From Encephalitozoon hellem ATCC 50504 (taxonomy: Eukaryota > Microsporidia > Unikaryonidae): a DNA stretch of 64,000 nt. Under the pieces are notes generated by a model, which saw only the letters and a list, made by a program, of their open reading frames with translations, ran no database searches and was not told the origin of the DNA. Positions 1-64,000 of the stretch are shown piece after piece (within the stretch, counting starts at the first letter, position 1; each line of letters begins with the position of its first letter). The position numbers and the translations under genes were made by a program. The stretch spans positions 124,001 through 188,000 of the forward strand of contig NC_018471.1 in the NCBI RefSeq assembly GCF_000277815.2, in the 5' to 3' direction.

Positions 1-1
1 G

Positions 2-1465
2 GATGAGTTTACGTGGAGAAGAGGATCTGTCTTTGACAAGAACTGCGTCATATGTTTTCACAGAGAACTTGAAGGAGAAAGTGCCAGGATAGTGTTGAAA
101 GAGATAAAAGAAAGAACCAAGTACAGGCCTCTGCCACTCAGAACTGTTGAGCTGCAGAAGAAGTGCTCGTCATACTTTAAGCTGAGCGGGCATAAGGTCA
201 TGGAGATTGCTGAGGGGCTCTACAATAGGGGATACATAAGCTACCCTAGAACAGAAACAGATGTGTTTGACAAGAAGTTTGACTTTAAATACATATTAAA
301 TAAGCTAAGCAGGGACTCAAAGGTCGGGGAGTATGCCGAAAGGCTGGCGAGGGGGTTTAATTATCCCAGAAATGGAAAGAACAACGACATGGCGCATCTT
401 CCAATATACCCGCTAAAGGAAGGGACTGGGCTTTCCGGGGGAGACAGGGACATCTATGATTTTATATGCAGAAGATTTCTTGGGTGCATATCAAAGGATG
501 CCAAAGGCCTTGAGACGCGGTATGAGCTGAAGATAGGGATGGAGGTGTTTGACCTGAATGGAATAAGGGTGGTTGAAAGGAATTACCTTGAGGTGTATTA
601 CTATGACAAATGGGATAACAGGGAGGTTAGCGACTTTGCAATGGAGGAGCTAGTTCCCGGGGATCTTTATATTTCTGAGGGGGAGACGACTGCGCCGAAG
701 TATCTTAGCGAGGCTGAGCTTATAAGTCTTATGGACAAAAACGGAATAGGAACGGATGCAACAATACATGAGCATATCCAAAAGATCCAGGAGAGGGGGT
801 ATGCCACCAAGGTTGGAGAGGAGATAAGGCCTTTGGGGCTTGGAACAGCTCTTATTGATGGATATGAAAGGTTTGGACTGAATGTTAGCAAACCTGAGCT
901 TCGGAAGAGTCTGGAGATCAATCTGAAAAGAATATGCCATGGAGAGATAGATGGAAAACGGGTTGTGTATGAAGGGATTCTAGCCTATAGAGATATATAC
1001 ACTCTCCTCAAAAGAAACATAAAGGAGTTTGTTGGGATTCTCAGGAAGGGTATTGGGGAGGATGTAGGCCGATTGAATCCATTGGGAGGTAGAAAGTCAA
1101 GGAAGGATACGTCAAGGACCAGAGGTGTGGAGGAGAGTAGAAGCAGTGGGACGAAGAGTAACGGCAACAAAGACGGAGGCATAAGAAAGATGGAGTGTGA
1201 CTGCAAGGTAGAGGCTAAGGTTCTAAAAGTGAAGAAGGGGGATAATGTTGGGAGGGAGTTCTACTGCTGCGGCAAGATACCAAAGAGCTGCTATTTCTTC
1301 CAATGGTGTGAATGTGAGAAAGCTGGAGAAGACAAGGAGATAAAGTGCTTTTGTGGGTTTGAACCCCAGCTGCTTGTTGCAAATACGGAAAGTAATAGAG
1401 GAAGGAAGTTTTATAAGTGCAAGAAGGCGTACAAGCCTTGCAAGTTCTTTCAGTGGGAGGGCTGA
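2..1465 (+). CDS. TOP3: DNA topoisomerase III (type IA), 3' part
   Basis: The frame is open from the left edge, so the 5' end lies outside the window. The enzyme relaxes and decatenates single-stranded crossings, usually with a RecQ helicase. The motif YISYPRTET carries the active-site tyrosine (codon at 242-244). After the toroid region, which contains the conserved GIGTDATI stretch, come a basic Ser/Arg/Gly linker and two C-terminal GRF-type zinc fingers (about 1195-1320 and 1340-1460), each with a Cys-x-Cys or Cys-x-Cys-Gly start, a FYxC core and a CxFFQW end. GRF fingers bind single-stranded DNA and are also found in animal TOP3-alpha. The family is certain; the length cannot be judged because the gene is cut. 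Confidence 0.93.
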   Translation, partial: DEFTWRRGSVFDKNCVICFHRELEGESARIVLKEIKERTKYRPLPLRTVELQKKCSSYFKLSGHKVMEIAEGLYNRGYISYPRTETDVFDKKFDFKYILNKLSRDSKVGEYAERLARGFNYPRNGKNNDMAHLPIYPLKEGTGLSGGDRDIYDFICRRFLGCISKDAKGLETRYELKIGMEVFDLNGIRVVERNYLEVYYYDKWDNREVSDFAMEELVPGDLYISEGETTAPKYLSEAELISLMDKNGIGTDATIHEHIQKIQERGYATKVGEEIRPLGLGTALIDGYERFGLNVSKPELRKSLEINLKRICHGEIDGKRVVYEGILAYRDIYTLLKRNIKEFVGILRKGIGEDVGRLNPLGGRKSRKDTSRTRGVEESRSSGTKSNGNKDGGIRKMECDCKVEAKVLKVKKGDNVGREFYCCGKIPKSCYFFQWCECEKAGEDKEIKCFCGFEPQLLVANTESNRGRKFYKCKKAYKPCKFFQWEG

Positions 1466-1563
1466 AGGTTTCTCCTTTAACGAAGCTAGCTGTCCCCTTT
1501 TAAGGTTCGATATAGAGCAGGCTCTCCTTTTAAAGTATAAAAGTTTACTGAAGGGGAATATGA

Positions 1564-1908
1564 ATGTCTGAAACAAGTATTCTGTCTGAAGCTCTTCCAC
1601 AAGTAAGACCGCAGAGGGAGACTGAGGCCAAGGGGTCTTCTCCAAAGGAAGAAGTCCTTCCCAAGGACATGCCTGTTGTGAATGTTAAGGACATTATGAT
1701 GTATGCAGAGAATATGGATAAGCTGGAGAGCAAGAAGCTGATTCCATATGTTGTTTATTTGGACGAACAGTTCAAGGAGATTGTAAAGAAGAGAAGGCAG
1801 GATGCCAAGGTTGTTCTTATACTTTATATAGTTGTCATGTCCATATCTGTTATTGGGCTGGTTGTGTGTGGGATCAAACTCTTTGGGTATTTGCTGGGGA
1901 AGGAATGA
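1564..1908 (+). CDS. small single-pass membrane protein, unknown function
   Basis: A 114-residue protein with no family I recognise. The first 45 residues are polar and rich in Glu, Pro, Ser and Lys. A charged stretch with KKRRQD follows, then one hydrophobic segment (about residues 82-108) and a short GKE tail, so it looks like a tail-anchored protein with its N-terminus in the cytosol. A GGGG tract lies about 8 nt before the ATG, as expected for a real start in this genome. It sits 98 bp after TOP3 and 84 bp before the actin-related gene on the same strand. It could be SNARE-like in topology, but no SNARE heptad pattern is clear. Confidence 0.7.
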   Translation: MSETSILSEALPQVRPQRETEAKGSSPKEEVLPKDMPVVNVKDIMMYAENMDKLESKKLIPYVVYLDEQFKEIVKKRRQDAKVVLILYIVVMSISVIGLVVCGIKLFGYLLGKE

Positions 1909-1992
1909 GCTCTGGGCCTCGAGATAAGTGGCCTAAATATGGCATTAAATGGATTATGTTGAATTGTTTATTGTGGTGGGATAGCCCTTTTG

Positions 1993-3018
1993 ATGTATAT
2001 TGTAGGAGACACCACGACGGGTGTTATTGACATAGGAAGCGAGACGGTTAAGATCGGATATTCTGATGGGCTCTTGCCGATGGTGTTTGGCCCTAGTGTG
2101 ACGTGGAGAAACGAGTATGTGCCACCTGTGGCAAGGTCTGTTATCAGTGATGTCGGGTCCTATCTCAGGATTTTGAGTGATAATATGCCTCGGGATGTAC
2201 AATCTCTAGTGATTTCCGAGAACACGATGGAGGATGGGGGAGTAAAGAAGGAGGTTCTAGGATATCTTATGGAGAGGCGGATGTGCGAGTCTGTTCTATT
2301 TGTCAGGAGTGGGATTCTGGATGCATTTTCGTATGGAAAGACGACTGGGGTGGTTGTCAGCCTTGGAGGAGGATCAAGCCAGGTCTGCAGTGTTGTTGAT
2401 GGGCTCATCACATGTAGAAGGCAGATAGACGTTGGAGGGATGGACTTAACGCTAGAGTTCAGGAAGGTACTGGAGAGTTCTGGTGTTGATATAGAGAAGT
2501 TCGTCGACGTAAAGAAAGATGAGCCTTTGCATGAAAGGAGAATGGAGTTTGAGAAGAATGAATTTTCCAGACATGGAAAGGAAAGTGCTTTGAGCCTGAA
2601 GAGTGAGGAGACAAGTGAGAAGTATGAATTACCTGATGGAAGAGTCATTGAAACGGAGGAGTATCGCAAGGCAGTACCAGGCATGCTAGGAGGGATTATA
2701 AAGTTGATAGTCGAGGTTATTGAGTCGAATGGGATGGAGGCACGGTCTACTTTGAGTGGAAATATATTAGTTGGGGGAGGATGCGGAGGAATTTGCGGGA
2801 TTGAAAGCTTTATCTGTGAGGAGATTGGCAGGGAGAGAAGCAGATGGAAGGTGAAGGTGTCTGTTGAAAGAAGCCGATTTAGCACGTTCCAGGGAGGATG
2901 TGTGATTGGATCTCTGGGAAGTGCAAGAAGCTTTCATATTGGAGTTAGAGACTACGAGGAGTATGGAGAAAGTATTTTGGATAGAAAGAAATGCGAATGG
3001 ATTGTAGAAGCCTTGTGA
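1993..3018 (+). CDS. actin-related protein
   Basis: 341 residues, against about 375 for actin. Actin-fold landmarks are in order: the phosphate-1 loop GVIDIGSETVKIGYSDG near residue 10, phosphate-2 VVSLGGGSSQVCSVVDG near 110, an adenosine-loop equivalent ILVGGGCGGICGIE near 255, and a C-terminal region (RFSTFQGGCVIGSLG, then DYEEYGESIL) matching the actin C-terminus, where actin has SILASLSTFQ. It is too divergent for conventional actin, so it is an Arp, probably of a chromatin-remodelling complex; I cannot say which. A TTG codon lies directly before the ATG; the ATG is chosen because CCC sits 8 nt upstream of it. Confidence 0.78.
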   Translation: MYIVGDTTTGVIDIGSETVKIGYSDGLLPMVFGPSVTWRNEYVPPVARSVISDVGSYLRILSDNMPRDVQSLVISENTMEDGGVKKEVLGYLMERRMCESVLFVRSGILDAFSYGKTTGVVVSLGGGSSQVCSVVDGLITCRRQIDVGGMDLTLEFRKVLESSGVDIEKFVDVKKDEPLHERRMEFEKNEFSRHGKESALSLKSEETSEKYELPDGRVIETEEYRKAVPGMLGGIIKLIVEVIESNGMEARSTLSGNILVGGGCGGICGIESFICEEIGRERSRWKVKVSVERSRFSTFQGGCVIGSLGSARSFHIGVRDYEEYGESILDRKKCEWIVEAL

Positions 3019-3105
3019 TTTATTGGAATAAAGTCCAAGCGTGGAGGTTAAGTTTTTTGCAGTGTATTTTTGCACTTTGAAAACTATAAAAAAAATTTGT
3101 ATGGT

Positions 3106-3111
3106 CCCCCC
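3106..3111 (+). promoter_or_regulatory. C6 start-proximal tract of EF-1alpha
   Basis: Six consecutive C residues end 4 nt before the ATG at 3116. C-rich tracts just upstream of start codons are a known feature of Encephalitozoon genes. This one decides between the ATG at 3101, which precedes the tract, and the ATG at 3116. Confidence 0.7.
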
Positions 3112-3115
3112 TACA

Positions 3116-4531
3116 ATGGCTACAAAGATTGAGGATGATACTAAACCGCGTCTGAACGTCTGCTTCATAGGGCACGTTGACTCTGGAAAGAGCACCACGG
3201 TGGGAATGCTTTCATACCAGCTGGGGGCAGTTGACAAGAGGGAGATGGAGAAGTATGAGAAGGAGGCTGCCTTGAACAACAAGGACACATTCTATCTTGC
3301 ATACTTAACTGACAAGACCGATGCCGAGAGGAAGAGAGGAATTACAATTACAACCACGCTTGTAAATCTTCCTACGGAGAAGTTCAACATCAACATTCTT
3401 GACTGCCCTGGGCACAAGGACTTTGTGAAGAACATGGTAACTGGAGCATCACAGGCTGATGTTGCAGTTGTGATTGTCCCTGCATCTGGATTTGAATCAT
3501 GTATTGGTGTTGGAGGGATGCTGAAGACACACATCATGATTTCTGGAATTCTTGGATGTGAGAAGCTGATTATCTGTGTCAACAAGATGGACGAGATTCC
3601 TGAGGACAAGAGAGAAGAGAAGTTCAAGGAAGTGTCTGCTGAGATGCTTAGAATTGTGAAGAGGAGTCACAAGGACAAGAACCCCATTGTTATTCCTATA
3701 TCTGCATTCAAGGGAATCAATCTTACCAAGAAGGGAGAGAGCTTCAAATGGTTTGGAGGATGGAAGGAGAAGGAAGGCGCACCGCTTATACACACACTTG
3801 AGGAAGCACTTGACTACCAGAATGTTCCTGAGAGGCACAACGACAAGCCTCTGAGAATGCCGATCACTAAGGTCTGCTCGATTGCAGGAGTTGGTAAGAT
3901 CTTTACTGGGCGTGTGGAGTATGGTACCATCACACCAAACCTCAAGATCTCCATTCAGCCTGCAGGTGTTGTTGGGGAGACCAGGTCTGTTGAAATCCAC
4001 AACAAGCCAAGGTCTATGATTCCATGTGGAGAGAACTGTGGAGTTGCGCTTAAGGGAGGAGTTACTGGAGACCTTGAAAAGGTTGATGCAGGGCATGTTA
4101 TCTCTGCCAATGATGAGAACAAGGCCATAGCATACCCTGGAGCAAAGATCAGAACTATTGTCGTTGGTAGGCCAAAGGGATTGTCGCCGGGATATACTCC
4201 ACAGATTAACTTTGGGAACTGCCACTCTCCAGGAAGAATTGCCAAGATTCTTTCCAAGGTGGTTGGAAAGGAGGTTCATGAATCTCCCGAAAACGTTGCA
4301 AATGGAGAGACATTCGTTGGTATTGTTGTTTTCCAGAAGCCATTGGTTGTTGACAGAATGGAGAGATTCCAGAACCTGGCAAAGTTTGCTCTTATGGACA
4401 GCAATGGTGTTGTGGGTATCGGAAACGTTATGGAGCCTCTCACCCGTGAACAACTTCTCAAGGACTATGAGATTGATATAGCTGAGGACCCCAAGGCAGC
4501 TAAGAAAGCAGCATCCAAGAAGAAGGCATGA
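3116..4531 (+). CDS. TEF1: translation elongation factor 1-alpha
   Basis: 471 residues. The GTPase delivers aminoacyl-tRNA to the ribosome A site. G1 is GHVDSGKST (residues 19-27), G3 is DCPGHKD (about 96), G4 is NKMD (about 156), and G5 is a SAFKG motif (about 199). Domains II and III follow, and the C-terminus is Lys/Ala rich. An upstream in-frame extension exists (ATG at 3101 and a GTG at 3041), but the C6 tract before 3116 and the usual EF-1alpha start favour ATG 3116. The preceding intergenic stretch is AT-rich with a long A run. Codon use is strongly biased, as expected for a highly expressed gene. Confidence 0.96.
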   Translation: MATKIEDDTKPRLNVCFIGHVDSGKSTTVGMLSYQLGAVDKREMEKYEKEAALNNKDTFYLAYLTDKTDAERKRGITITTTLVNLPTEKFNINILDCPGHKDFVKNMVTGASQADVAVVIVPASGFESCIGVGGMLKTHIMISGILGCEKLIICVNKMDEIPEDKREEKFKEVSAEMLRIVKRSHKDKNPIVIPISAFKGINLTKKGESFKWFGGWKEKEGAPLIHTLEEALDYQNVPERHNDKPLRMPITKVCSIAGVGKIFTGRVEYGTITPNLKISIQPAGVVGETRSVEIHNKPRSMIPCGENCGVALKGGVTGDLEKVDAGHVISANDENKAIAYPGAKIRTIVVGRPKGLSPGYTPQINFGNCHSPGRIAKILSKVVGKEVHESPENVANGETFVGIVVFQKPLVVDRMERFQNLAKFALMDSNGVVGIGNVMEPLTREQLLKDYEIDIAEDPKAAKKAASKKKA

Positions 4532-4587
4532 GCAATCTTCTTTTCTGAAAAAGAAGTATCTCGATTAAACTTCTTTTAATTAATTCC

Positions 4588-5487
4588 TTATGTTCTTCTC
4601 AAGACCTTACAAAGAAAATGCCTTAGCTCCTTCGAAGTTTTGCTGAAGAAGGCTTCCATTTCTACTTTTTTGTTACTTTTCTTCAGAAACAGCAGGTCGT
4701 CCGTTAGGTCCTTGAACTTTGCGAGCCTGTCGATCATTTTCAAGTCATATACATTTAGCTCTGAAAACCCGCCTTCATGGCAGTTCCTCCGAAGAACATC
4801 TTCCATGCATACGCCAATCCTCTCGATGGTGCTAACCTTTATATCTGGGCTCGCCTTACTTCCATACTTGTAGACACAGAAGATATGGATACCAAATGGA
4901 TCGAAATCAAAGAGTCCTGAAATAGCCGTCCTGTGCTCTAGCATTTTCAGTAGCAGCATTGTGTTTCTGCAGGGATATCCTCTTCCACACACAAGCAGCA
5001 TCCCCTCAAGGCGCTTTTCCCTCCTAATCTCTGAGGCTATTCTTTGCAATATTGTATCCTTCTCAACAACCAAAACTCTCTTGTAATTACAAAGCACTTC
5101 CTTTACACCTGTCATGTCCGGAATGAGTTGCGGGATGCTGTCCCCTGAAGATATCTCGATTGTACTGAAGCTGCCGCATTTAATGAAGGTTAGATTTCCA
5201 ATAAAGGTCCCCTTGAGCGTATTCTTCACCCTAAGCTCATGCCTTGAGACCTCAAGCTCCAAAACAATACTGGATATCATCCTCTTGACAGCAGATTGTG
5301 TTTTGAACACACCCACATCCATATAAAAGATCTCCCTCTCATTTCTATCAATCCCAGACTCCTGCATTTCAATGATTATTTCATGGAGCCTGATCCTCAT
5401 TGCAAGCGTTCTTGACTTGAGTTCTATCAGAAGCCTCAGTGTGCTGCTTCTCAACGACCTGCATATTGTATTAGAGGCGGCTGTCAT
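4588..5487 (-). CDS. SPO11: SPO11-type meiotic DNA transesterase (topoisomerase VI A family)
   Basis: 299 residues. SPO11 makes the double-strand breaks that start meiotic recombination. The 5Y-CAP region has REIFYMDVGVF with the catalytic tyrosine at about residue 55. The Toprim domain keeps its metal ligands: Glu142 in VVEKD and Asp194/Asp196 in DFDPFGI. The family motif GKGYPD reads GRGYPC here, so the Asp is replaced by Cys173. It is divergent from the gene at 5526 with only 38 bp between the start codons. Family membership is strong; somatic TOP6A is unlikely because no TOP6B is known from microsporidia or seen here. Confidence 0.88.
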   Translation of the reverse strand: MTAASNTICRSLRSSTLRLLIELKSRTLAMRIRLHEIIIEMQESGIDRNEREIFYMDVGVFKTQSAVKRMISSIVLELEVSRHELRVKNTLKGTFIGNLTFIKCGSFSTIEISSGDSIPQLIPDMTGVKEVLCNYKRVLVVEKDTILQRIASEIRREKRLEGMLLVCGRGYPCRNTMLLLKMLEHRTAISGLFDFDPFGIHIFCVYKYGSKASPDIKVSTIERIGVCMEDVLRRNCHEGGFSELNVYDLKMIDRLAKFKDLTDDLLFLKKSNKKVEMEAFFSKTSKELRHFLCKVLRRT

Positions 5488-5513
5488 TGAGGCATAAATC
5501 TGGAATAACGAAT

Positions 5514-5517
5514 CCCC
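5514..5517. promoter_or_regulatory. C4/G4 tract shared by two divergent starts
   Basis: One CCCC run lies 8 nt before the rightward ATG at 5526. Read on the other strand it is GGGG, 26 nt before the leftward SPO11 ATG at 5487. It is the only C/G tract in the 38-bp gap, so a single element may serve both genes, since CCC-like and GGG-like signals are both reported for Encephalitozoon. Confidence 0.45.
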
Positions 5518-5525
5518 GTGTCTGC

Positions 5526-6029
5526 ATGATATACACTACAGAGGTGTACGAAAGAGTTAAGAAGGTTCTTGGAGACCTGTGCATGGCACAAAGTGGGGAT
5601 GGCGGAGTGACATACCGGGTGGTAAAATACAGAGCCAGGGCTCCAGTGTTCCTGGTAGAAGGAAACGGAGGAGAGATGTATTTGATGGAAGACGGTGTCT
5701 TTGAACTTGAATCCAAAGGGTTTGATATTGGAGTTCCAAGGGAGAAGGAAGTTGTTGTTGTGTTTTTTAGGTTCAGCACCAAAAGGACTGCTCGAAACGC
5801 AGCATCCGTAGAGATGTATGAGGGAGGGCAGTTCATGGAAGTGGATGTAGGATCTGTGGTATGTGATGGAAGAGGATTGGGAACCTTGATTATGTCCCGG
5901 ATTCCGCAAAATTTGTATGTACTATCCAATGTATTGAGAAGATTCATCCGGATCAATGGCGGAGAGGATACGGATGGGATATTCGAAAAACTGCTTGTAG
6001 ATGCACTCATCTCGAATAAGATTTTATGA
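5526..6029 (+). CDS. hypothetical protein, 167 residues
   Basis: I do not recognise this protein. It is soluble, with no signal peptide or membrane segment. Alternating hydrophobic strands (VFLVEGNGGEMYLMEDG and VVVVFFRFS) suggest a beta-rich N-terminal half, and the C-terminal half is helical. An upstream TTG at 5487 would overlap the SPO11 start codon. The ATG at 5526 is preferred because CCCC lies 8 nt before it. It is divergently paired with SPO11. Confidence 0.7.
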   Translation: MIYTTEVYERVKKVLGDLCMAQSGDGGVTYRVVKYRARAPVFLVEGNGGEMYLMEDGVFELESKGFDIGVPREKEVVVVFFRFSTKRTARNAASVEMYEGGQFMEVDVGSVVCDGRGLGTLIMSRIPQNLYVLSNVLRRFIRINGGEDTDGIFEKLLVDALISNKIL

Positions 6030-6193
6030 GTTTTTACACTGTGGTTTATTATGTGTCATTGGTTTCCAGGGAGAGGCTTGCATTTCCAGAGCCTATTATT
6101 TGTTTAGTCCGGCAGGCAGCTGAGTTCCACAAGAGATCAATGATCTGATGCACAAATAATAAATAATGAGGCACAAATCTTCTGAGGAAAATA

Positions 6194-7162
6194 ATGCTTC
6201 TATTTCTTATGTTCATTGGAGTGGGGATCTGCAAGGAAAACGCCGTGATCCTTATCCTTTGCAGGAATAGCGACAAAAACGGAATAACGGAAACGATAAA
6301 GAATTTTGAGGAGATGTTCAACAAAAACTTTGGATATCCCTATGTTTTCCTGAACGATGAGGAGTTTACCGAAGACTTCAAGAAATCGATAAAGGATGTT
6401 ACGTCAAACAGTGTCGAGTTTGGAAAACTTGATCCCGAGGAGTGGGAAGTTCCACCATGGATAGACATGGAGAAGGCAAACCAAGGGATGAAGAGCCTAG
6501 AGGACAGAAATGTTATTTATGGAGGATCTCTGTCATACAGAAAGATGTGTAGGTTCTTCTCAGGGTTCTTTTATAGGAACAAATTAGTCCAAAAGTACGA
6601 CTACTATTGGAGGATAGAGCCTGACGTGAAGTTTCTGTGCCAGATAGAGTATGACCCATTTACGTACCTAAGAGAAAATAACAAGCAGTATGGATTTGTG
6701 ATATCTCTAGCTGAGTTCATGGAGACGATTCCTAGCCTTTTTGGAGAGGTGATAAAGTTTGCAACGAAGAATCTGAACTTAATAAAGAAGGTCAACAGCA
6801 ACAGATTCATACTGAACAATGATAGATCGTATAATGGATGCCACTTCTGGTCGAATTTCGAGATAGCAAGCTTTAGTTTTTTCAGGAGCGAGACATATCA
6901 AAAGTACTTTGACTGGCTGGACAAGGCCGGAGGCTTCTTCTATGAGAGATGGGGAGATGCACCTGTGCATAGCATTGCAGCGTCTCTTTTTCTGGACAAG
7001 GATCAGATTCATTTTTTCAGTGACATAGGATATGAGCATCCCCCCTTCCGTCATTGCCCGAGAGAAGCATCGATGAAATCGAAGTGCAAGTGCAGCGTCA
7101 AAGACTCAATGGACATCTCTTCGAACACATGCCTGGGAATGTACATAAAATCTCTTTTGTGA
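6194..7162 (+). CDS. alpha-1,2-mannosyltransferase, KTR/MNT1 family (GT15)
   Basis: 322 residues with a hydrophobic N-terminal signal or signal-anchor (residues 1-14), so a secretory-pathway lumenal enzyme. It adds alpha-1,2-mannose from GDP-mannose to O-linked glycans. Very strong GT15 hallmarks: YYWRIEPDV (donor and metal site region), [10 protein letters not shown] holding the catalytic Glu region, and [17 protein letters not shown]. The end carries a Cys-rich CKCS segment likely to form disulphides. It is shorter than yeast KTR proteins because the stem is absent. The next gene's frame opens inside it, but that gene's real start is at 7243. Microsporidia are known to O-mannosylate polar tube and wall proteins. 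Confidence 0.93.
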
Positions 7163-7242
7163 TGAGGGTGTCTATAGGTATATTCGATAATAATAAAACT
7201 AGCAGTAAGATATTTTTGGTTTATTTTTGTCCCGGCAGGAAG

Positions 7243-10032
7243 ATGGATTGTGAAAAAGAAGCCTTGAAAGAAAGAAAGAGGATGCTGAAAGAAGAGAAGA
7301 AAAAGCAGAAGCTCGAGAAGTTTTTGGCAAAGAAGACACAAGAGGTCAGTATTTCCAAGCCCAAGAGGGAATACAAGGGAGATGGGTATGATCCGCTGGA
7401 GGTCGAGAGTAAGTGGTATAGGTATTGGGAGGAGAAGGGGCTTTTCAAGCCTGTCGAGGGCGGCCCAAAGTACATTATTCCGATTCCTCCACCAAACGTG
7501 ACAGGGAACCTCCATATAGGGCATGCCATGATGGTTTCTATCCAGGATACCTTGTGCAGATATAAGAGGATGTGTGGGCACGAGGTTCTGTACATTCCCG
7601 GGACAGACCATGCAGGAATAGCAACGCAGAATGTTGTCTCCAAGCAGATGGAGAAGGAGGGGACCCGTGTTGATAGAGAGACGTTTTTGAGGAAGGCCTG
7701 GGAATGGAAGGAAAGACATGGGTCGAGAATATATGAGCAGTTTAAGAGGCTGGGAACAAGTGTGGACTTTAGTAGGGAAAGGTTTACATTGGATCCTGGA
7801 ATGAGTGAGGCTGTTGTTGATGCGTTTGTAAGCCTATACGAGAAAGGCCTAATATACAGGGAGCTGAAGATTGTGAACTGGTGTGGCAAACTATCGACGA
7901 CTATAAGTGACCTAGAGGTGAACCATGAAGAAATACCACCCAACACATATCTACAGGTAGATGGGGGAAAGTATGAGTTTGGGGTGATTTATCACTTTAT
8001 GTATCCAATAACAACTGACAAGAAATTTTCTGGGGACCACTTATCCTTGCCCACGATTGAGGTTGCGACAACAAGACCGGAAACCATTCTTGGAGATACG
8101 GCGATATGTGTGAATGCAAGGGACAGGAGATTTAATCCCGAGGGAATAAAGAAAATCTTTGGCGATGCTGTGTGTGGCAATGATGTTTACGGTGTGAATC
8201 CGTTAACTAAAGAAGTGATTCCCATTGTCTTCGATGACTATGCGGATATGAGCTTTGGAACTGGTGTGGTGAAGATAACGCCTGCACACGATGCAAACGA
8301 CTTTGACGTGTCCAAAAGGCATGGGATTCCTTGCAAGATTGTATTTGATGAGCAGAACAAGGTGACTATTGAGGGTGAGTTTAAAGGGATGAAGAGGTTT
8401 GAAGCAAGAAAGGCAGTTGTTTCAAGGCTTAAAGACATTGGGCTGTTTGTCGAAAAGAAAGGATACTCGCAGGTGATTCCAAGGTGCTCGAGGTCTAATG
8501 ATATCATAGAGCCTGTTATCAAAAGCCAGTGGTGGCTAGACTGCAAGGAGATGGCCAAAAGAGCTATTGAAGCTGTTGAAGATGGAAGGATTAAGATATT
8601 GCCGGAAGGAGCGGAAAGGCAATGGTACAGGTGGCTCGAAAACATCAGGGATTGGTGTCTGTCTAGGCAGTTGTGGTGGGGGCATCGAATACCTGCCTAT
8701 AGAACACCGAGCGGGAAGTGGTATGTCGGAAAGACTAAGGCGGATGCATTTTCGAAGATGAAGAACGAATGCTTGGAGTCTGCATGCAATTTTGAGGAGT
8801 TCTGTCAGGATGAGGATGTCTTGGACACTTGGTTTTCGTCTGGACTGTGGCCGTTTGCCACTTTAGGGTGGCCCAAGAGAACAGATGACTTCTTGAGGTA
8901 TTACCCCAGTACTCTACTAGAAACAGGAAGCGACATTCTTTTCTTCTGGGTTGCAAGGATGGTGATGCTGGGTCTCGAATTGACAGGGAAGGTACCTTTT
9001 AGCCAAGTTTTTCTTCACGGAATAGTAAGGGATGCACATGGAAGAAAGATGAGCAAAAGCCTTGGGAATGTTATTGATCCTATTTTTGTGATTGATGGAT
9101 GTTCACTTGAAAAGCTCATTTCAACGATGAGGAGCGGGAATCTCGATGAGAAGGAGATGAAAAGGGCTGAGTCTGTTCTGAAGCAAGACTTCCCAAATGG
9201 AATACCCAGATGCGGAGCAGACGCGCTTAGGTTCACCTTACTTTCCTATACCTCTGGAATGAAAGACATTAATCTTGATGTGCTCAGGGTAGAGGGATAC
9301 CGAAGGTTCTGTAATAAGATATGGAATGCTCACAAATTTGTGAGGATGATGATGGACGAAGTAGTGGATGGAAGTAACCAGGAGACTACCGATAAGAAAA
9401 AGTACGAGAAATATATTCTCTCGCCCAACGATCTTCTAGCACCTTCTGGGCAGGGGCCTATTGAATGGATTCTCAAGAAAAGAAATGAGACTGTTGAAAC
9501 AATACAAAGAATGCTTGACTCCTTCAATTTCATGGCGGCGACACAGGCAATTCATCAATTCTTCATCTACGACCTATGCGACGTCTTCATTGAGGTTGTT
9601 AAGAAGAACAAAAACAAAAGATACATTAGTACTCTGCTAAGCGTGTTTGTAGACTCGATGAAAATGCTTCATCCATTTATGCCGTTCATCACGGAGGAAG
9701 TGTTTTCGAACTATTTTGATGGTTCTATTTCGGTTTCTTCGTATCCTAGGGTGGATGGGTCTGAACACGAAAATAAGTTTTCTACAGCTCTCCAGATAGT
9801 AAGGCATGTAAGAGCAAAGGCAGAATCCAATGGATGGAGCAAGGTTTCAGTGAAGATCTCACTGGGAGAGGATGTCTGTCCTGCAGACGTGGTGTTTATA
9901 CGTCTATTGTGCAGAAAGATCATCGAGTTTGAGACGACGGACAGCATCCGAGACGACGAATACGAGATGGTAGGAGACTCAAAGATATCTGTGAGACAGA
10001 TGGAGCAGACGGGAACAGTAGATGCTGATTAA
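7243..10032 (+). CDS. VAS1: valyl-tRNA synthetase
   Basis: 929 residues, a class Ia synthetase charging tRNA-Val. The N-terminus is a Lys/Glu-rich extension, then [14 protein letters not shown] with the HIGH motif at about residue 91. The CP1 editing domain follows ([15 protein letters not shown] and [16 protein letters not shown]), then [10 protein letters not shown] with the KMSKS loop near residue 602, and the helical anticodon-binding domain. Somewhat shorter than yeast (about 1,100). The frame is open upstream to 7054 inside the mannosyltransferase gene; ATG 7243 is chosen because a CCC tract lies about 9 nt before it and the overlap disappears. It ends 5 bp from the convergent gene. Confidence 0.96.
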
Positions 10033-10037
10033 AGTAT

Positions 10038-10688
10038 TTAATTTAACTTCTTGGCTGAATGGGTTGAAACTAGAAAGTCCCGTCCCTTTCGATAATACTC
10101 TTGTACATCGCGTGGGCAGTTAAGAATCCACCTGTCCAAGGACACGCGCATCTCGCCAAAGACACTCCTCATCGATGGATTATTAAAGTACTGCTGCCTC
10201 ACCATAGCAATAAACGTTGTGAAGGTAACGAGGCTTGACTTCCTAAGAAATATCATTAGAAAGGAAAGGGGGACAGCAAGTGCCTCTGTGAATAGGGCCA
10301 ATCTTCCAAGGGAAATATGGTATGCGGATAGAGAAACACATACTGGATATATGCCTGTTCTTTCGAAAATCTTTTTGTTAGACAACACAAAAGAGCTAAG
10401 ATGATATATCGACAAGAGATAAAATGGGAGAAGAAGAATCTCGTGGGGAAATGTGAGGAACACCATGATGCAGTAGATGTTTGGCTGGGACAAGATCTCT
10501 CCTATAGACGAAAAGTGTGGGAGCAGGGAGATTGAGTATGACGATATCAAGCACAAAATGTTGACAAAGTTTGGCAGCGGATATATCGGGATCCTGATCA
10601 GGTGAAGTATGATATATAGTGTGTAATTTGCCCCAAACAGCATGTTTAACATCATCCATGTTTTTTTAGTAGAGTTTAGGCGTTGCAT
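10038..10688 (-). CDS. TMEM33/Pom33-family membrane protein
   Basis: 216 residues with about four hydrophobic segments and a soluble basic C-terminal tail. The tail FIAMVRQQYFNNPSMRSVFGEMR resembles the conserved RYxSxRNPYxRxLFxELR segment of TMEM33/Pom33 proteins, which sit in the ER and at the nuclear pore. Two CCC tracts precede the ATG. The stop lies 5 bp from the end of valyl-tRNA synthetase on the opposite strand, so the transcripts must overlap. The assignment rests on topology and the one tail motif. Confidence 0.6.
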   Translation of the reverse strand: MQRLNSTKKTWMMLNMLFGANYTLYIILHLIRIPIYPLPNFVNILCLISSYSISLLPHFSSIGEILSQPNIYCIMVFLTFPHEILLLPFYLLSIYHLSSFVLSNKKIFERTGIYPVCVSLSAYHISLGRLALFTEALAVPLSFLMIFLRKSSLVTFTTFIAMVRQQYFNNPSMRSVFGEMRVSLDRWILNCPRDVQEYYRKGRDFLVSTHSAKKLN

Positions 10689-10835
10689 TTCTCTTAGAAG
10701 GGCTATGGGATCGAATAGTATTTAGACGGAGGAACTTGAAGTGTTTCATGTGGTATGATAAACAATGTAGGGTTACAGGGTGATAGTTAAAACACCATGA
10801 ATACATAATCCTACCTGTGACGAGGAGGCCAAGAA

Positions 10836-11816
10836 ATGGTAACAGTCAGAGAGGCTCTGAACCAGGCCATAGACGAAGAGATGGAAAGGGATGAGAGAGT
10901 GTTTGTTCTTGGAGAGGAGGTAGGGGCGTCTGGGGGGAACCATGATGTTACTAAGGGACTGCACAGGAAGTATGGAAGGTGGAGGGTCCTAGATACACCC
11001 ATTAGCGAAATGGGGTTTACAGGTCTTGCTGTTGGAGCCTCTTACCTTGGTCTAAGACCGATAGTTGAATTTATGACTTGGAACTTCGCACTACAGTCGA
11101 TTGATCACATAATCAACTCATGTGCAAAGACTTTGTACATGTCTGGAGGAAAGGTCAGCTGTCCCATTGTGTTCAGAGGACCCAACGGATTCAATCCTGG
11201 ATATGCAGCACAGCACACACAGGACTTCTGCAGCTACTATGGTGCAGTTCCTGGGCTTAAGGTTGTTGCCCCCTATACAGCTAGAGACCATAAAGGGTTG
11301 CTAAAGTCTGCAATAAGAGACGAGAGCCCCGTTGTGTTTCTAGAAAATGAAACACTTTACAGTGACGCCTACGACGACATAGAGAAGGAATACATTCAGC
11401 CTTTGGACAAAGCTGTTGTTGAAGTTGAAGGCACCGACATCACTCTCATCGGAGTTTCTCTTTCTGTGAGAATATGCATGGAGGCTGCGAAAGTACTGAA
11501 TGACATGGGAATTTCTTGCGAGGTAATTAACCTGGTATCGATCAGGCCCATAGACAAAAAGGCATTGATAGACTCTGCTAAGAAGACAAAATGCATATTT
11601 GTGGTTGACTTTTCCTGGCCATCATTTAGTGTTGCCTCGGAAGTTTCTGCGATAATACACGAGCAATGTTTTGGGGACTTGCTAGCGCCTGTCCAAAGAA
11701 TAAATGGAAAAGATGTCCCAACGCCTTACTCTGAAGAAATAGAAAGAATGGCGTTTCCAACACACCTGGATGTTGTTGACTCTGTTATGGCCATTTACAA
11801 AAGCTACAAGAAGTGA
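10836..11816 (+). CDS. PDB1: pyruvate dehydrogenase E1 component, beta subunit
   Basis: 326 residues, covering essentially the whole mature E1-beta: TVREALNQAIDEEMERDE at the start, then VFVLGEEVG, DTPISEMGFTGLAVGA, FRGPNGFNPGYAAQHTQD and the C-terminal transketolase domain. E1 decarboxylates pyruvate with thiamine pyrophosphate. The protein begins at the position where mature mitochondrial E1-beta begins, so no cleavable mitochondrial presequence is visible; an upstream ATG at 10798 stops at once. No triplet C or G tract precedes the ATG closely. Microsporidia are known to keep E1 without the E2/E3 core, so its electron or acetyl acceptor is unclear. Confidence 0.95.
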   Translation: MVTVREALNQAIDEEMERDERVFVLGEEVGASGGNHDVTKGLHRKYGRWRVLDTPISEMGFTGLAVGASYLGLRPIVEFMTWNFALQSIDHIINSCAKTLYMSGGKVSCPIVFRGPNGFNPGYAAQHTQDFCSYYGAVPGLKVVAPYTARDHKGLLKSAIRDESPVVFLENETLYSDAYDDIEKEYIQPLDKAVVEVEGTDITLIGVSLSVRICMEAAKVLNDMGISCEVINLVSIRPIDKKALIDSAKKTKCIFVVDFSWPSFSVASEVSAIIHEQCFGDLLAPVQRINGKDVPTPYSEEIERMAFPTHLDVVDSVMAIYKSYKK

Positions 11817-11837
11817 TAAACTAACCTTTAATTTTCT

Positions 11838-12197
11838 CTAAAGAAGCTCTTCGAACTCAACAAGTCCGCTGCCTCCATCGTTAGCAGCAAATGTATCGTC
11901 ATTTATTTCTCCGTCTTCTTTCAATATCTTTATTTCCTTTGGCATATACTTCCTGTCGATATCGGCTCTTTTCTCGTCGCCATCTCTGACCCGCAGAAGA
12001 ACTATATCACCCGGCATCATTCTAACTCGCCTGTAGTCTCTCCCACGAACCTTTGCTGTTCTGTAAACCCCATCCGAACAACTCACCTTAAACTGCCCTT
12101 GCCCCAGAGGACATATTATTTGTCCATATACAGTTCCCTCCTCCTCTGCAAACACTAGGGCTCTGTCGTTAGTAAATCTTCCTTTCCTTCCTTTCAT
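11838..12197 (-). CDS. TIF11: translation initiation factor eIF1A
   Basis: 119 residues. eIF1A binds the 40S A site, promotes scanning and start selection. The S1-like OB fold is evident: GTVYGQIICPLGQGQFKVSC, DGVYRTAKVRGRDYRR, and PGDIVLLRVRD, followed by YMPKEIKILKEDGEIND as in the family. The basic N-terminal tail is shortened to about 12 residues (KGRKGRF). The frame extends 13 codons further, but a GGGG...GGGG context directly before ATG 12197 and the family start support the shorter form. Confidence 0.93.
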   Translation of the reverse strand: MKGRKGRFTNDRALVFAEEEGTVYGQIICPLGQGQFKVSCSDGVYRTAKVRGRDYRRVRMMPGDIVLLRVRDGDEKRADIDRKYMPKEIKILKEDGEINDDTFAANDGGSGLVEFEELL

Positions 12198-12262
12198 CCA
12201 CCCCTGAGCCCCGAACAATTTTATTACAAGCAACATCTAGAAAGTCTGTAAGGCCTGGAGAT

Positions 12263-12841
12263 TTAAGAGGCAGAGGTTTTAATTATACCAACAGATGCCA
12301 TGTATTCAATCAATTTTTCACTCGCAATCCTCCGATGGCTTATACGATTCTTCTCGTCAATGGGCATACTTTTGAGGGAGACTCCAAACCCGTCCGGGAC
12401 AAAGTTATTATCGAGCTCCGTGGAGTTTTCCTCGTTTGACTCTACCATTGTACCTTTGAGCTCTCCTGAAAATGTCTTCCTGGTAATTTGCCCGTCTCTG
12501 TAGTGGGCAATCCCTAGAGTACAAAATACTGTCGCACTATAATCCTCTACTTTCCTCAGAATCTCTAGTATCTTCCGAGAGCCTATCGTGAGGAAGTCTT
12601 TGAGATAGACACCGGGGAACCCGCATAATCCGTTCAAATAAACACCTGTATCGTCAACGATCACCGCATCCTCTTCGCCTATAAGCGGAATTACTTGGTT
12701 AAGCTTGTTATGCACTATCTTCTCCTGGGACGCCTGGATTTCGACCATAGAAACATTCATGTGGGATACATCCACGTTGAGGAGCTTCCTGATTTCCTTC
12801 AGTTTCTTCAGATTAGTTGTTGCAAAGTATATTTTCCCCAT
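12263..12841 (-). CDS. HAM1: inosine triphosphate pyrophosphatase (HAM1 family)
   Basis: 192 residues, the normal family size. It hydrolyses ITP, dITP and XTP to keep damaged purines out of nucleic acids. Motifs in order: FATTNLKKLKEIRKLL at the N-terminus, VDDTGVYLNGLCGFPGVY (nucleotide pocket), FVPDGFGVSLKSMPIDEKNRISHRRIA near the C-terminus. The usual Ser/Thr-His-Arg-x-x-Ala ending is present. A CCC tract lies about 10 nt upstream of the start on the coding strand. Confidence 0.93.
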   Translation of the reverse strand: MGKIYFATTNLKKLKEIRKLLNVDVSHMNVSMVEIQASQEKIVHNKLNQVIPLIGEEDAVIVDDTGVYLNGLCGFPGVYLKDFLTIGSRKILEILRKVEDYSATVFCTLGIAHYRDGQITRKTFSGELKGTMVESNEENSTELDNNFVPDGFGVSLKSMPIDEKNRISHRRIASEKLIEYMASVGIIKTSAS

Positions 12842-13033
12842 GTTGGAAAGGGTTCATGAAATCCTTTTATGCCGTCTTCGCCTTGGAAATGCCGCAGGAA
12901 ATTTCTTCGGGAAAGACAATAATCCTAGATCTGAATAATTGAGAGTGGCATAGAAAAGCCCATTAAATCTGCGGGATCATTCCTTTTATGGTAATTGAGG
13001 CCATCTTTAAAATCGAAAAAAGATTAACCCTAA

Positions 13034-14248
13034 ATGAAAAGTGGTTTAAGCGTTACATCGGCAATAGTAACCATGGTAACATCGATGATGGGAACAGGGA
13101 TTAACTATATGCCATATGCATTTAAAAGTGTTGGATACATCAGGGGGATTCTTCTGATAAATAGCGTTGGTATACTGACATTTTTTTCTCTATATGCAAT
13201 TTCGATTGCAGCAAATAGGTCTAAGGATCCAAATCCAACTTATTCGTCACTGTCAACACGTATCTCAAAATACCTCAAGGTTTTGGTTGATATGTCTATA
13301 TTTAGTTCATGCTTTGGCGTGAACATTGTCTTCTACAGATATCTTACAGAGCTCATTATGATGATGCTTCCGGTGGACACGTATGTCGAGCATGAGGTTG
13401 GGAGAAAGATAATCATTGGTGTTCTTGCCATTCCTTTTCTTCTTTTGTCTCTAAAAAAGGATTTGTCTAGCCTTAAAGTGACATCCTATATAACTGTTGC
13501 CTCAGTGACATATCTTGCAGTTCTGATGGGCGGATACTGCTTATTTATCGGGGGAAAGTGTGCAGAGGAGCCTATCCAGAGATTTGGGTCTAATTTCTCA
13601 AAAGGCATCTCCTGCTTTATGCTTGCATTGTCGTGCCAGGCCAACATGGTTAAGACATATACGGAGTTGGAGCACAAGTCGCCTGGGAGCATCATCAAGG
13701 TTGCAATGGGAGCTTCATTTTTTGGAACTCTTATCTATGGAAGTGTTGGGCTCTGTGGATATATTGTATTTGGGCACTCCATAAGAAGCTCGATAATTGA
13801 TATATTGGTAGATCCCAAGTCCAACATCAATGCATACCTTATGAACAACACTATTGATAAGTATGCTTTGTCTTCAAGGATAGCTTGTGTTGGGGCAATG
13901 CTTGTCCTATTTGGGGCGTTTCCCGTGCAGATGAATCCATTGGTTGGAATACCTCTTAGTTACTTTGTAAGAGAGGGGCGTGATGCGAGTGCAACAAGAA
14001 AAAAGGTAGTGTTCATACTGATGCTCATGTTCCTGTCTCTTGGGATGATTGAAAAGCTCAACATTGATACTATATTGCAAATGGTGGGTGCCACCGCCGT
14101 CAATTTGGTATCTTTCACCTATCCTTCCATCTACTATTTATATTTCGGAAAGAGGATGGACCTTATGTCCGTTCTGTCTGTGGCTGTGTGTATTGGTAGT
14201 ATACTATCGATGGTTTATATGTCATATAACATAATATGTTCACAATGA
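13034..14248 (+). CDS. amino-acid permease, AAAP/SLC38 (AVT-like) family
   Basis: 404 residues with about 11 hydrophobic helices. The N-terminal signature SGLSVTSAIVTMVTSMMGTGINYMPYAFKSVG matches the first helix of the AAAP family, in which GxGxxxxPYA contacts the substrate. Members import or export neutral amino acids across plasma or vacuolar membranes, of obvious use to an intracellular parasite. The substrate cannot be read from sequence. A CCC tract sits 3 nt before the ATG. The 192-bp gap before it holds no gene that I can support. Confidence 0.9.
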   Translation: MKSGLSVTSAIVTMVTSMMGTGINYMPYAFKSVGYIRGILLINSVGILTFFSLYAISIAANRSKDPNPTYSSLSTRISKYLKVLVDMSIFSSCFGVNIVFYRYLTELIMMMLPVDTYVEHEVGRKIIIGVLAIPFLLLSLKKDLSSLKVTSYITVASVTYLAVLMGGYCLFIGGKCAEEPIQRFGSNFSKGISCFMLALSCQANMVKTYTELEHKSPGSIIKVAMGASFFGTLIYGSVGLCGYIVFGHSIRSSIIDILVDPKSNINAYLMNNTIDKYALSSRIACVGAMLVLFGAFPVQMNPLVGIPLSYFVREGRDASATRKKVVFILMLMFLSLGMIEKLNIDTILQMVGATAVNLVSFTYPSIYYLYFGKRMDLMSVLSVAVCIGSILSMVYMSYNIICSQ

Positions 14249-14355
14249 TTTATAACAACTAGTGAGTCTCTAGAAAGTGTTTCGGTAAGACCTCATAGCT
14301 TTTTAGAAGAATTGAGGAATTTAATTAAAATTCTGTTGAGCTAAAAAGACCCGAG

Positions 14356-15408
14356 TCACTCCAGCTTCTTCAGTAGCTCAAAGACCTTCTCTTGCACGTC
14401 CTTGTTACGGAAAAGAGATGTTCTATGGCATATATCGCTCATATCGATACATATCCACTTGTTAATGAATGCTGTGGGGTCCTTCCCAAATTCGTCCAGT
14501 ATGCTTTCCCTCTCCTCGCATCTCTTCAACAGCTGTTTGAGAGATTCTACTTTTCTATCAAGAGCATGGACTCTTTTACTATACAAGGCAGGGCATTGAT
14601 ACAAATCGTCCCATTCAAACGGAATGTCGAAGATCTCTGTATAGCCATCGATAGGGGGAACGTCCACCACTAGATAGTCTAATGGCCACAGGTGCGGTAC
14701 TATGAGGTTGGGAATCTCGGGGAATGTAAACCTCTCCACTCCAAGGATGTCCTTCAACTGAGGGTCACATTCAACTACATCTGAATCGATAGACATTAGT
14801 CCATTCCTATTTACATATCTCCACAGATGAGTTATCACATTTGGCTTCGTATCCGTATACTTCATCAGAAGATTGCTTAATTGTGTAGACAACTTGAAGA
14901 TCTCTCTTGGATTCTCAAGATCAAAAAGTAGCTTTATATTCTTTGGTGTTTTGCTGCTGTTTACCTCAAATGCTTCGGTATCCCCACGGCACTTGGTCCA
15001 CTCAAAAAATCCTTCCATAGACATTCCTCCATTACATATCGATTTCGGTAGACTCCCGTCCCCATTGCTCATCTCAGGCGCCTCTACGCTTTCTCCATGC
15101 TCATCGGATGCCTTGCAGGCGCCAAAATGTGTTTCAACTGTTGGAGTAAGATTGCTATCAAATATGATGCAAAACTTCTTCACAACATCCGAGAATTTCA
15201 ACTCTCCTCCGTTCTTATAATCATTGATCACTCTACTGTCGAGACGTATAAATGTACCCTTCTTTATACTAACTTTGACATAGCATCTAAGAGACTTCTT
15301 GCACTTGATTCTTTTAAGATACTCAGCTTCCATATTCAGCTTTCTTTCCAGGCACAGTCTATCAATCTCTTCTTCAATGCTTTGCAGCCTGTCATACAAG
15401 GTAGTCAT
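14356..15408 (-). CDS. SWIB-domain chromatin-remodelling subunit (SMARCD/Rsc6/Snf12-like)
   Basis: 350 residues. A SWIB domain lies at about residues 171-240 (FKLSTQLSNLLMKYTDTKP, HLWRYVNRNGLM, LKDILGVERFTFPEI). An N-terminal coiled coil (DRLQSIEEEIDRL) and a C-terminal helical region after the SWIB domain match the SMARCD/Swp73 layout of SWI/SNF complexes. The frame extends 14 codons further; ATG 15408 is chosen because CCCC lies about 15 nt upstream of it. Confidence 0.85.
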   Translation of the reverse strand: MTTLYDRLQSIEEEIDRLCLERKLNMEAEYLKRIKCKKSLRCYVKVSIKKGTFIRLDSRVINDYKNGGELKFSDVVKKFCIIFDSNLTPTVETHFGACKASDEHGESVEAPEMSNGDGSLPKSICNGGMSMEGFFEWTKCRGDTEAFEVNSSKTPKNIKLLFDLENPREIFKLSTQLSNLLMKYTDTKPNVITHLWRYVNRNGLMSIDSDVVECDPQLKDILGVERFTFPEIPNLIVPHLWPLDYLVVDVPPIDGYTEIFDIPFEWDDLYQCPALYSKRVHALDRKVESLKQLLKRCEERESILDEFGKDPTAFINKWICIDMSDICHRTSLFRNKDVQEKVFELLKKLE

Positions 15409-15587
15409 TCCCTCAAACTGGGGTATGAGGAGAAAGAGATATTCAAACACATGTACAAGGTAAAATATTTTACCACAGACTCTTGGAGTACTACAAGTTA
15501 CATTTGCAAGATGGCCAGCAGAGATCTATCTGTAAAGGTATTGATATCTCCTATTTACATTCAATTGTTTTCATGCAATACCCTAGA

Positions 15588-18002
15588 ATGAACAGAAAAG
15601 AATTATATGAAATGTTTAACTATGGAGATGTTGAAGATGTGGGACCCGTGGAAATAGACGAGGCAGAATGTATTCGGCTATCTTATATCGCTAACAACTC
15701 TGGTAAAGACATTCTTCTCAATCTGATTCCAAGGTACAAATCTTCCTACAGCCGGGAAGGAATTAGGTTCTTCATCGAGACAGTAACAATGATTGTAGAC
15801 AACCCAAAGATGGCAGGGTTTTCCTTAAGCCCCATTTCCCTCATATCTCTTGTTATGAACTCCTTCGGTGCATCGTATTTCGATGTTATGGACTGCTTCG
15901 AAAAGCTAAGCGAGGCTGAAGGAATGGCAAGAAAGGTATTTCTCCCTATGATCTATGGGCTGTCATTTAAATGCTCACAGTTGGATGCAACGTCAAACAT
16001 AGCCAACTATACGTCTGCACTCGAAGCATTGACTAGTCTCCACGGTGTTCTTGAAGAGCTCAAGAACGAGGTCTACTGGGGCCTAGGAGATTCCGGGCTC
16101 GGAGGCGATATTGTCTTCGACTTTCCCATATACTACGGATTCCCATGCAGATTCCCCTGTATTCTCGATGGGTTTTTCGAACCTTTTATATACAAGAAAT
16201 GTGACTATTCGTCGCCTGCTCGCGAATATCTTGGGATTTCAATGAGAGAGGTCGTGGAGAAGTCGAGAAGGTCCTACCATGCCTTGAGCGATCATTCATA
16301 CAAGATGCATCAGATAATATACTCCATCATAAGGTCTTCTAAAGAGCTGAAGACCAACTTTATGAGATATGTCTGCAATGTTATATCCGCGAGCAAGGAA
16401 AGAAGCAAGACTATCTTTAACTGGAAGGAAACCATAAGCGATGGATTTGCATACAACCTATCTATGGTAATGAGCAGGTTCAACAGAAAAATAATAGATG
16501 GGAACATGATTGACAAAATAAATCCGGAAAGCGTAGAAGAGGTCTCGTTGGAATCATTCCCGACGTTCTGCTACTTCTCGAAAATCCACTTGCTATTTAC
16601 ATCTTGTGTGAAGTTTGGTGAATACATCAGAAGCCTTGCGTACGAGTATAGACTTCTTGAAGGGGATGGAGGAGAGAGGGTAGAGGCATACAGGAAAGGA
16701 ATAGACTCAAAGATAAGTGCATTGAATGGACTTCTTTTCATGACAGATTTCTTTGCAGACGAAAAGGCGTTCACTGACTTCATGACGGAGTACACTGCCG
16801 AGATTGAGTATCCGTGGACAGACAACTATTACAGAACACTTCTATGGATGCAGGAGATGACAATTGACCTGATAAAGTCAGCAACCATCTCAGGATCGCT
16901 AAACAAAGTGATGGAAACCATCATGGACTGGAGAAGTCCCATGTTCAAAAAAGAAGTTGTGAAGATACTGAGCCACAGAAGCGATTCAATTAAATTTACA
17001 ATGCTCAACAGGGTGATAGATTACTACAACTCGTTAGGAAGAGATGAGATGAGAATGGAGGCCAGAAGTATTGTGCATTCCATCTTTAAGGAGGGGAGAG
17101 TGTTTTCCAGAATGAATGTCTGCAAAAGGAACATTACGTTCATCAACTGCATGATGAAAGATTTTGAGTACAGTCTGTCTGAAGGCCTTTCTTCTATCAA
17201 GGATATAAAAGAGGATACGAAAACTGTTGAAGACCTAACCAAAGAGCTAGAAGAAGTCAAGAAAAAGAATCTTGATGCGAAGAAGGCTGAGTCGATTAGT
17301 GAAAGGATAGGGTCAATAAAGAAAAGCATACGATTCTCAAAAAACAAGGCGAGGAATTCCTTTCTGTATGTCGATGGATGCTTTGACTTGTTTATGCACA
17401 TCCTCGATGAAAAACCCGATCTATTTTTAGTGAACGAGATGATCTCAAATTTTGTAAGAGTTCTGAACTGTAATCTGAAGGTGATTACTGGGCCTAGATG
17501 CACGGATCTTGTGATAAGATCTCCAGAACAATATGGCTTTGATGCAAAGAATCTCTTGAGGCGGATGGTCATGATATACATAAAGATCCGCAGCAACAAG
17601 TTTGTCGAAATGGTGGCTAGTGATAAGATGTACTTTGACATTGAGTTCTTCCGCACCGCACTTCGGATATGTGAGAGCAAGTACCTCATTAACGAGTCAC
17701 AGATGGAGGAGTTGAGAAACCTCATAAGCAAGCTGGAGAAAGTCGAGGTGATTGAGAAGACTGAGTGCGTTCCAGACGAGTTTATTGACCCCCTGACATT
17801 CAACCCGATAAGGAACCCTGTGAAGCTTCTGACCTCGAAAATAACTGTAGACAGGTCCACGTATGATATGTTGATGATGAATGGAGGGATAGATCCATTC
17901 AATAGAATGCCTCTTACTGAGGACATGGTGATAGAGGACATCGATCTCAAGGAAAGGATAGACAAGTACTATGGCTGCAGTGACAAGGACGAGAAGACTT
18001 GA
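15588..18002 (+). CDS. UFD2: ubiquitin chain elongation factor E4 (UFD2)
   Basis: 804 residues, against 961 in yeast. A long helical core ends in a U-box at about residues 730-795 (VPDEFIDPLTFNPIRNPVKL, TVDRSTYDMLM, DPFNRMPLTEDMV), the E2-binding fold without zinc. UFD2 lengthens ubiquitin chains on substrates handled with CDC48. A Lys/Glu coiled coil lies at about residues 545-585. Upstream ATGs at 15483 and 15573 are in frame, but CCC at 15581 lies between 15573 and 15588, supporting 15588. It is divergent from the SWIB gene. Confidence 0.9.
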   Translation: MNRKELYEMFNYGDVEDVGPVEIDEAECIRLSYIANNSGKDILLNLIPRYKSSYSREGIRFFIETVTMIVDNPKMAGFSLSPISLISLVMNSFGASYFDVMDCFEKLSEAEGMARKVFLPMIYGLSFKCSQLDATSNIANYTSALEALTSLHGVLEELKNEVYWGLGDSGLGGDIVFDFPIYYGFPCRFPCILDGFFEPFIYKKCDYSSPAREYLGISMREVVEKSRRSYHALSDHSYKMHQIIYSIIRSSKELKTNFMRYVCNVISASKERSKTIFNWKETISDGFAYNLSMVMSRFNRKIIDGNMIDKINPESVEEVSLESFPTFCYFSKIHLLFTSCVKFGEYIRSLAYEYRLLEGDGGERVEAYRKGIDSKISALNGLLFMTDFFADEKAFTDFMTEYTAEIEYPWTDNYYRTLLWMQEMTIDLIKSATISGSLNKVMETIMDWRSPMFKKEVVKILSHRSDSIKFTMLNRVIDYYNSLGRDEMRMEARSIVHSIFKEGRVFSRMNVCKRNITFINCMMKDFEYSLSEGLSSIKDIKEDTKTVEDLTKELEEVKKKNLDAKKAESISERIGSIKKSIRFSKNKARNSFLYVDGCFDLFMHILDEKPDLFLVNEMISNFVRVLNCNLKVITGPRCTDLVIRSPEQYGFDAKNLLRRMVMIYIKIRSNKFVEMVASDKMYFDIEFFRTALRICESKYLINESQMEELRNLISKLEKVEVIEKTECVPDEFIDPLTFNPIRNPVKLLTSKITVDRSTYDMLMMNGGIDPFNRMPLTEDMVIEDIDLKERIDKYYGCSDKDEKT

Positions 18003-18083
18003 TGTTTTATTATTTGTAGCAGGGGAGCCCTTATTGGCGGCATTAAACGTTCATTTTTTATATTGCGTGCCTGGTTTGAGGAA

Positions 18084-18089
18084 CCCCCC
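18084..18089 (+). promoter_or_regulatory. C6 start-proximal tract of thymidylate kinase
   Basis: Six C residues end 8 nt before ATG 18098. It supports that ATG over the TTG codon that opens the frame at 18095. Confidence 0.6.
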
Positions 18090-18097
18090 TGAATTTG

Positions 18098-18673
18098 ATG
18101 TCCGAAGGAAAATTTGTTGTATTTGAAGGACTAGATAGATCTGGAAAAACAACTGTAGTCAACAGTCTGTATGAAAGTCTACTTCCAATTGCGTCCGTCA
18201 GCAAGGTCAGATTCCCAAACAGGAATGGGTGTATAGGGAAGACTATAGATGAGTATCTTCAGAAGAAAATTACCCTAAAGAGTGAAACCATTCATTTGCT
18301 TTTCGCTGCAGATAGATATGAGCATAAGGCCATGATCGAGGATCTCAGGAAGGACAGCATAATCCTCTGCGACCGTTACTCCATGAGTGGGGTGGCATAT
18401 TCTGCAGCCAAGGGCTTGGATTTGAACTGGTGCGCTATGTCCGAATCTCTGCTTCCTAAGCCAGACTTAACTGTGTTCATAGACATTCCTATGGATGAAA
18501 TATGCCGGAGAAAGGGGTTTGGAGAGGAGATTTTTGATAACATCGCATTCTTAAAGAAGGTCCGCTCTGCATACCAAACACTTCTTAAAGAAGAAAAAAA
18601 CGTCCTTATTGTTGACGGAACGCTTTCAGTAAACGAGATTGTCAAGATCGTGAAAAAAAAGATATTCGAGTAG
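18098..18673 (+). CDS. CDC8: thymidylate kinase
   Basis: 191 residues. It phosphorylates dTMP to dTDP. The P-loop is GLDRSGKTT (residues 11-19), the DR(Y/S) motif reads CDRYSMSGVAYSAAKG near residue 93, and RFPNRNGCIGK binds the dTMP phosphate region. The LID region, RRKGFGEE, carries Arg residues as in eukaryotic enzymes. Size is normal for the family. It ends 72 bp before the convergent HPC2-like gene. Confidence 0.94.
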   Translation: MSEGKFVVFEGLDRSGKTTVVNSLYESLLPIASVSKVRFPNRNGCIGKTIDEYLQKKITLKSETIHLLFAADRYEHKAMIEDLRKDSIILCDRYSMSGVAYSAAKGLDLNWCAMSESLLPKPDLTVFIDIPMDEICRRKGFGEEIFDNIAFLKKVRSAYQTLLKEEKNVLIVDGTLSVNEIVKIVKKKIFE

Positions 18674-18745
18674 CAAGTCTTGTGGGTATCGCAAGAAGTG
18701 AGGGTGGTGCTTTTCTCTTGAGAATGGCTACATCAACAAGACACC

Positions 18746-19738
18746 TTACTCAGCACTATCTAGATCCGAAGATGCTTCATGATACCGACTCCCTTCGTCA
18801 TGCTTCTTATCGTCCTCAGCGAAGCCTTTTGCCTTGCAGATTTGTGAGATATACTTTGCAAGGTAGTACTGGGTCTGTGTTGCGTTTCTACATGCCTCGG
18901 GAAATAGGTCAAGGACATTGCTGTATGCTTCTTTTCTCGCTTTATTGAAGGATGTGCCTTCTTGACTCATAAATGAAATCTTAATAAAGAGTAGAAAGTA
19001 CTTACTGGTTTTAAGTAGAAAGTCTTCCTTTTGAAAGCCTTTAAACAAGGAAAGATCGTCAGAATAAAGCTGGTAGTTTCTGATTTCTTCTGAGATTGCA
19101 TTAAGTGTCTCATTCATTGCAGACTCGCTTCTCTTCAGGTATTCTGCCATCTCCTCGTCTGTTGGCTTCCTGAGAGTATCAGAGGCTGGTATGGACCAGT
19201 CGGCTTCTCTCTCCTTTTGAAATTCTTCAAGGACTTTCAAAGACACATAACACTCTACACTATTGCACTCAAATTCTTCCGGGTTCCTTAAATCTTCAAT
19301 TTCTGACTTTATGAGGTTGGCAAGAGAATCGCAGATTTTGGTATCACTTTTTGGTATTTTTCCTCGCCTTCTCTTTCCAGTAGGTGCCTCCAGTTTTTTC
19401 GGCTTTTCCTTCATTTCTCGCTTTCTTTTGCTAGTCTCTTTATCAGGGGAGCCCGCTGATGAACTTTTCGCGAGCTTGGCTCTTTCTCTTGCTTTATGCA
19501 CACTTAGCACCTTCTTTGCACTGTACGGCAGCTCGCCCTTATATACAAAGAAATCCTCCAAGCTACACTCTATCATGACCATTTGCGTCTCCCCTTCAAA
19601 GGGCTCAATAAGTGGATCGTTGTAGTCATAATCATCAACCCTTTGTCTCCTCTTCTTCAGCTTCTCTTTCTTTCCAAGGTCAATCTCTTTGGACTCCATA
19701 ATATTTACTCGAATAGTGACTTCATTCTCAGGACTCAT
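18746..19738 (-). CDS. HPC2/ubinuclein-like subunit of the HIRA histone chaperone complex
   Basis: 330 residues. The N-terminal third has a Hpc2-related (HUN) domain: VDDYDYNDPLIEPFEGE, then ECSLEDFFVYKGELP, which fits the family pattern Y-D-x-x-D-x-F/L-I-D...GFFVNxGxL. A highly basic segment (KRKREMKEKPKK, GKRRRGK) follows, likely a nuclear localisation signal, then an acidic helical C-terminal half. HIRA deposits histone H3.3/H4 independently of replication. The frame opens upstream at a GTG; ATG 19738 is taken because GGG abuts it and a CCC lies 15-20 nt upstream; ATG 19762 is an alternative. Confidence 0.6.
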   Translation of the reverse strand: MSPENEVTIRVNIMESKEIDLGKKEKLKKRRQRVDDYDYNDPLIEPFEGETQMVMIECSLEDFFVYKGELPYSAKKVLSVHKARERAKLAKSSSAGSPDKETSKRKREMKEKPKKLEAPTGKRRRGKIPKSDTKICDSLANLIKSEIEDLRNPEEFECNSVECYVSLKVLEEFQKEREADWSIPASDTLRKPTDEEMAEYLKRSESAMNETLNAISEEIRNYQLYSDDLSLFKGFQKEDFLLKTSKYFLLFIKISFMSQEGTSFNKARKEAYSNVLDLFPEACRNATQTQYYLAKYISQICKAKGFAEDDKKHDEGSRYHEASSDLDSAE

Positions 19739-19811
19739 CCCAAAACAAGAAGGGATAGACATTATCTGGAGAAACACAACTTTATTATCTGTTTTGGGCC
19801 CGAGAAAACAA

Positions 19812-20537
19812 CTATCTCCGGCTTGAAGCACCGCTATACCCTTTGCCCTTCCTAAGCTTAATATCTCTGAGATCTTGTTTGTCTATGTGGAGTGTTCCTA
19901 TCTTATCATTGAATAAATTCTTGCTTACGTTCTTTCTTGGCTTCCTGGCCTCACCCAATGCCTTCTTATAAAGCTCATCTCCGCAGTGGTAGCTCCTCAC
20001 AAGCTCCATCTCAAGTAAAGGTCCACAGTCCTCGACATTGAGATCCTTGAGGACCCTGACATACTTAAGCACATATCCACCCTCTGTCTTTGCAAAGACC
20101 CAAGAGTATCGGACTGCCTCCAAGCAGGCCTTGCTACTCCTCATGTTAAGGAGATCTACCATCAGATTTTCTAAACGTTCACTGTTAATGTTCTGCAAAA
20201 CCACAAAATACTTCATGTGTAGCTCTGGCCCAACACATTCGAAGTCGGACACAGACAAGTATCTATTTATCTTGAATTCAACCATGTCTATAACCTCATC
20301 ATTGAAGGCACGTCCAATAACAAGGAGGTTGTCTTTAGTTACAGAAATGAACAGTCCAGACTTCTTCTTCTTCATCAATTTTTCCATCTTTTCTACACAG
20401 TCAAACGGGCTTGTCTTCTCGCGTATGTGTACAGTGTCTCCCCTGATAACTCCTATCTCCCTTTGGATCTTCTCGCCCTCATCACTGCAGATCACGGAAA
20501 GCAAGGTCTTCCTCTCACTGGGATGCTTCGCTCTCAT
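19812..20537 (-). CDS. RPF2: ribosome biogenesis factor RPF2 (Brix domain)
   Basis: 241 residues. RPF2 with RRS1 brings the 5S RNP into pre-60S particles. The Brix domain begins at about residue 45 (SPFDCVEKMEKLM, LVIGRAFNDEVIDMVEF). The C-terminal family tail is clear: GDELYKKALG, then LFNDKIGTLHIDKQDL and a final basic RKGKG. The frame extends 30 codons upstream but a CCC tract lies 4 nt before ATG 20537. It is divergent from CDC20. Confidence 0.85.
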   Translation of the reverse strand: MRAKHPSERKTLLSVICSDEGEKIQREIGVIRGDTVHIREKTSPFDCVEKMEKLMKKKKSGLFISVTKDNLLVIGRAFNDEVIDMVEFKINRYLSVSDFECVGPELHMKYFVVLQNINSERLENLMVDLLNMRSSKACLEAVRYSWVFAKTEGGYVLKYVRVLKDLNVEDCGPLLEMELVRSYHCGDELYKKALGEARKPRKNVSKNLFNDKIGTLHIDKQDLRDIKLRKGKGYSGASSRR

Positions 20538-20690
20538 TTGTGGGTAAAAAATTGCAACTAGATGTACAGGCAAAAACAAGCACTCACGCCTTTCTCTGGA
20601 GCTGAGTAGGCAAGAATGCCTCTGCATGCGTCAATAAAACAAAATTATTGACCTTGGATTCGCATGTTTACCCTTGAACACAGCACATCA

Positions 20691-21779
20691 ATGAGCATAA
20701 ATCTAGGCGATATATTTACAACATCAGGAAGAAGACAGTCACAAAAGGAGGACAGATACACCAAGAGCACAATGGGGATACACACGGATGTTCTGGCAAG
20801 CATAAAGCTGATGACATCTTCTAGAAGCTCACGTATAGAAAACAGGCACATAGACACATCTCCCCATAGAATACTGGATGCACCGGGCATGCTGGATGAT
20901 TACTATCTCAACCTGTTGGACTGGAGCACTACGAATCTTGTGATAATTGGCCTGGGAGAGTCTGTGTATGGATACAATGTTGACGATAAAACTGTGGTGG
21001 ATATCCATTCCGGGGAGAGCTACATATCATCTGTAAGGAGTAACGGGAGCATTCTTTGTATTGGAAGCTCGGATGGAACGATGCGCTTAATAGACACATC
21101 GGTAAATAAGGAGATGCATACAATGAGGAATCACAGAGCAAGGGTTTCATCTCTGAGCTGGAACGGGAATATAATAAGCAGTGGGGACAAGGCCGGGAAG
21201 CTATGCAACTACGACATAAGGTCGGGAAGGATCTCTATGGTTGAGGGGCATTCTCAAGAAATATGCGGGTTGGAGTGGAGTACAGACATGAAGTATCTAG
21301 CAAGTGGAGGAAATGACAATGTAATAAGAGTGTGGCAGATGGGAAACAACAATCCTCAAACGCTTTCTGGACATAAGTCAGCCGTTAAGGCCCTTGCTTG
21401 GTGCCCATGGAGGTCAGGAATACTGACTTCAGGGGGAGGAACAAAAGACATGACTATAAAGTTCTGGGATGTTTCAGAAAATAGACTGGAGAGGAGTGTA
21501 GACACACAATCACAAGTGTGCACCCTTACATATCTCTCAAAGTATAAGGAGATTATATCCTCGCACGGATACAGCGAGAATGACATCCGAATATGGAAAG
21601 CCTCGACAATGAACCTGATATCTTCCTTTGGAAAGCATGGATCAAGGGTTCTTCACGTGGCCCTAAGCCCGGACGGGTCTGAATTGGCCTCTGTGTCTGC
21701 AGATGAGAATTTGAAGTTCTGGAAGATATTCAGCACAGAGAAGTCGTCTGTAAGAAGGGATAGCCTTTCATTCAGATAA
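20691..21779 (+). CDS. CDC20: anaphase-promoting complex activator CDC20/CDH1
   Basis: 362 residues. The C-box is present in reduced form as EDRYTKSTM (Asp-Arg-Tyr at residues 21-23), followed by the start of the propeller, HRILDAPGMLDDYYLNLLDW, which is diagnostic for CDC20/FZR1. Seven WD repeats follow, including GHSQEICGLEW and LTSGGGTKDMTIKFW. The protein ends in Phe-Arg rather than the usual Ile-Arg tail that docks on the APC/C. It is the activator that targets securin and cyclin. An ATG at 20664 also fits, but CCC at 20671 lies before 20691. CDC20 or CDH1 cannot be separated by eye. Confidence 0.9.
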   Translation: MSINLGDIFTTSGRRQSQKEDRYTKSTMGIHTDVLASIKLMTSSRSSRIENRHIDTSPHRILDAPGMLDDYYLNLLDWSTTNLVIIGLGESVYGYNVDDKTVVDIHSGESYISSVRSNGSILCIGSSDGTMRLIDTSVNKEMHTMRNHRARVSSLSWNGNIISSGDKAGKLCNYDIRSGRISMVEGHSQEICGLEWSTDMKYLASGGNDNVIRVWQMGNNNPQTLSGHKSAVKALAWCPWRSGILTSGGGTKDMTIKFWDVSENRLERSVDTQSQVCTLTYLSKYKEIISSHGYSENDIRIWKASTMNLISSFGKHGSRVLHVALSPDGSELASVSADENLKFWKIFSTEKSSVRRDSLSFR

Positions 21780-21877
21780 TGTATTGTCCTCAAATTGCTG
21801 TATAATGGCATGGATCTATAGCAATAGACTCTAGAATCTATAAGTTAACATTTTTAATTAAAGTTTTTATCAAAAGC

Positions 21878-23650
21878 CTATGGGCTACGATCGGAACGGC
21901 CTGTCCCAGCTTCTTCATAGTAGACATCACATTCAATAAGTGGCTTTCCTTCGTATAGCAGAGCGAGGTTCCTTTCCACGATGTCCCCGTTTTTTCCATT
22001 TTCTATAAGCTTGACCAGCATTTCTATAGTTTGCACTTTGTTCATTCCATCGACAAGGGTAAGAAGAGTAGATTTCCTCGTCTTGGACGCATTCATAACT
22101 CTTTCATAAATTTCTTCTACTCTTTTGGACAGACTTTGCGGAGTGTCAATAATGAGGTTAATCATCCGATACTTGTCGTACAACCCCTCGCGTTTACCTT
22201 TCGAGGTTGAAAATACACAGAGATTGTACATCAGCATTTCGTCTATAGTAACCTTTTCGATGTATGTTATTGTAGGTACTAGGCCTCTTAGGACGGAGGT
22301 GCTGATGCATCCCATGAAAGAGATAGAGGGGACTTCTCTGTCCAAGATGACCAGCAGCAGATACATATTTTTAGCCAGAGTATCACTGCATCTTTTTCTT
22401 GCCATAACCTTCCATCTGATTAGATATCCCTTCAAAGTGTTCAAAAGCATGACTCTGGAAAATACTTGAACAGCAATCTTTTTTACAATTTCATCAAGTA
22501 CGCTAAGACATATCCTTCTTATTACAGGCTTGTTCTCTTTAGAATGATGTCTTCCTTGGACTTGTGGTTGCAGGCTGGAATGAAGCTTGAGGCTCCTTAG
22601 CCTCTTCCAAAGCAATTCAGAAAGAATGGCATTCAGGATTCTATAATCAATGCATCCATATAGCATAAACATCTCGGGCCTTTTCACATTTATTTCTATT
22701 CTTTTACTGCAAGATATTCCATTTTCATTCTCTTCACTTGCCTTTCTTTCTTCAAAGTCCGCCTTTCCTGACTTCACCGCAACTCCTCTCCTTCTTAGCA
22801 ACTCTTCAACCTCAGATTCTTTAGACCACAAAAGATCTCCAAGAAACTCAATCCTCACCCTTTCCGCTAGAGATTTTTTGAACATCTGTATGCACCTTAT
22901 TCTAACTTCGTCTGCAAAAGATTGTGCCAGGCAGAATGCAATGCAATCAAGCTTTCGAAGCAGATTGAAGAATCCTGCCCCGTTCCTTTGCATGTATTTC
23001 TTTGCAATCTCCATTGACAACCTAATTCTTGGCCTAGAGCCCCACCTTTGCGTATTTGGGGAATATCTCTCACCCATCGATGCTAGGATGTGATAGCAAT
23101 AAAACTCTTCTCTCCTGTCATTTTCAACACTGTTGGGTTCTTCCAAACTATAGAGCCTCATAAGACTACTCACCACAACCCTAAGCTGACCTAAATTCAT
23201 ATCCTTGTTGAAGTGTGGATGGTCATGCAAAAGGTATCTGAAAACAATATAGAACCTAACAATTTTTTCAAGTATCTCAATTGCGTCCTTTCCCCTTCCT
23301 CTCTGGACTTTCATGTCCGATATAACAGCTCTGGCCCTGTTCTCGGCAAACTTGTACATCTGAATGCTTTGGTCAGCAGCACACAGCCCGATGACATGGT
23401 TTACCACGCTTAGCAGCACCCCCATAGGCCTTATATCCTCTGGAAGAATGCAAGGTGACTCCGGAGACGTCTTGCGATATTTTTTGATCATCACCTCAGC
23501 TTCGTAAAGCGATACATCATTGTTGAGCACGCGCTCCAACCCCTCAAGCTCGGGACAGAATGTCATGCACTCTCCGAGAATATTCTCGCTCGTCTTGGCA
23601 TGAGCCCGTGCCTCCAGCAATCTCTCATACCTTGCCCTTAAGTCTTCCAT
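21878..23650 (-). CDS. SAC3: SAC3/GANP-family mRNA export factor
   Basis: 590 residues. SAC3 is the TREX-2 scaffold that couples transcription to nuclear pore export. The SAC3 domain is recognisable: MTFCPELEGLERV, VKK/IKKYRKTSPESP with PEDIRPMGVLLSVVNHVIG, FAENRARAVISDMKVQRG, and EFYCYHIL. The C-terminal part is less conserved and helical. The frame opens upstream at a TTG with another ATG at 23683; ATG 23650 has CCCC about 8 nt before it and is preferred. The 98-bp gap to CDC20 is AT-rich. Confidence 0.85.
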   Translation of the reverse strand: MEDLRARYERLLEARAHAKTSENILGECMTFCPELEGLERVLNNDVSLYEAEVMIKKYRKTSPESPCILPEDIRPMGVLLSVVNHVIGLCAADQSIQMYKFAENRARAVISDMKVQRGRGKDAIEILEKIVRFYIVFRYLLHDHPHFNKDMNLGQLRVVVSSLMRLYSLEEPNSVENDRREEFYCYHILASMGERYSPNTQRWGSRPRIRLSMEIAKKYMQRNGAGFFNLLRKLDCIAFCLAQSFADEVRIRCIQMFKKSLAERVRIEFLGDLLWSKESEVEELLRRRGVAVKSGKADFEERKASEENENGISCSKRIEINVKRPEMFMLYGCIDYRILNAILSELLWKRLRSLKLHSSLQPQVQGRHHSKENKPVIRRICLSVLDEIVKKIAVQVFSRVMLLNTLKGYLIRWKVMARKRCSDTLAKNMYLLLVILDREVPSISFMGCISTSVLRGLVPTITYIEKVTIDEMLMYNLCVFSTSKGKREGLYDKYRMINLIIDTPQSLSKRVEEIYERVMNASKTRKSTLLTLVDGMNKVQTIEMLVKLIENGKNGDIVERNLALLYEGKPLIECDVYYEEAGTGRSDRSP

Positions 23651-23718
23651 TAGAAACAGGGGATCGATGAGGCTCCGGATCATTTCGACCAATGCTGAAT
23701 AATTTCAGAATGCAAAGC

Positions 23719-24399
23719 TCAAACGACAGAGTCTGCATCAAGCCCCACCCTCCTACCTATATGTCTTAAAACAGCCTTGCTTACATTCACCCTGTAGCTG
23801 TCTCCGTTTCTAACCACAAACTGCTTGTGGACCAGCCCATTAAGTTTCATCTGCAAGAAAAAGCTATTTCCTAGCTTTTCATCTATCTCTTTAGAGCAAG
23901 CTAAGATTTCCTTAAACTTACTTTTGCTCCTCACAGCAAGCATTATCACACTCTCAAAATAGTCCATCCCACTCCCAAAATGACTTTCTATTTCAGTCTC
24001 CTTCTCACCGGCAATCTTCAAAAGCTCACTGATGTTCTTGTGTTTATATGCCTCGACAATATACCTGTTCCCAACTATAGCAAGCTTTTCCTCTAGAGTT
24101 GGAATGAAAACAACCTGAACAAACTCTCTATGGCGCATGTTGTTGAACAAGACGTATCTACCGGGGTTAGGAAGGTATATATCCGAGTCTTTGAGTATAA
24201 TAGAAAGTGATTCGGACTTCCCAATCATAGAACTGAAGTATTTTGCATAAGCTATCTTTTCCGCCTTCAAGGCCGCTTCAAATGTGTCCAAGGACTCAAG
24301 AGTTATGATCTGGATCTTGAAGTGTCTTTCATTTCTCACTATTTCAAAGAAGACCTTCAAAGACTCAAACCGCATTGGACAGCCAGAGACAGATTCCAT
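23719..24399 (-). CDS. hypothetical protein, 226 residues
   Basis: I cannot name this protein. It has no signal peptide or membrane segment. The N-terminal half alternates strands and helices, and the C-terminal 60 residues (LQMKLNGLVHKQFVVRNGD) could form a winged helix. The divergent acyltransferase start is 45 bp away; a CCC tract on the coding strand precedes ATG 24399. ATG 24375 (residue 9) is an alternative start. Confidence 0.65.
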   Translation of the reverse strand: MESVSGCPMRFESLKVFFEIVRNERHFKIQIITLESLDTFEAALKAEKIAYAKYFSSMIGKSESLSIILKDSDIYLPNPGRYVLFNNMRHREFVQVVFIPTLEEKLAIVGNRYIVEAYKHKNISELLKIAGEKETEIESHFGSGMDYFESVIMLAVRSKSKFKEILACSKEIDEKLGNSFFLQMKLNGLVHKQFVVRNGDSYRVNVSKAVLRHIGRRVGLDADSVV

Positions 24400-24444
24400 T
24401 CTACAGCAAGGGTCTCTGTAAATGGTTATGGAATCTGGAGACCC

Positions 24445-25290
24445 ATGAAAAAGGCAATCAGGATATTGTCGAAGTTAGTATTGTCTCTAGGAGTAGTTGG
24501 AATATTCATCCTGGCAATTCCGTTTTCTTTATTGGCATATCCGCTATACATGTTAAACAGGCCTTTATGCATTCGCCTGTCAACGTTTTTCACATACACC
24601 CTGTGGACCTTTACAGGCTTAATATTCAATATTTCAAACAGTGTACATGGGAGCATAGATATCGGAAGTGAAAGTTATTTTGTGATCAGCAATCACATAG
24701 GGTCTGTGGATTTCATCTTGGTTAATGAAATAGCCAGGAGAAGCGGAATGGTTAGCCATGTGAAATATGCAATCAAGGACGGTCTTAGGTTTTTCCCTGT
24801 GTTTTATCAGATAGTAGTTTACGTTGGATTTCTTGTTCTAAAAAGGAGCTTTGAAAAAGATCAGAAGAGCATTATTAACTACCTAGACTTTTTTAAGTCC
24901 ACAAGTATTCCAATGTGGTTTGTGTTTTATCCAGAGGGATCGAGGTTTTCAGAGAAGCTGAGGCTGAAGAGCTGGGAATACTCAGATCAAAGGGGCATGA
25001 AAAGACTGAACAACGTTCTTTTTCCGAGATACAAAGGATTCAAGCTCGTATGCGAGCATCTTAAAAACTCCAGGATAAAAAAGATCGTGGACATCACATT
25101 CTCTTACTCGGAGAATAAGGTTCCTCCCCTATGGAAGTTTCTCCTCTGGGACACATCAGGGTCGTTCAATTGCGACATTAGAATTACTCCCATCGATGAG
25201 ATAGATGACTACGAAGAGTTCCTTTACAGGAGTTTTGAAAGAAAAGATGCACTGATAGCAGAGTGGAATGATACCATAAAGCAGAAATAA
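24445..25290 (+). CDS. lysophospholipid acyltransferase (PlsC/LPAAT family, LCLAT/AGPAT-like)
   Basis: 281 residues. Two hydrophobic helices near the N-terminus are followed by the catalytic NHxxxxD box as NHIGSVDF, then KYAIKDGLRFFPVFYQ, and the substrate box FYPEGSRFS, where many members have EGTR. It acylates lysophosphatidic acid or another lysophospholipid in the ER membrane. Layout and length suit the eukaryotic AGPAT3-5/lysocardiolipin branch. An upstream frame extends to 24322 across the divergent neighbour; ATG 24445 is directly preceded by CCC. Confidence 0.87.
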   Translation: MKKAIRILSKLVLSLGVVGIFILAIPFSLLAYPLYMLNRPLCIRLSTFFTYTLWTFTGLIFNISNSVHGSIDIGSESYFVISNHIGSVDFILVNEIARRSGMVSHVKYAIKDGLRFFPVFYQIVVYVGFLVLKRSFEKDQKSIINYLDFFKSTSIPMWFVFYPEGSRFSEKLRLKSWEYSDQRGMKRLNNVLFPRYKGFKLVCEHLKNSRIKKIVDITFSYSENKVPPLWKFLLWDTSGSFNCDIRITPIDEIDDYEEFLYRSFERKDALIAEWNDTIKQK

Positions 25291-25315
25291 AGCAAGGGCT
25301 ACTTTGAATTTACTC

Positions 25316-27925
25316 TTAAAGATACAGGCTTGGGAGGAATATAATGTCTCTCTTCATAGACGCAGATGCATCCGCAACCTTCTCCTCTAAGGTTTTGTCC
25401 CCTATCATTGTAGACACAGCTATCAGTTCTCTGCAACATTCCTCAAGCCTTAATATGAGCCTCACAAAGGTGCCCTCGAGGACATTATATTTGGACACTA
25501 TCTTTGCCAATGATGATCCATTGCACCATTCATAAACCGCATCCACAAGCGAGAAGCTCAAAGGCGCAAACGGGGGGATCATTAGCTCTTCCAGGTCTCT
25601 GGATAACCCTGCAAAATATTCTTTCATCTTCCTACACTCGTTGTGGAGAGCCTCTCCCGGTTCTTGTTCATCGGCCTCCTCGTGTATCATAGAGGACATC
25701 AGTGAGATGATCTTCCGTCCATCCATCTCCCTAAACTCATTGGAGAATATCATTTCAACAACCAGAACTTCGTTCACAGTGTGTATCTCAGCAGCTGCTC
25801 TCCCTTTTATTGTTATCTCTTCCCCAACGAAGCCTTTTCTTTTAAGGAATTCCATTCTTTTGTTGTACTCATCTATCATCCCAAGACTACATACATTGTA
25901 CTTGATCTTTATCTCATCTATTTCCCTTCTTTTGAGTGATGTCTTCAATGCATTTGAATAGTGCAGATCAAACTCTTTGCATTTTTTATCCTCAGACATT
26001 AAATAATCATATAGGCTCTTTAGTCTTCTTATCTCCAATACGTCCATCACATTTGTTGTGTTATAGTCCCAGCAAGCCTGGCCTTTATCTAGAACGCAGA
26101 AAATGTGCTCAAGACTGATCTTACTTCTATCAAGAGGCTTCCTAATGCTCAAAGGATGAGACAAAAATTTGGTAGGAACAGGAGCATTATTACTTAGGAC
26201 GCCATCGTCTAATCTCAGAAGAACAGTTGACCCGCAAACCTTCTCGACGGCTCCTGTAGCATTGTTTTTCAACAAAACACTAGTTCCCTCACGTAGAACA
26301 TTGTGTTTTCCAATGAGCTTCCAATTCTTAGAACATATCTCTTCTACAGCGCCAATATATTTCATCAGATCACCGCAAACATCACACACTTTATCTTCAT
26401 CACACTCCAGCTCGGAAAGCTTTTTCATGTCTTTCTCATAGTTCCTCTGGCTTCTATGCTCTCCATAACTTCTCCTCATCAGATCCTCAACCTTGACATT
26501 TGATCTCAGAGATATAAGAATAAGTCCAAAGCTCAACTTAAATTGGCTGGATAGACTGAATGGAGTTCCATGTATGATTCCCCGAATAGTAGAAAGTGGT
26601 GGCATCTTTGGATCTGCTATCACTACAGTTCCTACAGCATCCATCCCCCTTCTTCCAGCCCTCCCACTCATCTGTATGTACTCTCCAGATGAGATATATC
26701 TAAAGACTCCATTATCAATCTTACTAAGAGACAAAAACACACAGCATTTCGCAGGCATATTCACCCCCATTGCAAACGTCTCAGTGGCTATAAGGAGCTT
26801 CACTAGGTTCATGGAAAACAGAAGCTCCACACATTCCTTGACAAAAGGAAGAAGGGACCCGTGGTGGACAGCAATGCCATTTAGTACCATAGATGACATG
26901 CTAAGAATTTGCGGAAGGTTCCTATCCTCGGGGGAAAGGCATTTCGTAGCCTCACTAAGGAATGTCCTCACCTCCTCTCTGCTTCTTTCATCATTTAGAT
27001 TCAAAGTCTTAAGAATCTCTGCATAATCTTCACACTTCTTCTTTGAGAAGCAGAAAAATATCGATGGCGTGAGCTTCTTCTTCACAACAAAATTGGCCAA
27101 GTCAAGGATCTTAAATCTTCCGGTTGGCCTGTTCTTCTTACTAAAGGGAACCAGGTCTCCCTTGAAGTTCGATGCACCTTTTGTTCTGCCTCCTTCGTCA
27201 ATGGAATATACGTTCCAATCACAATATATCACATGCTCTAGAGGAACAGCCCTTTTACTGGTAGAAATCACATATATCGTTCTGTTCTTCGTTCTGCCTA
27301 CCCATTCGCTGAATTCAAGACTGTTAGGAATCGTTGCGCTCAGCATAATAAAGCTTATGTTACGGGGAATCATGATTATACACTCCTCCCAAACCACTCC
27401 TCTTTCAGAATCGTTGATGTAATGGACCTCATCAAATACAACAAATTCTGTGTCTCTTAGAAGATCTCCATTTCTGTACACAAGATTCCGAAGGATTTCC
27501 GTGGTCATCACAAGGCACTTTGCATTAGGGTTAACCTGGACATCGCCCGTAATGATCCCAACATCATCATACTTCTGTTTGAAGTCATGATACTTTTGAT
27601 TGCTCAACGCCTTGATTGGAGATGTGTAGATAGTTCTTGTTCCACGTTTCTGCGATAAAGAGATTGCATACTCAGCCACCAAGGTTTTTCCAGAGCTTGT
27701 ATGGGCAGATACAAAAACCGATGATTCTCTGCTCAGAAAATAAAACGCTTGTTTTTGGAAAACATCTGCTTCGAATCCGATATTTAAAATCCCTTCGTCG
27801 ACATATTGCGAGTAGTCAGAGGGGATCCAATCCTGCTTTACCATCACATAATACTTTTTTTCGGGTCCCCTATTCTTCACGTCGATGCTATTCCTATTTT
27901 TTGTCTCAGACAGCTCTTGGTTCAT
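25316..27925 (-). CDS. SKI2: SKI2-type RNA helicase of the exosome cofactor complex
   Basis: 869 residues, much shorter than yeast SKI2 (1,287), mainly at the N-terminus. Ski2-like DExH motifs: FEADVFQKQAF, AHTSSGKT (Walker A), TSPIKALSNQK, DEVHYIND (DExH), LSATIPN, and QMSGRAGRRG (motif VI). The segment IYVISTSKRAVPLEHVIY fits SKI2 better than nuclear MTR4. C-terminal helical bundle present; the insertion (arch) is short. It feeds mRNA 3'-5' into the cytoplasmic exosome. ATG 27946 is an alternative start; ATG 27925 has CCC directly before it. Confidence 0.9.
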   Translation of the reverse strand: MNQELSETKNRNSIDVKNRGPEKKYYVMVKQDWIPSDYSQYVDEGILNIGFEADVFQKQAFYFLSRESSVFVSAHTSSGKTLVAEYAISLSQKRGTRTIYTSPIKALSNQKYHDFKQKYDDVGIITGDVQVNPNAKCLVMTTEILRNLVYRNGDLLRDTEFVVFDEVHYINDSERGVVWEECIIMIPRNISFIMLSATIPNSLEFSEWVGRTKNRTIYVISTSKRAVPLEHVIYCDWNVYSIDEGGRTKGASNFKGDLVPFSKKNRPTGRFKILDLANFVVKKKLTPSIFFCFSKKKCEDYAEILKTLNLNDERSREEVRTFLSEATKCLSPEDRNLPQILSMSSMVLNGIAVHHGSLLPFVKECVELLFSMNLVKLLIATETFAMGVNMPAKCCVFLSLSKIDNGVFRYISSGEYIQMSGRAGRRGMDAVGTVVIADPKMPPLSTIRGIIHGTPFSLSSQFKLSFGLILISLRSNVKVEDLMRRSYGEHRSQRNYEKDMKKLSELECDEDKVCDVCGDLMKYIGAVEEICSKNWKLIGKHNVLREGTSVLLKNNATGAVEKVCGSTVLLRLDDGVLSNNAPVPTKFLSHPLSIRKPLDRSKISLEHIFCVLDKGQACWDYNTTNVMDVLEIRRLKSLYDYLMSEDKKCKEFDLHYSNALKTSLKRREIDEIKIKYNVCSLGMIDEYNKRMEFLKRKGFVGEEITIKGRAAAEIHTVNEVLVVEMIFSNEFREMDGRKIISLMSSMIHEEADEQEPGEALHNECRKMKEYFAGLSRDLEELMIPPFAPLSFSLVDAVYEWCNGSSLAKIVSKYNVLEGTFVRLILRLEECCRELIAVSTMIGDKTLEEKVADASASMKRDIIFLPSLYL

Positions 27926-28027
27926 GGGCTGCCCATTGCAAAACATATTTTAAAGCTGTCTTTCATCATGAAGAACACCAAGCAGCTGTGGTTTTCCATA
28001 AATTTATTAAGATTTATTACTTTCCAG

Positions 28028-28924
28028 TCATTTTCTCTTTGAGAAAGCCTTTTCGTTGGAATATTCATAGTAGCACTCAGGCCCTAGCAATTCCTTGATC
28101 TTCTCAAACTTTTTGGCAAACGTGTTTGCATCCTCTTCGTTGGCATACTCTATAAATCCATATCCTCTGTTCCGTTTGTTTTCTCCATACAATATCCTTA
28201 TGTCCTTTGGCTTGCATTTAGCCTCCACAAGTATTTTCCTTATATCGACTATGGAAAGAGACTTCGTTATCTTACCAAGAAAAAATCTGGTCTTATTCTC
28301 CAAAGGCTTCTTAACTCTCTCTATGTAAATCGGCTTATTGTTCATCACGATTTCTTCCTTTATCACCGCCTTCTTTTTGAAAGTTATGATTGCTTTTCCT
28401 GTGGATATATTGTCTTTGTTCTTCTTTATTGTTATTCTTTCGATCTCCCCGTACTTTTCAAACACTTTCGAAATGGACTCCTTATCTTCCTTGTAGGAAA
28501 GATTGGTGAGTATGTACTTGTTGTCCAGATACCTATTGGACCTTTCCCCCCCTTCTCTCTCCTGTCTCCTGTTTGCTTTCATGTCTACAAGTGCGTGTTC
28601 TCTGCTAGGATACTCGAGAATAAACCCATTCTCACCACTCTTCACAGCCTTGAAGTTCTTGAACGTCCTCTTTATATCCTTTAGAGTGGAAGTTCCTTTC
28701 ACTACAATGGAGCATGTGGCCTCGTCAAACTCAATCTTTTGAAGCCTCCTTTTCTTTTTATTGGCGCCATCATCTTCTTTAGCAGCTCTTTTGCCAGTGA
28801 TCTTCCCCTCTGCACCTTCAGACTCGGTGTTGCCATCATTCACATTCTTGCAATGCCTCTTCCTCTTATCTTTGTACTTGAGTCCATGCTTGTCTCCTTC
28901 CTTTTTTTCCATGCTGTCTCCCAT
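28028..28924 (-). CDS. RRM RNA-binding protein (Nop12/RBM34-like)
   Basis: 298 residues. The first 65 residues are strongly basic, with repeated KR/RK clusters that look like a nucleolar targeting region. Two RRM domains follow. The first has RNP2 KYILTNLS and an RNP1-like GKAIITFK. The second has FFLGKI and RGYGFIEY. A basic N-terminus plus two RRMs resembles Nop12/RBM34 of pre-60S particles, but other nucleolar RRM proteins fit too. A CCC lies about 15 nt before the start. Confidence 0.75.
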   Translation of the reverse strand: MGDSMEKKEGDKHGLKYKDKRKRHCKNVNDGNTESEGAEGKITGKRAAKEDDGANKKKRRLQKIEFDEATCSIVVKGTSTLKDIKRTFKNFKAVKSGENGFILEYPSREHALVDMKANRRQEREGGERSNRYLDNKYILTNLSYKEDKESISKVFEKYGEIERITIKKNKDNISTGKAIITFKKKAVIKEEIVMNNKPIYIERVKKPLENKTRFFLGKITKSLSIVDIRKILVEAKCKPKDIRILYGENKRNRGYGFIEYANEEDANTFAKKFEKIKELLGPECYYEYSNEKAFSKRK

Positions 28925-29081
28925 GCTATATCTTCGAATGGGTTAATATATCCAAAGAAATAAAGCTTTCTCGACTCTGCCACATTAGAGCGTTTATTGA
29001 ATATGCTTGGAAATGCTCTCATCTATCTGCAGCGCGTTCTCTTCCATCTGTTAAAACAAGGAAAAAATTTACCCTGAACAG

Positions 29082-29501
29082 ATGAGCAAGGAGCTTTTTG
29101 ATATAAAGCCACTTGTCGAGATAAAGGAGGCCTACAGAAAGGACAAAAAGTTTATCCGTCACCACTCTGACAGATACAAGAGAGTAAAGCCATCTTGGAG
29201 AAAGCCTCGTGGAATTGACAGCAAGGTCAGAAAGAGATGCAAGGGGCAGAGGGAGATGCCTTCCATCAAGTATAAGAAGCCAAAGGAGATCAGGCATCTT
29301 CTGCCAAATGGGCTCAGAAAGGTTAGGATATTTAACATCAACGATCTCACGCCACTAGCATCTTTGAACAGGTTTTACTGTGGAGAGATTGCACATGCAG
29401 TAGGTGCTAGGAAGAGAATTGCCATTGTCAATCGAGCAAAGGAGCTTGGGATTTGTCTTCTGAATGGAAATGCACGTCTTGTTCAGGAAATCGAGGAATA
29501 A
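29082..29501 (+). CDS. RPL32: 60S ribosomal protein eL32
   Basis: 139 residues, normal for eL32. Conserved segments: [52 protein letters not shown], and a final [12 protein letters not shown] with NARL. It is intronless, unlike many microsporidian ribosomal protein genes; no GTAAG donor occurs near the start. CCC sits 8 nt before the ATG. Confidence 0.96.
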
Positions 29502-29574
29502 ATCTTCTAGTGCTTCATTTCTTTATTCTGTAAGTGAATTTATTAACGCCGAGAAAAACATCCTTTTCGATTGA

Positions 29575-30333
29575 ATGAACTTGATATCGGTTACCAATGG
29601 GAGCATTGTTTTCAATAGGAACAAGACCTTGATAATGAGAAACATCTCTACTGGTACAATAGAGAAGATGGATGCACCAAACTGGATATCCTTCATGTCC
29701 GGGAAATATTTGGTTGATGGAGAAAAAAACTTATATGTTATTGACGGAACTACGCTAAAGAATGTCCTGAAGCTCAACAGAAGCATTTTTTGCCTGGTGG
29801 AATATGGAGATGAGGTGTATGTGGCAGATAGATTTGGGGATGTTTACAGAATTGGAGATGGAGGATGCGAATATGTGCTTGGGACTTTATCGTATCTAAC
29901 AGGAATGGCAATACACAATGGGAGGATCTTGCTCAGCGACAAGTACGGAAGGATCCGTATCAGTGGGATGAATGGGAAAATATTGGGGTATAGGTTCGGC
30001 TGCGGGTCTGTAGTATCTCTGGAATGTGTTAATGGGGCTCTGGTTTCAATAAGCACCAAGAGAATAGTTCTGTATGACAGCGAATATTCCCCAAGCCATA
30101 TATATGAATTTCCAGAAGGTACAAGTGCTCTAAAGGCCATGGGAAAGGGAGAGAACGAACTCGTAGTTATCTGCTCGAACACCCACCTCCTGTTCAGTAT
30201 AGGAGACAAAATCGATCTCGTTTCCTGCACGGAAGAGACTATTATTGATGGTGTTTGCAGCGGGTCTGCTTTTTACAAGGTACTCCCAAACTTCACAATT
30301 GTGGATGACAAGCAGAAAGTCTTCTATGAATAA
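29575..30333 (+). CDS. WD-repeat protein, probable tRNA m7G methyltransferase subunit (TRM82/WDR4)
   Basis: 252 residues of beta-propeller. The segment YVADRFGDVYRIGDG followed by LGTLSYLTGMAI, LLSDKYGRIRISG and FGCGSVVSLE matches the order ADKxGDVY...GHxSMLTDx...TADRDEKIRVS...GHxxFVS of TRM82/WDR4, the non-catalytic partner of TRM8 for guanosine-46 methylation of tRNA. It is shorter than yeast TRM82 (444), with eroded outer blades. No C or G tract is near the ATG. Confidence 0.65.
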   Translation: MNLISVTNGSIVFNRNKTLIMRNISTGTIEKMDAPNWISFMSGKYLVDGEKNLYVIDGTTLKNVLKLNRSIFCLVEYGDEVYVADRFGDVYRIGDGGCEYVLGTLSYLTGMAIHNGRILLSDKYGRIRISGMNGKILGYRFGCGSVVSLECVNGALVSISTKRIVLYDSEYSPSHIYEFPEGTSALKAMGKGENELVVICSNTHLLFSIGDKIDLVSCTEETIIDGVCSGSAFYKVLPNFTIVDDKQKVFYE

Positions 30334-30398
30334 AGATTTGGATAATCCTGGAATGTAGGCGCAGTCACTTATTTATGTAGTACTTTGTCCAAAGCCCC

Positions 30399-31124
30399 AT
30401 GGATAACAGTAAGAGATATAAAAATGGGGCGGCCGTTGAGGATTCTGGTGATGCGCTGGAAGGAGGGACAAGCGAATCCAGCTCTATTTCGGAGACGTTT
30501 TCAGATGATGAAATTTCTTACGAAGTGGCAAGCCTTTCCCCATCGAACTTTTCAGATGTATCCACTATTACGGAACAGTCGAGAATATTTCCATCTTCCG
30601 AAGAATTTCTTTCTTTATCTGCTTGCTCCAAGGTCTTAATCAGTGGAGACATCATTTTCTCCTTCTGTGGATTTTTTCAGCTATCTAAAGTGCTTGAGAT
30701 TGCAGAGAAAAAGCTTAAAAAGGCCCTGAATACCCTAGTCTCGTCACTAGAAAACAAGGAGGCTAAGAAAGATGAGACCTATGTCTTTTACACAGAAAGA
30801 GCTGCCAACATTCCCTTAGAGATGGTTCTTGATCTATACAAAAGCCTTTCATTTGCAGACTTCAAGTACATAATATTTATTTCAAGAGTTAAGGTGTGTG
30901 GAAAGATGGAGGCAAAGGATCTTATGGAAGACTTCAAGGAATACGATCCATCAGACTTGAGCCACATGCCTGTGAGAGGAGAGGAGGTCCTGCTACTGTC
31001 ATCTTATATTTCCAAGAAGCAGATCGTGGTTAACGGAAACACATTCAGACTGTTTTTAGTTGATAACCAGATGTTTGAATCATTCATAAACCTTTTTTCA
31101 AAGGAACTCTCTGAAAGTACATAG
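30399..31124 (+). CDS. BCP1/BCCIP-like protein
   Basis: 241 residues. The first 60 residues are acidic and Ser-rich (SSSISETFSDDEIS). The core FYTERAANIPLEMVLDLYKSL, then FKYIIFISRV, matches the BCP1/BCCIP pattern GLxxSERxxNxPxEVxPPLYxxL...YYLIxSK. Near the end FRLFLVDNQMFESFINLF parallels the family's last strand and helix. BCP1 is the chaperone of ribosomal protein uL14. CCCC abuts the ATG. An overlapping frame at 30385 is a shadow. Confidence 0.6.
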   Translation: MDNSKRYKNGAAVEDSGDALEGGTSESSSISETFSDDEISYEVASLSPSNFSDVSTITEQSRIFPSSEEFLSLSACSKVLISGDIIFSFCGFFQLSKVLEIAEKKLKKALNTLVSSLENKEAKKDETYVFYTERAANIPLEMVLDLYKSLSFADFKYIIFISRVKVCGKMEAKDLMEDFKEYDPSDLSHMPVRGEEVLLLSSYISKKQIVVNGNTFRLFLVDNQMFESFINLFSKELSEST

Positions 31125-31185
31125 AATAAACAACTTAGGTCTGTTCTACAGTCTTGTTTTCTATTTTTCTGCACACTCCCCAAGA

Positions 31186-31989
31186 ATGGAACGGGCAGTC
31201 CACAATTTAGAGCTAGTTCTGGAGAACGGAGTCGAAGGCCAGTCTGAAATGATAATAGATGTACTTAAAGACCTTGTACAGGCGTCTTTAAGAAGTACAG
31301 ATGAGGAAATCGCAAACTATGAACTGGATGAAATGTTAATGGAATCCTTGGATAAAACATCGTATGAAGAACACAGAGAGCTTGTGGAGATGCTTCCAGA
31401 CCTCATTTCATGTATGAGAGATCCGAGAAACATAGTCCCTGCAATAGAAAAATACTTTGACCCAAAGTGCGACTTTTCGATAGATGCTGCCAAAGTAATG
31501 TTTGTGATGAAAAGAGATTTCGGGTTTGAATTCGATGGTTTTTTGAGCACGCTTTTTGATTGTGTGAGTCCTAAAAATATCGAGAAGGATATAGAAAGGA
31601 AATTGCTGTTTATTTTAATGGTATTGGGGGATAACTCCGTTCCATTGGCTGTGGCCAAGGCCTTCATCAAGAAGCTATGCAGTATTTCCCTGCAAATGAA
31701 GTCTTCTCACTGTCACAAGATACTCTGGGCAGTGTTATGGATCATGAGATTCCATCCAATGGCATATATAATGGCAAGAGAAGATGGCTTCAGAAAGGAT
31801 CTCGAATGGGCTGAATCCATTACAATGGATAAGTTCCAGCCATATCTTTTTGAGCTTGATATATTGAGTGAATCCCTAGAGGGAATCAAAAAGATTGTTA
31901 ATCTGATAAGACGGGAGGCTGGGGATGCCAAAAGCAGGCCAAGGTTGCTATCCTTGAGTAATATTACATTTCCAAGATTAGAGATTTAG
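31186..31989 (+). CDS. NOC4-like ribosome assembly protein (CBF/Mak21 region), putative
   Basis: 267 helical residues. The C-terminal half has a HKILWAVLWIMRFHPMAYIM segment followed by an AES...FQPYLFELDIL segment and IKKIVNLI. This follows the order of the NOC4 CBF/Mak21 domain (VYNLLRRHP...SSLWEL...HYHPxVxxLAKIF). NOC4 works with NOP14 in 40S assembly. The protein is about half the usual length, so the N-terminal repeats are reduced. CCCC lies 3 nt before the ATG. The assignment is tentative. Confidence 0.5.
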   Translation: MERAVHNLELVLENGVEGQSEMIIDVLKDLVQASLRSTDEEIANYELDEMLMESLDKTSYEEHRELVEMLPDLISCMRDPRNIVPAIEKYFDPKCDFSIDAAKVMFVMKRDFGFEFDGFLSTLFDCVSPKNIEKDIERKLLFILMVLGDNSVPLAVAKAFIKKLCSISLQMKSSHCHKILWAVLWIMRFHPMAYIMAREDGFRKDLEWAESITMDKFQPYLFELDILSESLEGIKKIVNLIRREAGDAKSRPRLLSLSNITFPRLEI

Positions 31990-32022
31990 CGCACCAACCC
32001 AAATTAAAGGCACATCTGTTTC

Positions 32023-32778
32023 TTATGGCGTTTCCTGCAACTTCCTCATAAGGTATTTCTTCGCATCATCTTTGACTCTTAGTCTTTTTTTCGCCACAGG
32101 CACTGCAGTTGGTGATTCTGCTTCTTTAATTTTCTTCATCATCCTCCTCAAAGAGGACATGCTCATGATCTTTTCAAGATTAAACTTTCTATAGGAGTTT
32201 GGCAAATTGCTATCCTTGATGAAGTATGCCAAGCAAAGGCTATAAGGATTGACTCCCTCGTTGTTCTTGCATACTGAAATAAAGTTCTTTAGAGTGCAGT
32301 TTCCCTCAAATCCTTGTGTAGAATAAAAATCCCTTACTCTGTCAAAAATAGCCGAAAGATATTCAAAAGACGCTTCTACATGCTCAAACTCTCTTAAAAG
32401 TATTCTCTTGAACCTCAATCCTGTCCTTTCCGTAAAGGGATTCAGATCACTATAGGATATCGGATAGTGATGTCTCCTAAGCACATTGTATATTATTGAT
32501 AGTATCTTGTCATTGACGCCGACTCTCTGCTTGAACCTTTTGGTCTCCAAGACCTGCCTAACTTCGTCAAAATAGCCCGAAACATTTAAAATGTTAACCA
32601 ACGATTCCACATCTTTGTTGTATCTCCCAGACCTATCACTTGCAAGATATTTCATCTTTTTTGGTGCTATAAATGAGCGGAATGCATATGATGGCACATA
32701 GCCATCCTCTGCTTCCAGACACAATCCACAGGATGTGCAAACACCTTTGGAAGTTGACAAATGGCTGCAACCCTCCAT
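32023..32778 (-). CDS. zinc-ribbon, TFIIB-like protein (putative)
   Basis: 251 residues. The N-terminus has a compact zinc-ligand cluster, CSHLSTSKGVCTSCGLCLE (Cys-x-His-x7-Cys-x2-Cys). The middle looks like a cyclin fold: ILSIIYNVLRRHHYPISYSDL, then a second helical repeat, and the C-terminus is basic. This order recalls TFIIB, BRF1 or RRN7. It is too divergent to choose; a gene for general TFIIB may lie elsewhere. It is followed by the eS10 gene 73 bp upstream on the same strand. Confidence 0.45.
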   Translation of the reverse strand: MEGCSHLSTSKGVCTSCGLCLEAEDGYVPSYAFRSFIAPKKMKYLASDRSGRYNKDVESLVNILNVSGYFDEVRQVLETKRFKQRVGVNDKILSIIYNVLRRHHYPISYSDLNPFTERTGLRFKRILLREFEHVEASFEYLSAIFDRVRDFYSTQGFEGNCTLKNFISVCKNNEGVNPYSLCLAYFIKDSNLPNSYRKFNLEKIMSMSSLRRMMKKIKEAESPTAVPVAKKRLRVKDDAKKYLMRKLQETP

Positions 32779-32851
32779 TCAGGGCCATGTCTGTAGGTGA
32801 AAAAGAATAATTACAAAATGCTAGCCTCAGACAATAAAGAAGATGTTTATT

Positions 32852-33142
32852 TCAAACCATCACAACCGATGGCTCCTGGTTAGCCATGCCTTCTTCAGTG
32901 AAAACCAGCTCCTCTCTCAGCCTGGATTCTCCGAGTGGAGTTAATAGGAAATATGAGTGTCTCCATACATGAATCTTCTGGACATATCCATGGGAAATCA
33001 TAGTCTTCATAAATACCTTCAACTGCAAATTAGGAATCTCAAGATCCTTGTGGTTCCCAAGGACAGTGTCTTCAAGCAATAGCGCCTTCTTCTCGAGCAG
33101 ACGTCTCTTTATCTTGTACTTGTTTGGTGTTGGTACTAGCAT
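32852..33142 (-). CDS. RPS10: 40S ribosomal protein eS10
   Basis: 96 residues. The eS10 winged-helix domain is clear: MLVPTPNKYKIKRRLLEKKALLLEDT, IPNLQLKVFMKTMISHGYVQK, WRHSYFLLTPLGESRLREEL. The Arg/Gly-rich C-terminal tail of animal eS10 is missing. A 37-nt intron ends 4 nt upstream of ATG 33142. The in-frame ATG at 33160 lies inside that intron, so it is not the start in spliced mRNA. Splicing also brings a GGG tract to about 14 nt before the ATG. Confidence 0.92.
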   Translation of the reverse strand: MLVPTPNKYKIKRRLLEKKALLLEDTVLGNHKDLEIPNLQLKVFMKTMISHGYVQKIHVWRHSYFLLTPLGESRLREELVFTEEGMANQEPSVVMV

Positions 33143-33146
33143 TGCT

Positions 33147-33183
33147 CTACAAATTAGCATTTCTACATAGCTGAGTCACTTAC
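33147..33183 (-). other. putative 37-nt spliceosomal intron in the eS10 5' leader
   Basis: On the minus strand the segment begins GTAAGTGACTC and ends GCTAATTTGTAG, the first preceded by GAAG. The donor matches the microsporidian consensus GTAAGT and the 3' end has a TAAT branch-like site close to AG. It contains an ATGTAG start-stop and, 8 nt later, an ATG in frame with eS10. Not tested by transcripts. Confidence 0.72.
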
Positions 33184-33260
33184 CTTCTCAAAGCCCTTGA
33201 ATAAATTTTTTTTTATTGTTTATTCAGTGAGGCATTTGAACAGTATCTTCTCAGCCCTTT

Positions 33261-33500
33261 ATGGCAAGCGCGAAGCTACTGATGGTGGCATCAACAATGG
33301 CATATGGATATGTATTTTATACGCTTGTTATAAAGGTAAGTTATATTCCAAGTAATTTTTAGCCACTATTTTATGATCCAACTGTCGCTGAAGATATATT
33401 AATCGCGCTATCCTCTATCATCCTATCCAGCATTTTCTTGATACATGCTGTTTTAGGCTTTGATGAGGAAAAGACAAAGCCTATGCAGCAGGGATCATAG
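33261..33500 (+). CDS. spliced 70-residue two-helix membrane protein (DPM2-like?)
   Basis: Exon 1 is 33261-33335 (25 codons) and exon 2 is 33363-33500 (45 codons and a stop), joined in phase 0 across a 27-nt intron. Exon 1 encodes a hydrophobic helix (about residues 4-24). Exon 2 starts PLFYDPTVAED, then has a second helix (about 36-54), and ends with a polar FDEEKTKP tail. CCC lies 3 nt before the ATG and the downstream gene follows after 13 bp, so the exons fill the space well. The layout and the FYTLVIKPLFYDP stretch recall DPM2, the stabilising subunit of dolichol-phosphate-mannose synthase, but similarity is weak. Confidence 0.68.
33336..33362 (+). other. putative 27-nt spliceosomal intron
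   Basis: The segment follows AAG, begins GTAAGTTATATT and ends AGTAATTTTTAG. The donor is consensus. The last three bases TAG are an in-frame stop, so an unspliced transcript encodes only 33 residues. The length, a multiple of three, and the TAATTTKTAG ending shared with the eS10 intron fit the very short Encephalitozoon intron class. Confidence 0.75.
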
Positions 33501-33513
33501 AATTGAACAAAGC

Positions 33514-33852
33514 CTACAACGCATCTCCCTTACTGGGGACATCCATGCAGAGTTCCATCCATTCTGAATACCTCCCAGATGCTGAATGTGCCTCTATGCC
33601 AACAATTTCAGGAACTTCATACGGGTGGCTTTCTTCTATAAGCTTCTTGACCATATTAAATAAACAGGTGAATGTTTTTATAGTCAATTTGTACTCTGTT
33701 TCCCTTTCAACGTTTCCTTTCCACGGATAGATGGATGTCACCTGGGATATCTGGCAGCAAGCAGCAAGCCTCCTAGTTATTAAGTCGCACGAAGCCTTTT
33801 CCGCAGACTCCTGGGATGGATATGTTGTAAAGACAATGAGCAAATGTGGCAT
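33514..33852 (-). CDS. cutA: CutA1-like protein
   Basis: 112 residues, the standard CutA length. Landmarks: LLIVFTTYPSQESAEKASCDLITRRLAACCQI at the N-terminus, SIYPWKGNVERETEYKLTIKT (central Y-x-W-x-G-x3-x3-E motif) and HPYEVPEIVGIEAHSASGRYSEWM at the end. CutA forms a stable trimer; roles in metal tolerance and membrane protein anchoring are reported but the activity is uncertain. No signal peptide. GGG lies about 9 nt before ATG 33852; the frame opens five codons earlier at 33867. Confidence 0.93.
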   Translation of the reverse strand: MPHLLIVFTTYPSQESAEKASCDLITRRLAACCQISQVTSIYPWKGNVERETEYKLTIKTFTCLFNMVKKLIEESHPYEVPEIVGIEAHSASGRYSEWMELCMDVPSKGDAL

Positions 33853-33903
33853 AAGGATTCCCTCCAAAAAGTACTTAATATTTGCAATTTCTAGAATGTA
33901 CGA

Positions 33904-34920
33904 ATGTCTGGGGTTATAAGTATCCTAGGTCTTATCAATCCTCGGGATGCTCTTTTCAAGGCAATATTCATGGAAAAGAAACTTTCCAAGCACCATCTGA
34001 AAGAGGTTTCTATACCTAGCATTGTCCTTAGAGTGATGGAAGAATGTGTTTCTGTTAAGGACGGTGGGCTTGTTGTGATAGGGCTTAGCAGGATTTTGGT
34101 GAGGAAGATGAAATACCTACAGGATGAATGTAGCGATGCTGCTCATAAGATCTGCAGGAAAAGAGGGGATAGAGGAAGAGGTGTTAAGCAGCCATCTTCG
34201 AGGGGGATAACCCTTGGGCTGGACCTAGAAAACATATACATTGATGATCAAATGATAAGTCCTGAAGAGCTTGTGATTCTTCCTGAGGAAAATAATGCAG
34301 GCGATATCCAAGAGGATATAGACTTCAGCTTTAATGAGTTTAATGACATTTCCTATATTGAAGAGGGTAGACTTGAAGGCGAGGACAACACTAGAGGTTC
34401 CACGACCACTGAGGTTACTCAAATTCCTTTAGAAGAGCGTAGGGAGAAAAGAAGAAAGATTGTTGAGGACTCGGAGCTAGAGTTTGACTCTCAGGTATTT
34501 AGAGAAAACCTCAGAAACACGAAAGACATAGTGTATAAGGAGAAGGCCTTTGACATAAGAGAGGACCTTGCATCCAAACTTTCAATTGCGCCAGAAATAT
34601 TGTCTAGAATATGCCATAGGGAGATATATTCGAGAGAAAGCGTAGAAGGCGTCCGAGACACGACTCTATTGGAATCCTATGGAGACATTAGCTTTGGTAG
34701 TCAAATCGTCGAATCACAGGCATCAGAGGAAATTACTGTGGAAGAGAGTCTCGATGTTGAGAAGTTGCCTGAGAGATTTGTCTTTAATGAAATTGCTGCT
34801 GGGCATAGCAGACACGAGAAGAGTAGAATGTTTTTGTCACTCTTAAAGCTGCTTGGAGATGGGACCTTAAAAGCATATCAAGGCTATTCCTATTCTAACA
34901 TAGAATGCAGACTTTCATAA
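33904..34920 (+). CDS. kleisin subunit of cohesin (Rad21/Scc1 or Rec8)
   Basis: 338 residues. The N-terminal kleisin domain is clear: GLINPRDALFKAIFMEKKLSKHHLKEVSI, then GGLVVIGLSRILVRKMKYLQDEC, where it contacts the SMC3 neck. The centre is acidic and low-complexity with candidate separase-like sites (for example DIREDLAS), and the last 45 residues (HSRHEKSRMFLSLLKLLGDGTLKAYQ) form the winged helix that binds SMC1. It is short (yeast SCC1 566). Mitotic or meiotic form cannot be told; SPO11 in the same window allows either. No C/G tract is directly before the ATG. Confidence 0.87.
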   Translation: MSGVISILGLINPRDALFKAIFMEKKLSKHHLKEVSIPSIVLRVMEECVSVKDGGLVVIGLSRILVRKMKYLQDECSDAAHKICRKRGDRGRGVKQPSSRGITLGLDLENIYIDDQMISPEELVILPEENNAGDIQEDIDFSFNEFNDISYIEEGRLEGEDNTRGSTTTEVTQIPLEERREKRRKIVEDSELEFDSQVFRENLRNTKDIVYKEKAFDIREDLASKLSIAPEILSRICHREIYSRESVEGVRDTTLLESYGDISFGSQIVESQASEEITVEESLDVEKLPERFVFNEIAAGHSRHEKSRMFLSLLKLLGDGTLKAYQGYSYSNIECRLS

Positions 34921-34972
34921 TCGTGGGTAGGGGCTTTGTGAATTTTTGTGTCTTAAAAAATTTATCCCTTCA

Positions 34973-35569
34973 ATGGAAAAGAAGGAGCATGTTATAATTG
35001 ATGCCACTGGACAAGTGGCAGGAAAGCTTGCAGCAAAAGTTGCCAAGCTCCTTCTTGAAGGAGTTCATGTGAGTGTTGTCTGCTGCGAGGAGGCAGTGTT
35101 TATGGGAAGTCTAAAGAGATCTATGGATAAGTTCAAGGCATACCTTAACAAAAGATGCATTGTTAATCCAAGAAGAGGGCCATTCCACTTCCGCGAGCCA
35201 AGGATGCATCTTGCAAAGATAATAAGAAGGATGATTTCCTATAAGAAGGTCAGGGGAAAGACTGCATTGAGTAAGCTTGCAACCTACGAAGGGATCCCAA
35301 GAGAGCTTGAGGGGTTACCAAGGCAGAAGGTGACCTGTGCATTGGTCAAGTATGCAGGAAGGCCTAATAACCATGTCACCCTCGGGAAGCTCCTAAGCAT
35401 GTTTGGATGGAAGCATGCAGAGGCAGCCAAAAGAATAACGGGAGAGTTGAGAGAAAGAGAAAGGCAGATGTCTCTAGAAAAAGAGGAGATCTACAGGAAG
35501 AGGGAGAAGATTAAGAAAGACAAGTCCTTTGAAGACGAGGTAAACAAGAAGCTAGCTACGTTTGCATGA
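34973..35569 (+). CDS. RPL13A: 60S ribosomal protein uL13 (L13a/L16)
   Basis: 198 residues. Family motifs: HVIIDATGQVAGKLAAKVAKLLLEG, NPRRGPFHFREPRM, RMISYKKVRGKTALSKLATYEGIP and LGKLLSMFGW, with the Lys/Glu-rich C-terminal helix. Intronless. An in-frame GTG at 34946 opens the frame; ATG 34973 has CCC 4 nt before it. Confidence 0.95.
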   Translation: MEKKEHVIIDATGQVAGKLAAKVAKLLLEGVHVSVVCCEEAVFMGSLKRSMDKFKAYLNKRCIVNPRRGPFHFREPRMHLAKIIRRMISYKKVRGKTALSKLATYEGIPRELEGLPRQKVTCALVKYAGRPNNHVTLGKLLSMFGWKHAEAAKRITGELRERERQMSLEKEEIYRKREKIKKDKSFEDEVNKKLATFA

Positions 35570-35617
35570 GTTATTAAATGCCCTTAAGTTTATTACAATA
35601 TTTTTGTGTGCCCTTGA

Positions 35618-35938
35618 ATGAAGAAGCAGAAGATATGCTACAAGAGAAATAGTTATATAAATAGAGGGACAAAATTCAAGACACTGAAGCAGCTGATGCC
35701 AAGTCTTGTTGAAAAAGACCATAAGTATGTCCAAATTTCAAACAGGGTATCTATAAGGCCGGGAATAAAACTCTGTGACCTAACAAGCCTTCCTGCACCA
35801 TACACATGCCCAAACACTAGGCTATTCTACTATAACTCTTCCGTGTATAAAAGGATTTGTGACATGCCTAGCGATCGTATCCAAAAGCTATTTCAGTTAA
35901 GAGAGTTTGGAAAAACCTTGGTTCCATTTAGAAAATGA
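35618..35938 (+). CDS. IES6/INO80C-like protein (YL1 C-terminal domain)
   Basis: 106 residues. The YL1-C domain reads KLCDLTSLPAPYTCPNTRLFYYNSSVYKRICDMPSDRIQKLFQLR, matching the IES6 pattern CDITGLxAxYTDPKTxLRYHxxExYxxIRxLPxxxVQxYLxLR. IES6 is a core subunit of the INO80 chromatin remodeller with Arp5. The basic N-terminus is short. CCC lies 4 nt before the ATG. Confidence 0.75.
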   Translation: MKKQKICYKRNSYINRGTKFKTLKQLMPSLVEKDHKYVQISNRVSIRPGIKLCDLTSLPAPYTCPNTRLFYYNSSVYKRICDMPSDRIQKLFQLREFGKTLVPFRK

Positions 35939-35982
35939 TATTATTAAGTGCTGAACAGCATGGAAGATAGAATGAATAAACT

Positions 35983-38900
35983 CTAGACTTTATTAGAAAA
36001 GTCTCCACTGTATATTAGATCGAAACAGCTTGTTCCACAGGCCACAGGATTACCCACTGTTATGGAGGCCGAAGGATTGGACAGTCTATCCTCCAAATGG
36101 AATGCGGCAGCCGTCTTGAAACTGGAGTAGCAGCTCTCAAAGCTCATTCTTTGGATGAGGGAGTCCTCAGCACCAAACCCATACCTACTGAAGGGAGAAT
36201 AAGTTCCTTTTCTCGTCATATAATCAGCCACAAGAAGGAGATGGCGAGGGTCAATAGTGATTCCGTAAACATCGAAAACTTTCACTATTTCGCTGATAAT
36301 GGCATGCCTTGCTGCTTCAATCCCAAGTGTTAGGTATACGTTGTATATGTCGTTCGACTCGGCATTGTATATGTCTAAAAAGCTCATAAGGTCTTCATAA
36401 ACACCAGGACTTGTCTCCACTCTTCCGGTTAGGGAAAAAATGGAAGAACTCTCTACGAAGAGTGTATTTCCAGAAATCGAGGCCTTTTTCACATCTTTTG
36501 TTTCTCTCACCACAACTGTGGGCAGGATGGATTCAATGACTGAGGAAATCACTTCATTAAACCCAGAAGGATACAACATCTCGAATGAAAAAACATTTCT
36601 TGACTTCCTTGTAAAGTTCATAAGCTCCTCCTGGGAAACATCATTTGAGTCATCCATCTGATCAGTCTCTTCACCAGTTTCCGGGCATGTGACAGTATTA
36701 TTGTCACTATCTTCTTCGCTGGCCCCATCACCAATGCTATCTACACATACATCATCGCTTTTTGTGACGCTTTCCTTGTCACTGTCGCTTTCACTCTGAT
36801 CTTCACTCTCGTTCTCTTTGTTTTCATCAACCTCTTTGAAACTTTCTTTGGAAACCTCTGATACACCCAGCCTATACTTTGTCTTGGATAGTACCTTCAT
36901 CTTCTTTCCAAACAGCTTTAGGAACTTCTTGTCCAGCACCTCGCTTGCAAGGTCCACAAAATTGTTGAGCTCAAACATTATTTTGATCTTTTTCTGATAA
37001 ACTCCATCAACCATCACTATTTCTTCAGTTGTTGCAAATTTCTTGACGCAGTCCTTCAGTGTTATCCTTCTTAAACACTCGGCTATATCGAAGCTTGCTT
37101 TCCTCTTAATTGGAATCATGATTAAAGGCGTCTTTATCGATCTAGATGCTGCAAGAAGAATCTCTCGGAGTCTAGGAACCCCAAGTGTTACATTCTTTGC
37201 CCCAACTCCTGCAAGATGGAAAGTGTTGAGTGTCATTTGAGTGGAGGGCTCACCCACCGATTGCGCAGCTATGACTCCTACAGACTCTCCAGGATCTGCA
37301 AGAGAACAGGCGTATCTACTCATCAAAAACCCCTTAAGTTCATCGTCAAGCCCCTCTATCTGCTCTTTAAACTTTTTCGACAGGAGATCCTTGCAGTTGG
37401 CTCCAAGTTTAAAGACAGTAGACTCCCTTTCCTTGAAAAGAGATGCATTTTTCCTGAAAAATTCCGTGTCACTCAGATAGCTAGACCTTGTGCAGTCAAG
37501 CCCATCCTCCCCATAAACAAATTGGATTATTTTGCTTCCTATTCTAGCAGACATGTCGTACGCTACTTTTAGCTCCTCCATGTGCTTAACCAAGCATCTC
37601 TGCAGATACCCGGAATTTGCTGTTTTGATTGCTGTATCAATAAGCCCTTCTCTCCCTGCCATACAATGAAAGAAGTACTGCGGCAAATCGATTCCATTCA
37701 AAAACCCTTGATATATATATCCTCCAGAAGATGGACTAGGGTCCAATTCTCTGAAACAAGGCAAAGTCTTTCCACTTACCATTATTGGAACCCTCCTACC
37801 TTCCAGTTCTTGCTGTCCTAAAGCACCTGAGATTTGGCTCAGATTGACAATCGAACCTTTGGCACCGACAGTAATGATCAGCTCCATTCCGTTGTTTGGG
37901 AAGCTTTTCTTCAACCCTGATGGGACGGATGCATCGACTATCGAAGTGGTCACCTTATTCATCTCAGCTCTCATGATAGAATCCAGGTAGACCTTTTTGT
38001 CTTCATAGAGATAAAAGTCTGGATTTGCCTCCATGTATTTCCTCTGAAGCCTCTGGGCTTCTTTGTCTTTAGCCTCTATAACCATTTTTCTCCTCGTGTC
38101 TGCTTCCTTGTCAAGAATGAGATCATCTATTCCTATTGTGAAGCCATACATTTGCAGATATCTATTAGCAACCCTCCCCACGTACGTTAATAGGTCGTTT
38201 GAAGCTGCAAATCCCTTGACTTCTCCACAAGTATGAGCAAGAGACTTGAAGGTTGGGCCCAGGGAGTTCTTGTCCAGGATCCCTGTAACTATGTTTCCTT
38301 GTTTAATCCTTAGTTTGCTTTCCTCAGAATGCTCTTTCCATGCATTTGCCGGGATTTTGGTTTGAATTTCGACATCCACCAACAGCCCAAGGTTCTTTAT
38401 TATCGTCGAAATCACCTGCTTTCCAGAATACAGTCTTACGGGCTTGAGAATACAAGGCTTATCCAAAACAACCCGTCTTCCGTTGATTCCAGAATTCACC
38501 AGCGTAAAGTAATCCTCTTCTGAAAAAAATGAGTTTTTCATTGTCAAAATAGTTGCAACAACAATATGGTCTTGGGTAAGCCCCCTTATCGGGTTTCCAT
38601 CGGTGGGCGCCAGGTAGTTGAAGTCGTTCATTACTATATGTCTTGCCTCAGCCTCAGACACATACGTTTGAGGAAAATGGATATTCATCTCGTCCCCGTC
38701 GAAGTCTGCGTTGTAGGACTTACAGTTGGCATAGTGCATTCTTATTGTTCTTTCCCCTTTCAACACTCTACATTTGTGAGCCATTATACTTGGCCTATGG
38801 AGAGTTGGCTGCCTATTCACAAGCACTACATCTCCATCCACAAGATGTCTCCAGACAGTCTTCTTACCATCCAAAAGCTGATTGGCTAGCGCATATCTCT

Positions 38901-40173
38901 TTTCGTCAGCCATGTGTTCCAGACTGAGCATCACGTCTCCATCTTGCAGATATAGGCTTCCTGGATAGGTAGGGCCATTCACAACAGCCTTCTTAAGCCT
39001 ACTTACGTTGAAACTAGTCACTCTCTCCGGGAAAGTTAAAGCCTCAGCAAACACGGAGGGAATGCCTATTTCTCTTGTTTCGATATTGGGATCCGGAGAT
39101 ATGACGGTACGCCCCGCAAAGTTAACCCTCTTTCCCATTATATTTCTGCGGAACAGCCCCTCCTTTCTTTCAAGGATCTGCTTGTGTCCAGGAGGTATTG
39201 TCGATGCATAGTTCCATTTCTTTATGTTCGCATTATCGAAAGATGAAAGAACAGCGCTCTGAAGCTCAGGCCAGTATGAAAGATCCTTTGTCATCGATAT
39301 GCTGATGCTAATAATGTCACGGAGATAAATAATTTGAGGGTTTTCTATCTTCTTTCCATTCACAATGCTTATGGGACGGAATCTGTTAGGGACGACCGGA
39401 ACGTTGGAGATGAAGAAGATTCCAGGCTCTCTTGTGGAGAAAATGGACTCAACCAAATCTCCTTCATTTAAAAATAGATTTTCGATGAGCTCCTTGACAA
39501 CGTCAGGTGAGAGTAGTTCAAAGTCGTTTTCGTCTTGGTCCTTTCCTTCGTTTCTTCGGAAGTCTTTTAGTATTCTCATGTTTGCTCCTCTGGTGATTCG
39601 AGGGTTACTATGCCCACACCTCACACACTTTCTTCTGGAGCTTGCATTAGAGAAAAATTTGTGTGCTACCTCTTGATATCTCTCAGCCGGAGACGCAGAC
39701 TTGTTTTTCTTTGCCGACTCTACCTTCTCAATGACAATCCTATACAGCTCCTCCTCTTCCTCAACCATATATAGATCATCCAGCCCATCGATTTCCTTTC
39801 CGTTCCTAAGAAGAGAAAGCTTACAGAACAAAATCAATCTATCATAGTTCGTTATTCTAAAGTGCTTGCATTGGAAGCAGCAGCATTTAACTATTGAAAG
39901 CAATGAGTCAAACAGAATAGGATTAAAAACAGGCCTTGGAAGCTTTATGTGTCCAAAGTGCCCTGGGCAGTTTAGGAGCGATAGATTGCAAGTTTTGCAG
40001 TTCGATGAAAAATCTATCGGGCCCATTCTTAAGTCATACAATCCCCCTTGAACAGGATGTCCAAACCTATCGAAAGAAACCGGTACTACAACCTCCATGC
40101 AACTAGCTCTCTCTATTTCTTCGTCAGAATACAATCCAAATGATATCTTTTTTGGATAAAATTTCATAACCAT
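35983..40173 (-). CDS. RPA1: RNA polymerase I largest subunit
   Basis: 1,396 residues (yeast RPA190 1,664). The N-terminus ISFGLYSDEEIERASCMEV, GGLYDLRMGPID and CNLSLLNCPGHFGHI is Pol I-type. The catalytic loop NADFDGDEMNIHFPQ lies near residue 490 with all three Asp. The bridge-helix and trigger-loop region contains DPGESVGVIAAQSVGEPSTQMTL. Near residue 1150 there is an acidic Ser/Asp/Glu insertion, as in RPA190. The end (SFESCYSSFKTAAAFHLED, SASITVGNPVACGTSCFDL) is Pol I-like and there is no heptad-repeat CTD, which excludes RPB1. CCCC lies about 8 nt before the ATG. It transcribes rDNA. Confidence 0.95.
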   Translation of the reverse strand: MVMKFYPKKISFGLYSDEEIERASCMEVVVPVSFDRFGHPVQGGLYDLRMGPIDFSSNCKTCNLSLLNCPGHFGHIKLPRPVFNPILFDSLLSIVKCCCFQCKHFRITNYDRLILFCKLSLLRNGKEIDGLDDLYMVEEEEELYRIVIEKVESAKKNKSASPAERYQEVAHKFFSNASSRRKCVRCGHSNPRITRGANMRILKDFRRNEGKDQDENDFELLSPDVVKELIENLFLNEGDLVESIFSTREPGIFFISNVPVVPNRFRPISIVNGKKIENPQIIYLRDIISISISMTKDLSYWPELQSAVLSSFDNANIKKWNYASTIPPGHKQILERKEGLFRRNIMGKRVNFAGRTVISPDPNIETREIGIPSVFAEALTFPERVTSFNVSRLKKAVVNGPTYPGSLYLQDGDVMLSLEHMADEKRYALANQLLDGKKTVWRHLVDGDVVLVNRQPTLHRPSIMAHKCRVLKGERTIRMHYANCKSYNADFDGDEMNIHFPQTYVSEAEARHIVMNDFNYLAPTDGNPIRGLTQDHIVVATILTMKNSFFSEEDYFTLVNSGINGRRVVLDKPCILKPVRLYSGKQVISTIIKNLGLLVDVEIQTKIPANAWKEHSEESKLRIKQGNIVTGILDKNSLGPTFKSLAHTCGEVKGFAASNDLLTYVGRVANRYLQMYGFTIGIDDLILDKEADTRRKMVIEAKDKEAQRLQRKYMEANPDFYLYEDKKVYLDSIMRAEMNKVTTSIVDASVPSGLKKSFPNNGMELIITVGAKGSIVNLSQISGALGQQELEGRRVPIMVSGKTLPCFRELDPSPSSGGYIYQGFLNGIDLPQYFFHCMAGREGLIDTAIKTANSGYLQRCLVKHMEELKVAYDMSARIGSKIIQFVYGEDGLDCTRSSYLSDTEFFRKNASLFKERESTVFKLGANCKDLLSKKFKEQIEGLDDELKGFLMSRYACSLADPGESVGVIAAQSVGEPSTQMTLNTFHLAGVGAKNVTLGVPRLREILLAASRSIKTPLIMIPIKRKASFDIAECLRRITLKDCVKKFATTEEIVMVDGVYQKKIKIMFELNNFVDLASEVLDKKFLKLFGKKMKVLSKTKYRLGVSEVSKESFKEVDENKENESEDQSESDSDKESVTKSDDVCVDSIGDGASEEDSDNNTVTCPETGEETDQMDDSNDVSQEELMNFTRKSRNVFSFEMLYPSGFNEVISSVIESILPTVVVRETKDVKKASISGNTLFVESSSIFSLTGRVETSPGVYEDLMSFLDIYNAESNDIYNVYLTLGIEAARHAIISEIVKVFDVYGITIDPRHLLLVADYMTRKGTYSPFSRYGFGAEDSLIQRMSFESCYSSFKTAAAFHLEDRLSNPSASITVGNPVACGTSCFDLIYSGDFSNKV

Positions 40174-40254
40174 TTTGAAGAGGGGCCCTTAAGTGTTTGA
40201 ATTGAAAGAACTCTACGGGACCAGTGAGATGTTCAGTATGTGAAGTGGATATAA

Positions 40255-40327
40255 AGCATGGTAGCGCAACGGAAGCGCGCTGGGCTCATAACCCAGAGGT
40301 TGTGTGGTTCGAATCCCACCCATGCTA
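40255..40327 (+). tRNA. initiator tRNA-Met (CAT)
   Basis: 73 nt, folds as a tRNA: acceptor AGCATGG/CCATGCT with discriminator A, a D stem GCGC/GCGC, and an anticodon arm with anticodon CAT at 40287-40289. The A1-U72 pair and the GGG/CCC anticodon stem are eukaryotic initiator features. The T arm is irregular: to pair five bases with CCCAC the 5' strand must bulge T40305. The TTTT at 40333-40336 is the Pol III terminator. No intron. Confidence 0.93.
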
Positions 40328-40406
40328 GATCCTTTTGCCCTTCATGCTATCGCTGCCTCCCAAGCTTCAACTTTAAATAAGAACCCAGCTTTATTATAAA
40401 ACGAAA

Positions 40407-42200
40407 TCAAACATATGCTGTGGTGACAACCACCTCCTCGGAATCCTTGCATCCCTTTCTTTTCTTTCCCTCCACTCCCTTTTTGCAGTTTGGCTTCTTC
40501 TTGTATGAAAAAACAGTATTGTAAACAATCTTGTGGCCCCCTCTATTTCTTGTTTCTAGGCTCACTGTTTTCACCACTGTTCTTGTAACAGTCTTTACTG
40601 CATCTCTCGCTGTTTCTGAAAGTGTACTCTTGGGGGCCTTCGAGGCTTTTGTTTCCTCCGAATCCTCAACCAAAATCTTTCTAACTAAGGGGAGAAGCTC
40701 TGCTATTATGTCTTGTCTTCCAATAAGCGGAGAGCTTGGAGCAGCCGATGGAGGTGAAACCACGCTGGAGATGGTCGCCTTCTTCTCTAAAGTCTCTGGA
40801 ATAGCAATAGTGGTGCATTTCTCTGTACATATCAAAGATCCAGCACCAGGGTTTGGCGGGCTAGTCGAAATGCCCTCTATTTTCTGAGATGCAGAGCTCG
40901 AGGCCTCATCACTTTTCAGGCTTGTCTGTGGCGTGCTTTCCTGTGTTTTTGTAACCGTAAGAACAGAGATGCTAGGCTGCGTTACAGTTCTATACACTAT
41001 AGTAGGAGACTCTGTGGTATTTTGCTTGGAAGAAGTCTCCATTCCCTTTGTGTCCTTACCAGGCTCATCATTCTTTTTTGATGTACCGCTAGAGACCGTG
41101 TGTGTTGTTGCAGATGCGCTTGCTTCCTTTACTGCCAATGGCTCCTGGGCGTACTGAGTTTTTATGGATATAATCGTGGAGTACTGTGTCTGTACGATTG
41201 TTTCTGTTTTTGTGTTACTTTCTGTCTTTGTTGTCGTAGATATCTCCCTGACCGTTGTTAACTTGTAATTGATTATGGGAACTTCACTCTTAACTGTTGT
41301 TGTTACTTCTCTGTACAACGTGATGGGCTTTTCAGCAGTGATTGTTTTCGAAAGAACTCTAGTGACTGTTACAACAGATAGCCCATTCTTCTCCTTGTCT
41401 TCAAAGTCCTTCTCCGTATCCGTTTCGTCCTCTATTTTCTCCTCTTCACATGGAACGTCTTTGAACTTGGAACGCTTTATGGAGGCGGGAATAGAATGTG
41501 CCTTCTCAGTATCTTCTTCTGGTACTTTGGAACTGTTACCCTCACACCTCTTCTGTTTCTCTGGTTTTTCAGAGTGAGAGGAGTAGGATGTCTTTTCTAT
41601 AACTCTTGGAACTTCTATAGTTTTGAAAACGGTCCTCACTTCTTCCTTCTGGGTCTCGGGGGCCCTAGTAGCTTCAGACACGTGGGTATCTCTCTTTTCT
41701 TCGCTTTTCGAGATAGTGGCAGGCTTCTCGGAGACTGTCTCTGTTTTTGTTTCAATCACCGTAACATTTTTATAGGATACTGACGGTGGCTCTGTACTTT
41801 TAGATGTGGCCATTCCACCATTTCCACTCTCCTCCTTATGATGGATCACATGAATAAATGGAAACTGAGGCTCTGAATCCTTCTTATACGAATCGATTGC
41901 CCTGTTAGCAAGAGTCTCTCTCATCCACTCAAACTCCCCACACTCATCTTTGCATTCACCTTTTCTACAATTCATACATCGATTCACATCTTTGTATACT
42001 ACTGCCATGCATCTTCCCTTGTTACAGCTTGAATCGCGTACTATTGGCAGGTTAAAGCTCTGAAGGTATTCGTCATACTCTTTTTTTGGAAGATACACTG
42101 AATTCAGGCAGTCGTTCAGGCTTATTCCATATCTCCGGCATCTGGCTGTTAGCTCGTTCTGTATGGCATTCAGATATCCCATAACTATCAAGATCATCAT
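40407..42200 (-). CDS. Thr/Ser-rich secreted protein with Cys-rich N-terminus
   Basis: 597 residues. A signal peptide is likely (MMILIVMGYLNA). Residues 20-95 carry about 11 cysteines, likely disulphide bonded. Then comes a long low-complexity region rich in Thr, Ser, Val, Glu and Lys. In it, short beta-prone units such as TVIETKTETV, VVTVTRVLSKTIT, VTTTVKSEV, TVTQPSISVLTVTKTQ and KTVTRTVVKTV recur. The C-terminus is strongly basic with two more Cys (NCKKG, GCKD). Extensive O-mannosylation is expected. It would suit a spore-wall or polar-tube component, but it matches none that I can identify. It lies between two tRNA genes. Confidence 0.8.
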   Translation of the reverse strand: MMILIVMGYLNAIQNELTARCRRYGISLNDCLNSVYLPKKEYDEYLQSFNLPIVRDSSCNKGRCMAVVYKDVNRCMNCRKGECKDECGEFEWMRETLANRAIDSYKKDSEPQFPFIHVIHHKEESGNGGMATSKSTEPPSVSYKNVTVIETKTETVSEKPATISKSEEKRDTHVSEATRAPETQKEEVRTVFKTIEVPRVIEKTSYSSHSEKPEKQKRCEGNSSKVPEEDTEKAHSIPASIKRSKFKDVPCEEEKIEDETDTEKDFEDKEKNGLSVVTVTRVLSKTITAEKPITLYREVTTTVKSEVPIINYKLTTVREISTTTKTESNTKTETIVQTQYSTIISIKTQYAQEPLAVKEASASATTHTVSSGTSKKNDEPGKDTKGMETSSKQNTTESPTIVYRTVTQPSISVLTVTKTQESTPQTSLKSDEASSSASQKIEGISTSPPNPGAGSLICTEKCTTIAIPETLEKKATISSVVSPPSAAPSSPLIGRQDIIAELLPLVRKILVEDSEETKASKAPKSTLSETARDAVKTVTRTVVKTVSLETRNRGGHKIVYNTVFSYKKKPNCKKGVEGKKRKGCKDSEEVVVTTAYV

Positions 42201-42310
42201 TGTGGAACTGAGTGTTTGTTTGTTCTCTCTGCATTAGAAATATTTGTGCGGCTGGGTTTCACATCTGGATCAGACGTTTTAATAAGGGCTGTTATGGGCG
42301 TGATGGTGTA

Positions 42311-42382
42311 GGCTCGGTGGTCTAAGGGTATGATCTCCGCTTTGGGTGCGGAGGGCTCCAGGTTCAAATCCTGGCCGAGCCC
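42311..42382 (+). tRNA. tRNA-Pro (TGG)
   Basis: 72 nt. Acceptor GGCTCGG pairs with CCGAGCC, discriminator C. The anticodon stem TCCGC/GCGGA encloses loop TTTGGGT with anticodon TGG at 42343-42345. The T arm CCAGG-TTCAAAT-CCTGG is perfect. TTTT at 42383-42386 is the terminator. No intron. Confidence 0.96.
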
Positions 42383-42460
42383 TTTTGCCGTGCCATTATT
42401 ATTTCAAGCAAAAATAGTTGCCTTGTGATACAGATATAACCATTTTATATCTCTATCCCC

Positions 42461-43498
42461 ATGGAAGAGTATACATTATGCTCTTCGAGTACTGAGCAGG
42501 GCGAAATACCAATCATTCATGTCAAGAGATTCAAGGAAGAGCCTCCGCTGTTTCCAAGGACTAAGTCGCAGCTGCAGTACATGTACTTGCCAAACAAGCC
42601 TTTGTTTGTGGGGCCGAATACCATACCAAGGTCCTGTGACTACCAGGTAAATGTGCTCACGACAAAGCTTAAAAAGAGGCTCAAGCACGACCTTCCCTAT
42701 CCATTTCTTTGCCTTTCAATGAACTTGGACAAGACGTTTTTTGAAGGAAAGTTTATTTTTGTGTCTGAGGCCCAGGAAACAGATGATGCAAATGATCTAT
42801 TGCTGGTTAGAACTAAAGAAAGGATAATACATATTAAGGAAGAGGCTGGCCCGAATACCGAAGGAAGAAATGAAATAAGACTGGAGCATATAAAGGATAA
42901 GCAGCACGATATGTATAAGGATGCTTGTCAGGACTTCGTGGCAGGAAAGCTGCTTGAAGATACTGAGGAAAGAAAAGTAAATGTGATCATTAGGGACTCA
43001 ACTATTAACAGTCTTTTGAAGAAAGAGGTATACACGCACTTTTACGTAAAGAAAGAGAATGGCAAGTTGTACGTAGTTTTTGACGAGGTATATACAAGAG
43101 AAATTAAATACTATGATTACCTTACCAAGTATGGAGAGGAGGTCATAAGGTCCCTAAAGTCTTCGGAGACTAGAGTGTATTGCGGTGGAGAGGCTACTGT
43201 TGTTGTATATTCATCAACACTTTTCTACAGCTCTTCTGGGATCCAAAGGTTGTTTGGAGGAATTGATGTAGAGAAGTCTGTCGATGTCGTTGTAAACATC
43301 GAAGATGTAAGAGCTGTAAAAAGCTCAGGCGCTATTGGAAATGAGGTGAAGGTGATTCTGGGGATCAGACTCGAGGAAGGCGAATATGTTTTCAACAATG
43401 GGAAAATATACGCAGCAAGTCCAGACGGTGAGAGATTTGCATTTGATGGTGTTGTGTTTACTGATTTCATGGATAACCCGGAGCCTTCAAGCGATTAA
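42461..43498 (+). CDS. hypothetical protein, 345 residues
   Basis: I do not recognise a family. The protein is soluble and acidic. An N-terminal proline-containing segment (PLFPRTKSQLQYMYLPNKPLF) and a KLKKRLKHDLPYPFLCLSMNL stretch faintly recall PAF1-complex proteins, but I cannot support that. The rest alternates strands and helices; the end is DNPEPSSD. CCCC abuts the ATG, so the start is secure. It begins 78 bp after tRNA-Pro. Confidence 0.75.
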   Translation: MEEYTLCSSSTEQGEIPIIHVKRFKEEPPLFPRTKSQLQYMYLPNKPLFVGPNTIPRSCDYQVNVLTTKLKKRLKHDLPYPFLCLSMNLDKTFFEGKFIFVSEAQETDDANDLLLVRTKERIIHIKEEAGPNTEGRNEIRLEHIKDKQHDMYKDACQDFVAGKLLEDTEERKVNVIIRDSTINSLLKKEVYTHFYVKKENGKLYVVFDEVYTREIKYYDYLTKYGEEVIRSLKSSETRVYCGGEATVVVYSSTLFYSSSGIQRLFGGIDVEKSVDVVVNIEDVRAVKSSGAIGNEVKVILGIRLEEGEYVFNNGKIYAASPDGERFAFDGVVFTDFMDNPEPSSD

Positions 43499-43525
43499 TT
43501 TGTTTGGGGTTTATTTACGAGATAA

Positions 43526-43816
43526 ATGGAAAATAAAGTGAAAATTATATCTTCAGACAATAAGGAATTCGCTCTTGACTATGATGTTGCAGCACAAAGC
43601 CAGACCCTAAGGACATTTTTCAATAGGCCTGAAATGTTTTTGGAATCGATTTCTAGGGAGGTCAAGCTTCCGATAAAGGCGCGCTATCTTAAAAGAATTG
43701 TTGAGTTTCTGGTGTTCAAGCACTTTTCTGATCCAGACAAGGAGCCGGAGGAGTTCAAAGTTAGCGACTCTGAAGCCCTAGAGCTATTGGACATTGCTGT
43801 ATACCTCAAGATTTAG
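43526..43816 (+). CDS. ELC1: Elongin C
   Basis: 96 residues, the family's normal size. It reads VKIISSDNKEFALDYDVAAQSQTLRTFF at the start and ALELLDIAVYLKI at the end, the Skp1/BTB-like fold that links BC-box proteins to a cullin in ubiquitin ligases. The central EVKLPIKARYLKRIVEFLVFKHF matches helix 3-4. GGGG lies about 20 nt before the ATG. The preceding gene ends 27 bp upstream. Confidence 0.93.
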   Translation: MENKVKIISSDNKEFALDYDVAAQSQTLRTFFNRPEMFLESISREVKLPIKARYLKRIVEFLVFKHFSDPDKEPEEFKVSDSEALELLDIAVYLKI

Positions 43817-43894
43817 TGGAAATAGAATAAATGCTTTATTACTTACATAGAGAGTGTATTATACACGCTTCCTCCTGCAAACGCCTCTCTTCTT

Positions 43895-44089
43895 TCAATA
43901 TTCTGTGCCCTTTTTTCCATTGAGGGAGATGTAGTTCTTAAACTCTTTCGATTCCAATATTGTTTCTATCAATTCCTTTCCCGGGATAGCATTGGATATC
44001 CCCATGGATTCTATCATCTTGTAAATGGATTCTGGGTGCTCATCAAACCCAGGAAGATCGCTAGATTTCATGGGGTTGTAGAACCTCAT
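43895..44089 (-). CDS. small unknown protein, possibly frame-interrupted
   Basis: 64 residues (FYNPMKSSDLPGFDEHPESI..., ending NGKKGTEY). ATG 44089 is chosen over 44098 because GGGG precedes it by about 10 nt. I recognise no family. The frame ends soon after a six-A run (43911-43916 on the plus strand as T6). With one A fewer the reading continues another 23 or so codons, AQNIERREAFAGGSVYNTLS, to a stop at 43843-43845, 26 bp from Elongin C. This could be a frameshift, a sequencing error or a pseudogene. Confidence 0.5.
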   Translation of the reverse strand: MRFYNPMKSSDLPGFDEHPESIYKMIESMGISNAIPGKELIETILESKEFKNYISLNGKKGTEY

Positions 44090-44107
44090 GATTATCATAC
44101 CCCGGTT

Positions 44108-45118
44108 CTAAATCCGGAGCTTCAGAATATTCTCGTATCTGGACATCTCTGGACAGTAGGGGCATTTAAAAGAGTTAAGGACACCTTCCTGGGAAAGCAC
44201 GCTTGCTGCTTCCAGAGATATTACATGCCCGCACTCAAGCATCACAGGGATGTTTTCATCAACACAAAGAGTTTTTAACACCGGGCATATAAAGAGCGAG
44301 TGATAGTTTCTTCCCTTCTCTAACTTTATCTCAACAGGAAGAGTCTGATCATCCTTATCAAAGAATAGATTCGCAGAGGAGGAAAGCTGAAGAAAAGCAG
44401 ATGTTCCTGTCTCAAATAGCTCTTTGAGATAGCATCTGTTTGGCATTCCACTTACTTCAAGATACTTAGACTTGAAGCTCTCAATAAGCCTTTCCCTGCT
44501 ATTTTCCAAGGCCTCTCCAACATTTGCAGGATTTACTAAGAACTTGAGAAGTGGCTTGACATCCTGAATGTACGTAGGAACAAACGATCTTAGCTTCCCA
44601 AGGCATAGCTTAAGGGCTTCATCATATCTTCCATGGTGTATAAGCAGCAGGAATTCATGAGATGCAAGATATAGCTCAAGCCTCTTGCTCGGATAGCTCC
44701 CAAGAAATTCCTTCAAGAGCCCAGTGTGGTCCTTCGATATTTCAAATACAATTTCCTTGAACCTGACATAGTCGTCCCTGATTTTTGCCACTCCCTCCTT
44801 TCCATCCTTTATTTCGCATATTAGTTTCTCAACAACATCGGCACAGTCGTTTTCAAGGAGATAGTACACTATGAGATGTGTCACTGTTTGCATACTGTTT
44901 GGGTATGCTTGGTTTCCTATCTCTATGTCGGATTCTACAGGTTTATTGTCTTCGAAGAGTGAATCTTTCCAAAGTCTAATAAGGCCAGCTTCTGCATCCA
45001 GCAAAGTACTAAGTTCCCCACCATTGTCGAGAGGCAAGGCCATCTGTATTTCGTTTATCATCCTCACTGTTTCGTCCCTTAGATGCTGATAATCTATGTT
45101 GTGGATGCCATCAATCAT
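44108..45118 (-). CDS. GID/CTLH ubiquitin ligase RING subunit (RMD5-like)
   Basis: 336 residues. The middle has a CRA-like helical segment (ASHEFLLLIHHGRYDEALKLC). The C-terminal RING variant reads FICPVLKTLCVDENIPVMLECGHVIS and FKCPYCPEM. The spacing CP...ECGH(V/I)IS...FKCPYCP fits RMND5/RMD5; FYV10/MAEA is the alternative. This ligase degrades gluconeogenic enzymes in yeast. CCC lies 4 nt before the ATG. The divergent small gene begins 26 bp away. Confidence 0.8.
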   Translation of the reverse strand: MIDGIHNIDYQHLRDETVRMINEIQMALPLDNGGELSTLLDAEAGLIRLWKDSLFEDNKPVESDIEIGNQAYPNSMQTVTHLIVYYLLENDCADVVEKLICEIKDGKEGVAKIRDDYVRFKEIVFEISKDHTGLLKEFLGSYPSKRLELYLASHEFLLLIHHGRYDEALKLCLGKLRSFVPTYIQDVKPLLKFLVNPANVGEALENSRERLIESFKSKYLEVSGMPNRCYLKELFETGTSAFLQLSSSANLFFDKDDQTLPVEIKLEKGRNYHSLFICPVLKTLCVDENIPVMLECGHVISLEAASVLSQEGVLNSFKCPYCPEMSRYENILKLRI

Positions 45119-45143
45119 AATGGGCTGGAGAGCCCTATAAAAT

Positions 45144-45368
45144 ATGTTCTATTTTCTAGTCCATAAACAAATGTCCCAGCCCTACTCAGGTGATTTTCGC
45201 AAGAATAGCAGAAGGATGCTCTTCGACAGGCTAATAGAAGCCATAGAAAACCTTTCCGATACCGTAAAGGAAGGAGGTTTGGGTGCTGTCTGTAAAGGCA
45301 GCCTGGACGAAGACAAATGGAGCGATACAAAGATAAAGTTTATGAGGAAGTACGGGCATATAAGATGA
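45144..45368 (+). CDS. hypothetical small protein, 74 residues
   Basis: Unknown. Mainly helical and charged (SRRMLFDRLIEAIENLSDTVKEGG, then a KWSDTKIKFMRKYG end). ATG 45144 has CCC 8 nt upstream; ATG 45171 is an alternative. It is divergent from the RMD5-like gene and separated from TBP by 159 bp, in which I see nothing. The size would suit a small kinetochore or Mediator-like subunit, which is only speculation. Confidence 0.55.
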   Translation: MFYFLVHKQMSQPYSGDFRKNSRRMLFDRLIEAIENLSDTVKEGGLGAVCKGSLDEDKWSDTKIKFMRKYGHIR

Positions 45369-45527
45369 TCATCTGTCTGCCCAAACTTATGCAGAGGCCT
45401 GGAGTTTCACGGAGTCGGAGAAGAAAGTATGCGCAGTAAGAGATACTCCTGTTATTATTTATTATAAATCCGAAGTTAATAAAAATCAAGCAAAAAAAAA
45501 CTTAACCCTTGAAATAAATAATTCCGA

Positions 45528-46124
45528 ATGGACGCACCAGAGATTTCTTTTGAGCATCAGGATACGTCTGTTCCAAACAGGTCTGGAATAATTCCTACCC
45601 TTCAGAACGTTGTTGCAACGGTCAATCTGAACTGTAAGCTTGATTTGAAGAATATAGCCCTTCGTGCTAGAAATGCAGAATATAACCCAAAAAGATTTGC
45701 TGCTGTGATAATGAGAATAAGAGAGCCGAAAACCACGGCATTGATCTTTGCCTCAGGAAAAATGGTAATAACAGGAGCAAAGAGCGAGAAGAGCTCGAAG
45801 ATGGCAGCCCAGAGATATGCAAAAATAATACATAAGTTGGGGTTTAACGCAACGTTCGACGACTTCAAAATACAGAACATAGTTTCGTCTTGTGACATCA
45901 AGTTCAGCATCAGGCTGGAGGGATTAGCATATGCACATAGCAATTATTGCAGTTACGAGCCCGAGCTCTTTCCAGGGCTGATATACAGGATGGTTAAGCC
46001 CAAAATTGTACTTCTAATATTTGTTTCTGGAAAAATCGTTCTCACTGGCGCAAAGGTGAGAGATGACATCTACCAGGCATTCAACAATATATATCCTGTA
46101 TTGATACAGTACAAAAAAACATAG
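45528..46124 (+). CDS. SPT15: TATA-binding protein
   Basis: 198 residues. Two saddle repeats are obvious: [43 protein letters not shown] with [18 protein letters not shown], then [20 protein letters not shown] with [34 protein letters not shown]. The N-terminal tail is only about 20 residues. The four Phe that kink DNA are at conserved sites. CCC lies about 25 nt before the ATG. Confidence 0.97.
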
Positions 46125-46193
46125 CTCGTTTAACGACTCGCCCAAGACAGAAAACAAATAAATTCTTTATTGTTATCCTTTTTCGGTGGGTGC

Positions 46194-46589
46194 TCAGGGC
46201 CTTGTCCCTACTATTGTGAAAAAAGATTTTGCCTTTAGCTTTATCTCCTTAACCATGAAATTTCCTGTGTACTCTTTGTTCCCGTCGACATCTGTGTTGA
46301 AGATGCCAAATGCCCTTCCTTCTACAGAGTTCACTATCCCACCGACTGGCATTACAAGCACTACATATTCTACGGACACAGGAGTAATCACATCTCCTGT
46401 TTCACAAATCGAGGCTTCAGCACATCCAATCTCCTTGATGTCAAATGATAAGGGAATCCCGTTGATTTTGTGAGAATATATTAATAGCTTAGATGCTATA
46501 CATTTGGAGACAGCTTTTCTAGGGCTTGTGAGGAACTCCGGGCTTATTTCCACATATGTTACAGTCTTGACAAGCTTGAAATTGATCAT
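46194..46589 (-). CDS. RNA polymerase I subunit RPA43-like (RPB7/RPC25 family)
   Basis: 131 residues. The first part (VEISPEFLTSPRKAVSKCIASKLLIYSHKINGIPLSF) has the Rpb7-type tip domain pattern, and the second (EYVVLVMPVGGIVNSVEGRAFGIFNT) an OB strand order (VxxxPxxGxxxxGxVxxxxxxxIG). Overall it resembles RPA43 of Pol I; it is too short and divergent to exclude the RPC25 or RPB7 role. No C/G tract is near the ATG. Confidence 0.55.
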   Translation of the reverse strand: MINFKLVKTVTYVEISPEFLTSPRKAVSKCIASKLLIYSHKINGIPLSFDIKEIGCAEASICETGDVITPVSVEYVVLVMPVGGIVNSVEGRAFGIFNTDVDGNKEYTGNFMVKEIKLKAKSFFTIVGTRP

Positions 46590-46643
46590 TTACTGAGCAG
46601 GATTAAAAATTCTTGAGACAATTGTGATGGGATAGCCCCAAGA

Positions 46644-48701
46644 ATGAATGTTATTACTGGGTATTTCAAGCATACCAGGAGAATCAAGGAAATAGAAAGC
46701 AGTGCGATATCCGAAGTGTATATTTCAAACATACTTGAACACTGCAGCCCTGGAGAGTATCTGATAACTGATGGGAAAGGTTGCATTCCAGTATTCAGAT
46801 GTATTAGAAGCGGTGGTAAGACTGAGTTCAAGGGATATTTGAAATACAGGCTCGGAAACAAGAATAGAAAATTCCAACTTGTTGAAGGCATCACGGGGGA
46901 GACTGCGATTATAATCGGTGGCAAGTATCTATATGTGCTCGCACAGGAAGCAAGTGCACCAACAAAGTATCTTGTTTTCACTGAGGGCCTCTTGAAAGAA
47001 AAGGATGTTGCCTTTTCCGCCTCTCCGGAAGACATACAAGAAGAATCCAGAAAATGCAAATCGGAAGCGCACAGCCAGGTAGTCTCATGTTTCTTGAAGA
47101 GCGTAAGGCCCCAGTACCATGCACATTTCTTGTACTTCTATGTCTCAAATGTAGAAGCCATATATGGACAGGTTCTAGTTTCTTGGGTAGACGGTGCAAT
47201 GGTATTCTATACGCTGACATCTCCTCTGTTTCTTAACCTCAATGAACTCTTTTCAAACCAAGCATGCCTCCCGATGGCATACGGAATTCCTTACTTTCCT
47301 CATACAAACTTTACAATCAGCCACGAGTGGCAAAAGGTCTATGACTCCAGTTCATATGAATTTGCTTGGTGCTATCCTTCCAAATTTCTTCTAGAAGTCA
47401 TAAGCTTGGTACTTCTTGAAGAGAGAATAGTGTTTTACTCCGCCATGGATTCTTCCCTGAGAGTACTGCAGATTATAGAACTTATAAAGCCTTTCAGATG
47501 GCCGCACATAATATGTCTGCCTCTTCTCCCAGGAATGGAGGAGATTCTTGAGAGTCCTCTACCCTTCATAGTATGCTTAAACAAAAAGCTGAAAATAGAA
47601 GGTGTAGCATTTGTGGATCTGGACTCTCTAAGGATACGCAGCTCTAGAAAATATGCCTTGCTACCTAATAAGAAAATAAAGGACGAGGTAGCAAAGAACG
47701 ATCCAAAGGAGATAAGGAGTTGTATAGAATTAATAGCAACAGAAATATTGCTATGGAGAGAATATCTGATAAAAAGATGGGGTAGCAAGATAATAACCAG
47801 AATACCAAATAACCCCCTAAAGTTTATAGGAAGGACTCATCGGTTTTACAATGATTTCTTTAGAACCAGGATGTTCTTGGCTTTTATAACGGAGGCACGT
47901 GATTATCTATGTAGATACTTGGTTGAAATAGGAAGCGACCGCACTGTCATACTTCTGCCATATGCATACCTAGGCAAGTATATGCATACAAAAGCTCTAC
48001 GGCTATGGATAGAGCTGTTTGATGGGGATATGGAACCGGTGATTGACCATCTGATTAGGAATGATCTCCTTTTAGACGTTGCAGATGTAGTCTTCAGGCG
48101 GCTAAGCTATAAGGAAGACTATAGTAAAATAGATGCCATCTTATCACACATCCCGTCTCCAACCCACGAAATGTACATGAATATTAATGTTATCTCCAAA
48201 ATGCCGAGGGTTATTTTCAAGGATCTTTACTCCTATAATTTATATCATCTGAAAGCCTGCGACTGTAAAACCTTGGACCTCAGGAAGCTCCATTGTGTAG
48301 AGGATCCCGAATGGAAAAAGAAGCAAGGGCTGATGGAAATTGTTCGAAAAGAGGTGAGAGGCGTGCTTGAAAGGATGAAACAGGATCTATTTGATCCTTG
48401 GAAGGAGATGTGTGAGTGTAAGGATAGAAGATCTGCTATACTTGTCACTGGACCTGAATATGAATTTCTTTGCTTTCTGCTGATACCGGAAAACACAAGC
48501 TTGGCGATAAAATGCCATGATTCAGAAAATCTTCTTGAAAAGGATCCTCAGGTTTACTGGAGTATTGTGACATATTTCTTATACTTTAACCTTCCCTTAG
48601 GGAACAACCCTGGGTTTGATGGGAAAGTCGATGTTATTATTGATGAACCCGTGCTTGACCTTCGGATTGACGGAAGACCCAGGTTTTATATCGACTTCTA
48701 G
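46644..48701 (+). CDS. DENN-domain protein (putative Rab exchange factor)
   Basis: 685 residues. A DENN core is seen at about residues 245-310: LEVISLVLLEERIVFYSAMDSSL, then PFRWPHIICLPLLPGMEEILESPLPFIVCLN, which matches the cDENN LLERRILFxS...LLYPFxWQHxxIPxLPxxLLxxLxxPxPFxxG. The upstream (YVSNVEAIYGQVLVSW...) and downstream helical regions fit uDENN and dDENN. DENN proteins load GTP on Rab GTPases. The last 130 residues have no domain that I know. CCCC is 4 nt before the ATG. Confidence 0.8.
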   Translation: MNVITGYFKHTRRIKEIESSAISEVYISNILEHCSPGEYLITDGKGCIPVFRCIRSGGKTEFKGYLKYRLGNKNRKFQLVEGITGETAIIIGGKYLYVLAQEASAPTKYLVFTEGLLKEKDVAFSASPEDIQEESRKCKSEAHSQVVSCFLKSVRPQYHAHFLYFYVSNVEAIYGQVLVSWVDGAMVFYTLTSPLFLNLNELFSNQACLPMAYGIPYFPHTNFTISHEWQKVYDSSSYEFAWCYPSKFLLEVISLVLLEERIVFYSAMDSSLRVLQIIELIKPFRWPHIICLPLLPGMEEILESPLPFIVCLNKKLKIEGVAFVDLDSLRIRSSRKYALLPNKKIKDEVAKNDPKEIRSCIELIATEILLWREYLIKRWGSKIITRIPNNPLKFIGRTHRFYNDFFRTRMFLAFITEARDYLCRYLVEIGSDRTVILLPYAYLGKYMHTKALRLWIELFDGDMEPVIDHLIRNDLLLDVADVVFRRLSYKEDYSKIDAILSHIPSPTHEMYMNINVISKMPRVIFKDLYSYNLYHLKACDCKTLDLRKLHCVEDPEWKKKQGLMEIVRKEVRGVLERMKQDLFDPWKEMCECKDRRSAILVTGPEYEFLCFLLIPENTSLAIKCHDSENLLEKDPQVYWSIVTYFLYFNLPLGNNPGFDGKVDVIIDEPVLDLRIDGRPRFYIDF

Positions 48702-48747
48702 CATAGGCTATGAGCAATGGACATCCTTGATCTATGGCCTTCTAGTA

Positions 48748-49992
48748 TCAGAAGACGTTTGAATATGCTTCTCCTTCATAGCTGGAATCCAGGCTCTCTC
48801 TTTTGATATAGGTATATATGGGAACGGTTAGGCCGTGTATCATTACACTTAGGAACACTGTGCAACTAACGAAATCAATCGTAAGTGTTTCTTGAATCTT
48901 GTCTGTAAGAAGCGCATAGTACAGTGCACCTACTCCTATAGGGCCGAACCATCCAATAAACAGCGCCTCTCTCCGGGACTTCAGCTCAGGGATCTGACGG
49001 TACATAAGACAGCATATGACAGGCCTTCTGATGAAGATTATTACAAGCGAGACAATTGCATTTGACAAGGTGAATCGCCTGAAGTCTATTCTGGAACCAA
49101 AGAATAAGAAGAATGAGGTGCTAAGAATTGTATCCGTTACCTCTTGTAGATTTGAGTTTTTGGTTTCTAGTACAAACCACTCATCAAAGGAGAACATTAT
49201 TCCGGCGAAGAATATGCATATCAGCTCGCTTCCGCCTATAAACTCCATAAGTGCCATTGAAAAGACAGCAAGGATTATGCCGTGGGCAAGAAAAGACTCA
49301 ACGCCCACTAGTCTTCTTGTATAGCAGTATTTCAGCCCCTGTCTTGATAGAATGCCAATAGAAAGGCCTATAGCTGCAGACAAAAGAACTCTGACGAGTA
49401 TATTATTGACGACGAATGGATAGATACCCTTCCCCAGACCATTCTCGAGCAAATCAAGCCCGAGGAATAGAAGGAAGATTCCCATCCCATCGTTTATGCC
49501 ACTTTCTGCAGCAAGGAGTAGCCTGATTCTTTCAGGCACCATTTTCATCGCAAGCTTTCCATGTATTATACTAGAGCTTAGTATAGGGTCTGTAGGGGTC
49601 AAGCAGGACGCCAGCGACCATGACATGGATTTGTTGTAGTTTGTAAACAGATATACTAAGCCGAATGAAAACGAGCACTTGATTATTCCCACCACAATGA
49701 CAAGGAAGAATATGGACTGCCATTTCACAAGCACATAGTTTTTCGGTAAGGACATTGCAACACTCATCGTCTGGATGCAAAGGACAATTCTTGAGAAATT
49801 GTACATCATGATTTTGGAATAGGCATAGTTCGTATTAAAAACATTCAGTCCGTGGTGGCCAAGGACTATTCCTGCAAGCACTGAAATCAACGACTCTGAT
49901 AGAAATAGGTTATTTTTGACGTGTTTTGAAATCATTCCAAACAGCAGAACAAATGACGAAGAAGCAAGCAATAACCTGAAGACATCATCCAT
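48748..49992 (-). CDS. Na+/H+ antiporter (fungal NHA1/SOD2-like)
   Basis: 414 residues with about 12 hydrophobic segments. Family marks: LISVLAGIVLGHHGLN at the N-terminus, CLTPTDPILSSSIIHGKLAMK (the conserved TPTDP motif), and LLLAAESGINDGMG, whose Asp belongs to the ion site. It lacks the long cytoplasmic tail of yeast NHA1 (985). It exchanges Na+ or K+ for H+ across the plasma membrane. The frame opens at a GTG at 50001; ATG 49992 is the real start. Confidence 0.92.
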   Translation of the reverse strand: MDDVFRLLLASSSFVLLFGMISKHVKNNLFLSESLISVLAGIVLGHHGLNVFNTNYAYSKIMMYNFSRIVLCIQTMSVAMSLPKNYVLVKWQSIFFLVIVVGIIKCSFSFGLVYLFTNYNKSMSWSLASCLTPTDPILSSSIIHGKLAMKMVPERIRLLLAAESGINDGMGIFLLFLGLDLLENGLGKGIYPFVVNNILVRVLLSAAIGLSIGILSRQGLKYCYTRRLVGVESFLAHGIILAVFSMALMEFIGGSELICIFFAGIMFSFDEWFVLETKNSNLQEVTDTILSTSFFLFFGSRIDFRRFTLSNAIVSLVIIFIRRPVICCLMYRQIPELKSRREALFIGWFGPIGVGALYYALLTDKIQETLTIDFVSCTVFLSVMIHGLTVPIYTYIKRESLDSSYEGEAYSNVF

Positions 49993-50172
49993 TTTCCACA
50001 CACCTCTGTATTATTTATACTGGGATGCCGCTCTTTTGTGACCGCCCTGTTTTAATTTGAAACGGTTCGAGGATACTTATCTATCAGATGTAGAGCAACA
50101 AGTTTTTTAGTAGAAGGATTCTTAACAAAAATATGTAAATAAATGTTTTGGACCAATTAGATAAGAGAGGCT
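49993..50172. other. 180-bp intergenic stretch, no gene seen
   Basis: AT-rich gap between two leftward genes. It contains promoter-like sequence for the antiporter (CCC about 33 nt before its ATG) but I see no ORF of note, tRNA or snRNA motif. Confidence 0.5.
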
Positions 50173-50823
50173 TTATTCTGATTTCTTTCTAAAGATATGG
50201 TTAACCTTCTCGTCATTAAGCTCACTGGTGTTAGCATCACGTAAATCAAGGACTTTTTTGCCAACCGGAGCAACTCTGGAAAGCCCGAGATCGTCTTCAA
50301 TGATTAGTTTGAACTTCGGGTTGTCAATAAGCCTCTGGAAGTCATCCAGCTTCTTTTCGCAGGTTTCCCTCGAGATACCACCGCTTGCTAGAACGTTTCC
50401 TGCACCTGCTCCGCTTGTTATGTCTTCTTTGCCACACAAATTTCTAATCTGGTCCTTTCCCTGTATCAAGAAAGACTCGACATTCTGGATACTGGGATAG
50501 GTACTAGTGAGCTTGAAAGAAAGATCATCTGAGATTATCTCAACCGATGCCAATTGGCTTATGTTTACCTCCCGAGAAAGATCCTCTTTGTCATCGAAGT
50601 GGCACTCGATCCTGACACTTCCTCGGTGATCACACATTTTCTCAAGGAAGCTAACAGACTTATCTCCACACTCTTCGCAAATAAAGGCACATATCACGTT
50701 CTCTGTCACATCGCTGAGATCGACAATTTTCATCTTTCCAGACCATCCACAATTTGTACATTTCATGTCAGTTTCACTAATATTGCTCTTTAGTGTCTTT
50801 TCATATCCTTCCTTGCTCTCCAT
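50173..50823 (-). CDS. ZPR1: ZPR1 zinc-finger protein, single-module form
   Basis: 216 residues, half of yeast or human ZPR1 (about 460-490), which has two zinc-finger/beta modules. Here there is one: CTNCGWSGKMKIVDLSDVTENVICAFICEECG, then the module's LIDNPKFKLIIEDDLGLSRV signature. ZPR1 is a chaperone for folding of EF-1alpha, whose gene is also in this window. CCCCC lies between ATG 50832 and ATG 50823, so 50823 is taken. Confidence 0.82.
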   Translation of the reverse strand: MESKEGYEKTLKSNISETDMKCTNCGWSGKMKIVDLSDVTENVICAFICEECGDKSVSFLEKMCDHRGSVRIECHFDDKEDLSREVNISQLASVEIISDDLSFKLTSTYPSIQNVESFLIQGKDQIRNLCGKEDITSGAGAGNVLASGGISRETCEKKLDDFQRLIDNPKFKLIIEDDLGLSRVAPVGKKVLDLRDANTSELNDEKVNHIFRKKSE

Positions 50824-50846
50824 TGGGGGCATCCTCTATGACTCGC

Positions 50847-50999
50847 TTAAATTTCCCTTCCTCCTTCCTGAAGCCCAATAGAACTGAAGCATGTCACTCC
50901 AGCATTGGTGGAATCTTCAGTCCTGTCTATGTAGATAGAAATGTACACAGGCCAACAGATTGCAAGAATAAAGGGTATCCAATAAAATAAAGAAAGCAT
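50847..50999 (-). CDS. possible 50-residue membrane microprotein
   Basis: An ORF in the 190-bp gap between ZPR1 and the LisH-WD gene, same strand as both. It starts 14 bp after the upstream stop and ends 23 bp before the ZPR1 start, filling the gap. The N-terminal LSLFYWIPFILAICWPVYISI is a plausible membrane helix and the rest is polar. I recognise no family and find no strong C/G tract. Real or chance cannot be settled from one sequence. Confidence 0.4.
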   Translation of the reverse strand: MLSLFYWIPFILAICWPVYISIYIDRTEDSTNAGVTCFSSIGLQEGGREI

Positions 51000-51013
51000 G
51001 TGGATATGATAGT

Positions 51014-52552
51014 TTAATCTCCGATATATCTGATCCATATCTTACACTCCCCATTAGCGCTACAACTAACAACGCTTGGCTTTCTAAATACATTCACGCC
51101 ATCTAGACTTACTATGCTTGTTTCATGGAGCTTCATTTTGGTCAGGGATTTTCCATTGTCAAACCAAGCACTTTGGGATGAAACTGCAACAAGATCTTCG
51201 TCAATCAGAGCAGCCGTCTTTATATTTTCATTTACATTTAGTATCTTGACTTTCTGGATTCGTTTATCTAGCCATATAACTTGGTTCCTGAATACCACAA
51301 TAAATCCCTCCTTAATACGCTTAATCCCTAGGGCTTGGCCTTTAAGTATCTCCATCATTTCTATGTTAAGTTCAAAATCATATACATAAACCCTTTGCCT
51401 GTCTGCAAACATAAAATTATCCTCAGATATGCAGCATATATGGTGAATCTCTCCACTAAGAACCTCTTCCCGCTCAAAGACACCTTCAAGACTCCACTTC
51501 CTCATAATTCCCCCGCTGTCAAGAGAATGGATAGAGTCAAGGACTTCATAGCTGACTATTGAGGTTGTATGCCCCCTTAAAGCTCCGAAAATCTCCAAGG
51601 TTATGCACTCCTTGATAACACATCTTACCAATATAAGTTCACTGCCTCCAACACCACATACTATCGTTATAATGCCCTCACATTCTCTTATCTTCATTTC
51701 TATCACCTGCTTGTCGTCAGTTTCTACAACCGATTCACTCTTTCCAGACAGTAAATTAACAGCTGTGATGGTTCTGTTGGAGGATGCAATAAACAAAAGC
51801 TTGTGATCCCTTGCCACCGCAGAGCACACAGTCGTGTGTTCATTAGGCACAAATGCCATCACTTCCTTTAAGCCAAACAGTCTATCTCCTGTTCCAAGCA
51901 CAGACTCAAACAGAGGGCTGCTGTTGCTTTGGGCTGCCGTCATGGAGGGGCTAGTTGCACTGTTGCTCTTCCCTTCATCTCGGAACTGTCTTGGAGGTAT
52001 CTTTGCAGAGGACGCATTCTGATCTTCAAATCTAGGGTATCTAGGGTATCCCTGCCCTGCCTTGTAACCAGATGTGCCCATGCCTGCCTTCCTTGGATCG
52101 TAGAATCTTGGTGCAGCGTCCACAGGTGGTGAAACATGTCCATACATTTCATACATCTTTCTCTGGTCAAACTGCTGCGGCTGATAATACATAGGATATT
52201 GCTTGTATGGATCCATTGCCCCGCCATACCCCATGCTTGTTGGATCAATTCTTCCTATGTTCTGGTATCGCCTCTTTTCGTTTTCTAGCTTCATCATTAT
52301 TCCTTCTATTCTGCTCAGGTCCTGGGCATTTGATGACAAACCTGACCTAACTGCTGAAATATCATGGAATGCTGCATACCATTGAGCCAGGATAGGCATT
52401 CCTTCCGTGGGTTTGAAGTCTCCAAGACTCGCCTCATTGAAAAATACCTTTGCAGAACCCTCGTACTTCATTTTCGACAAGTAATCGTACACTAGCATGT
52501 TCAGTGCATCGTAAACTCCAGAGTCCTTCTTCTTGTAGGTATGATCCCCCAT
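51014..52552 (-). CDS. LisH-WD40 protein resembling LEUNIG/Flo8-type corepressors
   Basis: 512 residues. The N-terminus has a LisH-type module, LNMLVYDYLSKMKYEGSAKVFF, followed by FKPTEGMPILAQWYAAFHDI, as in the LUFS domain shared by plant LEUNIG and fungal Flo8. A Gln/Pro/Tyr/Met-rich linker (residues 100-190) is followed by a divergent WD40 propeller (from about 225). Such proteins act as transcription corepressors or activators. ATG 52552 is preceded by a GTG in frame; CCCC is about 15 nt upstream. Confidence 0.78.
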   Translation of the reverse strand: MGDHTYKKKDSGVYDALNMLVYDYLSKMKYEGSAKVFFNEASLGDFKPTEGMPILAQWYAAFHDISAVRSGLSSNAQDLSRIEGIMMKLENEKRRYQNIGRIDPTSMGYGGAMDPYKQYPMYYQPQQFDQRKMYEMYGHVSPPVDAAPRFYDPRKAGMGTSGYKAGQGYPRYPRFEDQNASSAKIPPRQFRDEGKSNSATSPSMTAAQSNSSPLFESVLGTGDRLFGLKEVMAFVPNEHTTVCSAVARDHKLLFIASSNRTITAVNLLSGKSESVVETDDKQVIEMKIRECEGIITIVCGVGGSELILVRCVIKECITLEIFGALRGHTTSIVSYEVLDSIHSLDSGGIMRKWSLEGVFEREEVLSGEIHHICCISEDNFMFADRQRVYVYDFELNIEMMEILKGQALGIKRIKEGFIVVFRNQVIWLDKRIQKVKILNVNENIKTAALIDEDLVAVSSQSAWFDNGKSLTKMKLHETSIVSLDGVNVFRKPSVVSCSANGECKIWIRYIGD

Positions 52553-52729
52553 CACAACTTTGCAAGGGGTCTTTAAATTAAAAACTTTAGTTACACCTAA
52601 GAGCTTCTACCAGATCATCGGGAAATGCCGGTAGCACTCCTAAAAGTCTATCTGCTGCCGAAACATGGCCATTTCTACTATTTTCATGCAACTTGTATAA
52701 GCCATAAATATTTATTATACGAGTAACCC
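52553..52729. other. 177-bp intergenic stretch, no gene seen
   Basis: AT-rich gap between two leftward genes. A short hairpin (CTACC...GGTAG) is present, but no RNA class or ORF that I recognise. Confidence 0.4.
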
Positions 52730-53809
52730 TTACTCAGTCACTACAACAGAAAAATCATTTCCAACATCAAAATCTATCACCTTAGGGAAATCGAATGGAA
52801 TTCTTTTTGGTAGGAATAGGGTTTCCTCCTCATGCCCCAGTGCGCCATTGAATCCTGTTCCCCACGAGTATAATTCGTTCCCAATCTTGCATATGTTAAA
52901 ACTATTATAGGAGCGAACTGCTTCGACCCCGTAAAGCCCAAGCCTTACAGGAGACCTTATACTTTCTGTTGACTGGATGCCAAGCTGCCCCTCTTTATTT
53001 CTGCCACAGCCATATAGACATCCATCTCTAGTAACAAACAAACTGTGATTTTCTCCGCCGGCCACCTGGATTATCCCCTCCAGAGGTACCTTGTGCTTGC
53101 TAAAGGTGCTTTCAGCCTTATCATGCCCCAACTGCCCATAAAGATTCGATCCCCAGCAGTAGGCTTCTTCGTCTGTGTTGAGTGCTATTAAGTGATTTAG
53201 GCCACATCCAACCGATTTGAATCTATAGTTCTGCAAGCGCCTTCTGGGCGTCGTTACTGCATCTGGTATAAGAGCCCTTAGCTTGTTTCTTTCAGATGTT
53301 CTTCTTCCAAGCTCTCCAAATTCATTTGAGCCAAAGGTAAAAATAGCATTTTTCGAGTCAAGCGCTGCTATGAAGTTTTGCCCAGCACTCAGGGTCTGTA
53401 TGTTTTTAAGGGGAACCTTGATAGGAATAAAAGAAATGCTCTCCTTGGGAGTCAATCCAAAGGCACCGTTAGTCGATCTAAACGTTCCCCACACATACAC
53501 ATGCCCACTAGAAGTCAATGCTGCGGAGATAGAGGCGCCACAATCCATGTCTACAATCTTTTCACCAAGGCATACCTTCTGAGGAGTAGACTCATCACCA
53601 TCTCTTCCTAGCGCACCTTCATCGTTACATCCCCAGGAATATAACGTCCCTTCAGAGTCAAGTATCAACGTATGCAGGGATCCGCATCTAACCTTAGTCA
53701 GAGACATGCCGTCGAAGAAAGAAAGCCTTGTTGGGACATGAGTGCTTCCCTCGTCTTCTCCCAGTCCCAACTGAGATATAGCATTTGATCCGAAAACAAA
53801 AACACTCAT
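52730..53809 (-). CDS. RCC1: RCC1, guanine nucleotide exchange factor for Ran
   Basis: 359 residues. Seven RCC1 repeats (FGSNAISQLGLGED, SWGCNDEGALGRDGD, VWGTFRSTNGAFGL, FGSNEFGELGRR, CWGSNLYGQLGHD, GCGRNKEGQLGI, SWGTGFNGALGHE). VWGTFRSTNGAFGL is specific to true RCC1 rather than other repeat proteins. The basic N-terminal tail of metazoan RCC1 is missing. It is the nuclear exchange factor for the Ran encoded at 58132. No C/G tract is near the ATG. Confidence 0.92.
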   Translation of the reverse strand: MSVFVFGSNAISQLGLGEDEGSTHVPTRLSFFDGMSLTKVRCGSLHTLILDSEGTLYSWGCNDEGALGRDGDESTPQKVCLGEKIVDMDCGASISAALTSSGHVYVWGTFRSTNGAFGLTPKESISFIPIKVPLKNIQTLSAGQNFIAALDSKNAIFTFGSNEFGELGRRTSERNKLRALIPDAVTTPRRRLQNYRFKSVGCGLNHLIALNTDEEAYCWGSNLYGQLGHDKAESTFSKHKVPLEGIIQVAGGENHSLFVTRDGCLYGCGRNKEGQLGIQSTESIRSPVRLGLYGVEAVRSYNSFNICKIGNELYSWGTGFNGALGHEEETLFLPKRIPFDFPKVIDFDVGNDFSVVVTE

Positions 53810-53875
53810 TCTAAGGACTTTATTTTTCGAAATTTATTCTTCCTCAGGTCTAATTTTCTATTTTTTCGAAGCCTT

Positions 53876-54733
53876 ATGAAACTTGAGTTTTCCAATGGTT
53901 TCGAGGATTTGGCATTTGTTCTGAGGTATTTCTGCAGAGATGCTAGCTTGGAAAATGTAGACAGTGGGGTGAGACTTTTCAGCGGAGATGATAAGCATGA
54001 GGGCTTGGATGATGTGCTGAGTGCTTTATATAAGATGTTTGAGAAAAATCATGATCACAAGAAGATCAAAGAAACGAAAAAATTGAGAGAGAATCCAGAG
54101 GTGAGAAAGGCGGATGTGAGTATATCGAGCTTGGTGTCGTTTTATGGGCTTTATTCCCAAATGATCACGCAAGGGATCCTGAAGAATAAGCCGTTTATTG
54201 ACCAGATGGTAGAGAAGATTGCGCCATGCATGAAACTAGATCCTGATTTTCAATTGCTTGACATACAGGTTGGTGAGATAGTGAGCGTCGGAGATGTTCA
54301 GGATCTTGATAAGCTTTATTCTGAAGAAGTTATTGGAAGAGAGAAAATGCAAGTTCTAAGCGGGCTGAGGGAGCATGTAAGGAAGGAGGAGCTACTAGGA
54401 AACAAATTTCTCTTTGTTACAAATATGAAACCAGCCAAGTTCAAAGGACAGGTCTCTGAGGGAATGATTCTATGTGCAAAGGGTAAAGACGGAAAGATTG
54501 AACCTATTAAAATACAAAGTGAAATAGGAAACGGGTCCAGACTGGAGTTGGAAGGATTTGAAACAATTCTCAATGACTTTAATTCTGGGAAGGTTGATAT
54601 GAGGAAAAGTGGATATGCTCGTGCTTTAGAGTCATTTAAGATTGTAGACCATTTTCTTACTTTTAAAGGAGTTAAGGTTACTTGTGGGGGAAAATATATC
54701 AAGACCAACACACCGGATGGCCTAGTAAGCTAA
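53876..54733 (+). CDS. Arc1/EMAPII-type tRNA-binding protein
   Basis: 285 residues. The C-terminal half is a tRNA-binding OB fold: LLDIQVGEIVSVGDVQDLDKLYSEEV, then REHVRKEELLGNKFLFVTNMKPAKFKGQVSEGMILCA, which fits Arc1p/AIMP1 (VGxIxxxxxHPDADKLY...VVxLxNLKPxKMRGxxSxGMxLxA). The N-terminal half is helical, perhaps a GST-like docking part for synthetases, with a basic KKIKETKK spot. It would hold tRNA for Met or Glu synthetase. MetRS or TyrRS C-terminal modules are alternatives, but no catalytic domain is attached. Confidence 0.85.
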   Translation: MKLEFSNGFEDLAFVLRYFCRDASLENVDSGVRLFSGDDKHEGLDDVLSALYKMFEKNHDHKKIKETKKLRENPEVRKADVSISSLVSFYGLYSQMITQGILKNKPFIDQMVEKIAPCMKLDPDFQLLDIQVGEIVSVGDVQDLDKLYSEEVIGREKMQVLSGLREHVRKEELLGNKFLFVTNMKPAKFKGQVSEGMILCAKGKDGKIEPIKIQSEIGNGSRLELEGFETILNDFNSGKVDMRKSGYARALESFKIVDHFLTFKGVKVTCGGKYIKTNTPDGLVS

Positions 54734-54822
54734 TTAAATTGATTTCAAATGATAGCATTGGAAATACGGGCTTCTTTGTTCCTAATGATAAATAGAATTT
54801 CCATTATGGGTGATGGATAACA

Positions 54823-55566
54823 ATGGAATTGGAAAAGGGAATAGATTATATCTTCTGTGGATCTAGAAAGGAAATGGAGTGCACACTTCGGATTCCGAGG
54901 CCGGTTATAACGTTGACACCGTATAAAAGCAAATGCTCTGATCTGATATGCTGGGTGGATGGAAAAGACATTGTAATGACACCCAAAGACTTGGCAAAGA
55001 ATCTTGAAAGGATGGGCGGTAAACATGTGGTCGTGGAAAACTGTGAGTTGATGGAGGTGTTTGGATACTTGCCTGACATGATGTATCTGAAGAGAAAAGA
55101 AATTTCATTTATTCTTTTAAATGCTCAAAGAACACCTCCATTTGCTGAAGATCCTGTCTTCTTATCAAATAGCAGGTATTTTATAAGGGCCAGGGGAGAT
55201 GAAAGGTATGCCATAATCTTTGCGCTGCACAAGATCTATAAAAACATGTGGGTTGTGTGTAAGAATGTAGAGCGAATGAGGATGTTTTCAGAGGTTTTCA
55301 AGCTAGAGCTGGTTGTTGTGAAGCATGGGGATGATGTGAAGGGAAGGGGTGTTGTTGCTGTAATGGATGGCTTTGTGAATGTTGAGTGTGAAAAGCTATT
55401 TTATGTTGGAGAAGAGTGTAAGGGAATGAAACCCATGGTACTAGAAATGGGCAAGATTGGGAAGTTCCTACACAGGATAAGGGATGTATGCAGCATGCTT
55501 TCTCCAGCTGTTGTCAAGGGGAAAAGGAGGCTTGATATCAATAGACTATGCAACATTGAAAAATAG
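54823..55566 (+). CDS. degenerate DBP9/DDX56-like DEAD-box protein
   Basis: 247 residues against about 550-600 in the family. Read alongside DBP9/DDX56, segments align in order: TPKDLAKNLERM (motif Ib TPxxLL), VVVENCELMEVFGY (motif II VVDEADLLFSFG, here ENCE at residues 72-75), FILLNAQRTP (motif III SAT, here NAQ), WVVCKNVERMRMFSEVF (FVNTLERSYRLRLFL), and the C-terminal EMGKIGKFLHRIRDVCSML...VVKGKRRLDINRL (EEIEGFRYRCRDAMRSVTKQAIREARLKEI). Walker A is also lost. It cannot be an ATPase by known rules, but the frame is intact, so it may persist as a structural 60S assembly factor. GGG is 14 nt before the ATG. Confidence 0.65.
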   Translation: MELEKGIDYIFCGSRKEMECTLRIPRPVITLTPYKSKCSDLICWVDGKDIVMTPKDLAKNLERMGGKHVVVENCELMEVFGYLPDMMYLKRKEISFILLNAQRTPPFAEDPVFLSNSRYFIRARGDERYAIIFALHKIYKNMWVVCKNVERMRMFSEVFKLELVVVKHGDDVKGRGVVAVMDGFVNVECEKLFYVGEECKGMKPMVLEMGKIGKFLHRIRDVCSMLSPAVVKGKRRLDINRLCNIEK

Positions 55567-55612
55567 AAATGATATCTTTAGTGAAATGGCTTACGTAAAC
55601 CCCTATATTCCT

Positions 55613-56605
55613 ATGAAGGACTCGCCGAACAATAAAGTCTTCGGCGAGAGTATTATCGACGAGAAGTTGGTGAGGAAGTTATGTTTTGGAGGTGTGTGCA
55701 GTGATTACAGATGTGTCGCATGGAGAATTATCTTCCAGGTTGTTGGGTTGAGGAGGCAATCACATGCAAATGAGATTGAGACTAGGCAAAGAAAATACAT
55801 GGGAATGGCTGCAAAGATGGGGTGCTCTTGGCCGACAGATAAGGATAAGTACTCTGTGAACGAGATAATAGATAAAGATTGCCTTACAAGGCCAAACGGG
55901 ACATATCATTATGGCAATATTAGACTTCACGAAAAGATAGCACACCAGATCGATCTTGACATAAAAAGAATAGATCCCAGGTACAAAACTTACGCAGATG
56001 TAGACATATCATACATGTACTATCACATACTATGGCTGATTGCACAGAGAAGACCACAGCTTGGATATGTGCAGGGAATGGCTGATATTTTAGTTCCATT
56101 TGTCCTTGTTTTTTCGCATGAGAATATTGAGAAGGCTGAAAGTAGCACCTACTTCTGTTATTCGCGTCTACTGGATGAGATACAGCATAACATAATAGAG
56201 CTCCAAGCGGGAATGATTAAGGGGATGGATCTTATTTTGCAGACTGTGGATCCAGATTTCCACAAATTTCTGAAAGATATCGGATTGGAAATACACATGT
56301 TTGCATTCAGATGGTTTAATTGTTTTTTTACTCGAGAATTTAAGATGCCTGTGCTACTTAAGGTTTTGGACACCATTTTTGCTTCTGATAACATTAGCGA
56401 ATCTCTGTTGTATTTTGGGGTAGCTCTTCTGATGAGGCTCAAGCCGGTTCTGATTGAAAACAACTTTTCCTACAACATTCTGTTCTTACAGAGTATATAC
56501 GAACGGGAGTGGGAGGAGGCTGAAATAGAGTTGGTTTTGTCATCGGCAAAGTTTTATAGAAAAGTGACTTCTAGACAATTGATCTGGTCCCGGTTTTGGG
56601 ACTGA
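55613..56605 (+). CDS. TBC-domain Rab GTPase-activating protein (GYP1/TBC1D22-like)
   Basis: 330 residues. The TBC dual-finger motifs are intact: QIDLDIKRIDPRY holds the arginine finger (IxxDxxR) and QLGYVQGMADIL the glutamine finger (YxQGM). The preamble RCVAWRIIFQVVGL and ending SNYKxL-like region agree with the family. An 11-13-residue helix RRQSHANEIETRQRKYM after the first helix is typical of GYP1/TBC1D22. The frame is open to 55484; ATG 55613 has CCCC about 9 nt before it. Confidence 0.88.
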   Translation: MKDSPNNKVFGESIIDEKLVRKLCFGGVCSDYRCVAWRIIFQVVGLRRQSHANEIETRQRKYMGMAAKMGCSWPTDKDKYSVNEIIDKDCLTRPNGTYHYGNIRLHEKIAHQIDLDIKRIDPRYKTYADVDISYMYYHILWLIAQRRPQLGYVQGMADILVPFVLVFSHENIEKAESSTYFCYSRLLDEIQHNIIELQAGMIKGMDLILQTVDPDFHKFLKDIGLEIHMFAFRWFNCFFTREFKMPVLLKVLDTIFASDNISESLLYFGVALLMRLKPVLIENNFSYNILFLQSIYEREWEEAEIELVLSSAKFYRKVTSRQLIWSRFWD

Positions 56606-56678
56606 GGTCGGTGAGAGGTGTAATTTACATAGTATTTAACAGGGTAAGGCGGATTTGTTTTGTTTTTAGTTGACCCTT

Positions 56679-57254
56679 ATGAGGATTTTCTTTCTTTTAT
56701 TAGGAAGTGTGATGTCGGATGCATTCTCACTGCTGCCAGTGTTCACCAAGGAAGACATGGCTCTAAAGGATACCTTCCTTGTATATCTTTACTACTCAAG
56801 ACCGAATGTTTATTGTCCTGCCTGTGAGACATTCAATCGAAACATTTCCGTACTGCAGAAATATATTCCTGTGAAGAAAATAAACTTCTTTGAGGATCCG
56901 GAAGTTGCATCATGCTTCTATTCATTTCTGTTTCCGTCTTTTATAGTTAGAGATAAAGGACGTAGCTACCACCTGCATGTAGACAGCTTTGAGGAGTTGG
57001 AGGAGTTGATTAAGCACGGGAAATGGACTCAATTCGAACCTGTAAGGCGGTGGATGGATTTGGACTCGTATTTCATTAAGGTTTATTCTACTGCAAATTA
57101 TGTTTTTTTCAAGGCTATGCAGAAGTCTTATGTGATCTTAGACGTAATTCCTGGATGGGTTATAAACTTTGTATTTAGCGCCATCATTGCATACATGATT
57201 TATTCTATATGTGCTATTTTCATGTCTCCTGTAGAGGATAAAAAGAAGGAATAA
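56679..57254 (+). CDS. TMX-like transmembrane thioredoxin-family protein
   Basis: 191 residues. A signal peptide (RIFFLLLGSVMSDA) is followed by a thioredoxin-like domain with the redox motif YCPACETF (CPAC) near residue 50, then one membrane helix (about residues 155-178, INFVFSAIIAYMIYSICAIF) and a basic tail ending KKKE, a possible ER retrieval signal. This is the layout of TMX-type protein disulphide isomerases in the ER. The frame opens at TTG 56670; ATG 56679 follows CCC by 2 nt. Confidence 0.82.
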   Translation: MRIFFLLLGSVMSDAFSLLPVFTKEDMALKDTFLVYLYYSRPNVYCPACETFNRNISVLQKYIPVKKINFFEDPEVASCFYSFLFPSFIVRDKGRSYHLHVDSFEELEELIKHGKWTQFEPVRRWMDLDSYFIKVYSTANYVFFKAMQKSYVILDVIPGWVINFVFSAIIAYMIYSICAIFMSPVEDKKKE

Positions 57255-57328
57255 ACATATGCTATCATATCAATGGACTTTGAGCTAGACTTCCTGATAC
57301 AATATTTTAGACTAGGGTCTTACCCTAA

Positions 57329-57994
57329 ATGGAAGACCTTACAAAGATACTAAAGGGGCCTGTGAAGGAACATTCTGAGTACTTGAGAAAGTTTATCTTA
57401 GCTTTCAAAAACGAGAGGAAGGAGTTGGAGATAAGGCTAGGGAAAATAGTTAGCAAGGAAGATGGAAGTAGGCTTAGGATCGATGCAGTGGCGCCTGTTG
57501 TGTTCAGAGATATCCCTATCGATTACAGGTTTGAAAGTGCAGTCGACTTCAGTGATTTCAACACTCTCAAGAAGCATTTTTCTACTTTCAAGAGTGAGGC
57601 CAAAAATGATGTGGTTATAATCAACGAAGACGGGAGGGAAACATATGAAAACGGGGTGCTTAAGAAGGTTGAGAAGAAAATAAGATCCCAGAAGCTTGAC
57701 ATATTTATTCCAAATAAGAAATACGATGTGAGACTTGTTTTAAGTGAAGAGAATGAAGCATTCAAGCGTCCCAGTAAGAAGAAAGCCATTGTAAAGAGGG
57801 TTAGGCGGAGAGAAACATATTTTATGGAACCCTATGGATTCGATTTTACAGAGACTATTCTTTCTGGAGAGAAGGATGAAAAGGAGAAGAGAAAGTTTGA
57901 GATTGAAGTAGAGGTGTTCAGTTCTGAAAAACTGGTATCGAATGACTTTGTTTCTCTGATATACAACTTTAACATTGATCTTCCTACACAATGA
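57329..57994 (+). CDS. CET1: mRNA capping RNA 5'-triphosphatase (CET1 family)
   Basis: 221 residues. Metal-dependent tunnel-type triphosphatase that removes the gamma-phosphate of nascent mRNA. Metal-binding motif A is ELEIRLGKI (Glu32 and Glu34), motif C at the end is FEIEVEVFS (three Glu). Between them come RDIPIDYRFESAVDFSDF, KYDVRLVLSEE and RRRETYFMEPYGFDFTE. It is the minimal catalytic core without the yeast N-terminal guanylyltransferase-binding region. CCC lies 4 nt before the ATG. Confidence 0.93.
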   Translation: MEDLTKILKGPVKEHSEYLRKFILAFKNERKELEIRLGKIVSKEDGSRLRIDAVAPVVFRDIPIDYRFESAVDFSDFNTLKKHFSTFKSEAKNDVVIINEDGRETYENGVLKKVEKKIRSQKLDIFIPNKKYDVRLVLSEENEAFKRPSKKKAIVKRVRRRETYFMEPYGFDFTETILSGEKDEKEKRKFEIEVEVFSSEKLVSNDFVSLIYNFNIDLPTQ

Positions 57995-58131
57995 ACATCC
58001 CTTTTTAGCTTGATCAGGGCTGGGTGTATCTATAGTTGCAGAGGTGATGGTATGTGATTTTATTGATCAAGGGAGGGCTATTAGCCTGATGCTTCAGCCA
58101 GGAAGAAAAACTGAAAATTTTTGTACCCCAG

Positions 58132-58776
58132 ATGGAAGGAAGAGAACTAACATTCAAAATATGCTTGATAGGAGATGGGGGAGTTGGAAAGACGACTTAT
58201 ATAAACAGAGTACTTGATGGAAGGTTTGAGAAGAATTATAATGCAACGGTTGGTGCAGTGAATCATCCTGTGACGTTCCTTGATGATAAGGGGAATGTAA
58301 TAAAGTTCAATGTTTGGGATACGGCAGGACAGGAGAAGAAGGCGGTTTTGAAGGACGTATACTATATAGGTGCTAGCGGGGCCATATTTTTCTTCGATGT
58401 GACATCCAGAATCACATGCCAGAACCTTGCACGATGGGTCAAGGAGTTCCAAGCAGTTGTTGGAAATGAAGCGCCTATAGTTGTTTGTGCCAATAAGATT
58501 GACATAAAGAATAGGCAAAAGATTAGTAAGAAGTTAGTGATGGAAGTCCTTAAGGGAAAGAATTACGAGTACTTTGAGATCAGTGCAAAGACGGCGCACA
58601 ACTTCGGGCTTCCGTTCCTACATCTAGCTCGTCTTTTCACTGGAAGGCCCGACCTTATATTCGTATCTAATGTGAATCTTGAGCCAACTGAGGTAAATTA
58701 TGATTATCATAGCCCTGAGGAAACGAAATATATCGATTATATGGAGCAGGCTGCGAAGATGGCACCCGAGGAGTAA
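58132..58776 (+). CDS. GSP1: Ran GTPase
   Basis: 214 residues. P-loop GDGGVGKT (residues 14-21), VWDTAGQEK (switch II), CANKID (G4), EISAKT (G5). The Ran-specific long C-terminal helix region is present (LARLFTGRPDLIFV, YHSPEETKYIDYMEQAAKM). The acidic terminal tail of Ran (DEDDDL in animals) is reduced to PEE. Ran drives nuclear transport; its exchange factor RCC1 is at 52730-53809. CCCC precedes the ATG by 2 nt. Confidence 0.92.
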   Translation: MEGRELTFKICLIGDGGVGKTTYINRVLDGRFEKNYNATVGAVNHPVTFLDDKGNVIKFNVWDTAGQEKKAVLKDVYYIGASGAIFFFDVTSRITCQNLARWVKEFQAVVGNEAPIVVCANKIDIKNRQKISKKLVMEVLKGKNYEYFEISAKTAHNFGLPFLHLARLFTGRPDLIFVSNVNLEPTEVNYDYHSPEETKYIDYMEQAAKMAPEE

Positions 58777-58858
58777 GATTAAAACTAATACATCTTATAT
58801 CTTGTTTTCAGCAAAGCTGAGTTCAAATGTTAATTTCATCCTTTGAGGGAACCCTAAA

Positions 58859-59218
58859 ATGGAGAAGAAGCTTCCGACGGTTGTCACTATTGGAGGAAGA
58901 AGGTATGTTAAGAATAATCTTAACAAGGGAACAGGGGACGGAAAAATTAGACTGAAGGAGGCGTTGAAATCTCTCGGAAGGACTGTTCAAAAGTCTCAAA
59001 TATCCCACTGCACCATCAATACTAAGGAAAGCATACATGTGTATACTTTAGACGACTCCAAAGTTATTTTAAACAAGAACAACGACCTTGTTGGATTTAT
59101 TGTTACTGGAAAGGCACAAAAAATCAATAAGAGCGTGTGCCAGGAGCTATCAAATGCGATGGGTGACAATGCAAAAGCCCCCGAGAATGATACAGTTGAA
59201 GAGAAGTTAAAGCATTGA
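58859..59218 (+). CDS. EGD1: nascent polypeptide-associated complex beta subunit (BTF3)
   Basis: 119 residues. The NAC domain is present: a basic VTIGGRRYVKNNLNKGTGDGKIRLKEALKSLG, then ISHCTINTKESIHVYTLDDSKVIL and GFIVTGKAQKI, matching the beta-NAC pattern (KLQSSLKKLGV, VNMFxDDGxVIHFxNPKVQ, NTFxITGxAExK). beta-NAC binds ribosomes near the exit tunnel. CCC is 4 nt before the ATG. Confidence 0.85.
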   Translation: MEKKLPTVVTIGGRRYVKNNLNKGTGDGKIRLKEALKSLGRTVQKSQISHCTINTKESIHVYTLDDSKVILNKNNDLVGFIVTGKAQKINKSVCQELSNAMGDNAKAPENDTVEEKLKH

Positions 59219-59271
59219 TGCCTTTTGCCTAACAATTAAATACTTTTAATAGGTTCTTTGAATCGGGTGAC

Positions 59272-60156
59272 TTAAGAGGACTGCTGCTCTGAATGCTCTT
59301 TGATTCCCCAAATGCTTAAAAGAGTAGAAGACGAAGCAAACTGAGCATAGAATGGGTTGAAGCGGACCTTCACGTTATCAAGCCCAGGTGTCTTGAATGC
59401 ATGCAGCCTTCTCCTAGTTTTAGGATGATAAACAAGTACAGAACTACCTTCGCAGCAAAGAAAGAATTTTGAGTCTGGTGTGATGCAACCACTCCCTCCC
59501 CTTTCCAAATTTAATGCATTTCTTGTTGAACCATCCGGACTAAGAAAAAGGTGGCTTTTCTCACCAGAAACTACTATAAAACTTCCGTCTGGAGAATAGA
59601 ACATTTCCTTATACCTTTTTTCTGGAAGTGATGAAGTGCTTTTTGGCCCCTTTATATTTCTTTTGTCGTATATCTTGAGCAAAGTGCCATTGATCAGCAT
59701 TGCATATTCATTAGAAGAAGACAGGCAGCTTATAGAGTTGGGTGCGCTAATTCTATATATGGGGTTCTTTTTTCTTATGTCCCAATAATTAGTAGAATCG
59801 TATGAGGAGGACATAATCGTATCTTCCCTTGGGCACACGGAGAGTGCATTTATTTGACTCTTATGATCAGCAAAAGTGGAGACATACTTGTTATCAAAAA
59901 CAGATAGAAGGTAAAGTGAGTTGGATGCCGAATGAACGATTGTGTTAGGATACATGAATTTATACTTTTGTATAGTTGGAAGGTGAATGATATTCTGGAG
60001 GCTTCCCGATATCGATGAATACAATCTCAGTACGTTGCCCTGTGTGCTACTTATCATGAGGCCATCTGTTGAGTACTCCACTTCTTCTGGGGAGATTCCA
60101 GACCCTAAAGGCTTTGACCTCTTGAACTCGGAAAATGCTTCGTCGGTAAGGATCAT
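59272..60156 (-). CDS. SWD2: SWD2/WDR82 WD-repeat protein
   Basis: 294 residues. SWD2 is shared by the COMPASS H3K4 methyltransferase and the mRNA 3'-end factor APT. Diagnostic pieces: YSTDGLMISSTQGNVLRLYS, TIVHSASN, LLSVFDNKYVSTFADHKSQINALSVCPREDTIMSSSYDSTNYWDIR, and LKIYDKRNIKGP, matching WDR82's LHDNKYIRYFPGHxxRVVALSMSPxxDTFISGSxDxTIRLWDLR and VKLYDLRSFDKGPF. CCC is about 14 nt upstream of the start. Confidence 0.87.
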   Translation of the reverse strand: MILTDEAFSEFKRSKPLGSGISPEEVEYSTDGLMISSTQGNVLRLYSSISGSLQNIIHLPTIQKYKFMYPNTIVHSASNSLYLLSVFDNKYVSTFADHKSQINALSVCPREDTIMSSSYDSTNYWDIRKKNPIYRISAPNSISCLSSSNEYAMLINGTLLKIYDKRNIKGPKSTSSLPEKRYKEMFYSPDGSFIVVSGEKSHLFLSPDGSTRNALNLERGGSGCITPDSKFFLCCEGSSVLVYHPKTRRRLHAFKTPGLDNVKVRFNPFYAQFASSSTLLSIWGIKEHSEQQSS

Positions 60157-60276
60157 CCTGCAAAGAGGGATACAAAAAGGGAGTTAAAGTGGATTTTGAA
60201 AGTTCCAGAGTTTATGCAGAATGTCAGAGCATAATGTTGTGAAATTTATTTTAAAATACAGTCCATCTTGGCTTCA

Positions 60277-60861
60277 TTAAGATAAGTTATATGCTCGTAG
60301 TATACTAGCAGTTCTTTTGCCTCGAGGCCTATGCTTTTTATATGCCTCTTCATTGAAAGTTTTAAAGAGTTCATTCCAGGTTTTTTGCTCAATCTTTGTT
60401 TCTAGCTGGGACAGGATCTCAGAGAGCTTTCTGGCCTCAAAAACCTCTAACAAGTTCACCAGAAGTTTGTACTTCTCGTTAGCCCCAAACGACCGTGTTA
60501 TTGAGACTATGAACTCTGTGATAAATACGGGGTTCCATGTAAAAATAAGCCCAGAGATTATCTTGACTCTTTTGTTATATTTTTCTTTATCTTCTTCGGA
60601 TCTCCTGAAGCTCAGAACCTTGATATCCTCAACCAACATTTTTTTTGAGAAGATTATTATGGACTTCAGTGTCCAATCCTTAACTATCCACTTCACAACA
60701 ACTATGAAGTCCGATGTCTTATAGTTGTCAATATACTTCTTCATATTGTATGCAACTATGCGTGCATTGTCTTCATTTCTTATCCATTCTCCGAAGTTTG
60801 CATCGTATGTATCATCCATGTAGGAGATGGACTTTTCTATTTTCTCTAGACATAACCCCAT
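60277..60861 (-). CDS. hypothetical helical protein, 194 residues
   Basis: I recognise no family. It is helical and basic at the end (RPRGKRTAS). The frame opens at a GTG (60879); ATG 60861 is the first ATG. The protein has no signal or membrane segment; the sequence TWNPVFITEFIVSITRSFGAN is the most hydrophobic. No C/G tract precedes the start. Confidence 0.65.
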   Translation of the reverse strand: MGLCLEKIEKSISYMDDTYDANFGEWIRNEDNARIVAYNMKKYIDNYKTSDFIVVVKWIVKDWTLKSIIIFSKKMLVEDIKVLSFRRSEEDKEKYNKRVKIISGLIFTWNPVFITEFIVSITRSFGANEKYKLLVNLLEVFEARKLSEILSQLETKIEQKTWNELFKTFNEEAYKKHRPRGKRTASILRAYNLS

Positions 60862-61049
60862 GCTCTTACTCCTAAACACCTCTTTTTATAGAAAAAGGTT
60901 CTCCTTTTAAATTACCAAACAAAGAGCAAATCAAGCCTGTAATTAATTAAGATATAGGTGACACCAAATCTTTATGAAAAAGCTTATTAAGAGCAAATTC
61001 TTCGTCTCAGCACACTTAAATACAGCGAAGAGTTTATTGTGCTTGCTTA

Positions 61050-61299
61050 AACTCCTTTTGTCAAATAGGAGGAATAAACAAAAATAGAGCAGAGCAAATA
61101 TACCTATTTGTTTAGGAAAATCATGGGCGGAATAGTGCGGTTTGGGCCAAATCATCTGTTTCTTATAGGAAATTAATACTAACCATATCAATCAATATTC
61201 TTTTGATATTTCATATCAGAAGATATATATTAATTGTTTCACGGAGCCATACCTTAAGGGGTTACAGTACTATTGAATGTAATATGATGAGGTAAGTAT
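61050..61299 (-). ncRNA. candidate structured RNA, U1-snRNA-like features (speculative)
   Basis: On the minus strand the first ten bases, ATACTTACCT at 61299-61290, are the universal U1 snRNA 5' end, complementary to AG|GTAAGTAT. About 210 nt on is an Sm-like ATTTTTG (61085-61079), followed within about 15 nt by a 5-bp stem CCT-type hairpin (CTCCT/AGGAG). A 10-bp hairpin lies between (61222-61200). The U1-70K and U1A loop motifs are not convincingly present and the 3' end is a guess. Both introns in this window use GTAAGT donors that would pair. Confidence 0.22.
61200..61222. repeat. 10-bp inverted repeat (stem-loop)
   Basis: CTTTTGATAT and ATATCAGAAG are separated by TTC and pair over ten positions with one G-T. 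The stem stands alone in the gene-free gap, not at a gene end. Confidence 0.6.
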
Positions 61300-61315
61300 T
61301 CACTCAGTAATATAC

Positions 61316-62119
61316 TCATATAATGAGTTTTGAAATATCTATTTCGTATAAGGAGTCTGAGTATACCCACAGCCTTCCCCTGCAGGAATCATAGGTGATT
61401 GCTCTAGGTGTAAAGTATAGCCTTATAAACATCTTGTATGTATTGAGGCAGTATAGCTCTATGCTGTCAGATAAAAGAAGTATGAACAGAGCCCCGAATA
61501 CTCTGTATCCCTGGTAGCCGCTTGTTTTATTTATTGACTTAAGCACTTCTTTTCCATAAACAACCATCTCATGATTACTCTCAAGGATCAATAGATCAAG
61601 CACACCTGGAGTTACAGAAATAAATTTTAAATGGCTTAGAAACTCAATGAATTTTATCGGCACACTTCCCCTATTCTGCCTCCAACCTTGAATCAAGCAT
61701 AGATGTGCATCGACCAAGACATATATATCAGTCCCGACTTCTGCAAAATCTATTATTTTGCCAGGCATGGTTACAATGTGTCTAGGTTGAAACGTCGAAG
61801 AGTCAAGAAAGGACATCGTACATTTATGTGAAAAAATTACATTGGCGTTGACATGCATCTTCTCTATTCTCCATTCCATCTTTGTGAGTACGGGACTACC
61901 TATCTTGAAATAGTAATACCCATACCTCTCAATTTGAAGAAATACAACATCCTTGAACTTAAGTATCTCTTTTACTCCGTTTGAAGGAAGAATTACGTCT
62001 TCCCTTATTAAACCCTTCATGTTCAATATGTAAAGTGTATCTTTAACACACATAAACAAGTCGCATTCTATAAACTCCATGTGCAGAATGTCTCCATTGA
62101 ACAAAGCAGATCTGATCAT
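61316..62119 (-). CDS. hypothetical beta-propeller-like protein, 267 residues
   Basis: No family recognised. The protein is rich in short strands (DLFMCVKDTLYILN, VVFLQIERYGYYYFKIG, IELYCLNTYKMFI, GRLWVYSDSLYEIDIS) spaced like a propeller with eroded WD repeats. No signal peptide. Could be a divergent WD subunit of a larger complex. Its stop codon lies 17 nt from the U1-like sequence. Confidence 0.65.
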   Translation of the reverse strand: MIRSALFNGDILHMEFIECDLFMCVKDTLYILNMKGLIREDVILPSNGVKEILKFKDVVFLQIERYGYYYFKIGSPVLTKMEWRIEKMHVNANVIFSHKCTMSFLDSSTFQPRHIVTMPGKIIDFAEVGTDIYVLVDAHLCLIQGWRQNRGSVPIKFIEFLSHLKFISVTPGVLDLLILESNHEMVVYGKEVLKSINKTSGYQGYRVFGALFILLLSDSIELYCLNTYKMFIRLYFTPRAITYDSCRGRLWVYSDSLYEIDISKLII

Positions 62120-62229
62120 ACCGTCGATCTTTCAAACAGTTATGATGCAGGATTGAAGACAAAACATGTTTGAGCTATAGAAGAACCTTTGGACGTGTAA
62201 AGACAAAACTACATTGGAGTTTCGAAAAT

Positions 62230-62460
62230 TTATTTTTCTCCTTGTGAATCTGAAAACTTCAGCACTTGCTTTTCTACCACCTCCAGAGCTTTAGATGTTT
62301 CTCTTATCTGGTCTTCGATCAATTTTCTTTTGTATTTATCGCTGTCCTCATCCATGGCTGCAAGCTTTCCCCTTAAGGTAACTAGCTCATCTTCATAGGC
62401 CCTTTTCTCTTTGTTGAGTCTTTGGAGAGCATTCTCTGCCACAGAATGTTTCATTTCCAT
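62230..62460 (-). CDS. RBL2: tubulin-specific chaperone A
   Basis: 76 residues, shorter than human TBCA (108). Three-helix pattern: NALQRLNKEKRAYEDELVTLRGKLAAMD, DKYKRKLIEDQIRETSKALEVVEKQVLKF. It fits TBCA (RRLVKEKxMYEKE...ENYDIKKQxEILQESxMMIPDCxRRL). TBCA holds beta-tubulin during folding. The frame opens six codons upstream at 62478; CCC lies 8 nt before ATG 62460. A general coiled-coil protein is the alternative. Confidence 0.7.
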   Translation of the reverse strand: MEMKHSVAENALQRLNKEKRAYEDELVTLRGKLAAMDEDSDKYKRKLIEDQIRETSKALEVVEKQVLKFSDSQGEK

Positions 62461-62659
62461 AGTTAACGGGTGTAGCATTTAAAAATTTATCACTTCTGAA
62501 TTTCTTGCACGGATTATCTCAAGCATTGCTGCTATTTGACATCCATCATAGGCAGGCGGTAATTTATTCTGTGTGCATACCAAAATAGAATGTTTCTGCG
62601 CCTGGTAATATAGTTGAGCCTTTTCTGCGAGATTCAAAAATACACCGTACTATGCCCTT
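62461..62659. other. 199-bp intergenic region, no gene seen
   Basis: Divergent promoter region between tubulin chaperone A and eIF4G. It has no ORF with family features. A GCCTTTTCT near 62620 recalls the U5 loop but lacks the flanking stem, so I do not call it. Confidence 0.4.
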
Positions 62660-64000
62660 ATGATAAAAAAGATCATTCACAGACCAAAGAAACCGCTTTT
62701 TGTATTTAAAAGAGAGGAGTCTTTGCCATATGGGCCTAGGGTAAAGAGTGCACCGCCAATTGAAATAAACTTTGAGTTGCCTTCAAAGGCCGAGCCAAAG
62801 CCAGTGATAAGGTTTACAAGGCCTGACGGAACACCTATAAGAGTAGAAGACTTAATAGATTCAACAGATAGTGAAGTGTTGACTGAGAGCTCAGCGGAGG
62901 CAGAAACAGAAGATGAAAGCATTCTGCAAGGAGAAAATATAGCTTGCACGCAGGAGAAGGCTGAGCCAGAATGCAAGGAGCAAAAACTTGCCCAAAAGGA
63001 AGCAGTGTCTAGCCTCGAAAGTAGGGAGTTGATGCTGAACAATCTTCTGAAGAAATTTTCTGAGGAAAGGATTGCTGAGAATAGAGGCCCATGCTACAAG
63101 GTTAGTGAGATTCTCAGTATAAAAGAACGGCAGCCGATTCCTCTTGAGCTAAAGATAAAGACCAAAAAGGAGACCAAGGGAGTATACCGGCCGGATAGCA
63201 GCAGAAAAGATACGTGCATTGAGCAGGCTAGGCTTGAATTCAATAGACTTACAGCTAAAAACATCGGCTTTGTTATAAAGAATCTTAAAGGCATTCGAGT
63301 TGGAACCATTGAGGAGATGAAAGAGATAGCAAACATTCTATTTGATAAGGCGATTTCTGAGCCCACATTTGTAAAATACTATGCGCTTGTTGTACTCGAC
63401 TTAAAGAAAGAGTGGCAGTCTGAAGAAGAAAAGTCCAGGGACATAAGCCAGACTGTGTTCTTTGGAACACTTCTTACATTGACACTGAAGACATTCGAGA
63501 ACAAGGAAAAATGGGGAGACGAGCACAAAAGAAAAGAGGAAATGACGTTTGAAGAAAGAATGGCTTACGAAGAAAAGCTTGAGGAGGCGGAGACGGAAAG
63601 ATATATAAAGAAAAGAAAAACACTTGGGACAGTTGATTTCCTATCTTCACTATATTCTTTGAACGTGATAAGTTATGTGCATATAAATGCTTGTATAAAC
63701 ACACTAATGAAGTCCTCTGACTCTGAGAATATTGAAGTGTTATGCTATCTGGTAGAAAATATAGGCGAGAAGCTAGTTGTAAGTGGGAAGGAACACATCA
63801 TATCAATGATATGCTCTAAACTTGTACAAAAGAAAAACAGCTATGCAAACAGAATTAGATACATGATAGAAAATCTCCTTGAAAAGAAAAACTCCTGGAA
63901 GCCAAAAGAGGTGAAGGCCGGAAACGTCTTTTCTTGTCTAGAAGTTGAAAACGATTACGGGAATGCACAAAACCAAAGTCCTGAGGAATCAAGCAAGGAA
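62660..64000 (+). CDS. translation initiation factor eIF4G (MIF4G), 5' part
   Basis: 447 codons are open to the right edge; the gene continues beyond it. The N-terminal 200 residues are acidic and Lys/Glu/Ser-rich; a clear eIF4E-binding YxxxxLphi site is not obvious. The MIF4G domain begins about residue 195 (FNRLTAKNIGFVIKNLKG), with KAISEPTFVKYYALVVLDLK, KRKTLGTVDFLSSLYSLNVIS and DSENIEVLCYLVENIGEKL, the HEAT repeats that bind eIF4A and RNA. The ATG follows CCC at 62655-62657 and the out-of-frame ATG at 62652 stops at once. It is divergent from tubulin chaperone A. Confidence 0.85.
   Translation, partial: MIKKIIHRPKKPLFVFKREESLPYGPRVKSAPPIEINFELPSKAEPKPVIRFTRPDGTPIRVEDLIDSTDSEVLTESSAEAETEDESILQGENIACTQEKAEPECKEQKLAQKEAVSSLESRELMLNNLLKKFSEERIAENRGPCYKVSEILSIKERQPIPLELKIKTKKETKGVYRPDSSRKDTCIEQARLEFNRLTAKNIGFVIKNLKGIRVGTIEEMKEIANILFDKAISEPTFVKYYALVVLDLKKEWQSEEEKSRDISQTVFFGTLLTLTLKTFENKEKWGDEHKRKEEMTFEERMAYEEKLEEAETERYIKKRKTLGTVDFLSSLYSLNVISYVHINACINTLMKSSDSENIEVLCYLVENIGEKLVVSGKEHIISMICSKLVQKKNSYANRIRYMIENLLEKKNSWKPKEVKAGNVFSCLEVENDYGNAQNQSPEESSKE

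What the first reader, a model, noticed from the sequence alone, without database searches (positions are those of the whole stretch)
33261..33500. A hidden two-exon microprotein gene with a 27-nt intron
Reading through the GTAAGT...TAATTTTTAG segment joins two open frames into a 70-residue protein with two membrane helices. Neither exon stands out alone. The start has CCC 3 nt upstream, both flanks are filled to within 13 bp by other genes, and exon 2 stays open for 45 codons in the right phase. The last three intron bases are an in-frame TAG, so splicing is needed for the second helix. It may be DPM2, the small partner of dolichol-phosphate-mannose synthase. Established: Encephalitozoon has very short introns. 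Inference: this gene and its identity.
Basis: partly seen in the sequence, partly recalled or inferred. Interest (0 to 1): 0.75.

Follow-up and report, generated by a model that had tools for sequence, protein, structure and literature searches.

The report
Small spliced microsporidian membrane-protein gene
This is a real-looking but ordinary gene of the parasite Encephalitozoon hellem, interrupted by a tiny 27-base intron and encoding a 70-residue two-helix membrane protein; it is already in public databases as a hypothetical protein, and its proposed identity as DPM2 is not supported.

Summary
A 25-codon exon (33261-33335), a 27-nt intron (33336-33362, GTAAGT...TAATTTTTAG) and a 45-codon exon (33363-33500) join in phase into a 70-aa protein with two hydrophobic helices. 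The gene is not hidden: the joined protein is 100% identical to E. hellem KMI_04g07580, and EHEL_041300 is the same gene on the window's own chromosome, both "hypothetical". The two public models disagree: EHEL_041300 needs an intron at 33352-33375 that ends in TG, not AG. DPM2 is not supported: no Pfam match; on a DPM2 profile 1381 of 2000 topology-preserving shuffles score as well, while yeast DPM2 (Yil102c-A) beats all 2000 of its shuffles. Best reading: an ordinary intron-bearing microsporidian gene for a membrane hairpin microprotein of unknown partner, whose full-length product needs splicing. No RNA evidence and no related sequence from outside E. hellem could be examined.

The parts
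33255..33257 (+). CCC motif 3 nt before the start codon (Encephalitozoon start-proximal signal)
   Evidence: sequence; CCC-like motif immediately upstream of most E. cuniculi coding starts, PMC2803860 passages
33261..33335 (+). exon 1, codons 1-25 (first helix)
   Evidence: identical to residues 1-25 of KMI_04g07580 (P0001) and of EHEL_041300 (P0002)
33336..33362 (+). 27-nt intron GTAAGT...TAATTTTTAG, phase 0, with in-frame TAG as its last three bases
   Evidence: acceptor-profile score 14.3 bits against 11.0-17.9 for 16 other introns of this genome
33353..33356 (+). branch-point-like TAAT, starting 10 nt from the intron end
   Evidence: TAAY starts 8-12 nt from the end in the 16 comparison introns; branch-point role inferred
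33363..33500 (+). exon 2, 45 codons plus stop (second helix and polar tail)
   Evidence: identical to residues 26-70 of KMI_04g07580
33352..33375 (+). intron implied by the public model EHEL_041300 (GT...TG); probably a mis-annotation
   Evidence: the only single-intron join among those tried that gives P0002; acceptor-profile score 2.7

Best explanation
It is an ordinary protein-coding gene of E. hellem with one short spliceosomal intron. Shown: the DNA, the phase, the intron's match to this genome's intron consensus, and an identical public protein. Inferred: the transcript starts a few nucleotides before the ATG, near the CCC motif; the spliceosome removes 27 nt; the ribosome then reads a 70-aa integral membrane hairpin (helices about 2-29 and 31-61, short polar tail). 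Without splicing the ribosome meets TAG after 33 codons and makes only one helix. As splicing in E. cuniculi is reported to appear confined to the intracellular stage, the full protein would be an intracellular-stage product. The likeliest role is a small subunit or assembly partner of a larger endomembrane complex; which one is unknown. (The confidence is for the gene model and its splicing; rivals 1 and 2 are competing identities within that same model.)
For: Joined frame equals KMI_04g07580, 70 of 70 residues. Intron type: of the 30 loci fetched out of 41 pattern hits in this genome, 19 have the GTAAGT...TAAY-T-run-AG form; in 17 of these 19 (this one included) removing the intron gives a frame of 70 aa or more that is longer than the unspliced one, against 1 of the 11 without that form. 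Of 41 GTAAGT..AG pairs of 22-50 nt in the window this one scores highest (14.3), then the RPS10 one (13.3), then 6.7. Gene-like codon use of the joined frame. The 353-nt space between the flanking frames is the fourth largest of 54 in the window; the largest holds a Skp1-like small gene. Single-sequence AlphaFold2 gives a two-helix hairpin, mean pLDDT 83.8. Stage-limited splicing: PMC3629993 passages.
Against: No RNA data examined. No ortholog outside E. hellem found: one search returned 2 proteins, both E. hellem, but it sees only proteins of similar length sharing exact 5-residue words, so absence is not shown. Exon 2 codon score alone is weak (0.093; two reverse frames score higher). The base before TAAT is G, where 12 of 16 comparison introns have C or T (2 have G, 2 have A). 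The profile was built from sites found with a GTAAGT...TRAY...TAG pattern that this site also fits, so its high score is partly by construction. PMC2803860 reports a predicted 27-nt intron in an E. cuniculi ribosomal-protein gene that was not spliced (passage); that one did not shift the frame. The complex-subunit role rests only on size and topology.
Confidence: 0.85

Rival explanations
1. The protein is DPM2, the regulatory subunit of dolichol-phosphate-mannose synthase, diverged beyond recognition, and stabilises the catalytic subunit in the ER membrane.
For: Right size and two helices. The genome has a DPM1-like enzyme (230 aa; best solved-structure match is dolichol monophosphate mannose synthase, E 7e-33) that ends soon after the catalytic domain with one short hydrophobic end. 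Enzymes without the yeast-type C-terminal membrane segment work with DPM2 and DPM3 in human and Trichoderma (PMC7728079 passages), so a DPM2 is expected somewhere. Loose local likeness by eye: FYTLVI-KPLFYD against YYTAWVILLPFID.
Against: No Pfam match listed at E up to 10 (HMMER's filters drop most matches above about 0.1) while yeast Yil102c-A matches PF07297 at 4.6e-8. Profile of 56 DPM2 sequences: 0.5 bits, 1381 of 2000 segment shuffles equal or better; control yeast DPM2 against a 54-sequence profile without it: 24.0 bits, 0 of 2000. An earlier 27-sequence profile: 1.6 bits, 1223 of 2000. hhalign probability 0.2% against 94% for the control (the control's output lists 51 of 55 sequences for its query, presumably merged in after the hit, so I lean on the HMMER test). 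Predicted helices are joined by a tight turn at residue 30, whereas yeast DPM2 is predicted with a linker at residues 29-41.
Confidence: 0.08
2. The protein is a diverged member of another ancient two-helix endomembrane microprotein family (for example V-ATPase subunit e, Vma21, PIG-Y type; names recalled).
For: Several of the other intron-bearing genes found here look like conserved eukaryotic genes by eye (ribosomal proteins, an adenylate-kinase-like and a Sec61-like protein, names recalled, not searched), so the host gene may be old.
Against: 0 families in Pfam (24736 models, E up to 10) and in NCBIfam, a prokaryote-oriented library; no PDB match by sequence or fold.
Confidence: 0.2
3. The public gene model EHEL_041300 is right: the intron is 33352-33375 and the protein has 71 aa.
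For: It is the public annotation of what I take to be this strain.
Against: Its intron ends in TG; PMC3629993 states that all E. cuniculi introns have GT-AG boundaries (section read). Acceptor score 2.7 against 14.3, on a profile whose members were chosen to end in TAG. It keeps GTAAGT inside the exon, and the other E. hellem annotation differs.
Confidence: 0.03
4. No splicing occurs; the stretch encodes at most a 33-aa single-helix peptide or nothing.
For: A 33-aa frame 33261-33362 exists; no RNA evidence is in hand; given the intron motif, chance alone gives a joined frame of 70 aa or more in 57 of 3000 shuffles.
Against: The full intron motif was in 0 of 100 window shuffles; in 17 of 19 like-shaped sites of this genome the splice extends a frame to 70 aa or more (this site included); coding-like composition of the joined frame.
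Confidence: 0.06

Closest known systems
KMI_04g07580 [Encephalitozoon hellem], hypothetical protein
   Different: nothing in the protein; its DNA and annotated junction were not available
EHEL_041300 [Encephalitozoon hellem ATCC 50504], hypothetical protein
   Different: implied intron 33352-33375 with a GT...TG boundary, replacing PLFYD by VSYIPN
Short spliceosomal introns of Encephalitozoon (22-76 nt in E. cuniculi, 37 junctions analysed, PMC3629993)
   Same: GT-AG ends, strict donor, TAAY close to the acceptor, 27 nt
   Different: TAAY-to-end spacing of 10 instead of the commonest 9; G before TAAT, shared by 2 of 16
DPM2 family (PF07297), including yeast Yil102c-A
   Same: size and two predicted helices
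   Different: no profile similarity and no inter-helix linker

Membership tests
Encephalitozoon short spliceosomal intron | GT-AG boundaries and 22-76 nt length | tested here: met
   GT...AG, 27 nt; range and boundaries from PMC3629993
Encephalitozoon short spliceosomal intron | strict donor and branch-point motif near the acceptor | tested here: met
   GTAAGT; acceptor/branch score 14.3 within the 11.0-17.9 range of 16 others, themselves chosen by pattern
Encephalitozoon short spliceosomal intron | spliced reads | not testable with these tools
   no RNA data
Encephalitozoon short spliceosomal intron | position and ends conserved in related species | not testable with these tools
   one search lists only E. 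hellem proteins; one search says the genome has no relatives in that collection
DPM2 (PF07297) | match to the family profile | tested here: not met
   positive control passes. (six-frame) also negative, but its controls were silent
DPM2 (PF07297) | two membrane helices, about 70-85 aa | tested here: met
DPM2 (PF07297) | linker between the helices as in yeast DPM2 | tested here: inconclusive
   predicted H2-29/H31-61 here against H2-28/H30-35/H42-73 in yeast P0091; single-sequence models only
DPM2 (PF07297) | binds DPM1 and supports its activity | not testable with these tools
   needs a bench test; a DPM1-like gene is present
DPM3 (PF08285) | two helices followed by a cytosolic domain that holds DPM1 (domain layout recalled) | tested here: not met
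   only 9-12 residues follow helix 2; no Pfam match

The most novel reading that the evidence does not exclude
A membrane microprotein so far seen only in E. hellem (or the genus), whose full-length two-helix form is made only in intracellular stages because its tiny intron carries the stop codon: splicing acting as a stage switch for a lineage-specific membrane protein.
Probability: 0.12. Interest if true: 0.4.

Novelty: already known. Interest (0 to 1): 0.2.

Why it matters
It shows that a reader of raw sequence recovered a spliced gene of a very compact eukaryote with the same product as one public annotation, and with a better junction than the other, EHEL_041300, which implies a non-canonical intron that should be checked and probably corrected. 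If the protein were shown to be DPM2 it would fill an expected gap beside a DPM1 that seems to lack the yeast-type membrane anchor, but the present evidence points away from that.

Tried and rejected
DPM2: tested with Pfam, the six-frame genome search (whose 14 controls did not ring, so it shows no absence), two home-made profiles with shuffles, the second with a yeast control, and hhalign: rejected as unsupported. The profiles rest mainly on mammal and Saccharomyces plus plant sequences, some of them unnamed: the best 120 listed of 230 and of 247 matches; after length filter and thinning 27 of 77 and 56 of 178 sequences were used. No filamentous-fungal or microsporidian DPM2 was in hand. DPM3: six-frame search negative, controls silent. 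PIG-P: two weak sub-cutoff matches on contig C3, not followed. Fold search against the PDB: no match, uninformative for a short hairpin. Two intron patterns one base too long missed the site. The loose intron pattern is no better than its reversed control and was not used as evidence. In one search minus-strand loci were read on the wrong strand; one search repeats this correctly. 11 of the 41 hits were not fetched and not examined; the 16-intron profile leaves out this intron, the RPS10 one and L031, and its members were chosen by a GTAAGT...TRAY...TAG pattern and by the TAAY-T-run-AG form, so it says nothing about the donor and is biased towards TAG ends. Papers: PMC3629993 (section 10 and passages), PMC2803860, PMC10158259, PMC10815200 and PMC7728079 (passages), PMC4589312 (abstract and Results section; EHEL_041300 is not in its Table 1 of new small genes; its supplementary tables were not seen). 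Full-text search for both locus tags: 0 papers. PMC6349667 and PMC3809491, on microsporidian introns, are not held.

Full report
Where it is. The window is G000:C4:124001-188000 of a 2.25-Mb, 12-contig genome. Contig C4 is 196,397 bases long, the same as the contig that carries EHEL_041300 of Encephalitozoon hellem ATCC 50504, and EHEL_041300 can be read exactly from the window. I therefore take the window to be chromosome IV of that strain; this is an inference from length and identity.

What is in the sequence. 33261-33335 encodes 25 codons, 33336-33362 is GTAAGTTATATTCCAAGTAATTTTTAG, and 33363-33500 encodes 45 codons and a stop; joined they give 70 aa. Read through without splicing, the frame ends at the intron's own TAG after 33 aa. 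A CCC sits three bases before the ATG, the signal that PMC2803860 describes just upstream of most E. cuniculi coding starts (passages seen). The neighbours are RPS10 (32852-33160, minus; PF03501 4.7e-14), CutA1 (33514-33852, minus; PF03091 3e-30), a Rad21/Rec8-like protein, ribosomal protein L13 and RPB1. The space is tight only downstream (13 bp); upstream 100 bp separate the ATG from the RPS10 frame.

It is not hidden. A search of about 5.8 billion proteins returned 2 proteins, both from E. hellem: KMI_04g07580 (70 aa, 100% identical) and EHEL_041300 (71 aa, 92%), both named hypothetical. That search sees only proteins of similar length sharing exact 5-residue words, so it does not show that other species lack the gene. 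The two proteins differ only around the junction. Testing single-intron joins with donors from 33301 to 33420 and acceptors up to about 33460, EHEL_041300 is reproduced by one join only, removing 33352-33375, GTAATTTTTAGCCACTATTTTATG, which ends in TG. PMC3629993 states that all E. cuniculi introns are GT-AG and 22-76 nt long (section 10 read).

Is the intron real? Of 41 hits of the loose pattern in the genome the 30 that were fetched were examined. Nineteen of the 30 end in TAAY, a T-run and AG; removing the intron extends the frame to 70 aa or more, beyond the unspliced length, in 17 of these 19, this gene included; one gives 43 against 25 aa (L031) and one (RPS10) lies before the start codon. 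Of the 11 others, 1 (L030, 143 against 119 aa) meets the same criterion, and 7 are copies of one repeat. With a profile of the acceptor side from 16 introns (this one, RPS10 and L031 left out), this intron scores 14.3 bits; the 16 score 11.0-17.9; the EHEL_041300 intron scores 2.7. Among 41 GTAAGT..AG pairs of 22-50 nt in the window the top two are this intron and the RPS10 one (13.3); the next is 6.7 and overlaps the RPS10 site. The profile is biased towards the pattern that found its members, which this site also fits. The strict motif is in 0 of 100 shuffles of the window; the loose motif is not above chance.

Is the frame coding? The joined frame scores 0.183 bits per codon against 0.286 +/- 0.105 for windows of long frames (14% of them score as low), about 0.0 for shifted and -0.06 for reverse frames. 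Exon 1 is clear (0.345); exon 2 alone is not (0.093, with two reverse frames at 0.105 and 0.198). With the intron fixed and the flanks shuffled, 57 of 3000 trials gave a joined frame of 70 aa or more. The 353-nt gap that the gene fills is the fourth largest of 54 between frames of 100 aa or more; the largest gap holds a small Skp1-like gene, the second and third hold only frames of up to 74 aa that I did not search. Together these make a gene very likely, but none replaces RNA or cross-species evidence, which I could not obtain.

What the protein is. Hydropathy shows two membrane segments, and single-sequence AlphaFold2 gives helices 2-29 and 31-61 with mean pLDDT 83.8 and pTM 0.47. No Pfam, NCBIfam, PDB-sequence or PDB-fold match. 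For DPM2: retrieved DPM2 sequences thinned to 56 give a profile on which the protein scores 0.5 bits; 1381 of 2000 shuffles that keep its helix/loop architecture score as well. The same design recovers yeast DPM2 from a 54-sequence profile without it at 24.0 bits with 0 of 2000 shuffles reaching it. Yeast DPM2 is predicted with a linker between its helices (H2-28, H30-35, H42-73), which the present protein lacks. A DPM1-like enzyme does exist in the genome on the same contig (L032 1492-2184, 230 aa) and ends with one short hydrophobic stretch (best window 1.69) and no clear further membrane anchor, so a DPM2 or DPM3 is expected somewhere; the six-frame searches for these families cannot show absence because their controls were silent. 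DPM2 remains possible at about 8%.

How it most likely works. Inferred: a short-leader transcript, removal of 27 nt, and translation of a membrane hairpin that serves as a small subunit or assembly partner in an endomembrane complex. PMC3629993 says, citing earlier work, that splicing in E. cuniculi appears to take place only in the intracellular stage, leaving unspliced transcripts in spores (passage); if E. hellem is alike, spores would carry only the form with the early stop. That step is untested.

Verdict. A correct reading of the DNA, an ordinary intron-bearing microsporidian gene that is already annotated, a probable error in one public annotation, and an unsupported identity.

Noticed in passing
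window 33147-33183 (-): RPS10 carries a second strong intron (GTAAGTGACTCAGCTATGTAGAAATGCTAATTTGTAG) that ends just before its probable start codon at 33142-33140; no ATG lies in an open frame upstream, so it would be a 5'-UTR intron. E. cuniculi intron-bearing genes are reported to have only short 5' UTRs. AAATTT-like and GGG motifs lie upstream.
   Followed up: partly
window 33352-33375 (+): The public model EHEL_041300 implies this stretch as an intron although it ends in TG; it conflicts with KMI_04g07580, another E. hellem annotation.
   Followed up: yes
L032:1492-2184 (+): A 230-aa DPM1-like glycosyltransferase on the same contig, less than 1 kb before the window, without a clear separate C-terminal membrane anchor.
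   Followed up: partly
window 43526-43816 (+): A 96-aa Skp1-like frame (PF03931, 1.5e-5) fills part of the largest gap between long frames in the window.
   Followed up: partly
L007, L009, L010, L012, L015, L017, L020, position 1501-1530: The same sequence GTAAGTGTTGTCTTTTTTTGTGATGAGTAG occurs in at least seven places within about 2.6 kb of contig ends: a subtelomeric repeat that mimics an intron pattern.
   Followed up: no
L023, L026 and L031, position 1501 onward: Further consensus introns whose spliced frames (137, 83 and 43 aa) were not identified and may merit annotation checks.
   Followed up: no
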